NCBI GenBank assembly: GCA_026702745.1
Contig: JAPPBT010000058.1
Location: forward strand, 1-64,000
Source: Gemmatimonadota bacterium
Lineage (GTDB): Bacteria > JAAXHH01
DNA length: 64,000 nucleotides
Direction of reading: 5' to 3'
In this document: positions 1 through 64,000 of the stretch, piece after piece
Layout of the letters: each line of letters starts with the position of its first letter
How positions within the stretch are numbered: the first letter of the stretch is position 1
Position numbers and translations under genes: made by a program
Notes under the pieces: model-generated
Told to the model about the DNA's origin: nothing
The model's input: the letters and a program-made list of their open reading frames with translations, nothing else
Database searches by the model: none

Positions 1-533
1 CCAGCGTGATCACCATTCCGGTCATCGTGGTCTTCGCCTACGGGCAATTCATCGGCGATTCCGCGGAGCAGGACATATCGGTCGCCGGCGCCGCACTCGG
101 CGTTTTCCTGATCGTCGCCGTTCCGGTGCTGATCGGTCTTGCCATTCGCCGCTTCGCGGAAAGCTTCGCAATTCGGTTCGAGCCCGCGGCCCGCAAGGTC
201 TCCGCGGTGTTATTGACGCTCGTTCTCGCCGGCGCGATCTTCGATCAACGCGCCAACTTCGTCTCCTATTTCGCGCAGGCCGGACTCGTCACCCTCGTCC
301 TCAACCTGCTGATGATGACACTCGCCTGGATTCTCGCCCGGATGTTCGCCTCCGGACCGACCCGGCGGACCGCCATTGCGATCGAATGCGGCATCCAGAA
401 CGGGACGCTCGCGATCGCGGTCGCGGTTATGCTGTTCGGCGGCGGGCTCGCGACCATGCCGGCGGCGACCTACAGCCTGATCATGTTCGCCACCGCGTTG
501 ATCTATATAGCCGTGCTGCGGCGGAGCGCCTGA
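1..533 (+). CDS. Bile acid:sodium symporter (BASS) family transporter, C-terminal part
   Basis: The reading frame is already open at the left edge and ends at TGA 531-533, so only the last ~176 residues are visible. They form about five hydrophobic segments. A stretch reading ECGIQNGTLAIAVA, about 50 residues from the end, matches the conserved Glu-x-Gly-x-Gln-Asn helix of BASS-type Na+-coupled transporters in the inner membrane. The substrate cannot be told; family members move bile acids, pantoate, pyruvate or arsenite. The gene is followed by ~160 bp without a recognisable gene before the groEL promoter. Family assignment is fairly secure, function is not. Confidence 0.7.
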   Translation, partial: SVITIPVIVVFAYGQFIGDSAEQDISVAGAALGVFLIVAVPVLIGLAIRRFAESFAIRFEPAARKVSAVLLTLVLAGAIFDQRANFVSYFAQAGLVTLVLNLLMMTLAWILARMFASGPTRRTAIAIECGIQNGTLAIAVAVMLFGGGLATMPAATYSLIMFATALIYIAVLRRSA

Positions 534-693
534 TCCGCCGCAGAAGATCGGATGCCGGCCTCGGCCCTGGCGGCCGGATCCAGTGGTTCCATCATTCCCA
601 GTCGGTGTAATCACGTTCCGCTATCCCTCCTGCACCCCCTCGCGCACCTTCCTGCGGGCGTTACAAAAGCGCGAGCGCCAATTCAAAAAACCC

Positions 694-722
694 TTGCATC
701 ATCCAACGACCCTTCATATATT
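694..722 (+). promoter_or_regulatory. Sigma70-type promoter of groL
   Basis: TTGCAT (694-699), a 17-bp spacer and TATATT (717-722) give a near-consensus promoter. The -10 box overlaps the first two bases of the CIRCE operator, so a repressor bound at CIRCE would block initiation. Confidence 0.75.
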
Positions 723-747
723 AGCAGACTGGAACTTTGAGTGCTAA
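721..747 (+). promoter_or_regulatory. CIRCE operator (HrcA binding site)
   Basis: Left arm TTAGCAGAC (721-729), a 9-bp spacer, and right arm GAGTGCTAA (739-747). The CIRCE consensus is TTAGCACTC-N9-GAGTGCTAA, so the right arm is perfect and the left arm deviates only at its inner end. HrcA repression of heat-shock genes through this element is established; here it would control groL. Confidence 0.9.
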
Positions 748-871
748 TTTCAGTATCGCTACTTGTTGAATATACAAGTGCTTAGACGAATCAAAAGCGC
801 GTACAGCCAAGCCTGTTCGCCTTGCTCGAAAACGCCCGGTACCACCCGGCGAATCATAGGGGGTAGCAGAA

Positions 872-2494
872 GTGCCAGCAAAACAACTTTCATTCGACGC
901 GGATGCCCGGCAGGCCCTCAAGCGAGGGGTGGACGCCCTGGCTGACGCGGTCCGTGTCACCATGGGTCCGAAGGGCCGATGCGTCGTGCTCGACAAGAAA
1001 TTCGGTTCGCCTACTTTCACGCTGGACGGCGTCACGGTGGCGAAGGAAATCGAGCTCGAGGACAACTACGAAAACATGGGCGCCCAGATGATCAAGGAAG
1101 CCGCGTCGAAGACCAGCGACGTGGCCGGTGACGGGACGACCACGGCCACCGTCCTCGCCCAGGCCATCTACGCGGAAGGCTTGCGGAACGTGACTTCCGG
1201 CGCCAATCCCATGGATCTGAAGCGGGGCATCGACAAGGCCGTATCCGCGGTGGTCGGCTCGATCGCTGAAATGTCGAAGGCCGTGGAAGGACGGAAGGAA
1301 ATCTCCGAGACCGCCACCGTTTCGGCCCATGGCGACGGCAACATCGGCGACCTGATCGCGGACGCGATGGAAAAAGTGGGCAAGGACGGCGTCATCACGG
1401 TCGAAGAGGCCAAAAGCATGGAAACCTCCCTCGACGTCGTGGAGGGCATGCAGTTCGACCGCGGTTACCTGTCGCCTTACTTCGTTACCGACTCCGAGTC
1501 CATGGAAGCGGTACTCGAGGACACGAAGATCCTGATCCACGACAAGAAGATCAGCGCCGTCAAGGATATCTATCCCGTCGTCGAGAAGATCGCCCAGAGC
1601 GGCTCCCCGCTGCTGATCATCGCCGAGGATATCGAGGGCGAGGCCCTTGCCCTGCTGGTGGTCAACAAGCTTCGCGGCACCCTGAAGGTCGCCGCGGTGA
1701 AAGCGCCGGGGTTCGGCGACCGCCGGAAGGCCATGCTCGAAGATATCTCCATCCTGACCGGCGGCACGGTCATCTCCGAGGACGCCGGTTTCAAGCTGGA
1801 GAACGTGACCGTGGGCGACCTGGGTACGGCCAAGCGCGTCAACCTCGACAAGGACAACACGACGATCGTCGAAGGCGCCGGCGGCACCGACGCGATCCAG
1901 GGACGCATCAATCAGATCCGTGCCCAGATCGAGGAAACCACCTCCGATTACGACCGGGAGAAGCTCCAGGAACGCCTGGCCAAGCTGGCGGGCGGCGTGG
2001 CGGTCATCAACGTGGGCGCCGCGACGGAAGCCGAGATGAAGGAGAAGAAGGCCCGGGTCGAAGACGCCCTCAACAACGCCAAGGCGGCCATCGAGGAAGG
2101 GGTCGTGCCGGGCGGCGGCGTCACGTTCATCCGCGCGCTTTCCGCATTGGACAACGGGCTGGACACCGAGGGCGACGAAACCGTCGGCGCCGGCATCGTG
2201 CGCAAGGCGCTCGAGGCGCCCGTGAGGCAGTTGGCGGAGAACGCCGGTCTGGAGGGTTCCATCATCCTGCAGAAGATCCGCGAAGGCGAAGGCGGATACG
2301 GTTACAACTTCGAATCCGATGCCTACGGCGACATGTCCGAAACAGGCGTGATCGAGCCCGCCAAGGTTTCCCGCGTAGCGCTGCAGCACGCCGCGAGTAT
2401 CGCCGGCCTGCTGCTGACCACCGAAGCACTGGTGGCGGAACTCCCTGATGATACCCCGCCTCCGGCCATGCCTCACGGCGGCGGCATGTACTAA
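872..2494 (+). CDS. groL: 60 kDa chaperonin GroEL
   Basis: The 540-residue product has the full GroEL sequence layout and usual length: the ATP-binding [10 protein letters not shown] segment near residue 87, the apical domain, and a Gly/Met tail ending GGGMY. GroEL forms the double-ring ATP-dependent folding chamber in the cytoplasm with its GroES lid. The GTG start at 872 is preceded by AGGGGGT at 858-864. Unusually for bacteria there is no groES immediately upstream, where only the leader and promoter lie, and none downstream. The gene is a single-cistron unit under CIRCE/HrcA control and is closed by an intrinsic terminator at 2540-2570. Confidence 0.97.
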
Positions 2495-2539
2495 GCGGGA
2501 CGCTTCGATTAGGGACCGGTCCCCGACCGGTTGCAGGTA

Positions 2540-2570
2540 AACCCCCGGTGGCATTCACCGGGGGTTTTCT
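2540..2570 (+). terminator. Intrinsic terminator of groL
   Basis: An 11-bp perfect stem, AACCCCCGGTG (2540-2550) with CACCGGGGGTT (2556-2566), around a 5-nt loop, ending in TTTTCT. It lies 46 bp after the groL stop and just before the next promoter. Confidence 0.85.
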
Positions 2571-2571
2571 C

Positions 2572-2600
2572 TTGCTACGACCGGTTGCCGATTCTATATT
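2572..2600 (+). promoter_or_regulatory. Promoter for the aminotransferase-folB-folK-glmU-like unit
   Basis: TTGCTA (2572-2577), a 17-bp spacer, and TATATT (2595-2600), starting right after the groL terminator and 53 bp before the next start codon. Confidence 0.6.
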
Positions 2601-2653
2601 CCCCCGTAACCTGCGGCGGATGCGAAAGACAGGTCCTGGGCGACGGAGCGACC

Positions 2654-3946
2654 ATGAGAAACCCGGTGGTAATAGAACGCGCGGAGCGGCTACACCAGAT
2701 CCCGCTGAACCGGCCCCTTGAACATTCCCGGTACTTAAGAAGACTGGCCGCCAGGGGGATCGAGCCCATCGATCTGACCACGGGCATTGCCGATCCCCTC
2801 CCGCGCCAGGATACCATCGAGAAGACCTTCGACGCCGTGGCGGCCACCGGAGGTCGAGGCGACCTGGGCGGACCAGGCGGACCAGGCGGACCGGGCGGAC
2901 CAGGCGGACCAGGCGGACCGGACGATCTGGCGGAGACATCCCGGCATGCCGGCGACGCGTTCCGCAAGGCATTCAGCAACTGGTTCGCGTACCGGTTCGA
3001 CGTGGAGATCGATCCGGACACGCACGTCCTGCCCTTCGCGGGTTCGGCGGTCGGCCCGGCCTGCGTGGCCATGGCGCTGGTCAACCCGGGCGAAACCGTG
3101 CTGGCGCCCGACCCCTCCCACCCGGCGTACCGGACCAGCGCCGTGCTGGCGAACGGGCAGATCCAGTCCTATCCCCTGCACGGACGAAACGATTTCCTCC
3201 CCAACCTGAAGCAGATCGAACCCCGGATCGCCGGGCAGGCAAAGCTGATGTACGTCGGTTTTCCGAACGACCCGACCGGGGTCGTGGCAGACCATTCGTT
3301 CTTCCGGGAACTCATCGATTTCGCGCGCAGGCACAACATCATCGTCTGTCACGACGCGACGCAGCATTTTCTGACGTACGACGGGGTCGAAGCCCCGAGC
3401 CTTCTGCAGACGCCCGGCGCGATGAACGTGGGCATCGAGTTGTTTTCCCTTTCCGTGCTGCCCGGCGGCATGTTCCGCGACCTGGGCGTGGCGGTGGGCA
3501 ATCCATCCGCGCTGGCCGCCATGTCCCAGTTGACCTCCCATCTGCATGACCCGTTGCTGCCCGGTCTTCTCGCGGCCGCGGCCGCGGAGTTTCCCCGTCT
3601 GGACCGGCACGTGGAAGCCGTGGTTTCCCGGTGCAGGTCGCAAAGGGACCTGATGGTAACGGGGCTGCGGGACCTCGGTTGGCACCTGCCCGCACCCGGC
3701 GGCGGACCTTACGTCTGGCTTCCCGTGCCGCCCCGCTATTCCTCCGTTCGATTCAGCATCCTGTTGCGCAAGGCGGGCGTGTTCGTCGTGCCCGGCGCAT
3801 ACCTGGGCGAGTACGGCGAAGGATACGTCCGGATGGCCTTCAACGGCGAAGAGTCGCAGATCCGGTCCGCGCTCGACCGCATCGACCGGCAGATGTCGCG
3901 GTTCCGTTTGCGCAAACGGGCGTTCCCCGCGGTCAGTCTGGCCTGA
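2654..3946 (+). CDS. Class I/II aminotransferase-fold protein lacking the PLP lysine
   Basis: The 430-residue product aligns by eye with the LL-diaminopimelate/alanine aminotransferase group (PLP fold type I). The usual active-site motifs are altered. The Asn of the N-P-T-G motif is Asp (D206, in PNDPTG). The conserved Asp that contacts the PLP ring nitrogen is present (D234), but the following Tyr position is Gln (Q237). The Schiff-base lysine of the SLSK motif is Val (V268, in SLSVLPGG). The substrate-carboxylate Arg near the C-terminus (YVRMAF) remains. A Gly-Gly-Pro repeat (residues 72-89) is inserted near the N-terminus. ATG 2654 is chosen because family similarity begins just after it and a promoter lies upstream. 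The fold is clear; ordinary transamination is unlikely. It heads a unit with folB and folK. Confidence 0.75.
   Translation: MRNPVVIERAERLHQIPLNRPLEHSRYLRRLAARGIEPIDLTTGIADPLPRQDTIEKTFDAVAATGGRGDLGGPGGPGGPGGPGGPGGPDDLAETSRHAGDAFRKAFSNWFAYRFDVEIDPDTHVLPFAGSAVGPACVAMALVNPGETVLAPDPSHPAYRTSAVLANGQIQSYPLHGRNDFLPNLKQIEPRIAGQAKLMYVGFPNDPTGVVADHSFFRELIDFARRHNIIVCHDATQHFLTYDGVEAPSLLQTPGAMNVGIELFSLSVLPGGMFRDLGVAVGNPSALAAMSQLTSHLHDPLLPGLLAAAAAEFPRLDRHVEAVVSRCRSQRDLMVTGLRDLGWHLPAPGGGPYVWLPVPPRYSSVRFSILLRKAGVFVVPGAYLGEYGEGYVRMAFNGEESQIRSALDRIDRQMSRFRLRKRAFPAVSLA
2867..2920 (+). repeat. 9-bp tandem repeat, six copies, encoding (Gly-Gly-Pro)6
   Basis: Six units of GGCGGACCA or GGCGGACCG inside the aminotransferase-like gene. 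Because the unit is a multiple of three, the frame is kept. The same GGCGGACCA-type unit recurs in the spacer before folK (4435-4479). Confidence 0.9.
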
Positions 3947-3959
3947 ACGGATCCGCCCC

Positions 3960-4349
3960 ATGCCCGGAGACTGGATCAACGTGCGGGGAATCCGCACATT
4001 CGGCCATCATGGCGTGACAGCCCGCGAACGGGCTCGGGGACAGGTATTCGAAGCCCACGTCGCACTGCGCCTGGACCTGTCGGAGTCGTCCCGGACTGAC
4101 CGCCTTTCCGATACCGTGGACTACGCCGACGTATGCCTGCGCGTAGGACGCATCCTCGGCGGCGAGCCATGCCGTCTGCTGGAGGCGGTCGCCGGCCGGG
4201 TGGCGGACGAGTTGCTTTCCGCCTACCCCCCTGTGGACCAGGTCGTGGTCAGACTGTGGAAGCCCGGGGTCGCCGCGGACCTGCCCCATTCGGGAACCCC
4301 CGGAGTCACCGTGCATCGAAGCAGGGAGTCGGAACGTACCGGACCGTGA
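3960..4349 (+). CDS. folB: Dihydroneopterin aldolase
   Basis: The 129-residue product has the FolB pattern throughout: an N-terminal GIRTFGHHGV segment followed by the catalytic Glu (HGVTARE), the SDTVDYADV strand-helix, the LLEAVAGRVADEL helix, and the late WKPGV segment with the conserved Lys. It converts 7,8-dihydroneopterin to 6-hydroxymethyl-dihydropterin and glycolaldehyde in folate synthesis; the enzyme works as a cytoplasmic oligomer. It starts 13 bp after the aminotransferase-like gene and is followed by folK, the next enzyme of the pathway, which supports one operon. Confidence 0.93.
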   Translation: MPGDWINVRGIRTFGHHGVTARERARGQVFEAHVALRLDLSESSRTDRLSDTVDYADVCLRVGRILGGEPCRLLEAVAGRVADELLSAYPPVDQVVVRLWKPGVAADLPHSGTPGVTVHRSRESERTGP

Positions 4350-4370
4350 GGTACGGGAACGTGACGTACC

Positions 4371-4479
4371 GGACCGAGCGGTCCATGCGGGCCAGGGGGA
4401 CCAGGCCAGGGGGACCGAGCGGTCCATGTGGGCCAGGCGGACTAAGCGGACTATGCGGACTATGCGGACCAGGCGGACC
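4371..4479 (+). repeat. Compound repeat in the folB-folK spacer
   Basis: Two 26-bp near-identical copies (4371-4396 and 4412-4437, one mismatch), beginning GGACCGAGCGGTCCATG, run into five 9-bp units of the type ATGCGGACT (4435-4479). The repeat stays open in the folK frame from an ATG at 4426 and would add 22 Arg/Thr-rich residues, but the ribosome-binding site favours the later ATG. Confidence 0.8.
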
Positions 4480-4491
4480 GCAAGGAGCGAA

Positions 4492-4986
4492 ATGGCGTCT
4501 GTTGCGCTTGGACTGGGCAGCAACATGGGAGATCGCGTCGCAAGATGCCGGCAGGCGCTACGCGAACTGGCCGGACATGAGGCGATCCGGATCGTCCGGC
4601 GCTCGTCATGGTACGAGACGCGGCCGGTGGGCCATGCCGGCCAGCCCGACTTCGTCAACGGCGCGGCCCTCCTGGAGACCACGCTTGCGCCCATGGGACT
4701 GCTTGAAACGCTCAAGGACGTCGAAGCGCGCATGGGACGTTCCGTCACGTGGGAAAAAGGGCCCCGCGAAATCGACCTCGACCTGTTGGTCTACGACGAC
4801 CTGGTACTCGAACGGCCGGGTCTCGACCTGCCCCATCCCGCCATGGCGCAGCGGGCCTTCGTGCTCGTTCCCCTGGCGGAAATCCACCCGGACCTGGTCC
4901 ACCCGGTGCACGGGCGGACGGTTTCCGACCTGCTGGATGACCTGAAACCCGTGGACCATCTCGTCCGCTATCTCACCGAGCCGTAA
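4492..4986 (+). CDS. folK: 2-amino-4-hydroxy-6-hydroxymethyldihydropteridine pyrophosphokinase (HPPK)
   Basis: The 164-residue product carries the HPPK signatures: LGLGSNMGDR at the N-terminus, SSWYETRPVG, FVNGAALLET, and the Mg/ATP motif GPREIDLDLLVYDD, then LPHPAMAQRAFVLVPL. It transfers pyrophosphate from ATP to 6-hydroxymethyl-dihydropterin, the step after FolB. The start at ATG 4492 is set by AAGGAGC at 4482-4488 and by the family N-terminus (VALGLGSN). The ATG at 4426 lies inside a repeat and lacks such a site. Confidence 0.94.
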   Translation: MASVALGLGSNMGDRVARCRQALRELAGHEAIRIVRRSSWYETRPVGHAGQPDFVNGAALLETTLAPMGLLETLKDVEARMGRSVTWEKGPREIDLDLLVYDDLVLERPGLDLPHPAMAQRAFVLVPLAEIHPDLVHPVHGRTVSDLLDDLKPVDHLVRYLTEP

Positions 4987-4997
4987 CCGGAGCCCCG

Positions 4998-5786
4998 ATG
5001 GAAGAAGCCAACGACGATCTGATCACACTGGTCCTGGCCGCGGGAAAAGGCACGAGGATGCATTCCGATCTGGCGAAGGTGCTGCACCGCATAAACGGCC
5101 GGGCGATGATTCACTACGTGCTGGACACGGCGCGAGCGCTCCGTCCGCGGCGGATCATCGTCATCATCGGCCACCAGGCCGGCGCGGTGCGGCAGGAACT
5201 GGCCGGATCGCCCGGATTGCCCGGACCGCCCGTGGAATTCGCCGTGCAGGAGGAGCAATTGGGCACCGGTCACGCGGTGCGCCAGGCCGGACCGCTGCTG
5301 GCCGGAGAAAGCGGCGGAGTCCTCGTCCTCGCCGGAGACACGCCCCTGATTCGTCCTTCCACCCTGGCGGCGTTGATCGGCGCGCACCGCCGGGAAGGTG
5401 CCGCGGCCTCCGTACTCACCGCACACGTCGACGACCCCGTGGGACTGGGCCGCATCCTGCGGGACAGCGCGGGCCGGATCGACCGGATCGTCGAGGAGAA
5501 GGACGCCACCGGGGTACAACGGGCGCTTAAGGAGATCAACACCAGCACCTATTGTTTCGAACCGGACCTGCTGCTGCGGGCCCTGGACCGGCTGACCCCG
5601 GAGAACCGGCAGGGCGAGTACTACCTGACGGATACCATCGAGATTCTCCGGCGGGAGGGCCACCGCATCGCCGACGCCCCGGCCGGCACGCCGGAAGAAG
5701 CCATGGGGATAAACACCCCGGAGCAACTGTCGGCTGCCGAATCCTGGCTGCTGGAACGTGACGGCGCGCCGCCTCGCGACAGCTAA
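4998..5786 (+). CDS. GlmU-like nucleotidyltransferase, uridyltransferase domain only
   Basis: The 262-residue product matches the N-terminal half of GlmU: LVLAAGKGTRM with the nucleotide-binding loop and a following Lys, EEQLGTGHAV, the metal-binding AGDTPLI, the EINTSTYCF segment and QGEYYLTD. GlmU makes UDP-GlcNAc from GlcNAc-1-P and UTP, but the usual left-handed beta-helix acetyltransferase half (~200 residues) is absent. The frame stops cleanly at 5786 just before a strong promoter, so this is not an obvious frameshift. It is either a stand-alone sugar-1-P uridylyltransferase or a partner to a separate acetyltransferase. It lies 11 bp after folK, probably in the same unit. Confidence 0.8.
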   Translation: MEEANDDLITLVLAAGKGTRMHSDLAKVLHRINGRAMIHYVLDTARALRPRRIIVIIGHQAGAVRQELAGSPGLPGPPVEFAVQEEQLGTGHAVRQAGPLLAGESGGVLVLAGDTPLIRPSTLAALIGAHRREGAAASVLTAHVDDPVGLGRILRDSAGRIDRIVEEKDATGVQRALKEINTSTYCFEPDLLLRALDRLTPENRQGEYYLTDTIEILRREGHRIADAPAGTPEEAMGINTPEQLSAAESWLLERDGAPPRDS

Positions 5787-5793
5787 AAAACAG

Positions 5794-5823
5794 TTGACAC
5801 CGCACCCTCCCGCTCTGTATATA
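5794..5823 (+). promoter_or_regulatory. Strong sigma70-type promoter upstream of the LytR_C-rsfS unit
   Basis: A perfect TTGACA (5794-5799), an 18-bp spacer and TATATA (5818-5823). The next recognised gene begins only at ~6087, so the transcript has a leader of about 250 nt. Confidence 0.7.
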
Positions 5824-5847
5824 TAGTGGTCTGGAAAGCGAATCGGA

Positions 5848-5885
5848 TTCCGCCTGTCGAACCAGCGTTCGATTTGACGGCGGAA
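5848..5885 (+). other. Two-tier RNA hairpin in the long leader
   Basis: An outer stem TTCCGCC (5848-5854) with GGCGGAA (5879-5885), and an inner stem TCGAAC (5857-5862) with GTTCGA (5867-5872) closing a 4-nt loop. No U-tract follows, so it is not a terminator. It could be part of a regulatory leader or a small RNA starting near 5830. I do not recognise a known riboswitch. Confidence 0.45.
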
Positions 5886-5918
5886 CTGTGTCGAGACCGG
5901 GGTACAAAGGGGGATCGC

Positions 5919-5992
5919 ATGGTGAAAGGAGCTGGTCGATGAAGCACTGTTGGTACCCTACCTATGTTTCCCTTCCTGGTGTATTCCCCTAG
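5919..5992 (+). other. Two overlapping mini-ORFs in the leader
   Basis: ATG 5919 opens MVKGAGR (stop 5940-5942). Its stop overlaps ATG 5939, which opens MKHCWYPTYVSLPGVFP (stop 5990-5992). The second has an AAAGGAGC sequence about 10 nt upstream. The ATGA overlap is typical of translational coupling. No homologue is known to me; this could be a leader peptide or chance. Confidence 0.3.
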
Positions 5993-6086
5993 TAAGCTCT
6001 CCGGTTATCTCTGGCAAGCAGATATCGATGGTCGCACGGTCCCGTTGCAGGCCGTACCCTAGGACGCGTTCCGCGTGGGATCCGCC

Positions 6087-6608
6087 ATGACGAGACAGGT
6101 CAATCAGCCTTCCGCGAACCGGCCGGACGCCGTTGCGGAAGGACGCGGGCCAGGCGGCCGCTGGCGCGTTCGGGTGCTGGAAGGCGTGATCTTCATCCTG
6201 GTCGGGCTGAATGCCTATCTGGTCTACTCGGTGGCGACCTCGTCCGCATTCTCCATGTCCGCCGAACGATCCGTCGAGGCGGTCGTCGACCCCTCGGCCT
6301 TCCATATCCAGGTGGAGGTCCTGAACGGATGCGGTGAACGGGGAATCGGACAACAGGCCATGCGATTCCTCAGAGAACGGGGTTTCGACGTGGTCAATAT
6401 CGACAACGCCGACCATTTCGAGTACCGGGAAACGGTCGTGCTGGACCGCAGGGGAACGGACGGGCCGTCCGAGGCCGCCCGCGCGGTCGGAAACGCGCTG
6501 GGTACGCAATATGTCCTGCTCCAGCGGAACGACGACCGCCTGGTGGACGTATCGGTGGTGATCGGCAAGGATTACGGCGAACTGCTCTTTTCCGTGGAGA
6601 ACGAGTGA
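6087..6608 (+). CDS. Membrane-anchored LytR C-terminal (LytR_C) domain protein
   Basis: The 173-residue product has a charged N-terminus, one transmembrane segment (about residues 29-46, VIFILVGLNAYLVYSV), and an extracytoplasmic domain opening HIQVEVLNGCGERGIGQQA. That segment matches the LytR_C domain found alone or at the end of LytR-CpsA-Psr proteins; its function is unknown. A GTG at 6075 is an alternative start. The end overlaps rsfS by 4 nt (GTGA). A LytR_C gene next to rsfS is a recurring arrangement in several phyla. The gene is preceded by a long structured leader. Confidence 0.7.
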   Translation: MTRQVNQPSANRPDAVAEGRGPGGRWRVRVLEGVIFILVGLNAYLVYSVATSSAFSMSAERSVEAVVDPSAFHIQVEVLNGCGERGIGQQAMRFLRERGFDVVNIDNADHFEYRETVVLDRRGTDGPSEAARAVGNALGTQYVLLQRNDDRLVDVSVVIGKDYGELLFSVENE

Positions 6609-7042
6609 TCGTGGCGTTGGCATCGCAGGAAATCGCGGAACAGGCGACCCTTTCCATGCTGGCCAAGAATGCGGTGGACGTGATGATCATCGACCTCAGG
6701 GGCCTTTCGTCCATCACGGACTACTTCGTCATCGGGACGGCGGGTTCCGAACCGCAGATCAAGGCGGTCGTCGAGCAGGTGGCGGCGGATCTCAAGGAAC
6801 GGGAAACGTCGCCCTGGCACACGGAGGGCAAACAGAGCTGGCGGTGGGTACTGCTCGACTACGTGGACGTGGTCGTACACGTGTTCAGAGCGGAAGTCCG
6901 CACATTCTACGGACTCGAGCGGCTATGGGGAGACGCGCCCCGGGTCGTCGTTTCGACCGACGCGGCAACGGGTGAGATCATCCGCACGTCCGATGCGGGC
7001 GTCCCCGGGGCCAGGGTAGACGCGCTGGAACACGAGGCATAG
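6605..7042 (+). CDS. rsfS: Ribosomal silencing factor RsfS
   Basis: The 145-residue product has the RsfS/DUF143 pattern: VDVMIIDLRGLSSITDYFVIGTA, then HTEGKQSWRWVLLDYVDVVVHVF and RTFYGLERLWGDAP. RsfS binds ribosomal protein uL14 and keeps the subunits apart when nutrients are short. The GTG start overlaps the upstream stop. The C-terminal ~30 residues after the conserved core are an unconserved tail. Confidence 0.92.
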   Translation: MIVALASQEIAEQATLSMLAKNAVDVMIIDLRGLSSITDYFVIGTAGSEPQIKAVVEQVAADLKERETSPWHTEGKQSWRWVLLDYVDVVVHVFRAEVRTFYGLERLWGDAPRVVVSTDAATGEIIRTSDAGVPGARVDALEHEA

Positions 7043-7043
7043 A

Positions 7044-7961
7044 TTGGGCATTCTCGTCGTCGGAACGGTGGCGTTTGATTCGGTGAAGACGCCGGAAGGA
7101 GAGGCCAACGACGCGATCGGTGGCTCGGCGACCTATTTCTCGGCGGCTGCCAGTTTCTATGCGCCGGTAGACGTCATCGCCGTCGTTGGGAACGATTTCC
7201 CCCTGGCGTCCCTGGATTTCCTGCGGGAGAGACAGGTTGACGTATCGGGCCTGGAGGTGAAGGAAGGAAAGACCTTCCGCTGGGCGGGCGAATACGCCGC
7301 CAATATGAACGACCGTCGCACGATCGACACGCAATTGAACGTGTTTTCCGGTTTCAAGCCCGTGCTGGCGGAGCGGCATCGCGCGCACGATCACGTGTTC
7401 CTGGCGAATCTCGATCCGGACGTGCAGCGCGACGTGCTGACCCAGTCATGCCGTACGGACCATCCGGAACGTCCCGGGATCGTCGCCTGCGACACTATGG
7501 ACTTCTGGATCGAGGGACAGAGGACGTCCCTGCTGTCGACGCTCAGCACGGTGGACGTGCTGATCATCAACGACAGCGAGGCCCTGCAACTGGTGGATGA
7601 CCACAACCTCGTGCGGGCGGCGGAACGCATACTGGAACTCGGCCCGCGGGCGGTGGTGGTCAAGCGAGGCGCGCACGGCGCGACGCTCTGTACGCGCGAC
7701 GCCTGGTTCGGCATCCCTTCATACCCCGTGGCCACCGTGGTGGATCCGACGGGCGCCGGGGATACCTTCGCGGGCGGATTCATGGGTTACCTTGCCCGGT
7801 CGGGCGATACGGGCGTAGGCGCTTTGAAACGCGCCATGGTACACGGCAGCGTCATGGCCTCGTTCAACGTGGAGGATTTCAGTGTCAGGCGGCTCGAATC
7901 GCTTACCGAAGCCGAGATTTCGGACCGTCACGACCGGTTCATGGAGATGATTACGCCATGA
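7044..7961 (+). CDS. PfkB-family sugar/nucleoside kinase
   Basis: The 305-residue product shows the ribokinase fold markers: an N-terminal GTVAFDS strand, the GGSATYFSAAA substrate region near residue 27, and the C-terminal DPTGAGDTFAGGF signature (about residue 234) with the catalytic Asp and anion hole. It phosphorylates a sugar or nucleoside with ATP; the substrate cannot be assigned. The TTG start is one base after the rsfS stop. Its end overlaps mtnA by 4 nt (ATGA), suggesting translational coupling and possibly a role in methylthioribose salvage, which is inference. Confidence 0.85.
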   Translation: MGILVVGTVAFDSVKTPEGEANDAIGGSATYFSAAASFYAPVDVIAVVGNDFPLASLDFLRERQVDVSGLEVKEGKTFRWAGEYAANMNDRRTIDTQLNVFSGFKPVLAERHRAHDHVFLANLDPDVQRDVLTQSCRTDHPERPGIVACDTMDFWIEGQRTSLLSTLSTVDVLIINDSEALQLVDDHNLVRAAERILELGPRAVVVKRGAHGATLCTRDAWFGIPSYPVATVVDPTGAGDTFAGGFMGYLARSGDTGVGALKRAMVHGSVMASFNVEDFSVRRLESLTEAEISDRHDRFMEMITP

Positions 7962-9079
7962 CCGGCGTCAAGCAGGCAGAGCATGCAGGAAGTGAAGGGT
8001 CGGCAGTCATGGATTTCAAGACCATCCGGTGGGACAGCGACGATGGCGTGCTGGTACTGCTGGACCAGACGCGCCTGCCCGGCGAAGTGGTCTACACCCG
8101 ATGCCGGGACATCGCGTCCGTCGCGGAAGCCATCCGGCGGCTGAGCGTACGCGGTGCGCCGGCCATCGGCGTCGCCGCGGCCTTCGGGGTCGTCGTCGGG
8201 GTCCAGCACAGCCGCGCGGCCGACTTCGCCTCCTTCAGCCGTGAAGTCGACGAAGCCGCGGAACTGCTGGCGGCCACCCGTCCCACGGCCGTCAACCTGT
8301 TCTGGGCGCTGGAGCGGATGCGCCGGACCGTCCGGGAAAACGAGGATGCAACGGTGGAGGACATCAAGCGTACTTTGCTCGACGAAGCCCGGGCCATACA
8401 GTCCGAGGACGAGCACACGTGCCGCCTGATCGGTGAGCACGGCGCCGCTTTGCTCCGCACCGGACAGACGGTACTCACCCATTGCAACGCCGGCGCGCTT
8501 GCCACGGCCGGCGCGGGCACGGCCCTCGCGGTAGTGTACCAGGCGCACAGCGAAGGCAAGCGGGTCCACGTGTACGCGGACGAGACGAGACCCGTCCTCC
8601 AGGGTGCCAGGCTGACTTCGTGGGAGCTGACCCGGGCGGGCATAGGCGTGACGCTCATATGCGACAGCATGGCTGCCCAGGTCATGAAAGAAGGCCGGAT
8701 CGACTGCGTGATCGTGGGCGCGGACCGTGTGGCCGCCAACGGCGACGTCGCCAACAAGATCGGCACCTACGGCGTGGCTGTGCTGGCCGACGCGCACGAC
8801 GTGCCCCTGTACGTGGCGGCGCCTTACTCTTCGATCGACCTGTCCATCGAATCGGGCGCCGGGATCCCGATCGAAGAGCGCGAAGCCGCCGAAGTAAGCC
8901 AGGGACCGGGCGGACGCACCGCCCCTGAGGAGGTGGAGGTGTACAATCCCGCATTCGACGTAACCCCGGCCCGTTACGTGTCTGCCATCATCACGGAACG
9001 CGGCGTGGCCAGAGCGCCCTACGCCGAGAGTCTCGCCGCACTGTCACACCATGCATGGGAACCGGCCGCCACCGGATAA
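7958..9079 (+). CDS. mtnA: S-methyl-5-thioribose-1-phosphate isomerase
   Basis: The 373-residue product has MtnA signatures: LSVRGAPAIGVAAAFG near the N-terminus, the catalytic Cys in LTHCNAGALAT (about residue 175), and the catalytic Asp in GADRVAANGDVANKIGTY (about residue 249). It isomerises methylthioribose-1-P to methylthioribulose-1-P in methionine salvage. The ATG at 7958 overlaps the kinase stop; an internal ATG at 8009 (MDFKTIRW) starts closer to the family N-terminus and may be the real start. The last 18 bp, including the stop codon, are tandemly duplicated downstream. Confidence 0.93.
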   Translation: MTGVKQAEHAGSEGSAVMDFKTIRWDSDDGVLVLLDQTRLPGEVVYTRCRDIASVAEAIRRLSVRGAPAIGVAAAFGVVVGVQHSRAADFASFSREVDEAAELLAATRPTAVNLFWALERMRRTVRENEDATVEDIKRTLLDEARAIQSEDEHTCRLIGEHGAALLRTGQTVLTHCNAGALATAGAGTALAVVYQAHSEGKRVHVYADETRPVLQGARLTSWELTRAGIGVTLICDSMAAQVMKEGRIDCVIVGADRVAANGDVANKIGTYGVAVLADAHDVPLYVAAPYSSIDLSIESGAGIPIEEREAAEVSQGPGGRTAPEEVEVYNPAFDVTPARYVSAIITERGVARAPYAESLAALSHHAWEPAATG

Positions 9080-9097
9080 CCGGCCGTCACCGGATAA
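9062..9097 (+). repeat. 18-bp tandem duplication of the mtnA 3' end
   Basis: CCGGCCGCCACCGGATAA (9062-9079, ending in the mtnA stop) is followed directly by the same 18 bp with one change (9080-9097). The second copy sits in the rplM leader. Confidence 0.9.
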
Positions 9098-9115
9098 AGG
9101 AGCGTGTACCATACT

Positions 9116-9544
9116 ATGAAGACACCAACGGTTAAGATGGAGGACCTGCAGCGGGACTGGCACGTCGTGGACGCCGAAGGCAAGGTGCTGGGCAGGCTGG
9201 CCAGCGAAGTGGCCAAGATCTTGCGCGGCAAGCACAAGCCGATCTTCTCGCCCCACCTGGATACCGGCGACCACGTCATCGTCATCAACGCAGAGAAGGT
9301 GGTCCTGACCGGCAAGAAACCCCAGAACAAGATCTATTACCGCCACAGCGGCTATCCCGGCGGCCTGAAAGCCATCAGCTACGAACGCATGGCAGCACGC
9401 CACCCGGAGCGCGTGCTGCGCATGGCCATCAAGGGCATGCTGCCGCACAACGCCCTCGGACGTAAGATCTTTCGCAAGCTCCGCGTGTACGCCGGCGCGG
9501 AACACCCCCACAGCGCTCAGAAACCGGTCGCGCTGGAACTTTAA
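9116..9544 (+). CDS. rplM: 50S ribosomal protein L13
   Basis: The 142-residue product is the exact length of typical L13, with the conserved [16 protein letters not shown] opening, [18 protein letters not shown], and the [24 protein letters not shown] block. It is a 23S-binding protein of the large subunit. ATG 9116 is preceded by AAAGGAG at 9096-9102. It is followed by rpsI, the usual partner. Its 3' end is duplicated in tandem. Confidence 0.97.
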
Positions 9545-9559
9545 AGCTGGAACTTTAAA
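9532..9559 (+). repeat. 14-bp tandem duplication of the rplM 3' end
   Basis: GCTGGAACTTTAAA (9532-9545, containing the rplM stop) is repeated exactly at 9546-9559, just before the rpsI ribosome-binding site. Confidence 0.9.
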
Positions 9560-9576
9560 AAGGAGCGTAACGGAGC

Positions 9577-9981
9577 ATGAATTCGGATACCCATGGACAC
9601 CACGCGGTGGGCCGGAGGAAGCGGGCCATCGCCAAGGTATGGCTTCGCGCGAAGAAGGATGGCGCCAGTCACCAGGTCAACGACAAGCCGCTGATCGACT
9701 ACTTCGACCGGCCCGGTCTCGTCGCCGCGATCGAGGAACCCCTGGTGCTCACCGAAATGAACGACCAGGTCGTCGTGTTCGCGCGGACCTTCGGCGGAGG
9801 CAAGACCGGTCAGGCCGGGGCGTTGAGACTCGGCATCGCGCGGGCGCTGAAGGACATGGACGAAGGCCTGCACGCGCCGCTGCGCGAAGCGGGCATGCTG
9901 ACGCGGGATTCACGCATCAAGGAACGCAAGAAGTACGGACTGGCCGGCGCACGCAAGCGGTTCCAGTTCTCTAAGCGTTAA
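9577..9981 (+). CDS. rpsI: 30S ribosomal protein S9
   Basis: The 134-residue product has the S9 pattern: [35 protein letters not shown], and the basic C-terminal tail ending RKRFQFSKR that reaches the ribosomal P site. The start follows an AAAAAGGAG sequence at ~9557-9565 and sits 32 bp after rplM, so the two form the standard L13-S9 operon. Confidence 0.97.
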
Positions 9982-10033
9982 TTTACCGGACGCAGGCCTG
10001 ACCGCCTGCCAGACAAGGAGATCAGTACCGCCT

Positions 10034-10795
10034 ATGGGGATTCCGACTATTCAGGAACTGCTCGGCGCGGGCGTTCACTTCGGTCACCAGACCCGACGCT
10101 GGAACCCGAAGATGAAGGAGTTCATATTCGCCGAGCGCAACAACATCTACATCATCGACCTGAAGAAGACGCTCAGCCAGATCGAAATCGCGTATGACGC
10201 CGTACGCAAGGCCGTCGAGAACGGGCAGTCCGTCCTCTTCGTGGGCACGAAGAAGCAGGCCAGGCCCATCATCATCGAAATGGCGCAGCGGTGTGGCATG
10301 TTCTACGTCGCGGAACGCTGGCTCGGCGGCATGTTGACGAACTTCCAGACCATCCAGACCAGCGTCAAGCGCCTGGAAGAACTCGAGAAAATGAAAGAGC
10401 ACGGCACCATGGAGGCGCTCACGAAAAAAGAGGCCGCAAGCCTGGAGAAGGAGCGGGAGCGCCTGCAGAAAGTACTGGGCGGCATCCGCGAAATGCGCGA
10501 CCTGCCCGGCGTTATTTTCGTGGTGGACGCCCGCAAGGAACGGATCGCCGTCGCGGAGGCGAACACCCTGGAGATCCCCATCGTCAGCATCCTGGATACG
10601 AACTGCGACCCCGATCTGATCGATTATCCCATACCCGGGAACGACGACGCCCTCCGGTCCATCAGCCTCATCACGGAAGTCGTCGCGAGCGCCGCGGAGG
10701 AAGGGCTGCGAAATTCCGGACGTCCAGTACCCGGGGACGAGGCACCGGTCGAAGAGGTTGAAGTGGTCGAAGCGGTCGAAGAGCAGCAGGCCTGA
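10034..10795 (+). CDS. rpsB: 30S ribosomal protein S2
   Basis: The 253-residue product opens with [19 protein letters not shown] and carries [26 protein letters not shown] and [14 protein letters not shown], all S2 hallmarks. It binds near S1 on the small subunit. It is followed by tsf as in most bacteria. The last ~15 residues are an acidic Glu/Val-rich tail. A six-copy 10-bp repeat fills the spacer to tsf. Confidence 0.97.
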
Positions 10796-10850
10796 AGCGG
10801 AAACATGGCCGGGGAAAGGCGGCCGTAGCGGATGATCGGAACCGATCGTG

Positions 10851-10910
10851 TCCGAGCAGGTCCGAGCAGGTCCGAGCAGGTCCGAGCAGGTCCGAGCAGG
10901 TCCGAGCATG
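10851..10910 (+). repeat. 10-bp tandem repeat, six copies, in the rpsB-tsf spacer
   Basis: TCCGAGCAGG repeated five times exactly (10851-10900), plus a sixth copy with one change (TCCGAGCATG). It lies between two essential translation genes, where copy-number change would alter the mRNA spacer without touching coding sequence. Confidence 0.95.
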
Positions 10911-10933
10911 ACCGCTAGATTTCATACGATTTC

Positions 10934-11530
10934 ATGACTATATCAGCCAGTGACGTAAAGACGTTGAGAAGCCAGACCGGCGCCGGAATGATGGACTGCA
11001 AGCGGGCCCTCGTAGAGACCGAAGGCAGTATCGAGAAAGCCGTCACGCTCCTGCGTGAGAAAGGCATCATGGCGGCGTCCAAGAAGAGTGCCCGGGAGGC
11101 GAAAGAAGGCATCATCCATACCTATATCCATCCAGGCAGCCGCATCGCCACCATGGTCGAGATCAATTGCGAGACCGATTTCGTCGCGCGGAACGAGGCC
11201 TTCCAGACCCTGGCCCGCGATATCGCCATGCAGGTGGCGGCCACCCGCCCCCTCGCCGTGGACCGGGACCAGATCGAGGAAGCCGTCCTGGAACAGGAAC
11301 GGGAGATCTACCGGAACCAGGCGCGGAACGAGGGCAAGCCGGATCATATCGTCGATCGGATCGTCCAGGGTAAAATAGAGAAATTCAACCAGGAAAACTG
11401 CCTCCTGGAACAGCCGTTCATACGGGATACCGACAAGACGGTGCGGGACCTGATCACGGAGGCTGTGGCCACGCTGGGCGAGAACATCATGGTAAGACGG
11501 TTCGTCCGGTACGAGCTGGGCGGAGAATAA
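10934..11530 (+). CDS. tsf: Elongation factor Ts (short form)
   Basis: The 198-residue product has the N-terminal UBA-like domain (VKTLRSQTGAGMMDCKRAL), then KEGIIHTYIHPGSRIATMVEINCETDFVARNE, the EF-Ts core signature. At ~200 residues it is the short, Thermus-like form, lacking the second core subdomain of the ~280-residue E. coli type. It exchanges GDP for GTP on EF-Tu. The next gene is frr; pyrH, usually between them, is absent. Confidence 0.95.
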   Translation: MTISASDVKTLRSQTGAGMMDCKRALVETEGSIEKAVTLLREKGIMAASKKSAREAKEGIIHTYIHPGSRIATMVEINCETDFVARNEAFQTLARDIAMQVAATRPLAVDRDQIEEAVLEQEREIYRNQARNEGKPDHIVDRIVQGKIEKFNQENCLLEQPFIRDTDKTVRDLITEAVATLGENIMVRRFVRYELGGE

Positions 11531-11591
11531 CCCCCCGAACAACCTTGCCGGCAGGAACGCAACCGGTTTTCCGATGACAGAGAGGTGTATC

Positions 11592-12152
11592 GTGGAAGCG
11601 AAAGAGATCATCAAGGAAACCAGCCGAAAGATGGACCAGTCCGTCGAGGTGCTGCGCATGGAACTCGCCGGGGTCCGGGCCGGCCGGGCCAATCCGGCCC
11701 TGCTGGACAACATCCAGGTGGAAGCCTACGGGACCATGACCCCCATCAACCAGGTCGCCACCGTCAACACGCCGGACGCCCGAACGATCTCGATACAGCC
11801 GTGGGACAAGCAGATGGTCCCCGAAATCATCCGTGCCATCCAGACCTCCGACCTGGGACTCATGCCGAATTCCGATGGCAATGCCATCCACCTGCCGGTT
11901 CCTGCGCTGACCGAAGAGCGAAGGCTCGAATACGTTAAACTGATCAAGAAACTGGGCGAGGACGGCAAGATCGGCATCCGAAACGTGCGCCGGGAAATGA
12001 ACGAGCGCATCAAGGCCGAAGAAAAGGCCCACCGGTTGTCGGAAGATGAAAGCAAGCGGCACCAGAAGACCATCCAGGATCTCACCGACCAGCATACCTC
12101 CTCCATCGACAGCGCCATATCGGTAAAAGAACAGGAAATCCTGGAGATCTAG
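11592..12152 (+). CDS. frr: Ribosome recycling factor
   Basis: The 186-residue product matches RRF: SRKMDQSVEVLRMELAGVRAGRANPALLD, TINTPDAR-type and IQPWDK segments, LPVPALTEERR, and RNVRREMNERIK. It splits post-termination ribosomes with EF-G. GTG 11592 gives the typical length and follows AGAGAGGTG at 11579-11587; an in-frame ATG at 11574 would add six residues but has no clear ribosome-binding site. Confidence 0.95.
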   Translation: MEAKEIIKETSRKMDQSVEVLRMELAGVRAGRANPALLDNIQVEAYGTMTPINQVATVNTPDARTISIQPWDKQMVPEIIRAIQTSDLGLMPNSDGNAIHLPVPALTEERRLEYVKLIKKLGEDGKIGIRNVRREMNERIKAEEKAHRLSEDESKRHQKTIQDLTDQHTSSIDSAISVKEQEILEI

Positions 12153-12204
12153 GCGGATACCGGCTATCCGGGTCCATACCCGGCGGCGGCCTTACGGGGG
12201 TGAC

Positions 12205-12984
12205 GTGGGTCGATACGCAGAGCAAGACCGGGCGGTCTCGGAAGAAGGACTGGATCCGGTGCGCATGCCCCGCCACATCGCGTTCATCATGGACGGCAAC
12301 GGCAGGTGGGCGAAGAAGCAGGGGCTCGCGCGGGACCAGGGTCACTCCGCGGGGGTGGAGTCCGTCCGCGAGATGATCCGGTGCGCAGGAGAGTTCGGCG
12401 TGGGGATCCTCACCTTCTTCGGGTTCTCCACCGAAAACTGGAATCGTCCCAGGCGTGAAGTCGCCGCCATCATGCAGTTGATCGTCGAATCGCTCCGCGG
12501 CGCCGTCGAAGAAGCCAGCGCGCACGGGATCCGGGTCTCCTTCCTGGGCCGGTGGGACGAGCTGCCGGAATCCAACCGCCAGGCCATCAAGCAGATCACG
12601 GAGCAGACGGCGGGCAACGACCGCCTGCTGCTTAATTTCGCCCTGAATTACGGCGGCCGGCAGGAGATCGTCGAAGCCGCGCAATGCATCGCCCTGGACG
12701 TCCAGGCCGGCCGGCTGGATCCGGAAGCCATCGACGAGTCGCTTTTCGCGTCCTACCTGTACACGGAGCACCTGCCCGACCCGGACCTGCTGATCCGGAC
12801 CAGCGGGGAGATGCGGATCAGCAACTTCCTGCTCTATCAATTGGCTTATACCGAACTCCTGGTTTCACCGGTCCTCTGGCCCGATTTCTCGCGGAGCCAC
12901 TTCATCGGGGCCATCAGGGATTACCAGTCGAGAGAGCGCCGTTTCGGCCGGACCGGCGAACAGGTCTCCTCACACAGCACGTAA
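12205..12984 (+). CDS. uppS: Isoprenyl transferase (undecaprenyl diphosphate synthase)
   Basis: The 259-residue product has the cis-prenyltransferase signatures: HIAFIMDGNGRWAKKQGL with the catalytic Asp, FFGFSTENWNRP, NFALNYGGRQEI, and the C-terminal LLIRTSGEMRISNFLLYQLAYTEL. It condenses FPP with IPP to make the lipid carrier for peptidoglycan. The GTG start lies 52 bp after frr; the chain between 12205 and ~12262 is an unconserved N-terminal extension, so ATG 12265 is possible. Confidence 0.95.
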   Translation: MGRYAEQDRAVSEEGLDPVRMPRHIAFIMDGNGRWAKKQGLARDQGHSAGVESVREMIRCAGEFGVGILTFFGFSTENWNRPRREVAAIMQLIVESLRGAVEEASAHGIRVSFLGRWDELPESNRQAIKQITEQTAGNDRLLLNFALNYGGRQEIVEAAQCIALDVQAGRLDPEAIDESLFASYLYTEHLPDPDLLIRTSGEMRISNFLLYQLAYTELLVSPVLWPDFSRSHFIGAIRDYQSRERRFGRTGEQVSSHST

Positions 12985-12998
12985 CGGAGTGCTTCTCC

Positions 12999-13841
12999 AT
13001 GGCGGCCTACGCGGAGACGTGGATCCGAATCCTGGTCGGCGCGGTGTTCATCCCGTGCATCGTGCTCATTTGCTGGATCGGCGGGACGAGTCTCTTCGTG
13101 TTCGTCACCCTGGTCGTGCTCTTCGGCCTCCGGGAGTACCACGGCATCGCCGCGGCCAGGGACCTGGCGCCCAACTGGTACGTCGGCGTACCCGCGGCCT
13201 TTCTGTTGTGTCTCGACGCCTGGCTCGAATCCGGCCGCCACGCCCCCTTGATCCTCACGGCCCTCCTGCTCACGACCGCCGCGGCGGAAGTATTCAGAAA
13301 GCACGCGCGATCTCCCTTTTACAACATTGCCGCCACGGTGTTCGGCGTGGCCTGGATCGGCCTGCTCGGCAGTCACCTGATCCTGCTGGGCAAGTGGCCG
13401 ATGGACGGTGCGGACGTGGTTGCATTGGGGGAGCGGGCCATGGCGCCGGTCCTGCTCGCCATTGCCATACCGTGGTCCTATGACGCCTTCGCCTATTTCA
13501 CGGGCCGGTTGATGGGCCGCCATAAGCTGCTGCACCGCGTTAGTGCGAGCAAAACCGTCGAAGGCGCCGTCGGGGGGCTGATCGGCGCCGTGGCCTTCAT
13601 GTTCGCGCTCCAGTACGCCCTGTTTCCCTTTCTGAGTCCGCTGCACTGCGTCGTCCTGGGCGCTGCCGGCGCCGTCGTCGCCCAGCTGGGAGACCTCGCG
13701 GAGTCCCTGGTGAAAAGAGACGCCGGCCTGAAGGATTCCTCCCGCGTCATCCCGGGACACGGCGGCATTCTGGACCGGTTCGACAGCGTTTTCTTCGCGG
13801 CGCCTTTCGTGTATTACTACCTGGCCTACGTGAACGGATGA
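12999..13841 (+). CDS. cdsA: Phosphatidate cytidylyltransferase
   Basis: The 280-residue polytopic membrane protein has the CdsA region SASKTVEGAVGGLIGA followed by the GDLAESLVKRDAGLKDSS...PGHGGILDRFDS signature that binds CTP and metal. It makes CDP-diacylglycerol, the precursor of phospholipids. The start at ATG 12999 follows AACGGAG and lies 14 bp after uppS. The order uppS-cdsA-dxr-rseP is the classical one. Confidence 0.93.
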   Translation: MAAYAETWIRILVGAVFIPCIVLICWIGGTSLFVFVTLVVLFGLREYHGIAAARDLAPNWYVGVPAAFLLCLDAWLESGRHAPLILTALLLTTAAAEVFRKHARSPFYNIAATVFGVAWIGLLGSHLILLGKWPMDGADVVALGERAMAPVLLAIAIPWSYDAFAYFTGRLMGRHKLLHRVSASKTVEGAVGGLIGAVAFMFALQYALFPFLSPLHCVVLGAAGAVVAQLGDLAESLVKRDAGLKDSSRVIPGHGGILDRFDSVFFAAPFVYYYLAYVNG

Positions 13842-13884
13842 AGCAGCGGACGGTCCGGACAGACGGACGGAGCATAGACAGGCC

Positions 13885-15072
13885 ATGAAACGCATCGCAA
13901 TCCTGGGATCGACGGGTTCGGTCGGCACGCAGACGCTGGAGGTCATCGCGGCCTTCCCGGATCGGTATACGGCGCACAGTCTGACGGCCAGGAGCCGGAT
14001 CGACCTGCTTGAGGAGCAGTGCGCGCGCTTCGGTCCGCGCTTGGTGGCCGTCCGGGACCCGGACAGCGCCGAGCGGGCCAAGTTGACCGCCGGGATCGCC
14101 CGAGGCGGCAGCGGTCAGCCTGGACCGTCTATCCACACCGGCGTGGAGGGCCTGATCGAAGCGGTCACCCACCCCGACGTGGACCTGGTCATCAGCGCCC
14201 TCCCGGGAAGCGCGGGGCTGGTCCCCACGCTGCGGGCGATCGAAGCGGGCAAGACCATCGCCCTGGCCAACAAGGAGATCCTGGTCATGGCCGGTGAGAT
14301 CGTGATGGAAACGGCGCGGCGCAACGGGGTGGATATCCTGCCCGTGGACAGCGAACACTGCGCGGTGCACCAGTGCCTGGCCGGGCAGGACCCGGACCGG
14401 ATCCAGCGTGTGGTCCTCACGGCATCGGGCGGGCCCTTCCGCGACAGCACCCCCGCGTCCCTGGCGCAAATGACTTCGAAGGACGCGCTGAACCATCCCA
14501 CCTGGAACATGGGGCAGAAGGTCACGATCGATTCCGCCACGCTCATGAACAAGGGATTCGAAGTCATCGAGGCCCACTGGCTCTTCGGCCTCCCCGTCTC
14601 GAAGATCGACGTGGTGATCCATCCCCAGTCCATCATCCACTCCATGGTCGAGATGGTCGACGGGTCGCTGCTGGCCCAGTTGGGTCCGACCGACATGCGC
14701 ATACCGATCCAGTACGCCCTCTCGTACCCGGAGCGTCTCGAATCTCCCTGGCCCCGGTTCGACATCACGCGGAACTGGTCTCTGACCCTGGACCCGCCGG
14801 ACGAGGCCATGTTCCCCTGTCTGGGGCTGGCCTACGAGGCCATTCGGCGCGGGTCCACCTTGCCCGCCGTCCTGAGCACCGCAGACGAGATGGCCGTCGA
14901 GGCCTTCCTCCGGCAGCGGATCGGGTTCACCGACATACCGCGCATCATCGCCGGCGCCATGGACGGGCACCTGGCCGCGCCGGATCTCACGGCGCCCGTC
15001 ACCCTGGAATCCATCATGGCGGCGGACCGCTGGACCCGGTCGTTCTGCGAGGAAAAGTTGATTGCAGGATAG
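13885..15072 (+). CDS. dxr: 1-deoxy-D-xylulose-5-phosphate reductoisomerase
   Basis: The 395-residue product opens with the NADPH-binding GSTGSVGTQTLEV and carries LANKEILVMAGE, the metal-binding VDSEH, LTASGGPF, and HPTWNMGQKVTIDSATLMNKG. It commits carbon to the MEP isoprenoid pathway and so feeds UppS just upstream. Length and motifs are standard. Confidence 0.96.
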   Translation: MKRIAILGSTGSVGTQTLEVIAAFPDRYTAHSLTARSRIDLLEEQCARFGPRLVAVRDPDSAERAKLTAGIARGGSGQPGPSIHTGVEGLIEAVTHPDVDLVISALPGSAGLVPTLRAIEAGKTIALANKEILVMAGEIVMETARRNGVDILPVDSEHCAVHQCLAGQDPDRIQRVVLTASGGPFRDSTPASLAQMTSKDALNHPTWNMGQKVTIDSATLMNKGFEVIEAHWLFGLPVSKIDVVIHPQSIIHSMVEMVDGSLLAQLGPTDMRIPIQYALSYPERLESPWPRFDITRNWSLTLDPPDEAMFPCLGLAYEAIRRGSTLPAVLSTADEMAVEAFLRQRIGFTDIPRIIAGAMDGHLAAPDLTAPVTLESIMAADRWTRSFCEEKLIAG

Positions 15073-15091
15073 TGCCGAAAACCTGTATATT
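15062..15091 (+). promoter_or_regulatory. Internal promoter ahead of rseP
   Basis: TTGCAG (15062-15067), an 18-bp spacer and TATATT (15086-15091), overlapping the dxr 3' end and about 100 bp before rseP. It shares the TATATT -10 box of the groL, aminotransferase and tRNA-His promoters. Confidence 0.5.
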
Positions 15092-15189
15092 CTCTAATTG
15101 ATTGCCGTGCGCCTTCAGGGGCGTGGGAACACCGGGAACATCGGAACCAACAGGATCTGAGCAGGCAGAGGCAGAACGGAGACATTGGC

Positions 15190-16512
15190 ATGCTGACCAC
15201 CGTGTTATCGGCGATTTTCGTCCTGGGGTTGCTGGTCTTCTTCCACGAACTCGGCCATTTCCTGGCCGCCAAGCGCATGGGCATCCGGGTGGAAAGGTTC
15301 TCCCTCGGCTTTCCGCCCAAGATGATTGGAAAGAAGGTCGGGGACACGGAATACTGCATTTCCTGGATTCCCCTCGGGGGATACGTTTCCATGGCCGGGG
15401 AGCGGCCCGACGCCCAGTCCGAAGGTGAGGGCGACAAGCCGTGGGAGTTCCAGTCCAAGTCCGTGGGAGCCCGAGCCTTCGTCATCGCGGCCGGTCCGGG
15501 GGCGAACTTCGTCCTCGCCTTCATCATCTTCTGGTTGTTCTACGCGACCATGGGCGTGATGCTCGTCGATACGACCACCGTTGGCCGGGTAGCCCTCGAA
15601 AGCCCCTATGCCGCGGCGGGGTTGCAGGTCGGCGATGAAATACTCGAAATCGACCAGGCGGCCGTCGACACCTGGGAGGATGTCCGGGAAGGGCTCGCGA
15701 CCGTCACGGGAACGTCCCTGTCACTGAAGCTGCGCCGGGACGGGCGGGACCGCACGATCCTGGTGCGGTACGGCGACGGCGGCATGGCGGAACGGCTGGG
15801 CGGGCTCGACTATTTCCGCGCGTCGGCCGTGAGCACCGTCATCCCGGACTCACCCGCCGAGCAGGCCGGTCTCAGGCCCGGGGACGTGATCACGTCCGTG
15901 AACGGCGTGGCTGTTACGCAGTGGTACGAAATGGTCGAGCAGATACGCGTCCGGCCGGGCATGGAGACCACGGTGTCCTGGACCCGGAACGGACAGTCCC
16001 ACCAGGTGGGCATCGTACCCAATACGGCCCAGGACCTCGACCGGGAAACCGGAGACGTCATCGACATCGGCCAGATCGGCATCACCCAGCAGGACCACAT
16101 CAAACGCAGCCCGATCGGGATCGTCTCCTCCGCCGGCCTGGCCGGGACGCAACTGGTGGCCGTCACCTTTACCATCGTCGACTTCGTCGGGAAACTGGTC
16201 ATGGGGCAGGTGTCCACCGACTCGGTGGGCGGTCCCATCGCGATCGCCCAGATGGCGGGAGACAGCGCCCGACAGGGTGCGAGCAGTCTCTTCAGTTTCA
16301 TGGCCTTTCTGAGTATCAACCTCGCCATCCTCAACCTCCTGCCCATACCCGCGCTGGACGGCGGACAACTGCTCATCCTGGGCGTCGAGAAGGTCATCCG
16401 GCGTCCGCTTTCCCTGAAGTACCGGATGGTATGGCAGCAGACGGGAATGGCCCTGCTGCTGGTGCTGATGGTGTTCGTGGTATTCAATGATGTCACACGA
16501 ATCTTCAGGTAG
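15190..16512 (+). CDS. rseP: RIP metalloprotease RseP (site-2 protease)
   Basis: The 440-residue inner-membrane protease has the zinc motif HELGH (residues 19-23), two PDZ domains (about residues 130-200 and 215-285), and the second metal motif NLLPIPALDGGQ (about residue 385) with the Asp ligand, then a final transmembrane segment. It performs intramembrane cleavage of anti-sigma factors in envelope stress. The short linker holding two PDZ copies matches the proteobacterial RseP layout. Confidence 0.94.
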   Translation: MLTTVLSAIFVLGLLVFFHELGHFLAAKRMGIRVERFSLGFPPKMIGKKVGDTEYCISWIPLGGYVSMAGERPDAQSEGEGDKPWEFQSKSVGARAFVIAAGPGANFVLAFIIFWLFYATMGVMLVDTTTVGRVALESPYAAAGLQVGDEILEIDQAAVDTWEDVREGLATVTGTSLSLKLRRDGRDRTILVRYGDGGMAERLGGLDYFRASAVSTVIPDSPAEQAGLRPGDVITSVNGVAVTQWYEMVEQIRVRPGMETTVSWTRNGQSHQVGIVPNTAQDLDRETGDVIDIGQIGITQQDHIKRSPIGIVSSAGLAGTQLVAVTFTIVDFVGKLVMGQVSTDSVGGPIAIAQMAGDSARQGASSLFSFMAFLSINLAILNLLPIPALDGGQLLILGVEKVIRRPLSLKYRMVWQQTGMALLLVLMVFVVFNDVTRIFR

Positions 16513-16534
16513 CTACGTGGCGAAGGGAGGAAAC

Positions 16535-18850
16535 ATGCCGGCCGGGAGAAGTCTAAGCGCCGCCGGTCGTACCTGGTACGTCCTCGTCGTCACCGTGATG
16601 CTGGCCGCCGTCGGTCCCCGGGAATACGCACTCGGACAGGTGGACCGGGCCAGGGCCCTGGAGCATTACGCGGAGGGCGGCCTTCACGAAGCCAGGAACG
16701 ATCCGGCCAATGCGATCGAATCCTATCTCCAGGCGCTGGAGTACGATTCCACCTCCGCGGAAATCCACACCGCCCTCGCCCGGGCCTACTACCGCGTGAC
16801 GGAGCGCGACAAGGCACAGCAACACGCCTCGACGGCGGTGGAGCTCGATTCGACGGCCACGGAGTCCTGGTTCATACTCGGCAGGTACCAGGCCGAACTG
16901 GGCAGGTACGTGCCGGCCCGGGCCGCTTTCGAGCGGGTCGTCAAGCTGGAACCGGACCATATCGAGGCCCATATCGCCCTTTCCCAGCTGGCGAGCCGGC
17001 TGAACGATCCAGATGCCGCGCTTAAGGAACTGGAAACGGTGAGCCGCCTGGCTCCGCGCAATCCCGAATTCCTCTTCAAGCTGGCCGATGTCTACAAGCA
17101 GAGAGGGATGTACGACAAGGCGGTCATCGCGTTGCAGAAGGTGCTCGATGACTATCCGGACTCGATACCCGCCCGGGTGGGCCTGACGGAGATTTATGAG
17201 CAACGGCGGCAGTGGGACCGGGCCGTCGTCATGTACCGGGAAATCATCGCGCTGGGTCCCGACCGGGAAGCGGCCCTGCGGCACCGGCTCGCGCGCCTCC
17301 TGAGGTTCCTCGGCCGGGCGGGCGAAGCGGTCGAGGAGTACCGCGTGCTGCTGGAGCACAACCGGACCTCCCCGGCCCTGTGGGCGGAACTGGGGGAGGC
17401 CTACCAGGACCTCGGCGAGGCGGAGCAGGCGCTTTCCACCCTGGGGGAGGGCCTCGAACTGCACCCCGGCTCGGCGGAGCTTCATGGAACGCTGGGCGAC
17501 GTGCTGCTCGACCAGGACAAGCCGGCGGAAGCCGTAGCGCCGCTGCAGCAGGCGATCGCCCTTGACGAGCGCGAAGTGAGATACCGGATCGGCCTGGGGA
17601 TGGCCTATCGCGCCACCGGGCGGGCTGAACAGGCCGTGCATGCGCTGAACGAGGGCCTGGGCGTCCTGGGAGACCACCCCGATCTCTACCTGAACCTGGG
17701 CTTCGTCTACCAGGAAGAAGGCCTCTTTCCCCTCGCCGTCGCGGCGTACAGGTCGGCCATCGCCGCGGATCCCGCACACGGACGGAGCTGGATTTCGCTG
17801 GGATACGCCCTCATGGAACAGGGACAGACGCAGGAGGGCATCGCCGCGTTGCATGAAGGCGTGGAGCAGTTGCCGGACGACGTTACCCTGCGCCTGAACC
17901 TGGCGAACGTCTACCTGGACAACGGGATGTACAACCAGGCCATCGACCAGTCGCAGAAGAGCATCGGCATCAACCGCCATGATCCGCGCGGGTGGATCAG
18001 CCTGAGCCTGGCCTATCTCCGCCAGGACCAGTTCGCGCAGGCCGAACGCGTGCTCACCCAGGCCCTGTCGATCCTGCCCGATATGCCCGAGTTCTACCTG
18101 TACCTGGGCGTGAGTTTCATGTCCCGGGAAGCGTTCGACCAGGCCGGCGAACACTTCCGCAAGGTCGTGGAGCTCAACCCGCAGGACGGAAGAGCATGGG
18201 TGAATCTCGGCCTTTCCCATCTGCGCCAGGAAGATTACGAGACCGGCATTCAGGTCCTTCGCGACGGGTTGGAAAAAGCGCCCGGGAACCCCGACCTGTG
18301 GTTCTACCTGGGATACGCCCATACCGAGCAGGAGGATTACGAAGAAGCCATCGCAATCACGAAAGAAGCGGTCGAGCGGTTCAACGACCACCACCGCCTC
18401 CATTTCCTGCTGGCACAGAACTACGACCAGTCGGGCCAGTTCGAGAAAGCCGTAGCCACCTTCGAGATCGCCCTTGAAATCGATCCCGAAGACATCTACA
18501 CCCTGAACTACCTGGGATACATCCTGGCCGACCGGGGCCTGCGGCTCGAAGAAGCCAAGGTTATGATTGAAAAGGCCCTCGAGGAAGCCCCGGAAAACGG
18601 CGCGTTCCTCGACAGCCTGGGGTGGGTGTACTACCGGCTGGGCGACTACCGGAAAGCGCGGGAGTACGTGGAAAAGGCCCTGCAATACGAAGATACGAGC
18701 GCCACGGTGCACGACCATCTCGGGGACATCTACAGCCGGCTCGGCATGCACAGGAGCGCCGAACGTTACTGGAAGCGCGCCCTCGAAATGGAAGACATAA
18801 CCCCCGAAGAAACCGAAGAGATCCGGCAGAAGCTCCAGGATGCCAGGTAA
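16535..18850 (+). CDS. Exported tetratricopeptide-repeat protein
   Basis: The 771-residue product has an N-terminal hydrophobic signal (about residues 13-35, cleavage near ALGQ) and then about twenty 34-residue TPR units through to the end, with typical YxxALxxxP-type spacing. It likely sits in the periplasm as a scaffold. The start at ATG 16535 follows AAGGGAGG. An earlier in-frame ATG at 16487 overlaps rseP and would bury the signal sequence. It overlaps the following lipoprotein gene by 11 nt, so the two are probably co-translated and may act together at the outer membrane. No enzymatic domain is seen. Confidence 0.8.
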   Translation: MPAGRSLSAAGRTWYVLVVTVMLAAVGPREYALGQVDRARALEHYAEGGLHEARNDPANAIESYLQALEYDSTSAEIHTALARAYYRVTERDKAQQHASTAVELDSTATESWFILGRYQAELGRYVPARAAFERVVKLEPDHIEAHIALSQLASRLNDPDAALKELETVSRLAPRNPEFLFKLADVYKQRGMYDKAVIALQKVLDDYPDSIPARVGLTEIYEQRRQWDRAVVMYREIIALGPDREAALRHRLARLLRFLGRAGEAVEEYRVLLEHNRTSPALWAELGEAYQDLGEAEQALSTLGEGLELHPGSAELHGTLGDVLLDQDKPAEAVAPLQQAIALDEREVRYRIGLGMAYRATGRAEQAVHALNEGLGVLGDHPDLYLNLGFVYQEEGLFPLAVAAYRSAIAADPAHGRSWISLGYALMEQGQTQEGIAALHEGVEQLPDDVTLRLNLANVYLDNGMYNQAIDQSQKSIGINRHDPRGWISLSLAYLRQDQFAQAERVLTQALSILPDMPEFYLYLGVSFMSREAFDQAGEHFRKVVELNPQDGRAWVNLGLSHLRQEDYETGIQVLRDGLEKAPGNPDLWFYLGYAHTEQEDYEEAIAITKEAVERFNDHHRLHFLLAQNYDQSGQFEKAVATFEIALEIDPEDIYTLNYLGYILADRGLRLEEAKVMIEKALEEAPENGAFLDSLGWVYYRLGDYRKAREYVEKALQYEDTSATVHDHLGDIYSRLGMHRSAERYWKRALEMEDITPEETEEIRQKLQDAR

Positions 18851-19709
18851 AGTGCCCGGACGGTTTCGGACACTCGCCTGCCTCGGGCTCCTGCTGCTGT
18901 CCTGCCGTCCACCGCCTCCAGCGCCGCCGCCCCTGCCGGTCGAACTGCTGCTCCAGGAGATCGATGCGGCTTCCATGCGCCTTCAGGACTTCCGGGGCAG
19001 CGCACGTGTGGAGACTACCTACGCGGACCGCCGGGGCCGCGCGTCCCTCCGTATTCGGTACCTCAGCCCGGCGCAGTTCCGTATCGACGTGCACGGCGCC
19101 CTGTTCGAGATCCTCGCCGTCGTACTGATCCACGACCTCCACGTGCGGTTGTACGTGCCCCGGGAAAACACGGTGTTCGAAGGTACGCTCGCGGCGCGCG
19201 ACGCGTCCATACCCGGACTCGACCTGACGCTGGACGACGTGCACGCCGCCGTGACCGGGACCATAGCGCCCGGCAGGTACCCGGGGTCGTCCGTCACCGA
19301 CTACCGCCGCGAAGGAAACCTGGCGGTCATCACACTTGGGGTCGAAGGCGGCCGTAGGACGCTGTGGATCGATACGGGCAGCATGACGGTCACGCGCGAG
19401 GTGTCGGAATCTCCCGTGAACCACGGGTCCGTCACCCTTTCAGTCACCAGGACCTTCGAACGTTTTCGAAACCGGAACGGAGTCTGGAGGCCGGACCGCG
19501 TTCGCATCACCCGTGACGGCCCCGGGGCGGGGACGTTCGAACTGACCTACCGGACCCAGTCGATCAACCGAGGGCTGCGGCCGTCCGACATCGAAGTGCG
19601 GCTCCCTGAAACCGTCGTTCGCCGTCCCCCGGAAGAGGCGGGGGCGGTCTTCGAAACCGTGGATGGGACACCGTCACCGGGTACGTCTGATACCCGACAA
19701 TTCCCTTGA
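18840..19709 (+). CDS. Outer-membrane-type lipoprotein, DUF4292/LolB-like
   Basis: The 289-residue product has a lipoprotein signal with lipobox LLLSC (Cys 22) and a proline-rich linker. The mature domain then runs AASMRLQDFRGSARVETTYADRRGRASLRIRYL-type beta strands, resembling the DUF4292/LolA-LolB half-barrel fold. Such proteins are thought to bind lipids or help outer-membrane assembly. The fold call is by pattern only. The start overlaps the TPR gene, and the stop codon lies within the tRNA-His promoter -35 box. Confidence 0.6.
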   Translation: MPGKVPGRFRTLACLGLLLLSCRPPPPAPPPLPVELLLQEIDAASMRLQDFRGSARVETTYADRRGRASLRIRYLSPAQFRIDVHGALFEILAVVLIHDLHVRLYVPRENTVFEGTLAARDASIPGLDLTLDDVHAAVTGTIAPGRYPGSSVTDYRREGNLAVITLGVEGGRRTLWIDTGSMTVTREVSESPVNHGSVTLSVTRTFERFRNRNGVWRPDRVRITRDGPGAGTFELTYRTQSINRGLRPSDIEVRLPETVVRRPPEEAGAVFETVDGTPSPGTSDTRQFP

Positions 19710-19735
19710 CAGCCGTTTGGTATCCCGCCTATATT
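19706..19735 (+). promoter_or_regulatory. Promoter of tRNA-His
   Basis: TTGACA (19706-19711), an 18-bp spacer and TATATT (19730-19735), with the tRNA 5' end 23 bp further on. Confidence 0.75.
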
Positions 19736-19757
19736 GCCTGCTCCATTCGTCGGTGAT

Positions 19758-19832
19758 GGTGGGCATAGCTCAGTTGGTTAGAGCGCTAGACTGTGGCTCT
19801 GGAGGTCGCGGGTTCGAATCCCGTTGCCCACC
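19758..19832 (+). tRNA. tRNA-His (GTG)
   Basis: The full cloverleaf can be drawn: acceptor GTGGGCA with TGCCCAC, D-arm GCTC...GAGC, anticodon stem CTAGA/TCTGG around loop CTGTGGC (anticodon GTG), and a T-arm with GTTCGAATC. The extra 5' G at 19758 opposite discriminator C is the tRNA-His identity element. CCA is not encoded. Confidence 0.95.
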
Positions 19833-19884
19833 CTTAAAACAGGACGCTTTCTACCCGCCCGGACCGGATTCACCGCGCGCCAGG

Positions 19885-19923
19885 GACTCGACGGTGGCAC
19901 GACAAGGATTCGATGGTGGCACG
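19885..19923 (+). repeat. Imperfect 22-bp-period duplication before efp
   Basis: GACTCGACGGTGGCACG (19885-19901) and GATTCGATGGTGGCACG (19907-19923) differ at two positions. They lie in the 160-bp spacer between tRNA-His and efp, which holds no gene. Confidence 0.6.
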
Positions 19924-19996
19924 CCCGGGTTTTTGGCGGGGAACCGGTTGCCGCGTAAGGGCCGATGAAGCAGGCAAAGGAGACCACCCGGATCTT

Positions 19997-20554
19997 ATGG
20001 TGAACGCTACGGACCTGCGCACCGGTATGACCATAAGGATCGATGGATCCATTTATGCCATCACGGGTTGCGAACACATCAAACCGGGCAAGGGAACGGC
20101 CTTCTCGCGCACCCGCCTGAAGCATATCCACACCGGGGCCGTGATCGAGAAGACCTACAAAGCCTCGGACAAGCTGGAAGACGTGCGGGTGGAACGGCGC
20201 AAGGCCCAGTTCCAGTACACCGACGGCGACATGTACTACATGATGGACCTGGAGACCTACGAACAGGTGCCGGTAGGCGCGTCAATCATCGGCGACAACA
20301 AGGATTACATCAAGGACAGCATGACACTCGAACTGCTCACCGCGGACCAGGGCGTCGTGGGCATCGAAATGCCGAATTTCATCGAGCTGGAAGTGACGCA
20401 GACCGATCCGGGTATACGCGGCGATACCGCGACGGGAGGCACCAAGCCGGCCACGCTCGAGAGCGGCGCCGTGGTGCAGGTCCCGCTGTTCATCAACCCC
20501 GGCGACGTGCTGCGCATCGATACGCGGTCCCGCGAATACGTGGAGCGGGTGTAA
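19997..20554 (+). CDS. efp: Elongation factor P
   Basis: The 185-residue product has three OB-like domains and the conserved loop [17 protein letters not shown], whose PGKG lysine is the residue modified in many bacteria. The C-terminal signature [29 protein letters not shown] is also present. It relieves ribosome stalling at polyproline. That suits a genome encoding Gly-Gly-Pro runs, but the link is only suggestive. The order efp-accB-accC is common in bacteria. ATG 19997 gives the family length; an upstream in-frame extension is not conserved. Confidence 0.96.
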
Positions 20555-20576
20555 CCGCCCTTCCGAGGAGCCTGAC

Positions 20577-21044
20577 ATGGGAATCGATGAGGTGCTCAAG
20601 CTGATCGAATCGCTGCGGGATACGGACATCCAGGAAGTCGAGGTGGCCGAGGGCGACCGCAAGATCAGGATCGTACGCATGACGCCCGGCGCGACCGCGA
20701 CCGCCGTCCCCGCGCCCGTTGCGGACCCGCACGTACAGGCCGCCGCACCGCCCGCGGAACACGTGCAGCAGGACGACGGCCGGGCAGACTCCGCGGACAA
20801 TACCTACGTCGAGGTGACCTCGCCCATGGTGGGCACCTTCTACCGGTCACCCGAGCCCGACGCCGAACCCTTCGTTCAGGAGCAGGACCGGATCAGCTCC
20901 GGCCAGCAGCTGTGCATCATCGAAGCCATGAAGCTGATGAACCCCATCCAGTCCGAATTGAACGGGCGCGTGATGGCCATCCTGGTGGAAGACGCCCAGC
21001 CCGTCGAGTACGGCCAACCGTTGTTTCTGATCGAACCGGCATAG
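20577..21044 (+). CDS. accB: Biotin carboxyl carrier protein of acetyl-CoA carboxylase
   Basis: The 155-residue product has an N-terminal helix ([21 protein letters not shown]), an Ala/Pro-rich linker, and a C-terminal biotinyl domain with [21 protein letters not shown], the thumb typical of AccB, and the biotinylated Lys in EAMKLMN. It carries carboxyl-biotin between AccC and the carboxyltransferase in fatty-acid synthesis. It lies 22 bp after efp and 6 bp before accC. Confidence 0.96.
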
Positions 21045-21050
21045 GAAGCG

Positions 21051-22397
21051 ATGTTCCAGAAGATCCTCATCGCCAACCGCGGCGAGATCGCCCTCCGCGT
21101 CATCCGCTCGTGCAAAGAGTTGAACATCGCGACGCTGGCCGTCCACTCCGAAACGGACCAGGACTCCCTCCATGTCCGCTTCGCCGACGAGGCGGTCTGC
21201 ATCGGCAGCAACGCGCCGAACGACAGCTACCTGAACATACCCCGCATCATCAGCGCGGCGGAAATCATGAACGCCGACGCCGTGCATCCCGGATACGGTT
21301 TTCTGTCCGAGAACCCCCACTTCGCCGAGGTTTGCGAATCCTGCGACATCGCCTTCATCGGACCGCCGTCCAGGGCCATCCGCCTCATGGGCGACAAGGC
21401 CGAAGCGCGAAAGACGGTGGCGGCGTCTGAAGTCCCCACCATACCGGGCACGGAGGACGTCGTCTCCGACGAGGACGCCGCGGTAGAGGCATCCGGCGAG
21501 GTCGGGTTTCCCCTGGTCATCAAGGCCTCCGCCGGGGGAGGCGGACGGGGTATACGCATCGTCCGCGACGCGAACGAGTTGCGCGAAGCCTTCCGCCTGG
21601 CTTCACGGGAGGCCCAGAACGCCTTCAACAACCCCGCGCTGTACCTGGAGAGGTATATTGAAAAGGCCCGGCATATCGAGGTGCAGGTACTGGGCGACCG
21701 GCACGGCCAGGTCGTCCACCTCGGCGAGCGAGACTGTTCGATCCAGCGGCGCAGGCAGAAGCTCATCGAAGAGTCGCCGTCCCCCTTTGTCGATGACGAG
21801 CTTCGTACCGGGCTGGGAGAGGCGGCGCTGCGCGCGGCGCGGGCGATCGACTACGAAAACGCGGGCACCGTCGAGTTCCTCGTGACCGAGGACCGCCAGT
21901 TCTACTTCATGGAGATGAACACGCGCATCCAGGTGGAACACCCCGTGACGGAAATGGTCGTTTCACAGGACCTCGTAAAGGAACAGATCCGTGTCGCCGC
22001 GGGCCATCCCCTCGGATTCGCGCAGGAAGACGTGCAAATGCGGGGACACGCCATCGAATGCCGGATAAACGCCGAGGACCCTGACCGGAACTTCATGCCC
22101 TCCACGGGCGAGATCACGAGTTTCCACACGCCGGGCGGATACGGGGTACGGGTGGACAGCCACGTGTACGCCCAGTACGTCGTCACGCCCTTCTACGACT
22201 CCATGCTGGCTAAACTGATCGTATGGGGCATGGACCGGGAGGAAGCGATGACCCGGACCGAGCGGGCCTTGGAGGAGTTCATCGTCGAGGGCATCAACAC
22301 GACAATACCGTTCCACCAGTTTATGCTGAAGCATCCGACCTTCCGTTCCGGGGAGGCGGATACGGACTTTGTTGAATCCTTGAGTACCCTGACTTGA
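21051..22397 (+). CDS. accC: Biotin carboxylase subunit of acetyl-CoA carboxylase
   Basis: The 448-residue product is standard Acc[30 protein letters not shown], the ATP-grasp [10 protein letters not shown] loop, [20 protein letters not shown], and [16 protein letters not shown]. It carboxylates the biotin on AccB using ATP and bicarbonate. It is directly coupled to accB. Confidence 0.97.
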
Positions 22398-22453
22398 CGA
22401 ATTGACCGGCAGCGACGGCCCGCATCGGCCCCGTGCGCCGGAGAAAGGAACGC

Positions 22454-22834
22454 ATGAACACGCCCTCAGATCTCCGCTATTCGGCCGAACACGAGTGGGT
22501 ACGCCTGGAGGGCGACATCGCCACCGTCGGCATCACGGACTTCGCGCAGTCCGAACTCGGCGACATCGTTTTTGTGGAGCTGCCTTCGGAAGGCGACCCC
22601 GTGGCCGAGATGGGCGTATTCGGGGCGGTGGAAGCCGTGAAGACCGTGTCGGACCTCTACAGTCCGATGGGCGGGACCGTGACGGAGGTCAACGACGACC
22701 TGGAAGACAATCCCGAAGCGGTCAACCAGGACCCCTATGGCGACGGTTGGATGATCCGGTTGAAGGTGGACGATGCGGGCGCCTTCACCAGCCTGATGAC
22801 CGCCGAGGACTACAGGTCCTTCGTCGGCGCCTGA
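22454..22834 (+). CDS. gcvH: Glycine cleavage system H protein
   Basis: The 126-residue product has the H-protein pattern: RYSAEHEWVRLEGD, VGITDFAQSELGDIVFVELP, and the lipoyl Lys in GAVEAVKTVSDLYSP. It shuttles the aminomethyl group between P, T and L proteins. ATG 22454 follows AAAGGAA. Its 3' end appears again in two degenerate copies downstream. gcvPA and gcvPB follow; no gcvT is present here, and lpdA (L protein) is 38 kb away. Confidence 0.95.
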   Translation: MNTPSDLRYSAEHEWVRLEGDIATVGITDFAQSELGDIVFVELPSEGDPVAEMGVFGAVEAVKTVSDLYSPMGGTVTEVNDDLEDNPEAVNQDPYGDGWMIRLKVDDAGAFTSLMTAEDYRSFVGA

Positions 22835-22907
22835 GAGGGTGCGGATTACCGTTCCTTCGCTGGTGCGCGAGGCGGCCGCAGACCATCACTCCTTCGCCGG
22901 CGCCTGA
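22805..22907 (+). repeat. Degenerate triplication of the gcvH 3' end
   Basis: Three ~30-bp copies with 36-37 bp period: 22805-22834 (gcvH, coding DYRSFVGA then stop), 22841-22870 (DYRSFAGA), and 22878-22907 (DHHSFAGA then stop). They fill most of the spacer before gcvPA. Confidence 0.75.
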
Positions 22908-22932
22908 AGCGGCCGACCCCTGCGGAGCATCC

Positions 22933-24276
22933 ATGACGTACATCCCCAACACCGACGCCGACCGCCAGGCCATGATGAAAGCCATCGGCATCGGGTCGGT
23001 CGAAGAACTGCTGACCGTCGTCCCGGACGACGTCCGGCTCGACCGCCCCCTGGACCTTCCGCCCGCCCTGTCGGAACTCGAACTCCACGATACGATGGGC
23101 GAGATGGCCGCCCGCAACGGTTCGGCGGACCGGATGGCATCCTTCGTGGGCGGCGGCATGTACGATCACTTCGTACCCAGCGCTATCGGCCACCTGGCCG
23201 GCCGCTCTGAGTTCCTGACCTCCTACACGCCCTACCAGCCGGAAGTAAGCCAGGGCACGCTCCAGGGTATTTACGAGTTCCAGACGATGATCTGCGAATT
23301 GACGGGCCTGGAGGTAGCCAACGCCTCTATGTACGACGGCGCCTCGGCGACGGCGGAAGCGGCCATGCTGGCCCGGTCGGCCACTGGGCGCGACCGCGTG
23401 ATCCTCGCGGGCAGCGTGCACCCTCATTACGTCGAGACGGTGCATACCTACGCCCACGGGCCGGGCATCGAGGTGGAAACGCTGCCCTGCCCGAACGGCA
23501 CGCTGGATCCCGACCTGCTGAAGCCGGCTCTGACCGACGACACAGCCTGCGTGATCGTCCAGCATCCCAATTTTTTCGGCTGCCTGGAATCCATGGGCGA
23601 CCTGGAACGGGTCGTGCACGGAGCGGGCGCCCTCCTGGTCATGGCCGTGGACCCGATCTCCCTCGGGGTCATCGAGTCTCCTGGCGCCTACGGCGCGGAC
23701 ATCGCCGTGGGAGAGGGGCAGGCCCTGGGCAACCAGGTGAGTTTCGGTGGACCGGCCCTGGGGTTCTTCGCGGCGCGGGACCGCTTCGTCCGGCGCATGC
23801 CCGGGCGCATCGCGGGGCAAACCGTCGACCAGGAGAACCGACGGGGGTTCGTCCTTACGCTGCAGGCCCGCGAACAGCATATCCGGCGGGACAAGGCGAC
23901 GTCGAACATCTGCACCAGCCAGCAGCTCAACGCCCTGATGGCGACCATCTACCTGTCATTGATCGGGAAAGAGGGGTTGAAGCAGGTGGCGGAGCTGTGC
24001 CTTCACAAGAGCCACTACGCGGCGGCGCGGATCGCGGACCTGCCCGGTTACGAACTCGCCTTCGACCGGCCGTTCTTCAAGGAATTCGTGGTACGGACGC
24101 CGGCCGCCCCCGGCGAAATCATAACCCGGCTCGCAGGCGATGGGCTGCTGGCCGGCATTGACCTGGGACGCTTCCCGTCACTGGAGACCGAAGACGGCCT
24201 GCTGATCGCGGTGACGGAGCGGCGGACGCGTGCCCAGATCGACCGGCTGGTCGAATCGCTGGGACGATTCAGTTGA
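22933..24276 (+). CDS. gcvPA: Glycine dehydrogenase (decarboxylating) subunit 1
   Basis: The 447-residue product matches the alpha-type P-protein subunit: MTYIPNTDADRQAMM opening, SFVGGGMYDHFVPSAI, TSYTPYQPEVSQGTLQGIYEFQT, SMYDGASATAEAAMLA. It pairs with GcvPB to decarboxylate glycine. The long open frame upstream (from 22402) is not conserved; ATG 22933 is the family start. Confidence 0.95.
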   Translation: MTYIPNTDADRQAMMKAIGIGSVEELLTVVPDDVRLDRPLDLPPALSELELHDTMGEMAARNGSADRMASFVGGGMYDHFVPSAIGHLAGRSEFLTSYTPYQPEVSQGTLQGIYEFQTMICELTGLEVANASMYDGASATAEAAMLARSATGRDRVILAGSVHPHYVETVHTYAHGPGIEVETLPCPNGTLDPDLLKPALTDDTACVIVQHPNFFGCLESMGDLERVVHGAGALLVMAVDPISLGVIESPGAYGADIAVGEGQALGNQVSFGGPALGFFAARDRFVRRMPGRIAGQTVDQENRRGFVLTLQAREQHIRRDKATSNICTSQQLNALMATIYLSLIGKEGLKQVAELCLHKSHYAAARIADLPGYELAFDRPFFKEFVVRTPAAPGEIITRLAGDGLLAGIDLGRFPSLETEDGLLIAVTERRTRAQIDRLVESLGRFS

Positions 24277-24362
24277 GTTTCGCCGGCTGCGGGCAGTCCA
24301 GTCAGACTCGCGAGCGCAGTACCTGCTGAATATGAGAAAGACGCATCCTGAAAGGTCGTAGA

Positions 24363-25865
24363 TTGTCGGAACCGCTTATATTTGAACTGAGCTCTCCCGG
24401 ACGAAGTGGCGTCTCGCTGCCCGCGCCGGACGTGCCCGTCAAGCCGGTTGCGTCGTACCTGCCCGAAGCGGACCTCCGCGGCACGCCGCCCGAGTTGCCC
24501 GAAGTCAGCGAGGTCGACGTCGTCCGCCACTATACCCGGCTGTCCACCCTGAACTATCATCCGGACCGGGCCATGTACCCCCTGGGTTCGTGCACCATCA
24601 AGCACAACCCGAAGGTCAACGAGGACATGGCGGCATTGCCGGGGTTCGCGCGGTTGCACCCCATGCAGCAGGACGAGACCTGCCAGGGCGGTCTTCAGCT
24701 GATGTACGAGCTTTCGAGAGACCTCGCGGAGATCGCCGGTTTGGAAGGGGTCACGCTGCAGCCTGCGGCGGGGGCCCACGGCGAACTGACCGGCCTGATG
24801 ATCATGCGGGCCTATCACGAAGCGCGCGGACATGCCCGGCGCAAGGTCATCATCCCCGATTCGGCCCACGGCACCAACCCGGCCAGTGTCACCCTGGTGG
24901 GCTACGAAACGGTGCAGATCCCGACCAATGCCCACGGGCTCGTAGACACCGGCCGGCTGGCGGAGCTGATCGACGAGGAGACGGCCGCCTTCATGCTCAC
25001 AAATCCGAACACGCTGGGGCTCTTCGAATCGGAGATACGCACCATCGCGGACATCGTCCACAACGCCGGGGCGCTGCTCTACATGGACGGGGCAAACCTC
25101 AACGCGGTCCTCGGCATAACCCGGCCCGGCGACATGGGGTTCGACGTCGTCCACTTCAACCTGCACAAGACCTTTTCCACGCCCCACGGGGGCGGCGGAC
25201 CGGGAGCGGGACCCGTGGGCGTGCGGAGCGACCTCGTCCGGTTCCTGCCGACACCTGTGCCGGTGAAGGACGGCGACGGGTACCGGTTCGACTTCGACCG
25301 GCCGGATTCCATCGGCCGCGTCCGCGGTTTCGGCGGCAGCTTCGGCATGATGGTCCGGGCTTACGCCTATATCCGGGCCAACGGTCCCGACGGGTTGCGC
25401 CAGGTGAGCGAGAACGCCATCCTGAACGCCAACTACATCATGCGGCGCCTGGAAAAACGCTACCCCCGCACCGTCCTCGTCCACGGCACCCAGAAGGAGA
25501 CCCCGATTCCCGCCGAAGTGCCCTGCCAGCACGAGTTCGTGGCCTCCGGCACCCGGTTCCGCGCCCACGGCGTCCGGATGCTGGACATCGCCAAGCGCCT
25601 GCTCGACTACGGTTTCTACGCACCGACGATCTACTTCCCACTCATCGTGCCCGAGGCAGCCATGGTCGAACCCACCGAGACCGAGAGCAAGGAGTCCATC
25701 GACCGGTTCATCGATGCCATGACGGCCATCGCCGAAGAAGTGGAGAACGACCCGGAACTGGTCCGGAACGCCCCCCACACCACGCCGGTCGGCCGCCTCG
25801 ACGAGGCGCGCGCCGCCCATCCGAAGACCCTGAACTTGCGGTACCGGAAGTCGCTGGCGGAGTAG
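24363..25865 (+). CDS. gcvPB: Glycine dehydrogenase (decarboxylating) subunit 2
   Basis: The 500-residue product carries the catalytic PLP site: [24 protein letters not shown] with the Schiff-base Lys, and [18 protein letters not shown] near the N-terminus. Together with GcvPA it replaces the ~950-residue single-chain P protein. The TTG start follows ~86 bp after gcvPA. I saw no glycine riboswitch in the spacers of this cluster. Confidence 0.95.
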
Positions 25866-25878
25866 GGCCGATCCATCC

Positions 25879-26685
25879 TCAGCCGGCCATCATCCGGTCG
25901 TAGGCCGCTTTTGCGGCAACGGATATCTCCACCGAGTCCTTCTCCCAGTATGCCTCCCGGAAGATCTCGACCGACAGGGCACCCGCAAAGCCTTTCTCCC
26001 GCAATACGCCCATCATGTCCTTCAGGGGAAGCACGCCTTCGCCCATGTAGACGCGGTGCTGGTCGGTCAGGTCGGCCGGCGGCAGGTCCTCGCAGTCGTC
26101 AACGTGGACGATCAGCAGCAATTCGGTGGGGATAGCCCGAATGTCGTCGAGCGGTACGCCCGACTTGTAGTAGTGGAAGAAGTCCACCATCAGTCCCAGG
26201 CTGTCGTGCCCGGCTCTATCGATCACCTCCAGGGCTTCGCGGGATCCCGGGATGAAGGGATGTCGCCCAAGGGGCTCGATGGCGATCTTCACGCCGTGGG
26301 CGGCGGCGCGTTCGGCGTAGTCGCGGGCCGTGGCGGCCATGGTATCGTAGGCCTCATACCGATCCATGCCGTCGGGCGGCGCGTCGGCGCAGACGAGGAG
26401 GACGGGGCAGTCGATGGCCGCGGCCACCGCTGCCGCGCGCTCGATGGCCTGAAGCTGCTCCTGGTTGTCGGAGAACCCCACCAGCCCGTAGGGACAGAGC
26501 GAGGCCGCGCGAAGCCCGTGAGCATCCAGACGTGCCTTCAACTCGGCGGTATCGTGGGTTTCCAGGTACGCATCGAGCTTCCTGGACCAGATCTCCACGG
26601 CGTCGAACCCCGCCTCCGCCGCGGCTTCCAGGTCCTGCTCGAGCGTATAGGGCATGGTCGTCGCACCGTTGATGCAGGAATACAT
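25879..26685 (-). CDS. Sugar phosphate isomerase/epimerase (xylose isomerase-like TIM barrel)
   Basis: The 268-residue product has the AP-endonuclease-2-like barrel pattern: EQDLEAAAEAGFDAVEIW, then putative metal ligands in KIAIEPLGRH (Glu), GLMVDFFHYY (Asp), LIVHVDD (His) and GALSVEIF (Glu). Members isomerise or epimerise sugars and inositols; the substrate is unknown. ATG 26685 is chosen because family similarity begins MYSCINGATT; an in-frame ATG at 26781 is possible. It converges with gcvPB (13-bp gap, no clear terminator). Confidence 0.75.
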   Translation of the reverse strand: MYSCINGATTMPYTLEQDLEAAAEAGFDAVEIWSRKLDAYLETHDTAELKARLDAHGLRAASLCPYGLVGFSDNQEQLQAIERAAAVAAAIDCPVLLVCADAPPDGMDRYEAYDTMAATARDYAERAAAHGVKIAIEPLGRHPFIPGSREALEVIDRAGHDSLGLMVDFFHYYKSGVPLDDIRAIPTELLLIVHVDDCEDLPPADLTDQHRVYMGEGVLPLKDMMGVLREKGFAGALSVEIFREAYWEKDSVEISVAAKAAYDRMMAG

Positions 26686-26858
26686 GGTGTGTCCCGCTTC
26701 CTTCGTATTTTGAACCTGGGCTTGAGCGTCCGCGCTTCGGGCCACTACTTGAATACGATCATTCACGGCCTTCGCTCCCAAACGCCTTCAGTCACTTATG
26801 CATAGGTACCTCGTACATTTCGATTGTCAACCGATCTGTGCAGCGCCGTGTTGGCGGC

Positions 26859-26902
26859 GCGCGGATGAAGCTCTGGCGGTGCGCGGATGAAGCTCTGGCG
26901 GT
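26859..26902 (+). repeat. 22-bp perfect tandem duplication
   Basis: Two identical 22-bp units, beginning GCGCGGATGAAGCTC, at 26859-26880 and 26881-26902, in the spacer between the divergent sugar isomerase and purA. A partial third unit (GCGCGG) follows. Confidence 0.9.
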
Positions 26903-26979
26903 GCGCGGGCGGTGCACGGACGTCCCGCCAACGGAGTGCCGGCAGCGTATAATTGTCCGGTTTTGTCAGCCGTTTTTTC

Positions 26980-27009
26980 TTGACCTTCCGTTTGCATACC
27001 GCATACAAT
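26980..27009 (+). promoter_or_regulatory. Promoter of the purA leader
   Basis: TTGACC (26980-26985), an 18-bp spacer and TACAAT (27004-27009). Transcription would begin near 27016, upstream of the terminator at 27036. Confidence 0.6.
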
Positions 27010-27035
27010 GAACTGTAAGATCTAACGGTCTCGAG

Positions 27036-27068
27036 GGGCGGGTCTTATGACTCGCCCTTTTGTTGTTT
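27036..27068 (+). terminator. Intrinsic terminator within the purA leader (possible attenuator)
   Basis: GGGCGGGTC (27036-27044), loop TTAT, GACTCGCCC (27049-27057; one G-U pair), then TTTTGTTGTTT. It lies between the promoter and the purA start at 27144, so full-length transcripts must read through it. That is the usual geometry of attenuation, or else it ends a ~50-nt small RNA. Confidence 0.65.
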
Positions 27069-27143
27069 GTGGACCCGGGACCTGGCCTCGATTTCACATT
27101 AGAATCGGCCATCCGGGTATATACGAGGGAGATAGAAGCCAAG

Positions 27144-28421
27144 ATGGCCGTTCGCATTCTCGTAGGCGCAGCCTGGGGCGACGAAGGCAAGGGCAAGATC
27201 GTCGATTTTCTAAGTGAGCAGGCCGACATCGTCGTGCGGTTTCAGGGCGGGGCCAACGCCGGGCACACCGTCCAGATCGGAGACCAGGAGTACATCCTCC
27301 ACCTGATTCCCGTGGGCATTCTGCGGCCGGAAAAGGCCTGCGTCATCGGCAACGGCACCGTGATTGATCCCGAAGCGCTGATGGAAGAGATCGAGATGCT
27401 CGGTTCGCACGGCATCGACGTGGAGGGACGCCTGTTCATCAGCCATAACGCCCATCTCATCATGCCGTATCACAAGCTGATCGACCGGGTCGGAGAGGAG
27501 CAGAGGCAGGAAGAGGAGCGTATCGGTACCACGGGCCGGGGCATCGGGCCGGCTTACGCGGACAAGGCCGCCCGCAAGGGCATACGCATCGTCGACCTGC
27601 ACGACCACGGCGTGCTCAAGGAGAAGCTGCAGCGGAACATCGAGGAGGTAAACAGGATCCTCGACGCCATCTACCAGGCCGAAGCGCTCGACGCGGACCG
27701 GATCATCGAGGAATACCTGGCTTTCGCCCGGCAGATCGGTCCATACGTGATCAACACCTCGGAATACCTGAACGACGCCATTGACGCCGGCAAGGAGATC
27801 CTCTTCGAGGGCAGCCAGGGCACGCTTCTGGACGTGGACCACGGGACCTACCCCTACGTCACGTCCTCCAATACGACCACGGGCGCCGCCTGCATGGGGG
27901 CCGGCGTCGGCCCCACGCGCATCGACGAGGTCATCGGCGTGGCCAAGGCCTACACCACCCGGGTGGGGAACGGACCCTTCCCCACGGAGTTTCCCTCCCG
28001 TTGGGGCGACGAGTTCCGGCGCATGGCGGGCGAGTTCGGCGCCACGACAGGCCGCCCTCGGCGCTGCGGCTGGTTCGACGCCATGGTCGTTCGCTACGCC
28101 GTCATGGTTAACGGCATCGACAGCCTGGCGCTCGCCCGGCTCGACACGCTGGACAGTCTCCAGACGCTGCGGCTGTGCGTGGGCTACCGGCTGAACGGCG
28201 ACGTAATCCCCCATCTGCCCAGCGACGCGAACGTCCTCGCCCGGTGCGAACCGGTCTACGAGGAGATGGAGGGCTGGGACCGGCCCACCGGGCACATCCG
28301 GACCTGGAGCGATCTTCCGGTCAAAGCCCGGGCCTATATCGAACGGGTTTCGGAACTGGTGAAGACCGACGTGAAAATCGTCTCCGTCGGATCGCACCGG
28401 GACGCGACCATATTCATGTAG
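27144..28421 (+). CDS. purA: Adenylosuccinate synthetase
   Basis: The 425-residue product is canonical PurA: GAAWGDEGKGKIVDFLS at the start, GGANAGHTV, the GTTGRGIGPAYADKAARKGIR loop, FEGSQGTLLDVDHGTYPYVTSSNT and TTRVGNGPFPTE. It uses GTP to join IMP and aspartate on the way to AMP. ATG 27144 follows a GAGGGAGAT sequence. The leader contains a promoter and a terminator hairpin. Confidence 0.97.
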   Translation: MAVRILVGAAWGDEGKGKIVDFLSEQADIVVRFQGGANAGHTVQIGDQEYILHLIPVGILRPEKACVIGNGTVIDPEALMEEIEMLGSHGIDVEGRLFISHNAHLIMPYHKLIDRVGEEQRQEEERIGTTGRGIGPAYADKAARKGIRIVDLHDHGVLKEKLQRNIEEVNRILDAIYQAEALDADRIIEEYLAFARQIGPYVINTSEYLNDAIDAGKEILFEGSQGTLLDVDHGTYPYVTSSNTTTGAACMGAGVGPTRIDEVIGVAKAYTTRVGNGPFPTEFPSRWGDEFRRMAGEFGATTGRPRRCGWFDAMVVRYAVMVNGIDSLALARLDTLDSLQTLRLCVGYRLNGDVIPHLPSDANVLARCEPVYEEMEGWDRPTGHIRTWSDLPVKARAYIERVSELVKTDVKIVSVGSHRDATIFM

Positions 28422-28474
28422 AGTTCTCTCGGGTCCTCCGCATTTAGAACTTGCGCAGGTTTGCCGCAAATTGG

Positions 28475-28503
28475 TTGACCTTCGGGGCGAAACCGCTTAT
28501 CTT
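28475..28503 (+). promoter_or_regulatory. Promoter of the tRNA-Lys pair
   Basis: TTGACC (28475-28480), a 17-bp spacer and TATCTT (28498-28503), 13 bp before the first tRNA. Confidence 0.7.
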
Positions 28504-28516
28504 GCTTCGCCTGCGA

Positions 28517-28589
28517 GGGCGCGTAGCTCAGTTGGCAGAGCAACAGACTTTTAATCTGTGGGTCGAAGGTTCGATTCCTTCCGCGCTCA
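28517..28589 (+). tRNA. tRNA-Lys (TTT)
   Basis: 73 nt. Acceptor GGGCGCG with CGCGCTC (one G-U), D-arm GCTC...GAGC, anticodon stem ACAGA/TCTGT around CTTTTAA (anticodon TTT), T-arm GAAGG TTCGATT CCTTC. CCA is not encoded. Confidence 0.95.
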
Positions 28590-28594
28590 TGGAT

Positions 28595-28667
<73 letters not shown>

Positions 28668-28711
28668 CTGCCCTCTCCCGGTCGCACCTGCGTCTTCAAA
28701 CACGGGTGGAT

Positions 28712-28740
28712 TTGACAGGGAAGGGCAAATGTCCTACCTT
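28712..28740 (+). promoter_or_regulatory. Promoter of ssrA
   Basis: TTGACA (28712-28717), a 17-bp spacer and TACCTT (28735-28740), 9 bp before the tmRNA 5' end. Confidence 0.7.
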
Positions 28741-28749
28741 CTTTGACAT

Positions 28750-29111
28750 GGGGGTGAAAGGATTCGACGGGAGTGGATGCGGTGGGAATCGCGTGCCGAG
28801 GTCCCCGATAACCTCGTTAAACCATTGGGAACAAAATTAACTGCAGACGAACCTTCGTATGCAATGGCTGCCTAACATCTGTTAGCGCAACCCGTTTTTG
28901 ATCAGCCCCGCCTGCGGGATGGTCAAAAGCGACGATAAAGCAGGCTGGCCGGGCGTCGCGCCTCAGGGCGCCAGGCGAGACTCAACTGAGGCTGGTTCCG
29001 GTTAAATCCTGCCTGCTGGAGTTCTCCGGAACGAGACCAAAAAACAGGCTATGCATGTAGACGTTCCCGCTTAGGCACTTCCGGACGGGGGTTCGATTCC
29101 CCCCACCTCCA
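28750..29111 (+). ncRNA. ssrA: tmRNA (transfer-messenger RNA)
   Basis: The 5' end GGGGGTGAAAGGATTCGACG and the 3' end (T-arm GGGGG TTCGATT CCCCC, then CACCTCC and discriminator A) pair as a 7-bp acceptor with one G-U. The resume codon GCA at 28843 opens the tag ADEPSYAMAA, ending at TAA 28873-28875 (the charged Ala adds one more residue in front). It rescues stalled ribosomes and tags the product for proteolysis. CCA is not encoded. The lower-GC accessory block begins right after its 3' end, a common integration site. Confidence 0.93.
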
Positions 29112-29183
29112 TCATCATTTATAACCACCTTAAAAAGTAATATACTTGCCGGTCTCCGGTTCCAGACGAAAGAAGAGTCCGAG

Positions 29184-29492
29184 ATGATTCCAGCCATACG
29201 AAATCAGGCTGACTCGCTAAGAAGCCTGTGCCTGGACTACGACGTACAGCGTCTTGAACTATTCGGATCAGCCACCACTTCATCCAAACTACATGATATC
29301 GGTGATCTGGATTTCCTGGTAGAGTTTCAGCCGAAAGCACTAGAGACATATGCTGACAACTACTTCGGACTGTTGGAAGATTTGCAGCGACTATTTGGGA
29401 AGCCCGTGGATCTGGTAGTCGGTTCAGCAGTTAAGAATCCTTATCTCTTGCAATCGATAGACCGGACGAAAACACTTGTCTATGAAGCTTGA
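29184..29492 (+). CDS. mntA: MntA-type nucleotidyltransferase antitoxin
   Basis: The 102-residue product is a minimal nucleotidyltransferase: LELFGSATTSSKLHDIGDLDFLVEF holds the Gly-Ser and Asp-x-Asp catalytic motifs, here with 11 residues between GS and DxD (10 is usual). MntA antitoxins neutralise HepT by adenylylating it. The gene overlaps the HEPN gene by 11 nt, the standard two-gene arrangement. First gene after tmRNA. Confidence 0.85.
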   Translation: MIPAIRNQADSLRSLCLDYDVQRLELFGSATTSSKLHDIGDLDFLVEFQPKALETYADNYFGLLEDLQRLFGKPVDLVVGSAVKNPYLLQSIDRTKTLVYEA

Positions 29493-29829
29493 GACCAAGA
29501 AGTTATTGTTCGACATTCATCGAGCCGCCTTGCTGGTTCGAGAGTTTACGCTGGACAAGAGGTATGAGGATTATACACGAGATTCCATGGTGCGTGCCGC
29601 TGTAGAGCGGCAATTCGAGATCATCGGCGAGGCAGTTAAGCAACTCGCCCAAATCGATAGCCACGTTACCTCTAAAATCAGCGACTTCCAACGCATTATC
29701 TCCTTCCGCAATGTCCTGATCCATAACTATGCCGACGTAGACAGTCGGCTGGTGTGGGACGTCGTTGAGACTAAACTTCCTACCCTGATCCATGAAGTGG
29801 AAACTCTAATATCAGAGCCTTCCGAATGA
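29482..29829 (+). CDS. hepT: HepT-type HEPN toxin (DUF86)
   Basis: The 115-residue product is all-helical and carries RNVLIHNY, the RX4HXY catalytic motif of HEPN ribonucleases; the Tyr is the residue AMPylated by MntA in studied pairs. Upstream, VERQFEIIGEAVKQL is the DUF86 signature helix. ATG 29482 is preferred over an in-frame TTG at 29476. It cleaves RNA or tRNA when unmodified. Base composition is AT-richer than the chromosome around it. Confidence 0.87.
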   Translation: MKLETKKLLFDIHRAALLVREFTLDKRYEDYTRDSMVRAAVERQFEIIGEAVKQLAQIDSHVTSKISDFQRIISFRNVLIHNYADVDSRLVWDVVETKLPTLIHEVETLISEPSE

Positions 29830-29928
29830 ACTGTCCTGGTGTTTTAAAGCAGAACGCTAGTATAGATCGACCTGCTATGTAGAAATACTGAGTCGTTGAT
29901 ATACCAATACGAAATGGAGATGACGATA

Positions 29929-30855
29929 GTGACGCAAGACTGGGAACGGATTTTCGACACATGGGCGCAACCACCTTCAAAAACGGAAGTACAGCGCTCT
30001 GAGAACGCAGTTAGGAGCATCCATAATGCGATCGGTCACAGTTCAAAGCTGAATCAACAGAGATTGAAGGTCTTTACCCAAGGATCCTATCGCAATCGAG
30101 TCAACGTTCGTCACGACAGCGACGTTGACATTGGCGTTATGCTCTACCAGTACTTCCTATGGCAGATCCCAGAAGGTAAAACACCGGCCGATTATGGCAT
30201 CAGAATTGCAGATTATACTTTTGCACAGTTCAAGGATGATCTCGAAGACGCCCTGGTCGCCCACTTCGGTAGAGCAGCCGTTACGCGTGGGAACAAGGCA
30301 TTCAATATCAGGGAAAACTCTTATCATGTAGAGGCTGACGTTGTACCGCTCTTCGAGTTCAGAAGGTATTGGGAAGACGGGCATTACCGGGCCGGTGTTG
30401 CCTTACTGACAGACAAAGATAGCCGAAGAATTGAGAACTTCCCTGAGCGCTTGGTAGAATACTGGCCGTCAACGCCTTTGCACTACGAGAATGGCGTAAC
30501 TAAGAACGATGAAACCGTCCGGCGCTTCAAAGGGATCGTACGCATACTTAAGAGTTTACGGAACACGATGGATGACGCTGGTTCCCAATCGGCGAAGGCT
30601 ATACCTGGTTACCTGTTGGAGTGTATGACTTGGAATGTGCCGAATACTTGTTTTTCTGGTTCCACATGGGATACACGCGTTCAAGCTGTGTTGAGGCACC
30701 TCTGGATCAGTACTAACGACGCTACGAAGTGTGAGTCATGGTGTGAAGTGGATGCGATTAAGTACCTCTTTCGTTCTTCACAGCCATGGACACGTGAGGC
30801 CGCGCATACCTTCATCAATGAAGCATGGACCTTTGTCGGGGTTCGGTCATCGTGA
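29929..30855 (+). CDS. CBASS CD-NTase (cGAS/DncV-like nucleotidyltransferase)
   Basis: The 308-residue product has the SMODS-type nucleotidyltransferase core: FTQGSYRNRVNVRHDSDVDIGVML with GS at 52-53 and Asp 65 and 67, and the third catalytic Asp at 137 (VEADVVPLFEF). It should make a cyclic oligonucleotide when triggered by phage infection. The GTG at 29929 is preferred because GGAG lies 8 bp upstream; in-frame ATGs at 29914 and 29920 are alternatives. It overlaps the Cap15-like effector by 4 nt (GTGA). No Cap2/Cap3 ancillary genes are present, so this is a minimal (type I) system. The clade and nucleotide product cannot be read from sequence alone. Confidence 0.88.
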   Translation: MTQDWERIFDTWAQPPSKTEVQRSENAVRSIHNAIGHSSKLNQQRLKVFTQGSYRNRVNVRHDSDVDIGVMLYQYFLWQIPEGKTPADYGIRIADYTFAQFKDDLEDALVAHFGRAAVTRGNKAFNIRENSYHVEADVVPLFEFRRYWEDGHYRAGVALLTDKDSRRIENFPERLVEYWPSTPLHYENGVTKNDETVRRFKGIVRILKSLRNTMDDAGSQSAKAIPGYLLECMTWNVPNTCFSGSTWDTRVQAVLRHLWISTNDATKCESWCEVDAIKYLFRSSQPWTREAAHTFINEAWTFVGVRSS

Positions 30856-31487
30856 AGCTTGAGCGACGCCACATAACTGCATTTTTGGGTCTGGCAGCCT
30901 TAGTCTGGTGGCTTGTACTAGGGGCTCCAAGGGTGAAGTGGGAATATGTGCAACCGTTCGGTACCGTCGTCATAGTTCTTGCCGCCTTTGGAACAGCTTT
31001 TGAGTTGGTGCTGTGGCGTTGGTCACTGATCCACGGTTGGTTTGTGAAACGACCAGATCTGCGTGGCACTTGGCGTGTTGAACTGCAATCGAATTGGATC
31101 GATCCAGACACGAATCTCGGTGTACAACCCATCGTTTGCTACATGGGCGTTACACAAACCCTTTCAACTCTACAGATGCATCTGATGACGCCTGAATCTG
31201 AGTCCTGGTTCATTGCGGAACGTATCAGCCCATCGCCAAGTGGTGTCGGGTATCGAGTAGCCGGCGTGTACACGAACAAACCGCAAACTCATTTACGTGG
31301 AACGCTTAGTGAAATGCATTTGGGAGGAGTGCTACTCGACACGCATGGACCGGCTAATCGACCGGACACGCTTACAGGTGAGTACTGGACTGACAGAAAG
31401 ACAAAAGGACGTATGACATTCACCGCAAGACTACCCGCCGTATTCACACACTACGATGACGCTAATAGGGCTTTCGATGAAGCGTGA
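30852..31487 (+). CDS. cap15: Cap15-like CBASS effector (2TM plus beta-strand-rich domain)
   Basis: The 211-residue product has two hydrophobic segments (about residues 8-24 and 36-56) and then a beta-rich soluble domain beginning near PDLRGTWRVELQSNW and containing YMGVTQTLSTLQMHL and LRGTLSEMHLGGVLLDTHG. This is the layout of the SMODS-associated 2TM/beta effector (Cap15), in which a membrane-anchored barrel binds the cyclic nucleotide and disrupts the inner membrane. The GTG start overlaps the CD-NTase stop; an in-frame ATG at 30825 is possible. The assignment rests on architecture plus the adjacent CD-NTase. Confidence 0.82.
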   Translation: MKLERRHITAFLGLAALVWWLVLGAPRVKWEYVQPFGTVVIVLAAFGTAFELVLWRWSLIHGWFVKRPDLRGTWRVELQSNWIDPDTNLGVQPIVCYMGVTQTLSTLQMHLMTPESESWFIAERISPSPSGVGYRVAGVYTNKPQTHLRGTLSEMHLGGVLLDTHGPANRPDTLTGEYWTDRKTKGRMTFTARLPAVFTHYDDANRAFDEA

Positions 31488-32244
31488 GTAAGTTCAGATC
31501 TGTGTATTCGTTGTTGAAACAGATTAGACACAACAAATCACGGTCTCATAAACTCCTCGCCTGTTAGTCACTGTTCTGGTCACCCACCGATTCGATCTCT
31601 CTAAGCATAGCTAATCCGAATACGAATTCCGTGCACCCGTCAACGGCGACCTATGGCGTACATTAGTGGACTATTGGCAAATTTCTAAGGCAATATGGCC
31701 GACAGGTTACTCCAGCCCCAGATGGACGAACACTCTACAGAGAGCATCGAGTGAAAACGCTGGGTTCATTCCAACGTCGCTTTCCCGTTTTCGTCCTACC
31801 TCATCCTCCAAGAGTAAACTCATACTATACCGGCTTGGGTACAAGCCCAAAAATCGGTAAGATCTAGGGAGCAAAACTTAGTGTCTCTTCAATTCAAGCT
31901 CCAAGACCAGTATAATCAACTAAGGAGTTTCCGAAAACCACCTTGTTATCATGTAATCCGGGAGATTCCTACACTCGGACGAGTTACCTATTGGCTACGG
32001 GTCCGATGCGTTGTTTTCTGGATAGTTCACAACATGTATTCTGCGAACACCTCCCCGAAGCGACAGGGATACCCAGAAGTACCTACCCCCCTCCTCTCAC
32101 CATAGATCGAATACGCCCGAATAGTAACAAAGGACTTGGTCGGCCAATTCACTTCGTTCCAACCGCGGCGAAGTCCCTAACATCGTACTACCAATCCTTC
32201 TTCTTGCGGAAATGATACTTAGGGTGTAAAATTCACACCTTATA
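31488..32244. other. Gene-poor AT-rich spacer between CBASS and the type I RM operon
   Basis: About 760 bp. The short open frames here (for example around 31666-31860) have no family features, poor composition and no ribosome-binding sites. I see no RNA gene, insertion-sequence end or duplicated att site. It may be the remains of deleted cargo. Confidence 0.5.
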
Positions 32245-32263
32245 GTATATACACGGTATATAC
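32245..32263. promoter_or_regulatory. Twin GTATATAC palindromes upstream of hsdR
   Basis: GTATATAC at 32245-32252 and again at 32256-32263, centres 11 bp apart (one helical turn), about 110 bp before hsdR. An inverted GGTGT...ACACC pair lies just upstream (32223-32239). The spacing suggests a dimeric regulator site; no regulator gene is adjacent. Confidence 0.35.
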
Positions 32264-32369
32264 GGCACGAAATTACCCGAAGGCCCACGTAATTGGTCAG
32301 GCGCCGTCACAACGTTTTCATCGGAAAGTCCAACGAATGAAGCTGGACTGATGAAATAGGGCAGGTCAT

Positions 32370-35300
32370 ATGAACACACCCGAAAGCGAGATTGAAGAGT
32401 TCCTTGTCGAGAAGCTACAGGACCTCAAATACGTATATCGCCCCGACATCCGTAAACGAGCAAAGCTTGAAGCAAACTTCAGGGAGAAGTTCGAAGCACT
32501 GAATAGAGTCAAACTCACGGATGGCGAGTTCGAACGGCTTCTCGACGAGATCGTCGCACCGGACGTATACAAGGCCGCCCAGATCCTCCGTAACCGGCAA
32601 GCATTCACACGAGACGACGGCACGCCACTCAACTACACCCTCGTTGATATTGAAGACTGGTGCAAAAACACCTTCGAGGTTGTTAATCAGCTTCGCATCA
32701 ATACGGACTACAGCCATCACCGCTATGACGTCATACTCCTGATCAACGGCGTTCCCGTCGTTCAGATCGAGTTGAAGACGCTTGCGATCAGCCCGCGAAA
32801 GGCGATGGAGCAGATCGTCGAGTACAAGAACGACCCTGGTAACGGATACACCAAGACGCTGCTCTGCTTCGTCCAGCTCTTCATCGTCAGCAACCGCGTG
32901 GACACGTTGTATTTCGCCAACAACAACGCGCGGCATTTCTCTTTCAACGCCGACGAGCGGTTCCTTCCGGTCTATCGATTTGCGGCCGAGGACAACACCA
33001 GGATCACCCACCTCGACGACTTTGCCGATCGGTTCCTCGCCAAGTGTACGCTCAGTGAGATGATCAGCAAGTACATGGTCCTTATCGCAAGCGAGCAGAA
33101 GCTCTTGATGATGCGCGCGTATCAGATCTACGCCGTCCAGGCGATCGTCGATTGCATCGACCAGAACGGCGGTAACGGCTATATCTGGCACACGACCGGC
33201 TCGGGCAAGACGCTTACTTCCTTCAAGGCCTCGACACTCCTTAAGAGCAACCACGACATCCACAAGTGCCTGTTCGTCGTCGATCGCAAGGATCTCGACC
33301 GCCAGACGCGCGATGAGTTCAATAAGTTCCAGGAGAACTGCGTCGAGGAAAACACCAATACCGCAGCGCTCGTCAACCGTCTCGAATCCGACGACTACGC
33401 GGACAAGGTCATCGTCACGACCATTCAGAAGCTCGGGCTCGCACTCACCGAGAACGGTGACAACAACCAGCAGAAAACAACTCAAGGACAGCCGTCGTAC
33501 AAGCAGCGGCTGGAGCACCTCAAAGACAAGCGGATGGTCTTTATCTTCGACGAGTGTCACCGCTCCCAGTTCGGCGAGAACCACAGGGCCATCAAGGAGT
33601 TTTTTCCGAACTCCCAGCTCTTCGGCTTCACCGGCACCCCGATCTTCGAGGACAATGCGACCGTCACGCAGATCAAGGGAGATGTCGCCACTCTTCGAAC
33701 TACCCGGGATCTCTTCCAGAAAGAGCTTCATGCCTACACCATCACCCACGCGATCGAGGATCAGTACGTCCTTCGTTTCCACGTGGATTACTACATGCCC
33801 GAGGACACCCCGACCCTCACGCCCGGCCAGAATTTCGCCAAACAGGCGGTCGCTCGAGCCATTCTCAACAAGCACAATGCCGCAACCGGTGAACGACGCT
33901 TCAACGCACTGCTGGCCACCGCCTCGATCAACGATGCGATCGAGTACTACGAAGTCTTCAAGCAGCTTCAGCCTCATTTCCAGGCCAACAATCCCGAGTT
34001 CGTCCCTCTCAAGATCGCCGCTGTTTTCTCACCGCCGGCGGAGGGCAACAAGGACGTCCAGCAGATCCAGGAAGACCTTCCCCAGGAGAAGGAGGACAAC
34101 CGGCACGACCCCGAAGGCAAGAAGACCGCGCTCTCAGCCATCATCGACGACTACAACGAGCGGTATGGCACGAACTACGACATCAACAGCTTCGACCTCT
34201 ACTACCAGGATGTCCAGCAGCGCATCAAGGACCAGCAGTTCCCCAACCACGACCTTGATAAGAAAGGCGCTGAGAAAATCGACGTCACCATCGTCGTCGA
34301 CATGCTCCTCACTGGCTTTGACGCCGTGTACCTCAACACGCTCTACGTCGACAAAAATCTCAAACATCATGGTCTGATCCAGGCCTTCTCCCGCACCAAC
34401 CGCATACTCAACGCAACAAAGCCCTACGGCCACATACTCGATTTCCGGCAGCAGCAAGAAAGCGTCGACACCGCCATCGCGCTTTTCTCCGGCGCGCAGC
34501 CTGACAGGGCCCGCGAGATCTGGCTGGTCGACAAGGCACCAGTCGTCATCGAAAACTTCGAGAAGGCTGTCGCCGACCTCGGCGAGTTCATGCAGTCTCA
34601 GGACCTCGAGGTCAGGCCCGACCAGGTTAGCAACCTGAAGGGCGACGACGCCCGCATCCAGTTCATTAAGCGATTCAAAGATGTCCAGAGACTCAAGACC
34701 CAGCTTGACCAGTACACCGATCTAACCAAAGAGCAGAACGAGCAGATCGAAGACGCCCTCCCCACAGAGGACCTTCAAGCCTTCCGAGGCGCTTACCTCG
34801 AAACCGCACAACGTCTGAAAGACCAACAGGGCACACCCGGTGGGGACGACAAGCCGGTCACAACTGAGACCGACCAACTCGATTTCGAGTTCGTCCTCTT
34901 CGCCTCCGCTCTCATCGACTACGACTACATCATGCAACTGATCGCCAAGTACTCGAATCAGGATCCCAAGAAGGTCGAGATCAGCCGCGAGCAGCTCATC
35001 GGCCTGATTCAGTCCGAAGCCAAGTTCCTTGACGAACGGGAAGAGATCATCGAGTACGTAGCCTCTCTCAAGGAAGGCGAAGGCCTTGACGAGGACGCGA
35101 TCCGCGCCGGTTACGAGCAGTTCAAGACCGCGAAGCAGGCCGAGGAAATCGAGCACCTTGCTCAGGTGCACCAACTGACCCCTGAGTCTCTCGCGGCTTT
35201 CGTCAACACCATCCTCCAACGCATGATCTTTGACGGTGAGCAACTCACCGACCTGATGAAACCGCTTGACCTGGGCTGGCGTGAACGCCGTAAGCGCGAA

Positions 35301-35396
35301 CTGGCACTTATGGACAATCTAATACCGGTTCTAAAAAAGCGGGCAGAGGGCCGGGGTATCTCAGGCCTGAACGCCTACGAACAGGGGGGCGCATGA
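32370..35396 (+). CDS. hsdR: Type I restriction endonuclease subunit R
   Basis: The 1008-residue product has an N-terminal PD-(D/E)xK nuclease domain (HRYDVILLINGVPVVQIELKT, about residues 117-137), a superfamily 2 translocase with Walker A in HTTGSGKT (about residue 273-280), DECH box (FIFDECHRS, about 393), FGFTGTP, and the later TIVVDMLLTGFDAVYLNTLY and QAFSRTNRI motifs. It translocates and cuts unmodified DNA as part of the HsdR2M2S complex. It overlaps hsdS by 4 nt. A weak ribosome-binding site precedes ATG 32370. Confidence 0.95.
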   Translation: MNTPESEIEEFLVEKLQDLKYVYRPDIRKRAKLEANFREKFEALNRVKLTDGEFERLLDEIVAPDVYKAAQILRNRQAFTRDDGTPLNYTLVDIEDWCKNTFEVVNQLRINTDYSHHRYDVILLINGVPVVQIELKTLAISPRKAMEQIVEYKNDPGNGYTKTLLCFVQLFIVSNRVDTLYFANNNARHFSFNADERFLPVYRFAAEDNTRITHLDDFADRFLAKCTLSEMISKYMVLIASEQKLLMMRAYQIYAVQAIVDCIDQNGGNGYIWHTTGSGKTLTSFKASTLLKSNHDIHKCLFVVDRKDLDRQTRDEFNKFQENCVEENTNTAALVNRLESDDYADKVIVTTIQKLGLALTENGDNNQQKTTQGQPSYKQRLEHLKDKRMVFIFDECHRSQFGENHRAIKEFFPNSQLFGFTGTPIFEDNATVTQIKGDVATLRTTRDLFQKELHAYTITHAIEDQYVLRFHVDYYMPEDTPTLTPGQNFAKQAVARAILNKHNAATGERRFNALLATASINDAIEYYEVFKQLQPHFQANNPEFVPLKIAAVFSPPAEGNKDVQQIQEDLPQEKEDNRHDPEGKKTALSAIIDDYNERYGTNYDINSFDLYYQDVQQRIKDQQFPNHDLDKKGAEKIDVTIVVDMLLTGFDAVYLNTLYVDKNLKHHGLIQAFSRTNRILNATKPYGHILDFRQQQESVDTAIALFSGAQPDRAREIWLVDKAPVVIENFEKAVADLGEFMQSQDLEVRPDQVSNLKGDDARIQFIKRFKDVQRLKTQLDQYTDLTKEQNEQIEDALPTEDLQAFRGAYLETAQRLKDQQGTPGGDDKPVTTETDQLDFEFVLFASALIDYDYIMQLIAKYSNQDPKKVEISREQLIGLIQSEAKFLDEREEIIEYVASLKEGEGLDEDAIRAGYEQFKTAKQAEEIEHLAQVHQLTPESLAAFVNTILQRMIFDGEQLTDLMKPLDLGWRERRKRELALMDNLIPVLKKRAEGRGISGLNAYEQGGA

Positions 35397-36640
35397 TGGC
35401 ATACGACATGCCATCGAACCTTGTGCCGAAACTGAGGTTTCCGGAGTTTCAAAGTGCAGGGGAATGGGAACCAAAAATAATGGGCGATATTGCAAGCTTC
35501 TTTAAGGGAAAAGGACTGCCCAAGAGTATGCTCTCGACCGATGGAACTAGGCAGTGTATACACTATGGAGAACTGTTTACGGTCTACCCAGAAGTAATTG
35601 AAACGGTTTATAGTAGAACAGACTTAGATTTAGATGAAAATCTGTTCTTATCGGCCGTTGACGATGTGCTAATGCCAACTTCAGACGTAACACCAAATGG
35701 ACTGGCGAAGGCATGTTGCGTGAAGTTGCGCGATGTAATTATCGGTGGCGATATACTGGTAATAAGAACCGACCAACGCAAAGTTGGTGGAGAATTCCTA
35801 GCTCGGTATATTCGTCACCTTGAACCAAGAGTTCTTCAACTGGTTACTGGTTCGACTGTCTATCATCTTTATGCGACTTCTTTAAAAAAACTGGATCTGA
35901 AAGTTCCAAGTCAGTCCGAACAGCAGAAGATCGCCGACTGTCTAGGCTCGCTGGACGCCCTGATTGCGGCTGAGGGTCGGAAGCTCGAATCGCTGCGGCA
36001 GCACAAGCAAGGGCTAATGCAACAGCTCTTTCCCCAGCCCGGTGAAACCGTGCCGCGTATACGGTTTCCGGAGTTCCAGGATAGACCTGAGTGGAATTGT
36101 CTGCAGTTGGAAGAGCTAGAAACAGAAGGCAGGATCGAACTCGGTAGAGGCAAGGTTATCTCCCATGCCGACATGCGCGCTAACCCCGGGCCGCATCCCG
36201 TGTATTCATCTTCGGTTATAGATGAAGGTCTTATGGGTACATACGGTGACTACCTGTTTGATGAGGAATTGATTTCGTGGTCAGTCGATGGCGGCGGACA
36301 TTACTTTTATAGGCCCAAGCACAAGTTCTCGGTAACAAATGTTTCTGGTTATATGCGAGTGCTTTGTGGTGACATTGTCTGCCGTTTTCTCGCCTATCAA
36401 CTACAGCGACTTCACCGGTCGCAGACCTTCGACTACCAGCAGAAGGCTCATCCGAGTGTAATCCGTGCGTTGTATACGGTTGGCCTTCCCGAGCCGAACG
36501 AGCAGCGAATGATTTCCGACTGTCTAACTTCACTTGATGCACGGTTAATCGGACAAACTCGAAGGCTTGGTGCACTCAAGCAACACAAACAGGGACTGAC
36601 GCAACAGCTCTTCCCCAGTTTGGAGGAAGAATCGCGATGA
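35393..36640 (+). CDS. hsdS: Type I restriction specificity subunit S
   Basis: The 415-residue product has two target-recognition domains separated and ended by near-identical conserved helices: IADCLGSLDALIAAE and ISDCLTSLDARLIGQ, each followed by a KQGLxQQLFP stretch. Each recognition domain reads one half of a bipartite target. The target itself cannot be predicted. The region coding the variable domains is distinctly AT-richer than the rest of the operon, as expected for exchanged recognition domains. Coupled by overlap to hsdR and to the following anticodon-nuclease gene. Confidence 0.93.
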   Translation: MMAYDMPSNLVPKLRFPEFQSAGEWEPKIMGDIASFFKGKGLPKSMLSTDGTRQCIHYGELFTVYPEVIETVYSRTDLDLDENLFLSAVDDVLMPTSDVTPNGLAKACCVKLRDVIIGGDILVIRTDQRKVGGEFLARYIRHLEPRVLQLVTGSTVYHLYATSLKKLDLKVPSQSEQQKIADCLGSLDALIAAEGRKLESLRQHKQGLMQQLFPQPGETVPRIRFPEFQDRPEWNCLQLEELETEGRIELGRGKVISHADMRANPGPHPVYSSSVIDEGLMGTYGDYLFDEELISWSVDGGGHYFYRPKHKFSVTNVSGYMRVLCGDIVCRFLAYQLQRLHRSQTFDYQQKAHPSVIRALYTVGLPEPNEQRMISDCLTSLDARLIGQTRRLGALKQHKQGLTQQLFPSLEEESR

Positions 36641-37836
36641 CTGAGACTCACTATGCCGATTTGTGTAAAGTCGCTCGACACCTCCGTTCGGTACTGGCTG
36701 ATAGAGCCCAAAGGCGGCCCGACAAGAGCCCGTACGTCCTGATATACGCATACAACAGGACCGGCAAGACACGGCTGTCCGCAGCATTCAAAAACCTCGG
36801 AAAGGCAGTGGACGAGAACAACGAGGTTCAGAGCCAGGATACCCTGTACTTCAACGCCTTCACCGAGGACCTGTTCTCGTGGGACAACGACTTGGAGAAC
36901 GACGAGCATCGTACGCTAAAGCTCAACGCAGCGTCCAGATTCTTTATTGGGCTCAACGAACTGGAGATCGAGAATCGGATCCGCCCGCTGCTGGACCGCT
37001 ACGCGGACTTCGACTTCCGGATCAACTTCGAGTTCAACGAACTGACTGGCAACATCACCAGCGCCGAGGTGACCTTCTCCCGGACGGTACGGGGCGTAAT
37101 GGGGAACGACGCGCGGACTGTTGAGGTGGACGGCATCAAGATTTCGCGCGGCGAGGAGAACATCTTCATCTGGTGCTTCTTCCTTGCGATCCTCCAACTC
37201 GCGCTTGACGGGGCCGATGCGTACGAGTGGGTCGAGCATGTCTACATCGACGATCCAATCTCGTCTCTCGATGAACACAACGCCATCGTCGTGGGCAATC
37301 ATCTCGTCCAGTTGTACCGAGAGGCGCAACGCCCGATCAAGACAGTATTGTCAACGCATCACACCCTGTTCTTCAACGTGCTGCACTACGAGCTGCGGAA
37401 TCATTTGGGACGGCCATTGCAGTACATCCTCAAGCGAGACCGCCTGTCAGACGGCTACCTGCTGGTGGAACAAACCGGCGATACGCCGCAGTTCTACCAT
37501 GTCGCCGCATTGAAAGATCTCTGGCTAGTGGCGCAAAGCGGCCGGGCCAACACGTTCCACTTCAATATCTTACGTACGATTCTGGAGAAAACCGCTTTGT
37601 TCCACGGCCACAGCCATTTCTCGAAGTGCATCGAGACCAATGATGATGCGGACGGACTCCTTCACCAGCGGTTCGTCGATCTATTGAGCCACGGCAAGTA
37701 CTCAATGTACGAGCCTACCGAAATGGGTGACGAAACGAAGGAGTACTTTTTCACCATTCTTAAAGGATTCGTGGATCAACACCCGTTCAACCGTGAACTT
37801 CTACCAGAACCCCCCGCAGATACGGAAGCATCATGA
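36637..37836 (+). CDS. prrC: PrrC-like anticodon nuclease (ABC ATPase plus HEPN-type RNase)
   Basis: The 399-residue product is almost the length of E. coli PrrC (396). Residues 38-45 are a Walker A variant (AYNRTGKT); ISRGEEN near 169 is the ABC signature; VYIDDPISSLD (202-212) is Walker B plus D-loop; STHH (239-242) is the H-loop. In the C-terminal part, Arg 313 and Glu 317 (LRTILE) and His 352 (LLSHGKYS) fall in the order and near the spacing of the PrrC catalytic triad Arg320-Glu324-His356. PrrC is held inactive by the type I RM complex and cleaves the tRNA-Lys anticodon loop when phage inhibit restriction. Both neighbours overlap it by 4 nt. RloC is less likely because the long coiled coil is missing. 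Confidence 0.78.
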   Translation: MTETHYADLCKVARHLRSVLADRAQRRPDKSPYVLIYAYNRTGKTRLSAAFKNLGKAVDENNEVQSQDTLYFNAFTEDLFSWDNDLENDEHRTLKLNAASRFFIGLNELEIENRIRPLLDRYADFDFRINFEFNELTGNITSAEVTFSRTVRGVMGNDARTVEVDGIKISRGEENIFIWCFFLAILQLALDGADAYEWVEHVYIDDPISSLDEHNAIVVGNHLVQLYREAQRPIKTVLSTHHTLFFNVLHYELRNHLGRPLQYILKRDRLSDGYLLVEQTGDTPQFYHVAALKDLWLVAQSGRANTFHFNILRTILEKTALFHGHSHFSKCIETNDDADGLLHQRFVDLLSHGKYSMYEPTEMGDETKEYFFTILKGFVDQHPFNRELLPEPPADTEAS

Positions 37837-39452
37837 CCGAAAACAACCAAATTCAGTTAGGTAGGACACTCTGGACCATCGCTGATCAGCTAAGGGGGGC
37901 GATGAACGCGGATGACTTCCGCGACTACATGCTGGCTTTCCTGTTCCTCCGCTACCTCTCAGACAATTACGAGCAGGCAGCTGAGAAGGAACTAGGCCGC
38001 GACTACCCAGATCTCGACACAATCGAAAACGACGGGCGGTCTCCACTGTCTGTCTGGTACGAGCAGAACCCCGATGATGAGTCGGCGTTCGAGAAGCAGA
38101 TGCGACTCAAAGCGCATTACATCATCCGCCCCGAACACCTCTGGACCAGCATTGCGTACATGGCACGCACCCAGGACGACGGGCTACTAAACACGCTACA
38201 GGCCGGCTTCAATTACATCGAGACCGAATCGTTTCAGAGCACGTTCTCTGGGCTTTTCTCGGAAATCAATCTCGCCTCCGAAAAGCTTGGGAAGACTTAC
38301 GTAGACCGGAACGCGAAGCTCTGCACGATCATCACCAGAATTGCCGAGGGCCTCGCGGAGTTCTCGACCGACAGTGACACATTAGGCGACGCCTACGAGT
38401 ACCTGATCGGCCAGTTCGCCGCTGGCTCGGGCAAAAAAGCAGGAGAATTCTACACGCCACAGCGCATTTCGGACATCCTCTCCGAGATCGTCACGCTCGA
38501 CGGTCAGGAGCCGAATACCGGCAAGCGTAAGCGCCTCGACAGCGTGATGGACTTCGCCTGCGGCTCGGGCTCACTGCTACTCAATGTGCGCAAGCGAATG
38601 GGTTCGCACGGTATCGGTAGAATCTACGGGCAGGAAAAGAACGTCACTACCTACAACCTCGCCCGTATGAACATGCTGCTCCACGGGGTGAAGGACCTGG
38701 AGTTCGAGATATTCCACGGCGACACGCTGACCAACGACTGGGACATGCTCCGCGAGACGAACCCGTCGAAGAAGCCCCGCTTCGACGCCGTGGTCGCCAA
38801 CCCACCGTTCAGCTACCGCTGGGAACCGAACGAGGCCTTAGGCGAGGACTCGCGTTTCAAGAACTATGGGCTGGCCCCGAAGTCGGCGGCGGACTTCGCG
38901 TTCCTGCTGCATGGGTTTCACTACCTCACGGACGACGGCGTGATGGCGATCATCCTGCCGCACGGCGTGCTGTTCCGTGGCGGCGCTGAGGCAAAGATCC
39001 GCCGCAAACTACTCGACGACGGGCACATCGACACCATCATTGGCCTACCTGCGAATCTGTTCTACTCGACCGGCATCCCGGTCTGCATCCTCGTCCTGAA
39101 GAAGTGCAAGAAGCCCGATGACGTCCTGTTCATCAACGCATCCGAGCATTACGAGAAGGGCAAGCGACAGAACTATCTTTCCGACGAGCATATCGGGAAG
39201 ATTATCGAAACGTACCGAGAGCGTCCCGAGCAGATGATCGAGCGGTTCGCCAGGCGCGTGGAGATGGATGAGATCAAGGCCAACGAGTACAACCTGAACA
39301 TCTCGCGCTATGTCAGTACCGCCATGCCAGAGGTCGAGATTGATTTGTCAGCCACGCATAGGGAATTGGTCGAGATCGAGAAACAAGTCGAGGAGTCAAC
39401 GGAAAAGCACAACGAGTTTCTGAAGGAACTTGGACTACCTCCTTTAGATTAG
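37833..39452 (+). CDS. hsdM: Type I restriction modification methyltransferase subunit M
   Basis: The 539-residue product has the HsdM_N helical domain (TLWTIADQLRGAMNADDFRDYMLAFLFLRYLSD-like), the SAM-binding motif DFACGSGSLLL (about residue 240) and the adenine-N6 catalytic motif NPPF (about residue 325). It methylates the site recognised by HsdS. It ends the hsdR-hsdS-prrC-hsdM operon. A transposase relic abuts its 3' end in the opposite direction. Confidence 0.96.
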   Translation: MTENNQIQLGRTLWTIADQLRGAMNADDFRDYMLAFLFLRYLSDNYEQAAEKELGRDYPDLDTIENDGRSPLSVWYEQNPDDESAFEKQMRLKAHYIIRPEHLWTSIAYMARTQDDGLLNTLQAGFNYIETESFQSTFSGLFSEINLASEKLGKTYVDRNAKLCTIITRIAEGLAEFSTDSDTLGDAYEYLIGQFAAGSGKKAGEFYTPQRISDILSEIVTLDGQEPNTGKRKRLDSVMDFACGSGSLLLNVRKRMGSHGIGRIYGQEKNVTTYNLARMNMLLHGVKDLEFEIFHGDTLTNDWDMLRETNPSKKPRFDAVVANPPFSYRWEPNEALGEDSRFKNYGLAPKSAADFAFLLHGFHYLTDDGVMAIILPHGVLFRGGAEAKIRRKLLDDGHIDTIIGLPANLFYSTGIPVCILVLKKCKKPDDVLFINASEHYEKGKRQNYLSDEHIGKIIETYRERPEQMIERFARRVEMDEIKANEYNLNISRYVSTAMPEVEIDLSATHRELVEIEKQVEESTEKHNEFLKELGLPPLD

Positions 39453-39473
39453 CTGATTTTAACAGTGCTGCAC

Positions 39474-39688
39474 CTAGGTCGTGGCGAAAACGCTACGAAT
39501 GCTCAATCTTACGCCGAAATCGCTACTGTGATCGGCGAGCTCGGCTTCCAGAATCCGCTCGGCCATGCGCTTCTTTATGCGCTTGAACTGGCCGTCTTCG
39601 CTGAACAGGTCCTCGGCGTCCACCCCGTCTTCCATCAACTCGTCGAGAGACGGTCGATCTTACTTGCGGGTTTCTTGTCTCTGGCCAT
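39474..39688 (-). pseudogene. IS256-family transposase N-terminal relic (frameshifted)
   Basis: On the minus strand an excellent ribosome-binding site (AAGGAGGAAG) precedes ATG 39688, which opens MARDKKPASKIDRL. The match then continues in another frame as LDELMEDGVDAEDLF, then KRMAERILEAELADH, up to ~39540. This is the N-terminal pattern of IS256-type transposases (a LxEL opening and a LEAELxxH helix). A one-base indel near 39645 breaks the frame and the catalytic domain is gone. It marks past insertion at the end of the RM operon. Confidence 0.6.
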
Positions 39689-39784
39689 AGCACTTCCTCC
39701 TTGTGAGCAAGAAACACGCTATTGCCAGTTACACAAAAAATGTTACATACTCGTGACCGAGTGTGCGTGCCTCAAATCCACCAT

Positions 39785-39822
39785 CGTTGGACTCGATCAC
39801 CTACGTTGGACTCGATCACCTA
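39785..39822 (+). repeat. 19-bp perfect tandem duplication
   Basis: CGTTGGACTCGATCACCTA occurs twice in direct succession (39785-39803 and 39804-39822), in the ~200-bp spacer between the transposase relic and the deoxyribosyltransferase-like gene. Confidence 0.9.
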
Positions 39823-39897
39823 CAAGGTGATTTCTATCATAGGGTTCCCCGTATTTGCTGGAACCGACTATCTCAAGCAAGAACTCGACCCGTATAC

Positions 39898-40926
39898 TTA
39901 TCCTGATACTGGTTTGAATGGTCCATCTCCGATTACCCTCGCAATGCGGAAAGCTAGGCTTTCTCTGAATCGTTCTAGCTTGTTCTTTTCCCACACTACA
40001 TAGGGATATTGGCGTATGTCGAAGTGTATTTTGTTGTTGTCTATTATATCTTTCCTACAGGTGAATATAACGTCCTTACCCAGCCCCTGCGCGAAACCCG
40101 CTTCGTAGTATACGCTCCCCCGAGCTCCGCCACGACCATGCGTGAAATCCGCGACGACAAATCGTGACCTCTTGATTTCAGCGATTATCTGGTCGTCAAT
40201 TTTGTCGAGGAAATGTTCTTTGTTTATTATCGAGGCGTTGTATCCTGCGTCCTTGATTGCGGGCTCAATGCCTTCTGGATAGAGGAAATCTAAGGAGTCG
40301 TCGAACCACATCGCCACGAACGCCTTAGAAGATGCTACAACGACGGTATCCAATTCGGCAAGACGAGCGTGTCCTTCGACCGTTAAACGAGTGTATTTAG
40401 AATGACTATTCGGAGGTTCGACTTCGCCGATTTCTCCCTCCTCCACCCATTCACGCTTCTCCAGATAGTCAAGTAGGTATTCCAATTCCCAATAATTGAC
40501 GCTTTCTGTATAGGCGAGCGCTTCCATTTCATCATCGTACGCACTACCAATCCAGAACTCATACTTCTGGCCAATGTCAGTGGTTTTCTGGGAAACGTAC
40601 TTCAGTAACTCATCGGCTCGAGCGTGGATGACCATACTAGGTCGTTGTGTTATCGATTCAATGTTGCTCACGAATCCGTCGCCCTTTGGTTCTAAGGAAA
40701 GATGTAGCTCCGGTCGTTCGACGCCCGACCTTCGTTGTTCGATCATCCAAGTCGTCAGGCGCGACTTTGCACTATCATCAAGTTTGCCCACTGCTTTTGA
40801 AGCTCTTCTGCTAATAAAATACCTCCCTCCAGCACGAGGAGAATCCACGTTTAAACCATCACCTCGGAAGAACACGTCGGGTTTAGTCGGCGTCCCCCAG
40901 ATCGGACAAAGACAGTTTCCACTCAT
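39898..40926 (-). CDS. Winged-helix plus nucleoside 2-deoxyribosyltransferase-like protein
   Basis: The 342-residue product appears to have three parts. A short N-terminus has Cys 5 and Cys 7. A middle segment (about 140-195) has winged-helix spacing (YWELEYLLDYLEKREWVEEG, then YTRLTVEGHARLAEL). The C-terminal domain (200-340) resembles nucleoside 2-deoxyribosyltransferases: KAFVAMWFDD, RSRFVVADFT with Asp 260, SVYYEAGFAQGLGK with Glu 275 as the likely nucleophile, and IHFDIRQYPYV. Related domains hydrolyse nucleotides and appear in defence loci. AGAGGAGAT before ATG 40926 fixes the start. Substrate and role are not known; a nucleotide-depleting or sensing effector is inference. Confidence 0.65.
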   Translation of the reverse strand: MSGNCLCPIWGTPTKPDVFFRGDGLNVDSPRAGGRYFISRRASKAVGKLDDSAKSRLTTWMIEQRRSGVERPELHLSLEPKGDGFVSNIESITQRPSMVIHARADELLKYVSQKTTDIGQKYEFWIGSAYDDEMEALAYTESVNYWELEYLLDYLEKREWVEEGEIGEVEPPNSHSKYTRLTVEGHARLAELDTVVVASSKAFVAMWFDDSLDFLYPEGIEPAIKDAGYNASIINKEHFLDKIDDQIIAEIKRSRFVVADFTHGRGGARGSVYYEAGFAQGLGKDVIFTCRKDIIDNNKIHFDIRQYPYVVWEKNKLERFRESLAFRIARVIGDGPFKPVSG

Positions 40927-41374
40927 ATCAATCTCCTCTTACTTGTCTTCTTTGTGGAACACAGCGTGTTAGTTGCCTGCCTAACTTCCGGATTGTGCAA
41001 TACTGCGAACTTAGAGTGACCCATCAATATGTATCAACCATACCCCCAAATACCCTCAGAAGCGAGACGCGGACGAGGTAACTTAACTAAAAAGAAAAGA
41101 CCGATCTGAAGGCTTACGGTGACCAAACAAGCGGCGGATTATTCAAAGAACAAATGCAAGACCCTCCTAGCATTGGCGATCTTGCGCGGTCCGCGATCAC
41201 AGTTTGCAACTAGGCGCGGAAAACGGCGATGGTACTAAGCGTCCGTGTTTATAAATGATTACGAGGGGAACCAGCTACGAAATATGCACATCAACGCGCT
41301 CAAAGGCACAATCTCGGAGTAGGTGCAGGTTAGGGAACCTCCAATCGGCTCATCGCCAGCATAGGGGGTAGGCT
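40927..41374. other. Spacer without a supported gene
   Basis: About 450 bp with no open frame of convincing composition on either strand, no RNA gene and no repeat that I can see. Confidence 0.4.
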
Positions 41375-41563
41375 TCACCCTGAGCGGGATGATCCAGAGC
41401 GGACTGTGGGTCGGCCGCCTAGGCAGAGTGAGTGGCACGAGATGTTGGCAAAGGCATTAATCACTAAAACACCACCGACAATAGCCGCTACAATCTTGGC
41501 CGGCAACCGACCGAGCATGAGGCCGAGCAATCCCGCACTGACGATACGAATTATCCAGGCCAC
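41375..41563 (-). CDS. Small hydrophobic protein (tentative)
   Basis: 62 residues, beginning MAWIIRIVSAGLLGLMLG, with two adjacent hydrophobic stretches (about residues 3-18 and 22-39) and a basic tail. It is the last of a minus-strand row of small membrane proteins. The ribosome-binding site is poor (AGGTGG directly at the start). Function unknown; it may be spurious. Confidence 0.3.
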   Translation of the reverse strand: MAWIIRIVSAGLLGLMLGRLPAKIVAAIVGGVLVINAFANISCHSLCLGGRPTVRSGSSRSG

Positions 41564-41606
41564 CTATAGTACAGTGTCTCCAAGACTACACCCATTTACT
41601 ATTTTC

Positions 41607-42098
41607 TCACCCGTGGTGTTTATCCAATTCAGCAAGGTCAATGTGGGGGTTTTTCTTCGCTATTGGAATGAGCCTATCTGCGTTAGCCCATACCAATCTA
41701 GCGAATATCTCATCATTTATTCCGCGATTTGAGAGTCCCAGATCCTTCCTCAATGCTAAGAAGAATTCTCCGAAGGCAAATACCGATCCCGCACCTCCTT
41801 CTTGGATATCTTTCCTGAACTTGAGATAGGCATTTAGCGTCTCTGGACTTGCCCGCATCAAAGCCATCAACTGCCATTCGTGCAAGAAAACTACATCATC
41901 TGGATTAGCACCTGGTGGGACTTGCTCAGCACTACTGAACGCCTTAGAAAATAGTTCAGTAATCGACTCGTATTTCTGAACCTTCAACTCTCTGAAAAGA
42001 GCAGCGGCTTCATTTCTTCTGTCCCACAGCTTGCCTAGCAATACGCCCAACAAACTCCCGATAACCGCTGCCAATGCAACGAGTATTTTATCATCCAC
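41607..42098 (-). CDS. Membrane-anchored hypothetical protein
   Basis: The 163-residue product has one N-terminal transmembrane helix (about residues 5-22, ILVALAAVIGSLLGVLLG) and a soluble, mainly helical remainder (DRRNEAAALFRELKVQKYESI, then FFLALRKDLGLSNRGINDEIF). AAAGGA lies 11 bp before ATG 42098. I do not recognise the family. It belongs to the minus-strand small-protein row at 41.4-45.1 kb. Confidence 0.6.
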   Translation of the reverse strand: MDDKILVALAAVIGSLLGVLLGKLWDRRNEAAALFRELKVQKYESITELFSKAFSSAEQVPPGANPDDVVFLHEWQLMALMRASPETLNAYLKFRKDIQEGGAGSVFAFGEFFLALRKDLGLSNRGINDEIFARLVWANADRLIPIAKKNPHIDLAELDKHHG

Positions 42099-42157
42099 CT
42101 ACGTCACCGTCCTTTCTACTTCACATAATGATCTTAATACGAAGTAAGAGGTCACTC

Positions 42158-42337
42158 TCATTCGTCTTTCGTCCCTGGGGCGATCAGCGTAAAGGCCAAC
42201 GCCAGTGCATAATGGAAGAACCCGACCCAGAACCAGTACGACCGAGAGCCAAAGCCCTTGGCCTCGGCAACCTTATCACACGCAATTCCAAACACAATCG
42301 AGACACCTAAAACACCGATCAAGAAAGCAGCAACCAA
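42158..42337 (-). CDS. Small two-helix membrane protein, 5' end uncertain
   Basis: An open frame reading DNLVLVAAFLIGVLGVSIV, a polar turn (CDKVAEAKGFGSRSYW), then WVGFFHYALALAFTLIAP, ending TKDE. This is a credible two-transmembrane protein of about 60 residues. No ATG exists in frame; TTG 42337 with AAGGA upstream is a possible start. The open frame continues a few codons further and then meets a stop, so the true N-terminus may have been lost where the neighbouring high-GC patch (42380-42604) begins. Confidence 0.45.
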   Translation of the reverse strand: MVAAFLIGVLGVSIVFGIACDKVAEAKGFGSRSYWFWVGFFHYALALAFTLIAPGTKDE

Positions 42338-42379
42338 AACCAGGTTGTCCTTGACAGCCTCCGTATCTGGACATCATCG

Positions 42380-42604
42380 ATGACGAGCACCTGCTCGACC
42401 CGTCACTGCCGCAAGCTCGTCAAGGCCAAAGGCCTGTGCAGGTCGTGCTACGACAAGCACCTGTACCGGCTCTCGAAAGGGAACGGCGCTCCGCTCAACG
42501 GCCACGGCCCCGTGTGCGTCGACTGCGGGAAGCCGCTCCACTACCGCGCTGATAGCGCCACCCGCTGCGGCGCTTGCCTCAAGAGCGCGTACCTCAGCGC
42601 GTGA
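42380..42604 (+). CDS. Small zinc-ribbon-like protein
   Basis: The 74-residue product has eight Cys in two clusters: CSTRHC...GLCRSCY in the first half, then CVDCGKPLHYRADSATRCGAC. This suggests two treble-clef or ribbon knuckles and probable nucleic-acid binding. It reads on the plus strand in a short patch that is visibly more GC-rich than its AT-rich neighbours and points against them, so it may be a recent insert or a phage/plasmid gene fragment. No clear ribosome-binding site. Confidence 0.45.
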   Translation: MTSTCSTRHCRKLVKAKGLCRSCYDKHLYRLSKGNGAPLNGHGPVCVDCGKPLHYRADSATRCGACLKSAYLSA

Positions 42605-42615
42605 AACCGGGCGTT

Positions 42616-43050
42616 CTAGGGCCTCACTAACGTATTAGTAAAAGAGGCAACTTCTACTACGGAGCTGTCTTTCAATCTTCTTCTTCCCCAGTTGTAAGTG
42701 TAATCTACAATGTATTCTTCGCTTCCTAAATCCCTGACTACGGTATGACCCGCCCCCAAAGAGTAGTTTCTAGATTCGCCTGGCGCAAGTATAGGCACAC
42801 CTTTAGTTAAAGCTTCCATGAGGCGATCTTCGCGACTGGGTATGTGCGGCGACACCTCAAACCGGATATTAGTGGCTGGGTCCTCACCGATGTTCTTCAC
42901 ACTAACCATTAGAAGCCCAGGTTGTGTTTCGCTCATACGGGCATACACAATCACCTTCGGTCTTCGCTGGTCAGCATCTACTCTATACGCAATATACGCA
43001 CTCACACCGGCGAAGACGGCAGATACACCAGTAAAAATCACTTCGATCAT
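42616..43050 (-). CDS. Hypothetical protein with N-terminal membrane helix and beta domain
   Basis: The 144-residue product has an N-terminal hydrophobic segment (MIEVIFTGVSAVFAGVSAYIAY) followed by a beta-rich part (PKVIVYARMSETQPGLLMVSVKNIGEDPATNIRF) that looks like a single immunoglobulin-like domain. AAGGAGAAGGAA directly before ATG 43050 supports this start over one at 43071. Function unknown. Confidence 0.6.
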   Translation of the reverse strand: MIEVIFTGVSAVFAGVSAYIAYRVDADQRRPKVIVYARMSETQPGLLMVSVKNIGEDPATNIRFEVSPHIPSREDRLMEALTKGVPILAPGESRNYSLGAGHTVVRDLGSEEYIVDYTYNWGRRRLKDSSVVEVASFTNTLVRP

Positions 43051-43183
43051 TTCCTTCTCCTTAAAGATCAATCCCAGTTAGACCCACTGCGTTTCGTGCC
43101 CCCGGCTTTGCTTCGACATCTCGCTTGTGCTTCGGGACTGTACCCTTCTCGACGTTGCCGCTTACGACGCGTGCCCTCGAAAA

Positions 43184-44069
43184 CTAAACTTCCGTGCGGA
43201 CGATCTGAACAACGCCGGTCTCGGTTTCCTCGGCACCCGGTATCTCCCCGGTATCAGGATCGACAAATGACTCCCCGACAGTGAAGGCTACAAGTTGCTC
43301 ATCGTGGCAAAAAAACCGCCCCATAATTCACGATCAACGTTCCGTCTACCTGGACCACAATAACCTTAAATGGATTCCTGGTGACAACAAGGGCCTCGGC
43401 GATCACTGACGCTATAATCCGCTGTACGTCTGCGAACGAATCACCCTTCGCACTTCCGAGCGAAACGCCCCCCACTGATACTGTCCGGCCCTGCCTATAG
43501 GACCGGGAGACGTTTTCAGCGATCAAGATATGGCCGGTCTGAACGTCAGTGATATTGACGTCTACTCCCATCTGTGTTTCGACTTTCGAAGTAACGAATC
43601 CATCACCCAGCACGTCCCTAGCTGTCCCTTTGAGCAACGATCCAATTCCACGTCTGCCTTCTACTGCGACCGCGTTCTGGTTTAGGCCAAACTGCGTGAC
43701 TGCGCCGTAGATACAATAGTCTATGCCGCGAAGTCCCCCTAATTCGCCGCCGGAATCAGTTAATCACTCTTGACCCATCACCTACTCCCGTAACAAGAGA
43801 TTTTGTTGCCCTCGCTCCATTACAGCCAGTTTGCCCGTTTTGATGAAGGCTGTCTCCAGCATGGCCCTGAATACTTCGCGCAAGTACCGGTTACAATCGC
43901 GGATAACAACTCCTCTTATTCCCTTACAAGGTATTTTCTGCGCCGCGACCTCGATCGGACCGATCGCCACAACTGGCAATTTCACCGCCTGAGCGTGTGC
44001 CGTAAACGTGGCCGTCAGAGAGACCACGGCAAGGGCCGCTGTGGATAGGAATAAATGGATGTACCGCAT
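43184..44069 (-). pseudogene. CsgG-family lipoprotein/secretion gene, broken
   Basis: The N-terminus has a signal peptide (MRYIHLFLSTAALAVVSLTATFTAHA). The family pattern follows: KTGKLAVMERGQQN, LRGIDYCIYGAVTQFGLN, VDVNITDVQTGHIL, then in a third piece GESFVDPDTGEIPGAEETETG. The frame is interrupted by two in-frame stops six codons apart (TAG 43782-43784, TGA 43764-43766), and by a frameshift at a run of seven A (43308-43314 on the plus strand). CsgG-like proteins form outer-membrane export pores or sit in envelope-stress lipoprotein clusters. With two stops plus one indel, this copy is very likely dead. Confidence 0.8.
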
Positions 44070-44090
44070 GGCAAACCTCCTATTCGGAAA

Positions 44091-44357
44091 TATCGGCTTT
44101 GAGATAGTCGGTGAGGGCTTTGGACACGGCTTCCCTGAGATAGGATTTAAGTAACCTTACAATTTCATCGGTGCTATGGTTGGTGAAATAGCCGAACGAA
44201 CCGTAGCCAGGAGAATAAAGCAAAACGTCAAACTCATACTCGTCGGGACCGGGATTAAGGACTGGGTGGAATTCCGCAAATCAACATCAAGATCGTACGC
44301 CATTGACCGTCCGTCTGAGTCGGTACAATTAACCAATATCTGCAGGTAGATTTCATA
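44091..44357 (-). pseudogene. Broken small ORF upstream of the csgG-like gene
   Basis: On the minus strand, YEIYLQILVNCTDSDGRSM followed by AYDLDVDLRNSTQ reads in one frame, and after a one-base shift NPGPDEYEFDVLLYSPGYGSFGY then TDEIVRLLKSYLREAVSKALTDYLKADISE reads to a stop at ~44091. Both halves have good composition, so one gene has been split by an indel near 44265. The family is not recognised; position suggests a CsgG-associated envelope protein. Confidence 0.4.
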
Positions 44358-44376
44358 ATACCTCCATCATTCCATT

Positions 44377-44616
44377 CTACTCTGTATCGGGCACGCGCTG
44401 ATAACCGTCAACACGGGCGAGTCGAGTATTTATATCCCGGATCTCAGCCCGTATTGCGGCCAACTCGGTCCTGATCTCGGTTCGAAACTCACTTTTGGCC
44501 TGATTTACAAAAGCTAGGATGGTTATTACCAGTATGCCTACGGCGGCTATAACCTGTGCGCCGAAGGTCCAGTTGTCACGGGAAATTATGGTCGATGTTT
44601 GACTCCTGGGTTTCAA
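44377..44616 (-). CDS. Small membrane/coiled-coil protein
   Basis: The 79-residue product has one transmembrane segment (about residues 19-38, FGAQVIAAVGILVITILAFV) and a C-terminal helix with heptad spacing (EFRTEIRTELAAIRAEIRDINTRLARV-like). The only start in range is TTG 44616, without a clear ribosome-binding site. Similar short anchor-plus-coiled-coil proteins occur in phage and integrative elements. Function unknown. Confidence 0.5.
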   Translation of the reverse strand: MKPRSQTSTIISRDNWTFGAQVIAAVGILVITILAFVNQAKSEFRTEIRTELAAIRAEIRDINTRLARVDGYQRVPDTE

Positions 44617-44640
44617 ACCACACGCGAAATCCGAGCAACT

Positions 44641-44919
44641 TCACCTTAAGTAGTTCATCAGACCAACCACAACCGCTCCTGCTGCCCCAAGCAACGAAAG
44701 CCCTGCGGTGCCGGCACCGACCAATACCCATATTTTCAAATTGGCGATATCTTCTTTTGTTGCGGTGTTTTTAAGTTGCCTTTCTATTCGGCCTAGTCTT
44801 ACCCGAATGTTATCTACACCGAAGTACAGATCGTCTCCAACCTGTCTGATGAAATGCTGGATTTCAGCCTTGGATACTTCGGGTTCTTCAGGTGCTCTTT
44901 TCGATCCTGGATTGTTCAC
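44641..44919 (-). CDS. Small C-terminal-anchored membrane protein
   Basis: The 92-residue product has a soluble helical N-terminus (EIQHFIRQVGDDLYFGVDNIRVRLGRIERQL) and a C-terminal hydrophobic helix (LKIWVLVGAGTAGLSLLGAAGAVVVGLMNYL). GTG 44919 is preceded by AGGA at suitable spacing. It mirrors the topology of the next gene and the two may work as a pair. Function unknown. Confidence 0.55.
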   Translation of the reverse strand: MNNPGSKRAPEEPEVSKAEIQHFIRQVGDDLYFGVDNIRVRLGRIERQLKNTATKEDIANLKIWVLVGAGTAGLSLLGAAGAVVVGLMNYLR

Positions 44920-44927
44920 TATCCATC

Positions 44928-45099
44928 CTATCTCTTAGTTCTGCAGGCAGTTTCCTCAGATCCGGATTGTATTTGCTTTCGAGCCTTGCGCAGGTCCCTT
45001 AGCAATATCTCTTCGGCGATCAGTTCCCTGGGCTCTTTCTTCGACTTTCTTCAGTCGGGCCAGGGGCAGCTTGTCCAGTATGTCCGTCAGCGTACTCAT
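44928..45099 (-). pseudogene. HigA/XRE-type antitoxin remnant (frameshifted, HTH lost)
   Basis: ATG 45099, with GAGGAGGGCA upstream, opens MSTLTDILDKLPLARLKKVEERA. The continuation in another frame reads RELIAEEILLRDLRKARKQIQ. Together they reproduce the N-terminal linker of the XRE antitoxins that normally precedes the helix-turn-helix. The helix-turn-helix itself is missing and the frame ends at TAG 44928-44930. No intact toxin gene lies upstream. Confidence 0.6.
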
Positions 45100-45507
45100 C
45101 GACTTGCCCTCCTCATTAGACTTTAATCAACTAGGATGTGAATCGAAGCGGATATCCGCACCGTCTATTCGTATCAGCCGGAGTTTCTTAACGTAATCTC
45201 GAGTTTTCTTTTTAACCTGGCCGCGTGGATCACAAGATAGTCGATTTGTTCCTGGATCATGCCTGGACTTTGAATTGACCCCGGGGTTCATTCATATCTA
45301 TTTTATACCTGTTAATCCAAAGACATGACGGTCTAACATTCCGCATAGTCATTTGTCGTAAACACCTGCCGGAACTACTCGGCTGCATGCAAGCGTGCGT
45401 ACACAGGACATAGACCCGCGTCCGACACAAGCAAGCACGATCACCAAAAACCGGCCCCGGCCTGCATGATCAAATCAGCATCCGCCACCCCGTAGGAGCG
45501 ACAACCC
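45100..45507. other. Right-hand edge of the accessory block; no intact gene
   Basis: About 400 bp. A minus-strand fragment (MIQEQIDYLVIHAARLK, then after a shift DYVKKLRLIRIDGADIRF, 45150-45270) may be the remains of a small gene next to the antitoxin relic. I looked for a second copy of the tmRNA 3' end here and did not find one. Base composition returns to chromosomal at about 45.4 kb. Confidence 0.35.
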
Positions 45508-46410
45508 ATGCCACCCGAAGCAAAACCACCCGAAGAAAAGATCGACCCGCGTGTCTTCGAACTGTATGACGAGTACTGTCACGGCTACATCGACCGGCGC
45601 ACGTTTCTCAGTCGCGCCGCGGCGATCACGATCGGCGGCGTCTCCGCGCTCTCGATGGCGCAGGCGCTCCTGCCGCGCTACGCCGAGGCTCAGACGATCT
45701 CCTTCACCGACCGGCGGATCAAGGGTACGTACGTCGAGTATCCGTCACCCGGCGGTAACTCCGGGACCATGAGGGGATATCTCGTGCTGCCCACCGGCGA
45801 CGGGCCCTTTCCTGCCGTCATAATTTTCCACGAGAACCGGGGCCTGAACCCTTACATCGAGGACGTGGCGCGGCGCGCGGCCGTGGCCGGGTTCCTCGCG
45901 CTGGCCCCGGACGGACTGGCTCCGATCAGCGGCTACCCGGGCAACGATGACGACGGCCGTACCATGCATCGGAGCCTAGACCGGGAGAAGCTGGACCGGG
46001 ACATGATCAACAGCGCGCGGTTTCTGAAGAGCCATGCCCTTTCGAACGGCCGGCTCGGCGCCACGGGCTTCTGCTGGGGCGGGGGCATGACCAATCGCCT
46101 CGCGGTGGCCCTCGGCAGCGACCTGGACGCCGGCGTGCCGTACTACGGTGCCACGGCAGCGAGCGAGGACGTGCCTAAGATCGAGGCGGCCCTGATGATC
46201 ATCTACGCGGGGACCGACCGGCGCATCAACGCCATGTGGCCGGAGTACGAGGAAGCGCTTAGCGCGAACGGCGTGACGTACGAAATGCACATGTTCGAGG
46301 GTACGCTCCACGGTTTCCACAACAACTCCACGCCCCGGTACAACGAGACGGCGGCGGCGCAGGCGTGGAACCTCACCGTGGGCTTCTTCCGTAGACACCT
46401 CGCGGACTAG
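45508..46410 (+). CDS. Dienelactone hydrolase family protein, Tat-exported
   Basis: The 300-residue product has a twin-arginine signal (DRRTFLSRAAAITIGG, cleavage near AEA at ~residue 50) and an alpha/beta-hydrolase domain of the dienelactone hydrolase type, with the Cys nucleophile in GFCWGGG (about residue 192), Asp in AGTDRRIN and His in LHGFHN. It hydrolyses ester or lactone substrates in the periplasm; the natural substrate is unknown. It resembles the YghX subgroup. It precedes a class V aminotransferase, possibly as one unit. Confidence 0.85.
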   Translation: MPPEAKPPEEKIDPRVFELYDEYCHGYIDRRTFLSRAAAITIGGVSALSMAQALLPRYAEAQTISFTDRRIKGTYVEYPSPGGNSGTMRGYLVLPTGDGPFPAVIIFHENRGLNPYIEDVARRAAVAGFLALAPDGLAPISGYPGNDDDGRTMHRSLDREKLDRDMINSARFLKSHALSNGRLGATGFCWGGGMTNRLAVALGSDLDAGVPYYGATAASEDVPKIEAALMIIYAGTDRRINAMWPEYEEALSANGVTYEMHMFEGTLHGFHNNSTPRYNETAAAQAWNLTVGFFRRHLAD

Positions 46411-46415
46411 GGAGA

Positions 46416-46461
46416 AGAGGAAAGCCCATGAGAGGAAACCTCCATGAGAGGAAAGCCCATG
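46416..46461 (+). repeat. Three tandem ribosome-binding-site/ATG units
   Basis: AGAGGAAAGCCCATG (46416-46430), AGAGGAAACCTCCATG (46431-46446) and AGAGGAAAGCCCATG (46447-46461). Each unit is a Shine-Dalgarno sequence plus a start codon. The second and third ATG share the frame of the aminotransferase; the first does not. Confidence 0.85.
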
Positions 46462-47595
46462 GATATCGCACAGATTCGAGATCAGATGCCGGGGCTGCAG
46501 TTCGGCACCTACCTGAACACCGGAGGAATCGGCCAGTCGCCGGTCTGTGTGATCACGGCGATGGCCGATGGCTATCAGCAGATGCTCAGCGGCAGTGTGG
46601 GTCCTGCCGACTTGTACACGAAGGTGGAACAGGCGGCCTCGGAAATGCCGGCCAGGATCGCCGGGTTCTTCGGTGCCGATGCCGGGGAAATCGCGCTGAC
46701 GATGAGCACCGGCGAGGGGTACGGTATGGTACTCGGCGGGTTAAACTGGCAGCCGGGCGACGAGGTGATCATCACCAATGAAGAACACCCGGTACCCCTG
46801 CAGGCCGCCGAGGGCCTGGCGGACCGGGTGGGGGCGATCGTCAAGGTGGTCGAGATCGACCAGGACAAGGACGTTCTCCTAAATCGACTGGAAGACATCA
46901 TCACCCCGCGAACCCGACTGTTCTGCTTCAGCCACGTCACGACGGACACCGGGACCCGGTTGCCCGCCCGGGAGATCTGCGCGCTCGCGCGGGAGCGCGG
47001 CATTCTCACGCTCTGGGATGGCTGCCAGGCCGTCGGGCAGTTCCCGGTGGACCTGCACGACATGGGCTGCGATTTCTACGCCACCAACTGCTACAAGTGG
47101 ATGCTCGCGCCCATGGGTACCGGGTTTCTCTATGTGCGGAAAGACGCGCAGCGGATACTGAAGCCCCTTCGACGGCCGCACGCGCCCGATGGCACGGCCC
47201 GCCAGTACGAGACCGGAACGCCCTCGAGCATGCTCTACCAGGGTCTCCGCGCCAGTCTCGAATTCATGGACGGCATTGGGGGTCCCCAGGCCATCGCGGA
47301 AGAGGCAGGACGAAAAGCGGAATCGCTGCGCACGCGCTTCGACGCCATTCCCGGCGTGCGGGTCATCAGCTCGCGCCGCGCCGATACCCAGTCCGGCATC
47401 GTCGCTTTCGCCATCGAGGGCATGGAGGGAAACGAAGTCTCCGAGGCACTCCGGAATCGCTGGCAAATCACCCAGCGGGGCACCTACATCAACGAACCGA
47501 CCGGCGTGCGGATCTCGGTGGCGTTCTACACCAGCGAGGCCGAGCTGGACACGCTGGTCGAAGCGGTCACGACCCTGGCGAGGGAGGTGGATTAG
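46459..47595 (+). CDS. Class V aminotransferase (isopenicillin-N epimerase/cysteine-desulfurase-like)
   Basis: The 378-residue product has the class V PLP layout: YLNTGGIGQSPVCV, ALTMSTGEGYGMVL, ITNEEHPVPLQAAEG, SHVTTDTGTRLP, WDGCQAVGQFPVDLHDMGCDFYATNCYKWMLAPMGTGFLYV with the Schiff-base Lys in NCYKW, and the usual C-terminal domain. It could be an epimerase, lyase or desulfurase; the substrate is open. ATG 46459 is the best of three repeated starts; 46444 adds five residues. Confidence 0.85.
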   Translation: MDIAQIRDQMPGLQFGTYLNTGGIGQSPVCVITAMADGYQQMLSGSVGPADLYTKVEQAASEMPARIAGFFGADAGEIALTMSTGEGYGMVLGGLNWQPGDEVIITNEEHPVPLQAAEGLADRVGAIVKVVEIDQDKDVLLNRLEDIITPRTRLFCFSHVTTDTGTRLPAREICALARERGILTLWDGCQAVGQFPVDLHDMGCDFYATNCYKWMLAPMGTGFLYVRKDAQRILKPLRRPHAPDGTARQYETGTPSSMLYQGLRASLEFMDGIGGPQAIAEEAGRKAESLRTRFDAIPGVRVISSRRADTQSGIVAFAIEGMEGNEVSEALRNRWQITQRGTYINEPTGVRISVAFYTSEAELDTLVEAVTTLAREVD

Positions 47596-47643
47596 CGGTT
47601 GGCACGGTAGGGCAGGAACCGGTTTTTCGAGTCAGCAATCCAG

Positions 47644-47679
47644 GTTTCCCGCTACGTGATTGTTCCCCGCTACGTGATT
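47644..47679 (+). repeat. 18-bp tandem duplication at the marR 3' end
   Basis: GTTTCCCGCTACGTGATT (47644-47661) and GTTCCCCGCTACGTGATT (47662-47679), one mismatch, between the aminotransferase stop and the convergent marR stop. Confidence 0.85.
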
Positions 47680-48149
47680 TAGCCCGAACTGGAACCGCTC
47701 CGGTCCCGCGTCGCCGCTTCATCGCGGCAGAACAACTCCAGAGATGCGACGACGGATTCCAATTGCTCTTCGTCCCACACCTCGGCCATGTTGGTCGCGC
47801 GCTGCGTGACGAGTTCCAGGTACCGGCCTGCAATCAGCTTGCCTATAGCCGTGATTTCGCAGATCACGACTCTTCGATCATCCGGGTCCGATTTTCTGTT
47901 CAGGTACTTCCGGTCGACCAGTTTTTTGACAACGTTCGTGGCGTGCGACTGCGTGCTGCCCAGGTGATCGGCAATCGTGCTCATGCGCAGCGGTCCGTTC
48001 TGATTCAACACCTGAAGCGTGTTGACGTGATGGACGTTCAGATCCAGTATCCGCAGCCTGACCCAGTTCCCGCCGGACATCAGGCGATTCAGCTGGTCCA
48101 CCACGGACACGAACCGGTCCGTTAAATTCCCTTTCCGGTGTTTATCCAT
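47679..48149 (-). CDS. MarR-family transcriptional regulator
   Basis: The 156-residue product has a winged-helix domain: LQVLNQNGPLRMSTIADHLGSTQSHATNVVKKLVDRKYLNRKSDPDDRRVVICEITAIGKLI, with the DxRR wing. ATG 48149 (MDKHRKGNL) is chosen because the 40 residues encoded further upstream are not family-like. It may control the dienelactone hydrolase/aminotransferase genes convergent to it, or the nuclease-helicase genes divergent from it; an inverted repeat lies at 48337-48377. Confidence 0.85.
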   Translation of the reverse strand: MDKHRKGNLTDRFVSVVDQLNRLMSGGNWVRLRILDLNVHHVNTLQVLNQNGPLRMSTIADHLGSTQSHATNVVKKLVDRKYLNRKSDPDDRRVVICEITAIGKLIAGRYLELVTQRATNMAEVWDEEQLESVVASLELFCRDEAATRDRSGSSSG

Positions 48150-48336
48150 AGTCTCGCTCGCACTTCGACAATCGTATGCGCCTTCTACCTGGTTTCTGTA
48201 TACTGTATAGAACCCGGCTTTGAATAAGACCCGGCTTCTATGCACACTGCGGTGCAAAACGAACTGCAACTCGTGTGCATGGCTTTCTATTTACTTATGC
48301 CGTTGACACTTAGGCTATGTCAAGCAATATCTTTTA

Positions 48337-48377
48337 AAATCGAATAATACGGATTAAATTAATTAACAATTCGATTT
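48337..48377. promoter_or_regulatory. Inverted repeat in the AT-rich marR-addB intergenic region
   Basis: AAATCGAAT (48337-48345) and ATTCGATTT (48369-48377) are perfect complements, 23 bp apart, within a strikingly AT-rich 90-bp patch of an otherwise GC-rich region. TTGACA at 48303-48308 with TATCTT at 48328-48333 could be a promoter for the downstream genes, though its 19-bp spacer is long. Possible MarR operator. Confidence 0.4.
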
Positions 48378-48529
48378 ATTTTATTATATTTGGCGCGTTG
48401 TTCTGCCAGAAACTGCTTTCCTCAAATCACGCGCATCGCCACCTTTTTCTGATCCGAGCCCCGGACGCGGGTCGTAACTGTCCATTTTTCGCCTGGACCG
48501 CCTAACGGATTCTCCAGGGTACTACCTCT

Positions 48530-51259
48530 ATGACCATTTTGACCGAGACTATCCACCTCGCACACGATCTCCGTCTCGTCCATGATCGGGATCAGGAGGC
48601 GGCGGGTCGGACTTCGTGGCCTACCGAACAGATTATGCCGCTGTCCGCATGGCTATCGGATACGTGGAAGAACGGGCTGTTCTCGGATCAACCGGCAACG
48701 GTGGACCGCCTGCTTAGTATGGCCGAAGAACGGCTGGTCTGGGAAGACGTCATCCGGTCCATGGCCGGAGACTCGCTGCTGGATATTCCCTCGACGGCGG
48801 AGGCCGCCGCCAGATCCTGGGAACGCCTGTGCAGCTGGGCGATACCACTCGACGCCGAGGCGTGGAACGAATCCGAAGACGCCCGGGCTTTCCTGGACTG
48901 GGCCCGGACGTTTCAGGCACGCTTCCAACGCAACGGCTGGATTTCGAACGCCGAATTACCTGCGTCGGTCGCTGATCTCATCGACCGGGGAGCGGCACCG
49001 GCGCCCGAGGAGATCGAATTCGCGGGATTTCCCGAGCTATCGCCGGTGCAGAAACGCCTGATCGACGCCCTTGCACGCCGCGGCGTGAAGGTCCGGGAGC
49101 GCGCTCAAACCGAGGAAGCCGGCGATGCCGTGCGCGTGGGCTACGCCGATGCCGGGCGGGAGATCCGTGCCGCCGCCGTATGGGCGCGCCATTGCCTGGA
49201 AAGCGATCCGGACGCGCACGACCCGGCGTACCGGATCGGCATCGTCGTGACCGATCTGAATCAGCAAAGAGACGAAATCGAGCGTGTATTCGGCGAGGTG
49301 ATGCACCCCCGGAATCGGCTCCGGCCGGACCTCGACCCGTCGCGGTGCTTTAACATTTACCTCGGACGTACGCTCGATGAATATCCCGTCATTCAGACGG
49401 CGTTCCTGTTTCTTGGTATCGATCCTGGAGATCTCTCCGTCGATCAAGCCGGCCGCGTGCTGCGATCCCCCTTTCTACCCGCGGCTGCTGAAGAGTTGAC
49501 CAGCCGCGCCTTGCTGGACGCGGAACTACGCGCCGGCGGTGCACCGGACGTGTCCTTTGCGGATGTAATCAGGCTAGCCCGGAAACGAAAGGACGCGGAC
49601 CGGTGTCCCAAACTCGTGACACTCCTCGAGACCTGGACGGAAACGTACAGGACGCTTCAGACTTCGCGGCTGCCCAGTGACTGGGCGCCGGTCCTTTCCG
49701 CGTTCCTTCGCGACATTGGATGGCCCGGAGACCGCACGCTCGACAGCATCGAATACCAGACCCTTAAAACCTGGGGTAAATCGCTTACCGATCTGGCCAA
49801 CCTGGACGACGTGTTCGGACGCGTTCCGCTTCACGGCGCTGTGGACGCACTGAGGAACCTGGCCTCGAGCCAGCAGTTTCAACCGGAATCCGCACCGGCC
49901 CCCGTCCAGATTCTGGGCGTATTGGAAAGCTACGACTTTCGTTTCGACCGGCTTTGGTTAATGGGCCTGCATGACGGCGCCTGGCCGGCCGATCCCGCGC
50001 CCGACCCGTTCATTCCGGTACGCCTTCAACGCCGTTACGGCCTGCCCAGGTCGTCGCCGAAAAGGGAACTCGAGTCCACCCGGATGCACACTTCACGCTT
50101 ACTCTCATCCTCGCCTTCCGTCGTCGTCAGTTATCCCGAGCGGGAAGAGGATGCGGACCTGGCCGTCAGTCCGCTCGTTCGCATGTTGCCCGAGACCTCG
50201 GCCGACGGCCTGGGCATCCCTCCGCAGCCCGGAGACGAGGAAGGGATCCGCGGTGACGAGGACGGGTTCCCCGGCGCTTCCGTTCTGGAGGTCCTGGACG
50301 ACCACTACGGACCTGCGAGCGACGACGTGGCGCTCAAGGGCGGGACCTTCCTGTTCAAGCTTCAGGCGGCCTGCCCGTTCAAGGCCTTTGCCGAACTGCG
50401 ACTTGGCGCCAGGGCGCTGGAGCAACCAGAACCCGGCCTGAACGCGCTCGAACGGGGAAGGCTTCTGCACCGCGTGCTCGAACGGGTCTGGGGACGGCTG
50501 AAATCTCACGGGCACCTGCTGACAGTGACGGAGGAGGAGTTGGCGGATCTTGTACGAGGGCACGTCGAACCCGAGGTCCGGCGGATCCTGGGTGGCCGGC
50601 TTGCGCGCAATCCCCGTCTTGCGGAGATCGAGCAGGCCAGGCTGGTGCGCATCATCGGTGAATGGATGGGGCTGGAATGGCAGCGGAAGCCATTCATGGT
50701 GGTCGACCAGGAGGAAATCCGGTCGGTTGAAGTCGGCGGTATCGAGGTAAATATCCGGGTGGACCGGGTGGACCGCCTGGAGGACGGGAAGCTGGTCATC
50801 CTGGATTACAAGTCCGGGGAATGCGGCCCTGCCGACTGGGCGGGTGCGAGACCGGAGGAACCACAGTTGCCAATATACGCCGTTTCCGCGGAAGCCGAGG
50901 TGGCCGGCGTACTATTCGCGAAGCTGCGGACGGGTGACCTGGGATTCAGGGGACTGGCCGAATCTCCGGATATCGCGCCGGGGGTCCGGGTACCTGAAAA
51001 CCAGCCGCCGATTGCGCAGACCATAAGCGACTGGAGAACGGTGCTGGATGAACTCGGTCGCGACTACCGGGAAGGCCGGGCGCACGTGGATCCCAAGGAC
51101 CCCGCCAAGACCTGCAGATACTGCGAACTGCCGTCCCTGTGCCGGATAAGCCAGGGGACGGTGGAACTGGAGGAAGCAGAGGTACCAGTGGAAGCGGTGG
51201 AACCGCTGGAAGCCCAGGCGCTGGATGATCAGGAGATACCGGAGGAAGACCGTGGTTGA
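48530..51259 (+). CDS. AddB-like PD-(D/E)xK nuclease (double-strand-break repair)
   Basis: The 909-residue product resembles AddB-type proteins of the bacterial helicase-nuclease repair complexes: an inactivated helicase-like N-terminal two thirds (FDRLWLMGLHDGAWPADPAPDPFIP), then a C-terminal RecB-type nuclease with CPFKAFAELRLGA, the LERGRLLHRVLERVW helix, LVILDYKSG (Asp and Lys of the active site), and the cysteine pair in CRYCELPSLC that, with an upstream Cys, can hold an iron-sulfur cluster. It overlaps the helicase gene by 8 nt. It should process DNA ends for RecA. Confidence 0.85.
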   Translation: MTILTETIHLAHDLRLVHDRDQEAAGRTSWPTEQIMPLSAWLSDTWKNGLFSDQPATVDRLLSMAEERLVWEDVIRSMAGDSLLDIPSTAEAAARSWERLCSWAIPLDAEAWNESEDARAFLDWARTFQARFQRNGWISNAELPASVADLIDRGAAPAPEEIEFAGFPELSPVQKRLIDALARRGVKVRERAQTEEAGDAVRVGYADAGREIRAAAVWARHCLESDPDAHDPAYRIGIVVTDLNQQRDEIERVFGEVMHPRNRLRPDLDPSRCFNIYLGRTLDEYPVIQTAFLFLGIDPGDLSVDQAGRVLRSPFLPAAAEELTSRALLDAELRAGGAPDVSFADVIRLARKRKDADRCPKLVTLLETWTETYRTLQTSRLPSDWAPVLSAFLRDIGWPGDRTLDSIEYQTLKTWGKSLTDLANLDDVFGRVPLHGAVDALRNLASSQQFQPESAPAPVQILGVLESYDFRFDRLWLMGLHDGAWPADPAPDPFIPVRLQRRYGLPRSSPKRELESTRMHTSRLLSSSPSVVVSYPEREEDADLAVSPLVRMLPETSADGLGIPPQPGDEEGIRGDEDGFPGASVLEVLDDHYGPASDDVALKGGTFLFKLQAACPFKAFAELRLGARALEQPEPGLNALERGRLLHRVLERVWGRLKSHGHLLTVTEEELADLVRGHVEPEVRRILGGRLARNPRLAEIEQARLVRIIGEWMGLEWQRKPFMVVDQEEIRSVEVGGIEVNIRVDRVDRLEDGKLVILDYKSGECGPADWAGARPEEPQLPIYAVSAEAEVAGVLFAKLRTGDLGFRGLAESPDIAPGVRVPENQPPIAQTISDWRTVLDELGRDYREGRAHVDPKDPAKTCRYCELPSLCRISQGTVELEEAEVPVEAVEPLEAQALDDQEIPEEDRG

Positions 51260-54200
51260 ACCTGCAACGGACCAGCAGCAACGTCTCGAGGCGCTCGATA
51301 CGGCCCGGTCGTTCATCGTCCAGGCGCCCGCTGGGTCCGGCAAAACCGAGTTGCTGATCCAGCGGTTCCTGGCCTTGCTGGCCCGGGTGGACCGGCCGGA
51401 GGCCGTCGTGGCCATTACCTTCACCCGCAAGGCCGCCGCGGAAATGCGCCATCGCATCGTCGCGGCCCTCGGAAGCGCCGCCGGACCACGACCCGCGACG
51501 CCACACGAAGCCCACACCTGGCAGCTCGCGCGAGAAGCCGTTGCCCGGAACGACCGGCTGGACTGGCGGTTGACCGAGCATCCGGCGCGCCTGCGCATCC
51601 AGACGATCGACTCGCTCTGCGCCATGCTGGTGCGCAGGATGCCCTGGGTCTCCCGCATGGGCGCGGCGCTCCGGCCGGTGGATGACGCGGGACACCTGTA
51701 CGCTCGCGCGGCTCGCCGGACGGTGTCCATGCTGGATGCCGAAGGGACGCCGGGGGACGTGACCGGGGCGGTGGCCGTACTGCTTGCCCACCTGGACAAC
51801 CACTTCGGGCGAGTCGAGCAGTTACTGAGCGTCATGCTCGGTACCAGGGACCAGTGGATGCGGCACGTAGCCCATAGTGGGCACCACCGTGGGATACGTA
51901 AATCTCCGGCATTCGGCAGGCCCACCACAGAGGACGATACCGGTGCGGCCGGCGAAACCCCGACCCACAGCGGGCCCGAAGCGGCCGACGAATCCGGTGC
52001 GGCCGGCGATAACGGAGTGGCCGGCGATACCGGAGTGGCCGGCGATACCGGAGTGGCCGGCGATGCCCCGGCGTCCCATGGACCCGAGGCGCTGCGCGCA
52101 GACCTGGAGGCTTCCCTCCGGGAGGTTGTCGAGAGCGCCCTTGCAGCGGTCCGGGCCGGTTTTCCCGAGCAATTCAGGGACGAGACCGCCGCACTTGCCC
52201 GATTCTCGGCTTCGAACCTGCGTGCGAGCAACCGGGCGAGTGCGATCGACGCATGTCACGAGATGACCGGGTTTCCAGGGTCGGATGCCGAATCCCTCCC
52301 TTCCTGGATCGGGATCGTGGAGATGCTCCTGACCGGACAGGGAACCCGGCGCCGGTCCCTGAACGTCAACCAGGGATTCCCGCCGACCGACGCCGGACGC
52401 GACGCAAAAGAACGACTTGCCCGCATCGAACTGGACCCGGAAACCGCCGAATCGCTGCACGAGCTGCGCACCCTGCCCGCTCCCCGTTTCGATGAGAGGC
52501 AATGGGACGTCCTGAACGCGCTGATGATCCTGCTTCCCGTGGCGGTGGGACAGCTCAGGAAGATCTTCCAGGAAGAGGGATGCGTCGACTTCACGGAGAT
52601 CGGCATCCGCGCGCGGGCCGCCCTGGGTCCGGACGAGGCACCCACCGACCTGGCCCGGAACCTGGATGATCGCATCATGCATCTACTCATCGACGAGTTC
52701 CAGGACACCTCCCAGAGTCAGTACGGCCTGCTTATCCGCTTGATCAGGGACTGGCGCCCGGATGATGGCCGGACGCTGTTCCTGGTGGGCGATCCCATGC
52801 AATCGATCTACGGTTTTCGTGAAGCGGAGGTAGGGCTTTTCCTCCAGGCCCGGCAGCACGGCGTAGGCGCCGTCAACCCGGTCCCTCTCGCGCTTTCGGT
52901 GAACTTCCGCTCGCATCCACCCGTCGTGGATTGGGTCAACCGCGTGTTGCGCGACGCATTCCCCCTGAGCGAGGACATCCTTTCGGGTGCGGTGACCTAT
53001 GAGCCCTCCGAGGCATTCAAGGCCGACCATCCCGTTAGTTGCGTCCGCTTCCATCCCTTCCTCGCCCGCGACCAGGAGGCCGAAGCCGAACGCGTCGTCG
53101 AAATTATCGCCGAGGCGCAGGTGCGGCGACCGGACGGGACCATCGCCGTGCTGGTCCACGCCCGCAGTCATCTGGCCGGCATCGTTTCCGCCCTGAGAAG
53201 GAACGGGATAAGATTCCGTGCCGTGGAGATCGACGCCCTGGGGGACCGCCCGGTGGTGCGGGACCTGCTGGCGCTCACACGGGCGCTCCTGCATCCCGGC
53301 AACCGGCTGGCCTGGCTGGCCATACTGCGCGCGCCATGGTGCGGCCTCACGCTGACGGACCTCGAAGCCCTGGCCGGAGGCGACGCCCTGGCTGGAGGCA
53401 ACGCCCCGTCCGCCGTATGGGATCTCCTTCAGGACCCTGTGCGACGGGAGCGGTTGTCACCGGACGCCCGGTCCAGGATCGGCCGCATTTTGCCCGTACT
53501 CGCCGATGCCTTCGCCCTCCGCGCAAGGTTGCCCGTCCGCCGGCTGGTGGAGGGCGTCTGGTCCGCGCTGGGCGGACCGGACTGCCTGGAAACCCGGACA
53601 GAGCGCGAAGACGCCGCCGCGTTTCTCGATCTGCTGGAACGGGTTCAGGACGGTCTGGGGATCCCGGACGAGAAAGCCTTCGCCGACGACGTCGCACGCC
53701 TTTTCGCGCCTTCCGACATCGAAGCCGCCGGGGACGTGCAGCTGCTGACCATTCACCGGGCCAAGGGGCTGGAGTTCGATACGGTCATCCTGCCCGGCCT
53801 GGGTCGCGTTCCGCGATCGGAGGATCCGAGGCTGCTCATGTGGCACGAATACGCCCGCGGCGGCCGGTCCCGGCTTCTTCTGGCGCCTATTCGCGCCACC
53901 GGCGGTGAGAAGGACCCGCTCTACGCCTACCTTGCCCGCATTGAATCGCAAAAGCGCGAGAACGAAAGGACCCGGCTGCTCTACGTGGCCGCCACCAGGG
54001 CTCGGCAATGTCTGCATCTGCTCGGGCACGCCCTGCCCGATCCGGAGAACGACGCCCTGAAGACGCCGGGTTCGCGGACGTTGCTGGCGAGGATCTGGCA
54101 CGCCGTGGAGCCGAAGTTCATGGAAGCGCTGAAGGACTACGCAGGAAAAGACCCGGAACGCGTCGCAGCCGCGGCGAAACCCCGGGGGGTGCCGCTCCGA

Positions 54201-54833
54201 CGCCTGGTCGCGGACTGGACGCCCGGACCGCCGCCCGAAGACATCGACTTCAAACCGCTCTACGATCCGTCGGATCCCGACAGCGACGAGTCGGGACATC
54301 CCACCTTCGAGTGGGTGACCGAACTTCAGCGCCGGGTGGGCATCGTCGTGCACCAGATGCTGCAGCGCATGTACGCGCCGGATCGCCTGGAATTCAATGA
54401 GAATACACTTCGCACGGCGCTCAGGCAGGAAGGACTGGCCGGTGAAAAGCTGGACGAGGCGGTTTCCCGGGCACTGGCCGCCCTGGGAAACACGGTTGCC
54501 GACGAAAGGGGTCGCTGGATACTGACAAGGCACCCGCAGGACGAAAGAGAGCTTGCCCTGACCACGGTCCTCGACGGCCGCCCCCAACGATACGTGGTGG
54601 ACCGGACCTTCGTCTTCGAAGGCACGCGCTGGATCATCGACTACAAGACCAGCGCCCATACCGGCGGGGACCTCGAGGGTTTTCTGGACAACGAACAGCA
54701 GCGGTACCGAAGCCAGCTGGAGGGCTATGCGAGCGTTCTGCAGTCGCTGGAATCCGGGCCTGTCAGCCTGGGTCTCTATTTCCCGATGCTTCAGGGGTGG
54801 CGGACGTGGACATACCCGGGGAACCCGCGTTGA
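51252..54833 (+). CDS. AddA-like UvrD/REP helicase with C-terminal nuclease
   Basis: The 1193-residue product has superfamily 1 helicase motifs: APAGSGKTELL (Walker A), AITFTRKAAAEM, LLIDEFQDTSQSQ (Walker B), VGDPMQSIYGFREAEV, LTIHRAKGLEFDTVI, TRLLYVAATRARQ. It ends in a RecB-type nuclease motif WIIDYKTS. A disordered segment at about residues 245-275, coded by 18-bp repeats (AGDNGVAGDTGVAGD), interrupts the helicase domain. GTG 51252 follows GGAGGAAGAC and overlaps the AddB-like gene, so the two form a nuclease-helicase pair. Confidence 0.88.
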   Translation: MVEPATDQQQRLEALDTARSFIVQAPAGSGKTELLIQRFLALLARVDRPEAVVAITFTRKAAAEMRHRIVAALGSAAGPRPATPHEAHTWQLAREAVARNDRLDWRLTEHPARLRIQTIDSLCAMLVRRMPWVSRMGAALRPVDDAGHLYARAARRTVSMLDAEGTPGDVTGAVAVLLAHLDNHFGRVEQLLSVMLGTRDQWMRHVAHSGHHRGIRKSPAFGRPTTEDDTGAAGETPTHSGPEAADESGAAGDNGVAGDTGVAGDTGVAGDAPASHGPEALRADLEASLREVVESALAAVRAGFPEQFRDETAALARFSASNLRASNRASAIDACHEMTGFPGSDAESLPSWIGIVEMLLTGQGTRRRSLNVNQGFPPTDAGRDAKERLARIELDPETAESLHELRTLPAPRFDERQWDVLNALMILLPVAVGQLRKIFQEEGCVDFTEIGIRARAALGPDEAPTDLARNLDDRIMHLLIDEFQDTSQSQYGLLIRLIRDWRPDDGRTLFLVGDPMQSIYGFREAEVGLFLQARQHGVGAVNPVPLALSVNFRSHPPVVDWVNRVLRDAFPLSEDILSGAVTYEPSEAFKADHPVSCVRFHPFLARDQEAEAERVVEIIAEAQVRRPDGTIAVLVHARSHLAGIVSALRRNGIRFRAVEIDALGDRPVVRDLLALTRALLHPGNRLAWLAILRAPWCGLTLTDLEALAGGDALAGGNAPSAVWDLLQDPVRRERLSPDARSRIGRILPVLADAFALRARLPVRRLVEGVWSALGGPDCLETRTEREDAAAFLDLLERVQDGLGIPDEKAFADDVARLFAPSDIEAAGDVQLLTIHRAKGLEFDTVILPGLGRVPRSEDPRLLMWHEYARGGRSRLLLAPIRATGGEKDPLYAYLARIESQKRENERTRLLYVAATRARQCLHLLGHALPDPENDALKTPGSRTLLARIWHAVEPKFMEALKDYAGKDPERVAAAAKPRGVPLRRLVADWTPGPPPEDIDFKPLYDPSDPDSDESGHPTFEWVTELQRRVGIVVHQMLQRMYAPDRLEFNENTLRTALRQEGLAGEKLDEAVSRALAALGNTVADERGRWILTRHPQDERELALTTVLDGRPQRYVVDRTFVFEGTRWIIDYKTSAHTGGDLEGFLDNEQQRYRSQLEGYASVLQSLESGPVSLGLYFPMLQGWRTWTYPGNPR
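51994..52065 (+). repeat. 18-bp tandem repeat, four copies, in the addA-like gene
   Basis: Four units of the type CCGGAGTGGCCGGCGATA, 51994-52065, the first more divergent. Each codes six residues (GVAGDT) in a low-complexity loop, preserving the frame. Confidence 0.9.
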
Positions 54834-54850
54834 AACCCGGTAAGGATACT

Positions 54851-55882
54851 ATGCCTGATCACACATTCCCGCTGATCGAAGTTGAGGGCAGCAGCTACGA
54901 GATGGGATATCAACACGGCGCGCAGGCTTCCGGTCTCGTCCGGAATTACCTGCGATGGATCGACCGGTTGACCGGGATGTCCCGGGATACGCTATGCCGG
55001 AACGCCATGGGTTTCTGGCCGCTGATGGAGCGCATGAGTCCGGCCTTCTCGGAAGAGGTGCGAGGGCTGGCGGCGGGTGCGGGCATCAGCCTGGAAGAAG
55101 CGGTCCTGTGCCAGGCCCGCGCCGAGGCCGCGCAGCAGTCGGTCGGAGCCTGCACCGCCTTCGCGCTGACGCGGTCGGCCACGGCCGATGGAAACACGCT
55201 GGCGGGACAGAATCAGGATCTCGAGCCGGAATACGCCGACGTCGCGCTGCTGTTACGGGTAAAACCCGGCGACGGCCGGCCCCGGGCGTTGATGTTCACC
55301 TTTGCCGGACAGCTGGGCTATTCCGGTATGAACGAGCACGGCGTGGCCCATTTCGCCAATGCCCTCTATGGATGTACCTGGCGGATGGGACTGCCCCATT
55401 ACCCGATCAAGCGCCTGGTCCTGGAGCAGCGGACGGTCGAAGACTGCGTGGAGCTTCTTTCCAGGCACCGCACCTGTTCGGCCGCCAACCTGGTGTTGTG
55501 CGACGGACAGGGACGCATCGATACCGTGGAAATACGGCCCGAGGGGATTGCCCGGTACCGGGACGCTCATCCGGACGCCTGCCTGCACACCAACCACTAC
55601 CTGACCCCCGCGTTCGCCGGCCACGAACGCGGATACCTGCCAGATTCTTGTCCCCGGCTGGACCGCATCCGGCAACTTGTCGAGGCGTGCTGGGGGACGA
55701 TCACCGTTGACACGATCAAAGAAATACTGGCCGATCACGAAAACGATCCCGGCGGGATCTGCCGGCACGGCGCAGTCGGGATGCACTCGATTTCAGGATA
55801 CATCGCCGAACCCGAAAAACGAATGCTACACGTCCGGCGCGGCCACGGTTGTCTGGGTACGTGGCAGACATACGAAGTGTGA
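54851..55882 (+). CDS. C45 family acyltransferase-like Ntn hydrolase
   Basis: The 343-residue product resembles acyl-CoA:6-aminopenicillanate acyltransferases and related C45 proteins: SSYEMGYQHGAQA near the N-terminus, then the likely self-processing nucleophile Cys 101 in VGACTAFAL, GQNQDLEPEY, and MNEHGVAHFANALYG. Such enzymes mature by cleaving before the Cys and act on amide bonds. ATG 54851 follows TAAGGA. Substrate unknown. It converges with the ComB-like gene. Confidence 0.75.
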   Translation: MPDHTFPLIEVEGSSYEMGYQHGAQASGLVRNYLRWIDRLTGMSRDTLCRNAMGFWPLMERMSPAFSEEVRGLAAGAGISLEEAVLCQARAEAAQQSVGACTAFALTRSATADGNTLAGQNQDLEPEYADVALLLRVKPGDGRPRALMFTFAGQLGYSGMNEHGVAHFANALYGCTWRMGLPHYPIKRLVLEQRTVEDCVELLSRHRTCSAANLVLCDGQGRIDTVEIRPEGIARYRDAHPDACLHTNHYLTPAFAGHERGYLPDSCPRLDRIRQLVEACWGTITVDTIKEILADHENDPGGICRHGAVGMHSISGYIAEPEKRMLHVRRGHGCLGTWQTYEV

Positions 55883-55893
55883 GGAACCTGCTA

Positions 55894-56640
55894 TCACGCA
55901 TCGGCGCTGCCGGGTGCGTGATATGAACGGTACGCTCCGTCCTTCAACACCGGTACGCAACGGCTCGCGTCCAGCGCCGCGGCAAGCCGCACATCCTCCG
56001 CGAAACCCCTGCCGATCAACTCCTTGCCGGACCCCGACCCCCTGAGGACCGATTCCAGGTCGTCCCTGAACGCCTCGAAAACCCGGGCGGCGGTTTCGGC
56101 TTCCGGTGACCGGGTGCCTTCCAGCGCATGAATGACGGCCCCCGCGCCGATCAGGTCCTCGATCGCGGGCCTGAGGGTTTGCTGTTGCTTCCAGCGCTCA
56201 CCCGCGGGGATGATGCTGATGCCGGTCTCGTACTGCCGCAGCACGCCGGCAATGGCCGTTGCATTCCGGATACAACCGGCGAAAGTGGGGGTATCACCGG
56301 TCGAGAAGGATAGCGTAGACCCATTGGGAGAGGGAAGGACCAGGGCTGTATCGGCTGGGATGTCCAGCAGGGAGGAGGGGGACAGTGAATAACCGCCCCC
56401 TTCGTATTCCCGCGTGGCATTGGCCATCAGGGCATTCCGGGACCTGGCGTAGGCCGCTGCCGATTGGTCCCTGCTGCGGTAAGGGTAGACCAGCGCGCCG
56501 TTTCCCGCGGCAATGTCCACACTGGTAGAAAAAGACAGGACATCGACGATGACTACGGCCCGGGTGACGGGCAGCAGTTCCTGGAGCCCCTCCATGCCCC
56601 ACTCGCATCGGATATCGAAAGATCCCTGGTCAAAATACAT
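55894..56640 (-). CDS. 2-phosphosulfolactate phosphatase-like protein (ComB family)
   Basis: The 248-residue product has the ComB pattern: RAVVIVDVLSFSTSVDIAAGNGALVYPY, VLPSPNGSTLSF, ISIIPAGERW, and the acidic AEDVRLAAALD segment. In archaea ComB removes phosphate from phosphosulfolactate in coenzyme M synthesis; many bacteria carry homologues whose substrate is unsettled. No other sulfolactate gene is nearby. Confidence 0.75.
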   Translation of the reverse strand: MYFDQGSFDIRCEWGMEGLQELLPVTRAVVIVDVLSFSTSVDIAAGNGALVYPYRSRDQSAAAYARSRNALMANATREYEGGGYSLSPSSLLDIPADTALVLPSPNGSTLSFSTGDTPTFAGCIRNATAIAGVLRQYETGISIIPAGERWKQQQTLRPAIEDLIGAGAVIHALEGTRSPEAETAARVFEAFRDDLESVLRGSGSGKELIGRGFAEDVRLAAALDASRCVPVLKDGAYRSYHAPGSADA

Positions 56641-56667
56641 CGGAAGCTCGCGGTCAGGCTGGTCGGC

Positions 56668-56847
56668 CTAGGCGCTCGACTGTTCTTCGCGTGTCATGTT
56701 ACGCAGATACCGGTTCAACTTGTGGGTCTCGTAACGGAAATCGTCGATGTGCCGGGCGATCGTGGACAAAAGGATGACTACCTCGTGCAACTCGCCACGC
56801 AGTTCATTCAGTACCTCGTTGGTCTCTTGTACTTCCGTGTTTCGCAT
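56668..56847 (-). CDS. Short helical hypothetical protein
   Basis: 59 residues from ATG 56847, which follows GGGAGAGAC: MRNTEVQETNEVLNELRGE, then an amphipathic helix (LHEVVILLSTIARHIDDF) and a basic tail. An in-frame ATG at 56934 would add 29 residues but has no supporting site. Its stop lies 28 bp before the ComB-like start, so the two are probably co-transcribed. The ~90 bp upstream of the start are AT-rich and probably hold the promoter. Function unknown. Confidence 0.5.
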   Translation of the reverse strand: MRNTEVQETNEVLNELRGELHEVVILLSTIARHIDDFRYETHKLNRYLRNMTREEQSSA

Positions 56848-57049
56848 GAAGTCTCTCCCGAATCGGTGCGGACTGGCCTCAGGAATGGATGCGTTCAGGA
56901 ATGGAAGCCGGTGCGCAAACCGAGATGCCATCATTAAATAGGATGTATAGTTACTATATAGTTTATTATTATTTCAAACGGAAGTTTAATTCACTTTTTT
57001 TGTTTCATTGCGGGAAGATGACCCCGGGCCGGCTTACGCCTGCCGGGGC

Positions 57050-57868
57050 CTAAGCTTTCTGACCCGCGGTCTCCAGCGTGAAGGTCTTCCTGCCATCCAG
57101 TCCGCACGCCACAGGATAGGTTTTCTCCCCGGGGCCGCCTTTGCCGGGAACGTAGCGGACATGGGGCGGGAAGTAAGCGTAAAGGGCGGTATTGCGTGGG
57201 TGGGGGGACCGGTTGGGGCCGGATCCGTGTACCATCAGGCTGTGGAAAAAGAGTGCGCTGCCGGCCTTCAGCGGCACCTCGATCTGCGGGGCATTTTGCA
57301 GGTCGCGCTCGTGCGCGGGTTCCGCATCCTGTGCCTGCGCGATAAGACCCCAGTCTTTCAGACCCCAGGTGTGGCTGCGCGGGATGACTTTGAAACAGCC
57401 GTTCTCGGTCGTGGCGTCGTTCAGGGCGATGCTGACGGTCACGAGCGCGGGCGGTTCGATGGGCCAGTAGGCCGAGTCCTGGTGCGGCGCGTGGGCGGAA
57501 CCGTGAAAAGCCGGTTTGAGCATCAGGGTGCTGCGGAACAGCAGCAGGTCGGGACCGAGCAATTCACCCAGCACCCGGAGCAGCCCGGGATGGACGGAGA
57601 GGGCGCGAAAGAACGGCGAGATTTCCCGCGTGTTTTCGATTTTCCTCAGCACGGGCAGGCCGTCCGGCCGGTTCGCGCCCTTCGCGTAGGGCTCGCGCTG
57701 GAATTGCGAGGAGGCCGGATCGCCGGCGGATTCGAGTTCCGCAGACAGCCGGTGCAGGCGTTCGATTTCCTCGCGACATCCGGCCAGTTCGTCTCCCGAC
57801 AGCACGTCTTCGACGACCAGGTATCCCTCTTCCTCGAAAAAGGCCTTCTGTTCAGCCAGGCTCATCAT
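57050..57868 (-). CDS. Phytanoyl-CoA dioxygenase (PhyH) family protein
   Basis: The 272-residue product is an Fe(II)/2-oxoglutarate dioxygenase: FFEEEGYLVVEDVLSGDEL at the start, HAPHQDSAYWPIEP with the iron-binding His-x-Asp, IPRSHTWGLKDW, and the distal His in FFHSLMVHGSGPNRS followed by the 2-oxoglutarate-binding Arg in RNTALYAYF. PhyH proteins hydroxylate varied small molecules; the substrate is unknown. The start overlaps the upstream membrane-protein stop (ATGA). Confidence 0.88.
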   Translation of the reverse strand: MMSLAEQKAFFEEEGYLVVEDVLSGDELAGCREEIERLHRLSAELESAGDPASSQFQREPYAKGANRPDGLPVLRKIENTREISPFFRALSVHPGLLRVLGELLGPDLLLFRSTLMLKPAFHGSAHAPHQDSAYWPIEPPALVTVSIALNDATTENGCFKVIPRSHTWGLKDWGLIAQAQDAEPAHERDLQNAPQIEVPLKAGSALFFHSLMVHGSGPNRSPHPRNTALYAYFPPHVRYVPGKGGPGEKTYPVACGLDGRKTFTLETAGQKA

Positions 57869-58311
57869 CGCCAAGTCCCCCGTGTTCTGTACCGCCCGTA
57901 TATCCAATAAGCCAGTGCAGAAAGGCCGACAAGATCGCAAACGAAAACGGGCAGCCGGTAGACCGCCACTTCGTCGTAACGCATAACGGCGCCGCTGGCC
58001 CCCATGGCGGCGACGAGGAACGAGATGCCCACGAGCCGCCTCGCCCACCGGTTCCCGACTAGCGGGGCGGCCAGAATGCCGAGCAACGCGGCATGGAATA
58101 TAACAAACCCTGCGTATCCGTTTCTCGTGGCCTGGTCAATCTCCCATTCGTACCGGAAGAGCCAGATCATTAAGACATGAGCGAAAACGATTAGCGCGAC
58201 CGGCGTCATGTATTTCGGCCGGTGCCGGTCCGCGGCGACCAGGACCATATTCGCGGTCAACCCGGCGTACCCCACAATTGCGGCGAGAAAGGTAATCGTT
58301 TCGATTTGCAT
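57865..58311 (-). CDS. Four-helix hypothetical membrane protein
   Basis: The 148-residue product has four predicted transmembrane helices (about 4-24, 36-52, 66-84, 93-108) and a further hydrophobic C-terminal stretch. ATG 58311 (MQIETITFLAAIVGYAGL) puts the first helix at the N-terminus; an earlier in-frame start at 58362 adds a basic tail. It overlaps phyH by 4 nt and is presumably co-translated. Family not recognised. Confidence 0.6.
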   Translation of the reverse strand: MQIETITFLAAIVGYAGLTANMVLVAADRHRPKYMTPVALIVFAHVLMIWLFRYEWEIDQATRNGYAGFVIFHAALLGILAAPLVGNRWARRLVGISFLVAAMGASGAVMRYDEVAVYRLPVFVCDLVGLSALAYWIYGRYRTRGTWR

Positions 58312-58610
58312 TGTTCGAGGGTGCACTAGTGGGGCCCTGGTCTTCCGGGTTCGCGAATACATGGGCCGGGATCGCGAATACGTAGGCTACGGCCGATTTA
58401 ATGCATCTTTTTTGGCGTTCAGGAGTCCAATAGAGTAGTACAGGCAGGCATCGAACACGTGATTGCATCACGGCCACGATCGATTGCCCGCCAATGATCA
58501 AGGATTCGATATGACTCCGGCGCCCCGCGGGAGCATATCCAATCATCTAAGCGACGGCATTCCTTGCCGCTTCCCATGCGGCCGCCCAAATGCCGTCGCT
58601 TTCTTTTTTG
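58312..58610. other. Spacer between the membrane protein and the PcfJ gene
   Basis: About 300 bp. I find no supported gene, RNA or repeat; it must contain the promoter for the minus-strand membrane-protein/phyH pair. Confidence 0.4.
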
Positions 58611-60314
58611 CTAAATCCTGCGCATGGCCCGCGACCTGGCGCCCGGAAGCGTCAGGCCCTCCTGGTCCGCCCACATGGTCAGCACGTTCCAGCCTTCCTG
58701 CGCGCGGCCGCTGTGGGCGTCCGTGGGCCGGCTGTTGCTGCGGCCGCGCACCTGCCGGATATACTTCCTGTTGTTGAGCAGTTCGATGGTCAGCACGTTT
58801 CTGGTCGCTCCGGACCCCAGGTAATCGACCTTCATGGACCAGATGGACCGGGTCCCATTCGCGCAGGAGGTCAGGTACGAGGCCACGCAGTGCTTCATAT
58901 GCTTGCCCTCGTAGGCCAGGTCCCGGCTGTTGCGGATCTCCTCGATGCGCCAGGTCCGGATCTCCCCCGCCCTTTCGTCTTCGTCCACCCACGTGTATCC
59001 ATCTACCCCGCAGGATGCCCACTGGCGGGGTTTCCTGGGCTGAGATCGATTCAACCCGCGATGCCAGGCGTCCACCCGCCGCAGCATGGATTCGGGCGTG
59101 CGGCCCTTCATGGTGAAATCCGGTTCGGGAGGATCGATGGCGCGAACGGTACCGTCCGGATCCCGTTGCTCCTGGACGACGGTCCTCCGGTGATGGACGT
59201 AGTCTACGATCGGACCCACGTGCGCCACGTCGAGCATGGGATGGTTCACGAAGAAGTGCAGCACGGTCTCCCAGAACGGCCCGTCCTCGAACCTTTCCCC
59301 GAGCATCGAATCGCACACCGCCTCCGCCAGCAGGTCGTCGCCGCCCATCCCGATCACCTGGGCCCAGCGAAGGGCCATGTCCACCGTGTATCCGGACGGT
59401 GCGGACAGTATGAATTCGTGGGCCATGCGCTTGGTGAATCGCAGTGGTATGGCGGCCTTGCGGATGTTCTGGCCGGTACCGACATGAACGAACCAGTCCT
59501 GCCGCGTCCTCGCCTCGGATTCCATACCCGCAAAAAAAGCCGTGTCCATGCATGCGGGCACGTCGTATTCGGCCAGGAGATGGCGCGCCAGCGCGCCGAA
59601 CTGCCGCCGGCCGTTGTGGCTGTCCGGTTTCCACGCCTCCACTTTCCGGATCCAGCGGCCGTGCCAGGCGGCCAGCGACGCCAGCCCGTCCACGAAATTG
59701 TTGGCCGGCTGCGGTCCGTATTGGGGTACGACCGGCTTGAGATGAAACAGCCTGCCCTGTCTTTCGACGTGCAGGAGAAGCGCCAGGAAGGCGGACCGGG
59801 CCTTCGGATCGAGCAGCCCATTCTGAAAGAGGTAGCGCACCCGGAGCAGCACGGGACTGGTGAGTTCCCGGTCGTCGACCTCGCCGCCGGCGATCCGCTT
59901 CAGCAGGTCTTTCCGGCGCCGCCGGTGCTGGCTGGCGGAGGACCGGTCGGCTTTCTCCCGGCTGCGTGACTGCTGCTCGATCCGGATCTCATGCCGGCGT
60001 TGCGCCTTGCTCTTCTGAAGGCCGTCTCCGGCGCTGTGCGCCTGGCACCACGCCTGGTACTCCGCGACCGTGCCCAGGCCCAGGGCGGAGATATGCGCTT
60101 CGAGTTCCGCGTCGATCCGGTGCTGTTTCGTGGTCTTTTGCGACGAGGCCAGTTCCCGCCGCCGCTGCGGAAGGGTCTTGTTGAGCCGGACGTTGAAACC
60201 GTTCTCCCGGCACCAGGTCCGGTAGGCTTCCACCGTAGCCAGGTGAAGCGAACGGAGATGCCGGCGCATCGGTGCGCTCAGTCGCGGGTCGGCCTCGAGA
60301 TGGGTCTCAGGCAT
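58611..60314 (-). CDS. PcfJ-domain protein
   Basis: The 567-residue product has a charged, Arg-rich N-terminal third (about residues 1-135, likely nucleic-acid binding or disordered) and a C-terminal PcfJ-like domain: LAYEGKHMKHCVASYLTSC, SIWSMKV, NVLTIELLNNRKYIRQVRGRSNSRPT, with the conserved Cys-x7-Cys near residue 465. PcfJ was named on an enterococcal conjugative plasmid; its biochemical role is unknown. No relaxase or coupling protein is nearby, so here it is a chromosomal stand-alone copy. Confidence 0.75.
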   Translation of the reverse strand: MPETHLEADPRLSAPMRRHLRSLHLATVEAYRTWCRENGFNVRLNKTLPQRRRELASSQKTTKQHRIDAELEAHISALGLGTVAEYQAWCQAHSAGDGLQKSKAQRRHEIRIEQQSRSREKADRSSASQHRRRRKDLLKRIAGGEVDDRELTSPVLLRVRYLFQNGLLDPKARSAFLALLLHVERQGRLFHLKPVVPQYGPQPANNFVDGLASLAAWHGRWIRKVEAWKPDSHNGRRQFGALARHLLAEYDVPACMDTAFFAGMESEARTRQDWFVHVGTGQNIRKAAIPLRFTKRMAHEFILSAPSGYTVDMALRWAQVIGMGGDDLLAEAVCDSMLGERFEDGPFWETVLHFFVNHPMLDVAHVGPIVDYVHHRRTVVQEQRDPDGTVRAIDPPEPDFTMKGRTPESMLRRVDAWHRGLNRSQPRKPRQWASCGVDGYTWVDEDERAGEIRTWRIEEIRNSRDLAYEGKHMKHCVASYLTSCANGTRSIWSMKVDYLGSGATRNVLTIELLNNRKYIRQVRGRSNSRPTDAHSGRAQEGWNVLTMWADQEGLTLPGARSRAMRRI

Positions 60315-60541
60315 GGCGTATCCTGTACAGGTTGAGTCCTCCCGTTACTGTACACCAATGCGGATGTATTCGGCAACTGCTTTCACGTCCCGAACGGGCC
60401 CGGCGGCGGCTTCCGGGTCACAGCCTGTTTGCGGGAAAGCCGGGGCTGGCATCGCAACCCAGGACCACGGGCCCGGCGATGAGGACGAAGGCGGCTAGAA
60501 AACAGCGGGCCGTACGAACCACGCGAGGCATGCGGGCAGCC

Positions 60542-61939
60542 CTAGATGTGGATTGCCGCGCCTTCCAACCCGGCGGCGGCTTCCATGACCAGTTCCGACA
60601 GCGTGGGGTGGGCGTGAATGGTCTTGTGGAGTTCCCGGGTGGTCGATTCCAGCGTCCGCGCGGTGCAGATCTCCCCGATCAGTTCCGTGGCGTCCGCGCC
60701 GATGATGTGCGCGCCGAGGATCTCGCCGTACTTCGCGTCCGCGATCAGCTTGACCATGCCGTCCGTCTGGCCGGCTGCCACGGCCTTGCCGCTGGAGCGA
60801 TAGGGCATTCTGAAAACCTGGATTTCTCGCCCTTCCGCGGCGGCCTGCGCCTCGGTAAGGCCGACGCTGGCGACCTGTGGCTGGCAATAGGTGCACGCGG
60901 GGATGTTCTCGCGATCGATGGGCGCCGATGGATGGCCCGCGAGCCGCTCCACCAGGTTGATCCCTTCCGCGGAAGCCTTGTGGGCGAGGAGGGGCGGGCC
61001 CGTGACGTCGCCGATGGCATACACGCCGGACACCGTCGTCCGGCACTCCTCATCCACCTTGATGAAGCCCCGGTCGGTTTCGACGCCGAGTGCTTCCAGC
61101 CCGATATCCTCGATATTCGCGTCGCGGCCGATGGCCAGGAGCGTGACGTCGGCTTTCAACGTTTCTTCCTCCCCGTCGACGGTTACGGTCACCGAGGTGC
61201 CGTCCGAACCCGATTCGGCCGATTCGACGCGCGCCCCGGTCTTGATCCCGATGCCCAGTTTCGCGAAGCTCTTTTCCAGCGTTTCGCTGATTTCCTCGTC
61301 TTCAACGGGCAGCAGGTGAGGCAGCATCTCGACGATGGTGACCTCGGTGCCGTAGGCCGCGTAATAGTAGGCGAACTCCACGCCGATCGCACCGCCGCCG
61401 ATGATGGTCATCGATCCGGGCGGCTCTTCGATCAGCATGGCCTCGGTACTGGTGATGATCCGCTTTCCGTCCACCGGAACGGCCGGGATCGCCTTGGAGC
61501 GCGAACCCGTCGCCAGGACGATCGAACGGGCGTTTACGGTCTTTGTTTCGCCCTTGCCGTTCGCCACGTCGATGGAAGTGGCCGAAGTCAGGCGGCCGTG
61601 GCCGCTGACGAGATCCACCTTGTTCTTCTTGAGGAGGAACTTGATGCCGCCGGCCAGTGTGTCGGCGGCCTTGCGGCTGCGCTGCACGGCCTTGCCCATG
61701 TCGAATTGCAGGTTGTCGCAGGAAATGCCGTAATCCTCGGCGTGGCGCAGGGTCAGTACGAGCTCGGCATTCTTCAGCAGCGCCTTGGTGGGAATGCACC
61801 CCCAGTTCAGGCACACGCCGCCGGGCTTGTCCTTCTCGATCACCACCGATTTCAAGCCCAGTTGGGCCGCCCGTATCGCCGAAACGTACCCCCCGGGCCC
61901 GCCGCCGACCACTGCCACGTCGTAGATCTCTGATGCCAT
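60542..61939 (-). CDS. lpdA: Dihydrolipoyl dehydrogenase
   Basis: The 465-residue product has FAD-binding VVGGGPGGYVSAIRAAQLG, the redox-active disulfide GGVCLNWGCIPTKALL, NAD-binding IIGGGAIGVEFAYYY, and the C-terminal HAHPTLSELVMEA with the catalytic His of the partner subunit. It reoxidises dihydrolipoyl groups of 2-oxoacid dehydrogenases and of the glycine cleavage H protein encoded at 22.4 kb. It stands alone. Confidence 0.95.
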   Translation of the reverse strand: MASEIYDVAVVGGGPGGYVSAIRAAQLGLKSVVIEKDKPGGVCLNWGCIPTKALLKNAELVLTLRHAEDYGISCDNLQFDMGKAVQRSRKAADTLAGGIKFLLKKNKVDLVSGHGRLTSATSIDVANGKGETKTVNARSIVLATGSRSKAIPAVPVDGKRIITSTEAMLIEEPPGSMTIIGGGAIGVEFAYYYAAYGTEVTIVEMLPHLLPVEDEEISETLEKSFAKLGIGIKTGARVESAESGSDGTSVTVTVDGEEETLKADVTLLAIGRDANIEDIGLEALGVETDRGFIKVDEECRTTVSGVYAIGDVTGPPLLAHKASAEGINLVERLAGHPSAPIDRENIPACTYCQPQVASVGLTEAQAAAEGREIQVFRMPYRSSGKAVAAGQTDGMVKLIADAKYGEILGAHIIGADATELIGEICTARTLESTTRELHKTIHAHPTLSELVMEAAAGLEGAAIHI

Positions 61940-61990
61940 GTCTGACTCCGGTAAAATGTATGAATTCCAACAGCCCCTGAAGCGCTGGTA

Positions 61991-62019
61991 TAACTAAGGC
62001 GCAAGGCCCTGAATGTCAA
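61991..62019 (-). promoter_or_regulatory. Candidate lpdA promoter
   Basis: On the minus strand TTGACA (62019-62014), a 17-bp spacer and TAGTTA (61996-61991), about 50 bp before the lpdA start. The -10 match is modest. Confidence 0.4.
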
Positions 62020-62077
62020 GATAATTCTCTTGTCTGCCAGGGCTTTACGTTGTATCATGAAAAGGAGCGGAAGACCG

Positions 62078-63295
62078 ATGAATACGGGCCTCGGAGCGCG
62101 CATCGAAACGACCGGACACATGACCCTGGAAGCCATCACCACGTCCATCACACACGAGCGTATCACCGAGCTGATCGAAGGGCTCGTCGCCATCCCGTCG
62201 GTCACGGGAAACGAACGGGCACTGGGCGACATGCTCCACGGGTTTTTCGGCGAGATCGGTCTTGTCGGGATCCACCGGATTCCGGTGGAGGATTCGGGCG
62301 ACACCCTGGCCGTGCGAATTCCCGGCCGCGGGAACGGCCGTGCGTTCATGCTCAATTTCCACCAGGATACCTTCGATGCGTGCGATGGCTGGGAGACGGA
62401 CCCGTGGTCGCCCGTGGTCAAAGACGGATGTCTGTACGGACTCGGCGCGCACGACATGAAGGCCGGGGCGGCGGCCGTGCTCGCCGCGGTGGAGGCCATC
62501 GTTCGGTCCGGGGCGGAACTGGCCGGCGACCTGATCGTCTCCGCCACGACCGACGAGGAGAACTGGTCCCGGGGCGCCCACGCCCTGATCGACAGCGGGC
62601 TGCTCGAGGGGTGCGAAGGCTGCCTCATTCCCGAACCCACGCCGCCGGGACGCCTGCGCATCGGTTCGCGGGGCCGTCACGTGATCAAAATCGACCTGGC
62701 GGGCAGGACGGCCCATGCCGCGTACACTGGAGAGGGCGTCAACGCCGTTCATGACGCCGCGACGATCATCACGGCCCTGGACCGGATCGAACTGGGCTGG
62801 AACGAGGAGTTCGAACTCGGCGGCACGATCTGCGTCATCGAAATCAGCGGGGGGAGAAACATCATCCTCGTGCCGGAACACGCGCGGGTCGTCCTCGACC
62901 GGCACATACTGCCCGGGCAGTCGATCGACAAGGCCGTGGAGGACATCGAGGCGGTGATCCGGTCCCTGCCGATCGCGTCCGAGTGGCGCGTCTCGTGGGA
63001 CGACCGGCCCACGCCCGCGCCGGCGCCGTACATCGTGGATCCCGGATCGAAGTTCGTCCAGACCACCCGGAAACGGGTCGAGGAGCAACTCGGCCGGCCG
63101 GTGCGATACGCCCTGGCAAGGAGCGTGGCCGACACGAATCACTTTGCCGTGACCGGGGGCATCCCGACGCTGGTGTACGGACCCGAAGGGGGAAACACCT
63201 GCCAGGCCAACGAATTCGTAAATATCGAGTCCACCCTCCGTGTCGCGCGAGCCTATTGCGGCATCGTGATCGACATGCTGGGAGTCGCGCGTTAG
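62078..63295 (+). CDS. M20 family metallopeptidase/deacylase
   Basis: The 405-residue product has the M20 zinc-site motifs: NFHQDTFDA (His-x-Asp), GLGAHDMKAGAAAVL (bridging Asp), TTDEENWSRGAHA (catalytic and ligand Glu), and IPEPTPPGRL. It includes the lid domain (GRHVIKIDLAGRTAHAAYTGEGVNAV) and a C-terminal NHFAVTGGIPTLVYGPEGG. It is close to the acetylornithine/succinyl-diaminopimelate deacetylase group, but the substrate is not fixed by sequence. ATG 62078 follows AAAAGGAGCGG. Confidence 0.88.
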   Translation: MNTGLGARIETTGHMTLEAITTSITHERITELIEGLVAIPSVTGNERALGDMLHGFFGEIGLVGIHRIPVEDSGDTLAVRIPGRGNGRAFMLNFHQDTFDACDGWETDPWSPVVKDGCLYGLGAHDMKAGAAAVLAAVEAIVRSGAELAGDLIVSATTDEENWSRGAHALIDSGLLEGCEGCLIPEPTPPGRLRIGSRGRHVIKIDLAGRTAHAAYTGEGVNAVHDAATIITALDRIELGWNEEFELGGTICVIEISGGRNIILVPEHARVVLDRHILPGQSIDKAVEDIEAVIRSLPIASEWRVSWDDRPTPAPAPYIVDPGSKFVQTTRKRVEEQLGRPVRYALARSVADTNHFAVTGGIPTLVYGPEGGNTCQANEFVNIESTLRVARAYCGIVIDMLGVAR

Positions 63296-63301
63296 CCCAT
63301 C

Positions 63302-64000
63302 ATGTTTCAACGCCTACTCATCGTCGCCTTATTTATAGTGGTCGCGATCCTGCTCGTTCGAACGATCGCGAACTGGTTCAACCGGGGAGGCTGGATCGGT
63401 AGGGGACAGTCGGAAATAAAGGGCAGTTGGGCGGTAGTCGAACCGCTGGGAAGGCTTGGTAGAGCCGCCGAACACACCCTGAAATCGTCGTTGAAGCTCG
63501 AAGACGAAAATGATGTGAAGAAGGTGGCGGTACTGTTCGACGTGGCGCACCGTACCGTCCGGGGCCTGCCTCTCGATGCCGACGAACTGCGTGTCCTGGC
63601 CGACGGGGCATCCGAGCCTGTCCGCGCCTTACTCTACCGGGACAAGGCAGTACACGCACCCGGGTGGCTGCTGTTCGCCGCGGATCGCGTGCAGGACGTC
63701 CACCCCGACATGTACGCGTACGAGGTCAAGCGGCTCACCCTTACGGCCTACCGGGAAATCTTTCCGTCGGACGGGGAAACGGTCCTCCCCCCGGAGCGGT
63801 CCCTGGCGCCGGTAGCGTACGGGACGCCGCCGCCGGTCGGCGATCAGTACGGCCACCTGGGCAGCCTGGGTGCGGAATATACCCGAGACGCGGCCTATGT
63901 CTCCCTGCTCGAGTGCCCGGCAGAGGCGCTGCCCGACGAGGCCATGGTGCCCCTGTTGCAGTTGCTGATCAAGACGGAGGACGAACCCGTACCGGATGGC
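63302..64000 (+). CDS. Membrane-anchored hypothetical protein, 3' end outside the window
   Basis: An open frame of 233 codons runs from ATG 63302 to the window edge without a stop. It begins MFQRLLIVALFIVVAILLV, a single N-terminal transmembrane helix, followed by a soluble domain that includes LKSSLKLEDENDVKKVAVLFD, HAPGWLLFAADRVQDV and MYAYEVKRLTLTAYREIFP. It starts 6 bp after the M20 stop and is likely co-transcribed. I do not recognise the family. Confidence 0.65.
   Translation, partial: MFQRLLIVALFIVVAILLVRTIANWFNRGGWIGRGQSEIKGSWAVVEPLGRLGRAAEHTLKSSLKLEDENDVKKVAVLFDVAHRTVRGLPLDADELRVLADGASEPVRALLYRDKAVHAPGWLLFAADRVQDVHPDMYAYEVKRLTLTAYREIFPSDGETVLPPERSLAPVAYGTPPPVGDQYGHLGSLGAEYTRDAAYVSLLECPAEALPDEAMVPLLQLLIKTEDEPVPDG

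What the first reader, a model, noticed from the sequence alone, without database searches (positions are those of the whole stretch)
2654..3946. Aminotransferase fold without its catalytic lysine beside folate genes
The SLSK lysine is Val268, the NPTG Asn is Asp206, and the Tyr that contacts the PLP phenolate is Gln237, while the fold-wide sequence and the C-terminal carboxylate-binding Arg persist. Three coordinated losses in an intact, promoter-equipped gene suggest a repurposed, non-PLP or regulatory protein co-transcribed with folB and folK.
Basis: partly seen in the sequence, partly recalled or inferred. Interest (0 to 1): 0.6.

Follow-up and report, generated by a model that had tools for sequence, protein, structure and literature searches.

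The report
Phylum-wide aminotransferase without its catalytic lysine
A whole candidate bacterial phylum keeps, under strong selection, a descendant of a lysine-pathway enzyme that has lost the parts that hold its vitamin B6 cofactor, so it must now do some other, unknown job; its place next to folate genes is inherited from its working ancestor rather than a clue to a folate role.

Summary
The 430-aa protein at 2654-3946 is a fold-type-I aminotransferase homologue of the LL-diaminopimelate aminotransferase (DapL) family. The PLP lysine is Val268, the NPTG Asn is Asp206 and the phenolate Tyr is Gln237. The phosphate Arg is also Asp276, and further cofactor positions are changed.

Orthologues occur in all 16 held genomes of the phylum. 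Fifteen cover the active site, and all 15 lack the Lys (V/T/M/S/I/F), the Arg (D/E) and the Tyr (Q/H). The Asn change is confined to the window's genus. dN/dS is 0.20, below folB (0.30) and folK (0.27). A dedicated promoter and the gene neighbourhood are conserved. This is therefore an old, functional pseudoenzyme, not decay.

The folate link is inherited. Lysine-bearing DapL genes lie beside folK, sometimes folB, in many other lineages, once as groEL-DapL-folK. Deep-branching members carry DapH, so DapL was probably made redundant. The window's genus lacks detectable dapB and lysA yet keeps the protein.

Best explanation: a neofunctionalised, PLP-free descendant of DapL, probably a homodimeric ligand-binding or scaffolding protein. 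That mechanism is inferred, not shown. Novelty: a new pseudoenzyme family in a known fold.

The parts
2654..3946 (+). pseudo-aminotransferase (pAT), 430 aa, DapL-derived, no PLP lysine
   Evidence: model pLDDT 83, Foldseek best matches are aminotransferases
3455..3457 (+). codon of Val268, position of the Schiff-base lysine
   Evidence: K in 22/22 DapL-type rows; V/T/M/S/I/F in the 13 pAT rows of A2 and in all 15 orthologues
3269..3271 (+). codon of Asp206, position of the NPTG Asn (D only in the genus; N in G012, G013, G014)
3362..3364 (+). codon of Gln237, position of the Tyr that contacts the PLP phenolate (Q/H in all pAT)
3479..3481 (+). codon of Asp276, position of the PLP-phosphate Arg (D/E in all pAT): charge reversal
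   Evidence: R in 22/22 DapL-type rows, D/E in 13/13 pAT rows
3830..3832 (+). codon of Arg393, retained substrate-carboxylate Arg
   Evidence: invariant in both groups
2786..2953 (+). variable linker (residues 45-100) replacing the GDPDxPTP...HxYPSYEG segment; holds a (GGCGGACCA)n tract at 2857-2921
   Evidence: pN/pS 0.71 against 0.06-0.16 in the N-terminus, core, ex-Lys region, C-domain and tail
3890..3943 (+). C-terminal tail (residues 413-430) absent from the DapL rows, most constrained part of the protein
   Evidence: pN/pS 0.06; absent in nearly all 22 DapL rows
2572..2600 (+). sigma-70-like promoter TTGCTA-17-TATATT of the pAT gene
   Evidence: TTG...CTATATT seen upstream of the gene in all 15 genomes compared
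2539..2567 (+). intrinsic terminator-like hairpin behind groEL, which separates groEL from the pAT transcription unit
   Evidence: dG -30.9 kcal/mol for the 51-nt stretch, z -6.6; hairpin recognisable in the upstream alignment; the simple consensus scan did not list it
872..2494 (+). groEL, conserved upstream neighbour
3960..4349 (+). folB, 13 bases behind the pAT stop
   Evidence: TIGR00525 above cut-off; synteny
4492..4986 (+). folK (likely start 4492 behind AAGGAG; the ORF is open from 4426)
   Evidence: TIGR01498 above cut-off; sequence; synteny
4998..5786 (+). nucleotidyltransferase, conserved downstream neighbour
   Evidence: PF12804/PF00483; synteny

Best explanation
The gene is a vertically inherited descendant of dapL (LL-diaminopimelate aminotransferase) that lost covalent PLP catalysis in the ancestor of this candidate phylum and was then refunctionalised. 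Shown at sequence level: Schiff-base Lys, phosphate Arg and phenolate Tyr gone in all orthologues that cover the site; fold, Asp234 and Arg393 kept; strong purifying selection; new invariant residues where the cofactor loop was, and a new constrained C-terminal tail. Inferred: an acyl-DAP route with DapH made DapL redundant in the ancestor, freeing it. Mechanism I commit to (about 0.4, inferred): it folds as an aminotransferase-like, probably homodimeric protein that no longer carries PLP and uses the remodelled cleft (Arg393, new Asp276, His296, Tyr383, Glu386, Arg366) and the new tail to bind a carboxylate metabolite or a protein partner, acting as a sensor or scaffold rather than a transaminase. 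Its place with folB-folK is inherited operon context.
For: DapL ancestry: best NCBIfam models; in the tree the 15 pAT proteins form one clade (100/100) among DapL rows and apart from the phylum's other aminotransferases. Context is ancestral: lysine-bearing DapL next to folK in about half of the closest outside loci, with folB in L024 and L086, with groEL in L092. Loss ancestral and complete. Confined to the phylum in this sample: profile A1 scores 696-829 bits in the 15 phylum genomes with full-length genes, at most 380 bits in the rest of 384 genomes searched, and the 15 best outside loci all have the Lys. Selection: dN/dS 0.20 against 0.30 (folB) and 0.27 (folK); pN/pS 0.13 in the ex-lysine region, 0.07 in the N-terminus, 0.06 in the C-tail. 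Type-II switches cluster at H264F, T269L, N271G, M272G, R276D, K294T, N296H, V377F, G383Y. Redundancy: DapH (TIGR03532 above cut-off) in G012, G014, G015, beside dapB in G014 and G015; no dapB and no lysA match in any of 12 genus genomes. Own promoter. Fold kept.
Against: No ligand, partner or activity is shown, so the sensor/scaffold step is inference. Asp234 (PLP N1 partner) and Ser265 are retained, so non-covalent PLP or PMP binding is not strictly excluded. The tree has a long pAT branch (1.1), so its exact place among DapLs is unresolved. Absence of dapB/lysA in the genus rests on profile searches of MAGs. DapH in G012 lies on a different contig from its dapB, so linkage there is not shown.
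Confidence: 0.72

Rival explanations
1. A folate-linked protein: the aminotransferase fold was repurposed to act on or regulate folB/folK products.
For: pAT, folB and folK are adjacent and conserved together in the longer phylum loci examined, pAT and folB 13 bases apart in the window.
Against: The same adjacency with folK, and sometimes folB, is found around lysine-bearing DapL genes in other lineages, so it predates the repurposing and carries little information on the new role.
Confidence: 0.1
2. A catalytically dead subunit that pairs with an active aminotransferase, as LCB1 does with LCB2 in serine palmitoyltransferase.
For: Precedent: hLCB1 lacks the PLP lysine and forms a heterodimer with hLCB2 (PMC3794620). 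Other class I aminotransferases exist in the genome.
Against: No DapL-type paralogue with a lysine was found in the own genome; the next-best TIGR03540 match in G000 is an aspartate-aminotransferase-like protein (P0002) that pAT matches at only 22% identity over 142-417, E=2.3e-5. It lies on a different contig (C29).
Confidence: 0.15
3. It still binds PLP or PMP non-covalently and performs lysine-free chemistry, as the His-containing sugar 3-dehydratases (ColD type) do (precedent from memory).
For: Asp234, Ser265 and Arg393 are kept.
Against: Nothing catalytic replaces the Lys (V/T/M/S/I/F), the phosphate Arg is reversed to Asp/Glu and the phenolate Tyr is gone in all orthologues covering the site.
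Confidence: 0.1
4. A decaying relic kept only as a translated leader for folB-folK.
For: Linker is variable with microsatellite-like expansion.
Against: dN/dS 0.20, below that of folB and folK; N-terminus, ex-active-site region, C-domain and C-tail strongly constrained; intact full-length frame in 15 of 15 genomes that cover it.
Confidence: 0.03

Closest known systems
LL-diaminopimelate aminotransferase DapL (TIGR03540 / NF006756; class I aminotransferase)
   Same: Fold, length, sequence (about 31-36% identity), folK neighbourhood, Asp234 and Arg393 equivalents
   Different: Lacks Lys, phosphate Arg, Tyr, the HxYPSYEG loop and, in the genus, Asn, the stacking Tyr and the GSK Lys; scores far below the family cut-offs; has a new C-terminal tail
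LCB1 subunit of serine palmitoyltransferase (fold type I pseudoenzyme)
   Same: Conserved fold-type-I protein without the PLP lysine (PMC3794620)
   Different: LCB1 belongs to another subfamily and pairs with a close active homologue; no such partner was found here
ColD-type PLP enzymes without lysine (from memory)
   Same: Lysine of fold type I replaced
   Different: They carry a catalytic His at the site; here it is a varying, non-catalytic residue
B. subtilis BacF and P. aeruginosa 2x5d aminotransferases (closest solved structures)
   Same: Overall fold, TM about 0.75-0.79 by query length
   Different: The aligned sequences carry LSK/FSK-type motifs where pAT has LSV

Membership tests
LL-diaminopimelate aminotransferase (TIGR03540 equivalog) | score above the curated cut-off (593.25 bits) | tested here: not met
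   273.6 bits; 271-396 bits for the phylum members searched
LL-diaminopimelate aminotransferase (TIGR03540 equivalog) | PLP-binding lysine in SLSK | tested here: not met
   V/T/M/S/I/F in all orthologues covering the site
LL-diaminopimelate aminotransferase (TIGR03540 equivalog) | LL-DAP transaminase activity | not testable with these tools
   no experiment; dapB, which makes the substrate, has no match in 12 genus genomes
Aminotransferase class I/II fold (PF00155) | profile match above gathering score | tested here: met
   112.3 bits against 19.7; Foldseek
DapL lineage (descent) | groups with DapL rather than with other class I aminotransferases, in the DapL neighbourhood | tested here: met
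   tree; folK adjacency; long branch leaves the exact place open
Pseudoenzyme | catalytic residues absent in a conserved lineage under purifying selection | tested here: met
Heterodimeric dead subunit (LCB1 type) | close catalytic homologue in the same genome | tested here: not met

The most novel reading that the evidence does not exclude
The former PLP pocket has been rebuilt into a new cofactor-free active or effector site (Asp276, His296, Tyr383, Glu386, Arg366, Arg393), making this a PLP-independent fold-type-I enzyme or metabolite sensor on which a whole candidate phylum depends.
Probability: 0.2. Interest if true: 0.75.

Novelty: new variant of a known kind. Interest (0 to 1): 0.5.

Why it matters
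Fold-type-I pseudoenzymes are known mainly as dead partners of a close active homologue. A stand-alone one, carried by every held genome of a phylum and evolving under strong constraint after its pathway was replaced or lost, is a clear natural case of an enzyme outliving its reaction and acquiring a new role. It is also a warning for annotation: such proteins are likely to be labelled aminotransferase or DapL and used to infer lysine/DAP prototrophy.

Tried and rejected
Structure from the phylum-only alignment A1 was poor (pLDDT 46.5); adding lysine-bearing DapLs (A2) gave 83.0, but the DapL rows may bias it towards the canonical fold, and no coordinates were available for distance measurements. 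The second pAT-like hit in G007 (C1:16-855) is a different, lysine-bearing aminotransferase (MSKSYNMAGWR), cut by the contig end. A plant-type DapL (TIGR03542) as replacement: none in 9 phylum genomes. A spare lysine: only K197 and K373 are shared by all orthologues, and neither looks placed for it. Literature searches for an earlier description of a lysine-less DapL found none in the open-access library, which is weak evidence of novelty. ColD could not be found by text search because the word also matches 'cold'. The tandem repeats were counted but not pursued.

Full report
What is there. The window lies on contig C58 of a 3.9-Mb genome; its named relatives are MAGs deposited as Latescibacterota or Gemmatimonadetes. 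The ORF at 2654-3946 encodes 430 aa, matches Aminotran_1_2 and, among curated families, LL-diaminopimelate aminotransferase best, though at about half its cut-off. A model reaches pLDDT 83 and its best PDB matches are aminotransferases.

The losses. In A2, with 13 pAT rows and 22 DapL-type rows, K is 22/22 in DapL and V/T/M/S/I/F in pAT at 268; R is 22/22 and D/E in pAT at 276; Y is 22/22 and Q/H at 237; N is 22/22 against D (genus) or N (three deep members) at 206; Y is 22/22 against H (genus) or Y (deep) at 156; K is 22/22 against A or S (genus) or K (deep) at 132; N is 22/22 against H, with one N, at 296. Asp234 and Arg393 are invariant in both. The equivalences to PLP lysine, phosphate Arg and so on follow established knowledge of this fold. 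The loss of Lys, Arg and Tyr is thus shared by all orthologues that cover the site, and the rest came later in the genus. New invariant residues fill the old lysine loop (F264, L269, G271, G272, D276) and the small domain (F377, Y383), and a C-terminal tail absent from the DapL rows is present.

Distribution and age. All 16 held genomes of the phylum match; G015 has only a C-terminal piece at a contig edge, so its active site is unseen. Among 384 genomes the phylum's full-length proteins score 696-829 bits and everything else at most 380; the 15 best outside loci all have the lysine. The 15 pAT proteins form one clade with full support among DapL rows; the branch is long, so the exact sister is unresolved.

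Selection. NG86 dN/dS in the genus: pAT 0.20, folB 0.30, folK 0.27, groEL 0.05. By region pN/pS is 0.07 (N-terminus), 0.71 (linker), 0.16 (core), 0.13 (ex-lysine region), 0.40 (301-350), 0.09 (C-domain), 0.52 (398-412) and 0.06 (C-tail). The protein, not just the reading frame, is being kept.

Context. groEL-pAT-folB-folK-nucleotidyltransferase-LytR_C-RsfS-PfkB-(MtnA) is kept in the phylum loci examined, apart from genes cut off by contig ends. groEL ends in a strong hairpin terminator, and a promoter-like TTG...CTATATT follows in all 15 genomes compared, so pAT heads its own unit. The decisive point against a folate reading: lysine-bearing DapL is next to folK in L023, L026, L028, L029, L031, L033, L036, L083, L084, L087, L090, L095 and L096, next to folB-folK in L024 and L086, and L092 is groEL-DapL-folK (L094 repeats the L033 gene).

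Pathway. No TIGR03540 match above cut-off in 10 phylum genomes and no TIGR03542 in nine. dapB is found only in G012, G014 and G015; lysA above cut-off only in G012, G013 and G014, with a split sub-threshold match in G015. DapH is present in G012, G014 and G015, beside dapB in G014 and G015. The acyl route therefore plausibly replaced DapL; the genus then lost dapB and lysA, so the substrate of DapL is apparently not made there at all, and pAT persists nonetheless. That argues for a DAP-independent role. MurE in G000 carries the DNPR motif, which from general knowledge marks the DAP type; this leaves the source of its third peptidoglycan residue open.

How it works. Shown: fold, losses, selection, descent, context. 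Inferred: PLP-free ligand-binding or scaffold function using Arg393 and the new residues, probably as a homodimer. The heterodimer rival is weakened by the lack of a close partner; residual PLP chemistry is unlikely but needs a spectrum. A lysine-less fold-type-I subunit has precedent in LCB1 (PMC3794620).

Verdict. A new pseudoenzyme family in a known fold.

Noticed in passing
window 2857-2921 and 4370-4479: A 9-base repeat (GGCGGACCA, read as GGP in the pAT linker) recurs between folB and folK and across the genome: 96 matches to a two-unit 17-mer (up to 1 mismatch) in G000, 84 in G005, but 0-1 in G012-G015, so it expanded within the genus. The backward-read control scores nearly as high there, so the count is not very specific to this exact unit.
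   Followed up: partly
G000 and 11 other genus genomes; MurE at L006 (G000:C50:1690-3081): No dapB or lysA match in 12 genus genomes, yet MurE over the cut-off in 11 of them and, in G000, with the DAP-type DNPR motif; DapF in 4 of 11 tested (G000, G001, G002, G006), DapD in G006 (above an NCBIfam cut-off) and a DapD-like match in G004. Compare F. nucleatum, which lacks the DAP route, uses lanthionine and has a DapF-like racemase (PMC11602996).
   Followed up: partly
window 4998-5786: A 262-aa stand-alone nucleotidyltransferase (PF12804/PF00483) conserved downstream of folK in the phylum; GlmU-like by eye, but its substrate was not examined.
   Followed up: no
window 10850-10908: Perfect 10-base tandem repeat GTCCGAGCAG, 5.9 copies.
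   Followed up: no

Follow-up and report, generated by a model that had tools for sequence, protein, structure and literature searches.

The linked partners of EcoPrrC and of its reported orthologues are type IC restriction-modification (R-M) enzymes (PMC3014915; PMC3874165). More recently, PrrC170 from Klebsiella quasipneumoniae was cloned as HsdR-HsdS-PrrC-HsdM from 300 nt upstream of HsdR (PMC11555353, published in 2024). It blocks the phages T1 and T7, is toxic, arrests growth and targets tRNA-Lys; its identity to EcoPrrC is 35% (PMC11555353). RloC, at about twice the length of PrrC, contains a zinc-hook coiled coil and is rarely linked to R-M systems (PMC2610378).

The locus described here lies in a stretch of 64,000 nucleotides from a Gemmatimonadota bacterium (contig JAPPBT010000058.1), referred to below as the window. 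The product of the gene at 36637..37836 is predicted from its sequence to be an anticodon nuclease of the PrrC type, a suicide enzyme that acts as a second line of defence against phages, and adds a further example to a known system. It shares with the E. coli PrrC of the EcoprrI locus the combination of ABC-ATPase and anticodon nuclease (ACNase), the R-E-H triad, a type IC partner and the position directly behind hsdS, but differs in that the EcoprrI order is M-S-PrrC-R, the distance from the catalytic E to H is 32 rather than 35 residues, a KYGDSNKSFSY peptide is present and the identity is 33%. With PrrC170 the window has the gene set in common and apparently also the order, the identities to EcoPrrC being 35% and 33%. 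PrrC170 apparently belongs to the same hsdR-hsdS-prrC-hsdM (R-S-C-M) lineage, a placement based on gene order and EcoPrrC identity rather than on its own sequence. A PrrC encoded on a K. quasipneumoniae plasmid (L188), in an R-TrlF-RBD-S-PrrC-M operon, shares 55% identity with the window protein; the two differ by 45% sequence divergence, and the host of the window protein is from a rarely sampled phylum. In such enterobacterial plasmid operons, a TrlF-family ATPase and an RNA-binding-domain protein lie between hsdR and hsdS (L002, 925-4712; L188, 949-4736). With the window locus, the range of this classic enzyme of abortive infection now takes in a phylum that has been poorly sampled.

The prrC gene and its type IC operon

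The operon is arranged in the order hsdR-hsdS-prrC-hsdM on the forward strand. The gene hsdR (32370..35396) encodes a type IC restriction subunit of 1008 aa with EcoR124_C and HSDR_N domains, hsdS (35393..36640) a specificity subunit of 415 aa with two target-recognition domains (Methylase_S in two stretches), prrC (36637..37836) the ABC-ATPase with its C-terminal anticodon-nuclease domain, and hsdM (37833..39452) an N6-adenine methyltransferase of 539 aa with HsdM_N and N6_Mtase domains. A reading of the DNA made from the sequence alone (the sequence-only reading) had described a frame of 399 residues between hsdS and hsdM that overlaps both by 4 nt; this is borne out, and the hsdR/hsdS junction overlaps as well, all three junctions sharing the 4 nt ATGA. 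The best solved match of HsdR is EcoR124 HsdR (E about 1e-119), and HsdM matches the EcoR124 M protein (E=1.4e-89) far better than EcoKI; judged by these similarities, the R-M partners of PrrC are of type IC, with EcoR124-like HsdR and HsdM. A promoter scan upstream of hsdR yielded fewer matches than shuffled sequence.

The PADLOC PrrC profile covers residues 8-387 of the protein (E=4.7e-124), and the Pfam domain AAA_13 spans residues 168-354, with all three catalytic residues inside it. In its 399 aa, the N-terminal ABC-ATPase and the C-terminal nuclease domain are joined without a coiled-coil insert, and prrC is the sole gene of its type in the genome. The 396-aa 'anticodon nuclease' of E. 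coli NIST0056 was used as the reference, as it contains R320, E324 and H356 and, at 284-294, KYGDSNKSFSY, in agreement with the positions given for the catalytic residues and the tRNA-Lys peptide of EcoPrrC (PMC3014915; PMC2610378). A 399-aa E. coli homologue, whose gene shares 99% DNA identity with the reference gene, is 33% identical to the window protein over window residues 35-385 (BLASTP E=2e-45). The identification as a PrrC-like anticodon nuclease in the sequence-only reading is thus upheld by the profile, the alignment with E. coli PrrC and the linkage to a type IC R-M operon. Phage-borne copies were not found among named phage records.

The functional residues were located by alignment with 126 relatives from many phyla, of which 125 are complete at the triad positions. 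In the ATPase part, R41 replaces the usual G of the Walker A motif AYNRTGKT (residues 38-45, 36748..36771). The strongest conserved block of the family, TLYFNAFTEDLFSWDNDL (residues 69-86, 36841..36894), is likely the 'PrrC box', a name taken from PMC3014915, the match to that 15-residue box being based on its conservation. Further along are the ABC signature region KISRGEE (residues 168-174, 37138..37158), the Walker B motif with the D-loop, VYIDDPISSLD (residues 202-212, 37240..37272), and the invariant switch or linchpin histidine H241 (37357..37359). QTGDTPQFYH (residues 279-288, 37471..37500), which ends in the invariant H288, is the equivalent of the E. coli tRNA-Lys recognition peptide KYGDSNKSFSY; in the nuclease domain, H308 (37558..37560) is likewise invariant among the aligned relatives. 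R313 (37573..37575), E317 (37585..37587) and H352 (37690..37692) are the equivalents of E. coli R320, E324 and H356.

All three triad residues are present in 125/125 complete relatives. The sequence-only reading had assigned Arg313-x3-Glu317 and His352 to the PrrC triad and had made its case depend on their conservation among homologues; the residues lie and align as it said, and their conservation is complete. It had also pointed to two departures from E. coli PrrC, which were read correctly but turn out to be ordinary: the histidine spacing of 35 as opposed to 32 is no departure because the distance spans 32-37 across the family, and the R in Walker A is found in 9 of the 97 rows that make up the window's lineage; these rows fall into two clades, the second of which (L107-L112, L114) is intact.

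An AlphaFold2 model based on an 88-sequence alignment reached a pLDDT of 89, its ATPase part being nearest to the Rad50 and SMC heads, and residues 283-399 modelled alone gave an all-helical domain with a pLDDT of 83. In the model, R313 and E317 lie on the second helix and H352 just past helix 341-351. Since a Foldseek search of the C-terminal domain against the PDB returned no significant match (none below E=2.9), the assignment of a HEPN fold to the nuclease domain is a putative one, taken from profile comparisons in the literature (PMC3710099). Sequence and fold searches retrieved no solved PrrC structure.

Gene order in the PrrC family

Gene order was read from tblastn matches around each prrC; where a contig end had removed one flank, the neighbour on the other side decided the assignment. 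In all loci that have flanks, prrC immediately follows hsdS. The 125 tree rows comprise 96 with the order R-S-C-M and 29 with M-S-C-R, whereby R-S-C-M is over-represented because the genome scan supplied the best 80 of at least 548 PrrC loci, those nearest to the window, and plasmids and viral contigs were the source of the M-S-C-R rows. A single branch of the tree, supported at 100%, separates the two orders, which corresponds to one change as opposed to a mean of 26 after shuffling, and none of the 96 rows in the window's lineage has the order M-S-C-R. What is new here is that gene order divides the family perfectly among the sampled relatives. The observation in the sequence-only reading that R-S-PrrC-M is unlike the E. 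coli order is therefore correct, although the order is not an oddity, as it marks a major PrrC lineage: most sampled relatives use it rather than the textbook order.

Among the M-S-C-R rows, those with an E-to-H distance of 32 mostly carry a GDSNKS-type peptide, and those with a distance of 36 a shorter peptide of the NDSPFSYHL type. A broad sample of 384 genomes yielded strong matches (E below 1e-100) in six, three of them in the window's genus. One very divergent PrrC (L134) forms the longest branch of the tree and has the R-S-C-M order and an intact triad; its placement is uncertain, and it may represent a third lineage.

Discordant histories of PrrC and its partners

In 51 R-S-C-M operons, the identities of HsdM and HsdR are correlated at 0.82, as opposed to 0.30 for PrrC and HsdM and 0.38 for PrrC and HsdR, and 19 M-S-C-R operons gave a similar picture (0.85, 0.36 and 0.26, respectively). 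In the same 51 operons, 14 of the 21 well-supported PrrC splits contradict well-supported HsdM splits, compared with 2/20 for HsdM against HsdR. AU tests, for which the groups were picked after the trees had been seen, rejected for PrrC the HsdM clade of the window with L023 and L111 (support 92; p=2e-4), and for HsdM the PrrC clade of the window with L023 and L026-L029 (p=1e-57). The discordance is also visible within the window's genus, where one relative (G003) has an HsdM that is 85% and a PrrC that is 50% identical, and another (G007) 94% for both. HsdM and HsdR directly flank the S-PrrC pair in most loci; four loci, as extracted, have a gap of 0.7-1.1 kb before HsdM. The distances of hsdS and prrC show no correlation (0.0), which says little, as HsdS is dominated by its recognition domains.

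Since the history of PrrC conflicts with that of HsdR and HsdM, PrrC appears to have been exchanged between operons, and the trees suggest that PrrC alleles, or the S-PrrC interior, were replaced independently of their partners in both lineages. We lean towards regarding PrrC as a swappable toxin module, whose alleles would, in both lineages, move from one type IC operon to another without parting HsdR from HsdM. In that case the contact that silences PrrC would have to be a generic one, and turnover of the toxin would be under selection much like that of the target-recognition domains of HsdS, with phage tRNA repair or decoy tRNAs as a possible driving force. The exchange result might come as a surprise to a specialist, and it leads to testable questions, namely whether any type IC enzyme silences any PrrC and whether PrrC diversity follows phage counter-measures. 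A literature search, mostly of papers accessible without subscription, found no published report of PrrC exchange.

Proposed function, tRNA target and genomic setting

The sequence analysis establishes the family membership, the conserved ATPase and nuclease residues, the type IC partner and the coupled operon, and it is highly probable that the window encodes a PrrC anticodon nuclease whose gene lies within a complete type IC R-M operon and is translationally coupled to it. Silencing, trigger, tRNA target and abortive infection are carried over from E. coli PrrC and Klebsiella PrrC170. By this analogy, PrrC would be held inactive on the HsdRMS complex until a phage protein or a change in the nucleotide pool upsets this complex on DNA. 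The ABC-ATPase half would then change state and free the C-terminal nuclease, which would cut the anticodon loop of a tRNA, most likely tRNA-Lys, via Arg313, Glu317 and His352, and translation and phage growth would stop.

Other readings of the gene were weighed against this one. An RloC-like protein, which senses DNA damage, excises the wobble nucleotide and acts independently of R-M, has in common with the window protein the AAA_13 ATPase and the R-x3-E ... H nuclease motif, and weak matches were obtained to PADLOC PDC-S06 models of 690-860 positions. These reach 1.2e-13 at best, compared with 4.7e-124 for PrrC, the gene is located in an R-M operon, and the zinc-hook coiled-coil insert in the ATPase of RloC is absent from the 399 aa, whereas the open frames of distant matches have about 740-820 aa. 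An RloC-like identity is refuted on architecture and has hardly any probability left. The unusual R41 could instead mean that this PrrC has decayed or lost its catalytic activity and persists as a passenger or because it serves the R-M enzyme as a structural partner; however, the catalytic and switch residues are all intact, dN/dS is 0.25 between the window prrC and the 94%-identical copy of a congener, and the R-type Walker A is shared with the second, intact clade, which makes decay very improbable.

That the protein is a nuclease of the PrrC type but has a different tRNA from tRNA-Lys as its target is a more serious alternative, although still an unlikely one. The KYGDSNKSFSY-like segment, which marks the EcoPrrC tRNA-Lys subgroup, is absent from the window protein, whose QTGDTPQFYH is two residues shorter and not conserved in sequence, so another tRNA target is possible. 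The segment differs throughout the R-S-C-M lineage: N289 and K290 are missing in 97/97 rows, and the D287 equivalent is D in 60/97, compared with 28/29 M-S-C-R rows. The window protein nevertheless retains D at this position (D282). The anticodon loop of the host tRNA-Lys(UUU) is CUUUUAA, the same loop as in E. coli. Substrates may vary with the sequence of the recognition peptide (PMC3014915), but PrrC170, apparently of the same lineage, targets tRNA-Lys (PMC11555353).

The R-M/PrrC operon is part of a 15.2-kb defence island integrated at the 3' end of the tmRNA gene and bounded by an 11-bp direct repeat, ACCTCCATCAT, whose left copy (29105..29115, + strand) lies at the 3' end of the tmRNA gene ssrA and whose right copy is at 44360..44370 (+ strand). 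In a congener (G002) the island is missing, and what lies to the left of 29114 continues straight into 44360, which represents the empty site. The two tRNA-Lys genes noted upstream in the sequence-only reading do exist (28517-28668), but they fall outside the island and recur with tmRNA in congeners. Their proximity was rejected as a clue to the substrate: the tRNA-Lys/tmRNA cluster is core genome, on the core side of the junction, so the proximity is a consequence of where the island was inserted.

No integrase was recognised on the island, which contains, in addition to the R-M/PrrC operon, a HepT/MNT toxin-antitoxin pair, a CBASS cyclase with a Cap15-type effector and a TIR-like gene. The MNT nucleotidyltransferase and HepT toxin-antitoxin pair (29184-29829) lies just inside the island and is followed by the CBASS pair (29896-31487), in which a CD-NTase (PADLOC cyclase, E=2.3e-114) and a Cap15/2TM effector overlap by 31 nt. 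The protein encoded at 39898-40926 on the reverse strand has a weak C-terminal match to TIR or nucleoside deoxyribosyltransferase domains and is a possible NAD-consuming effector. Elsewhere in the genome, the host encodes an RtcB RNA ligase (G000:C102:28006-29166, E=4.5e-72), by which cleaved tRNA might be repaired.
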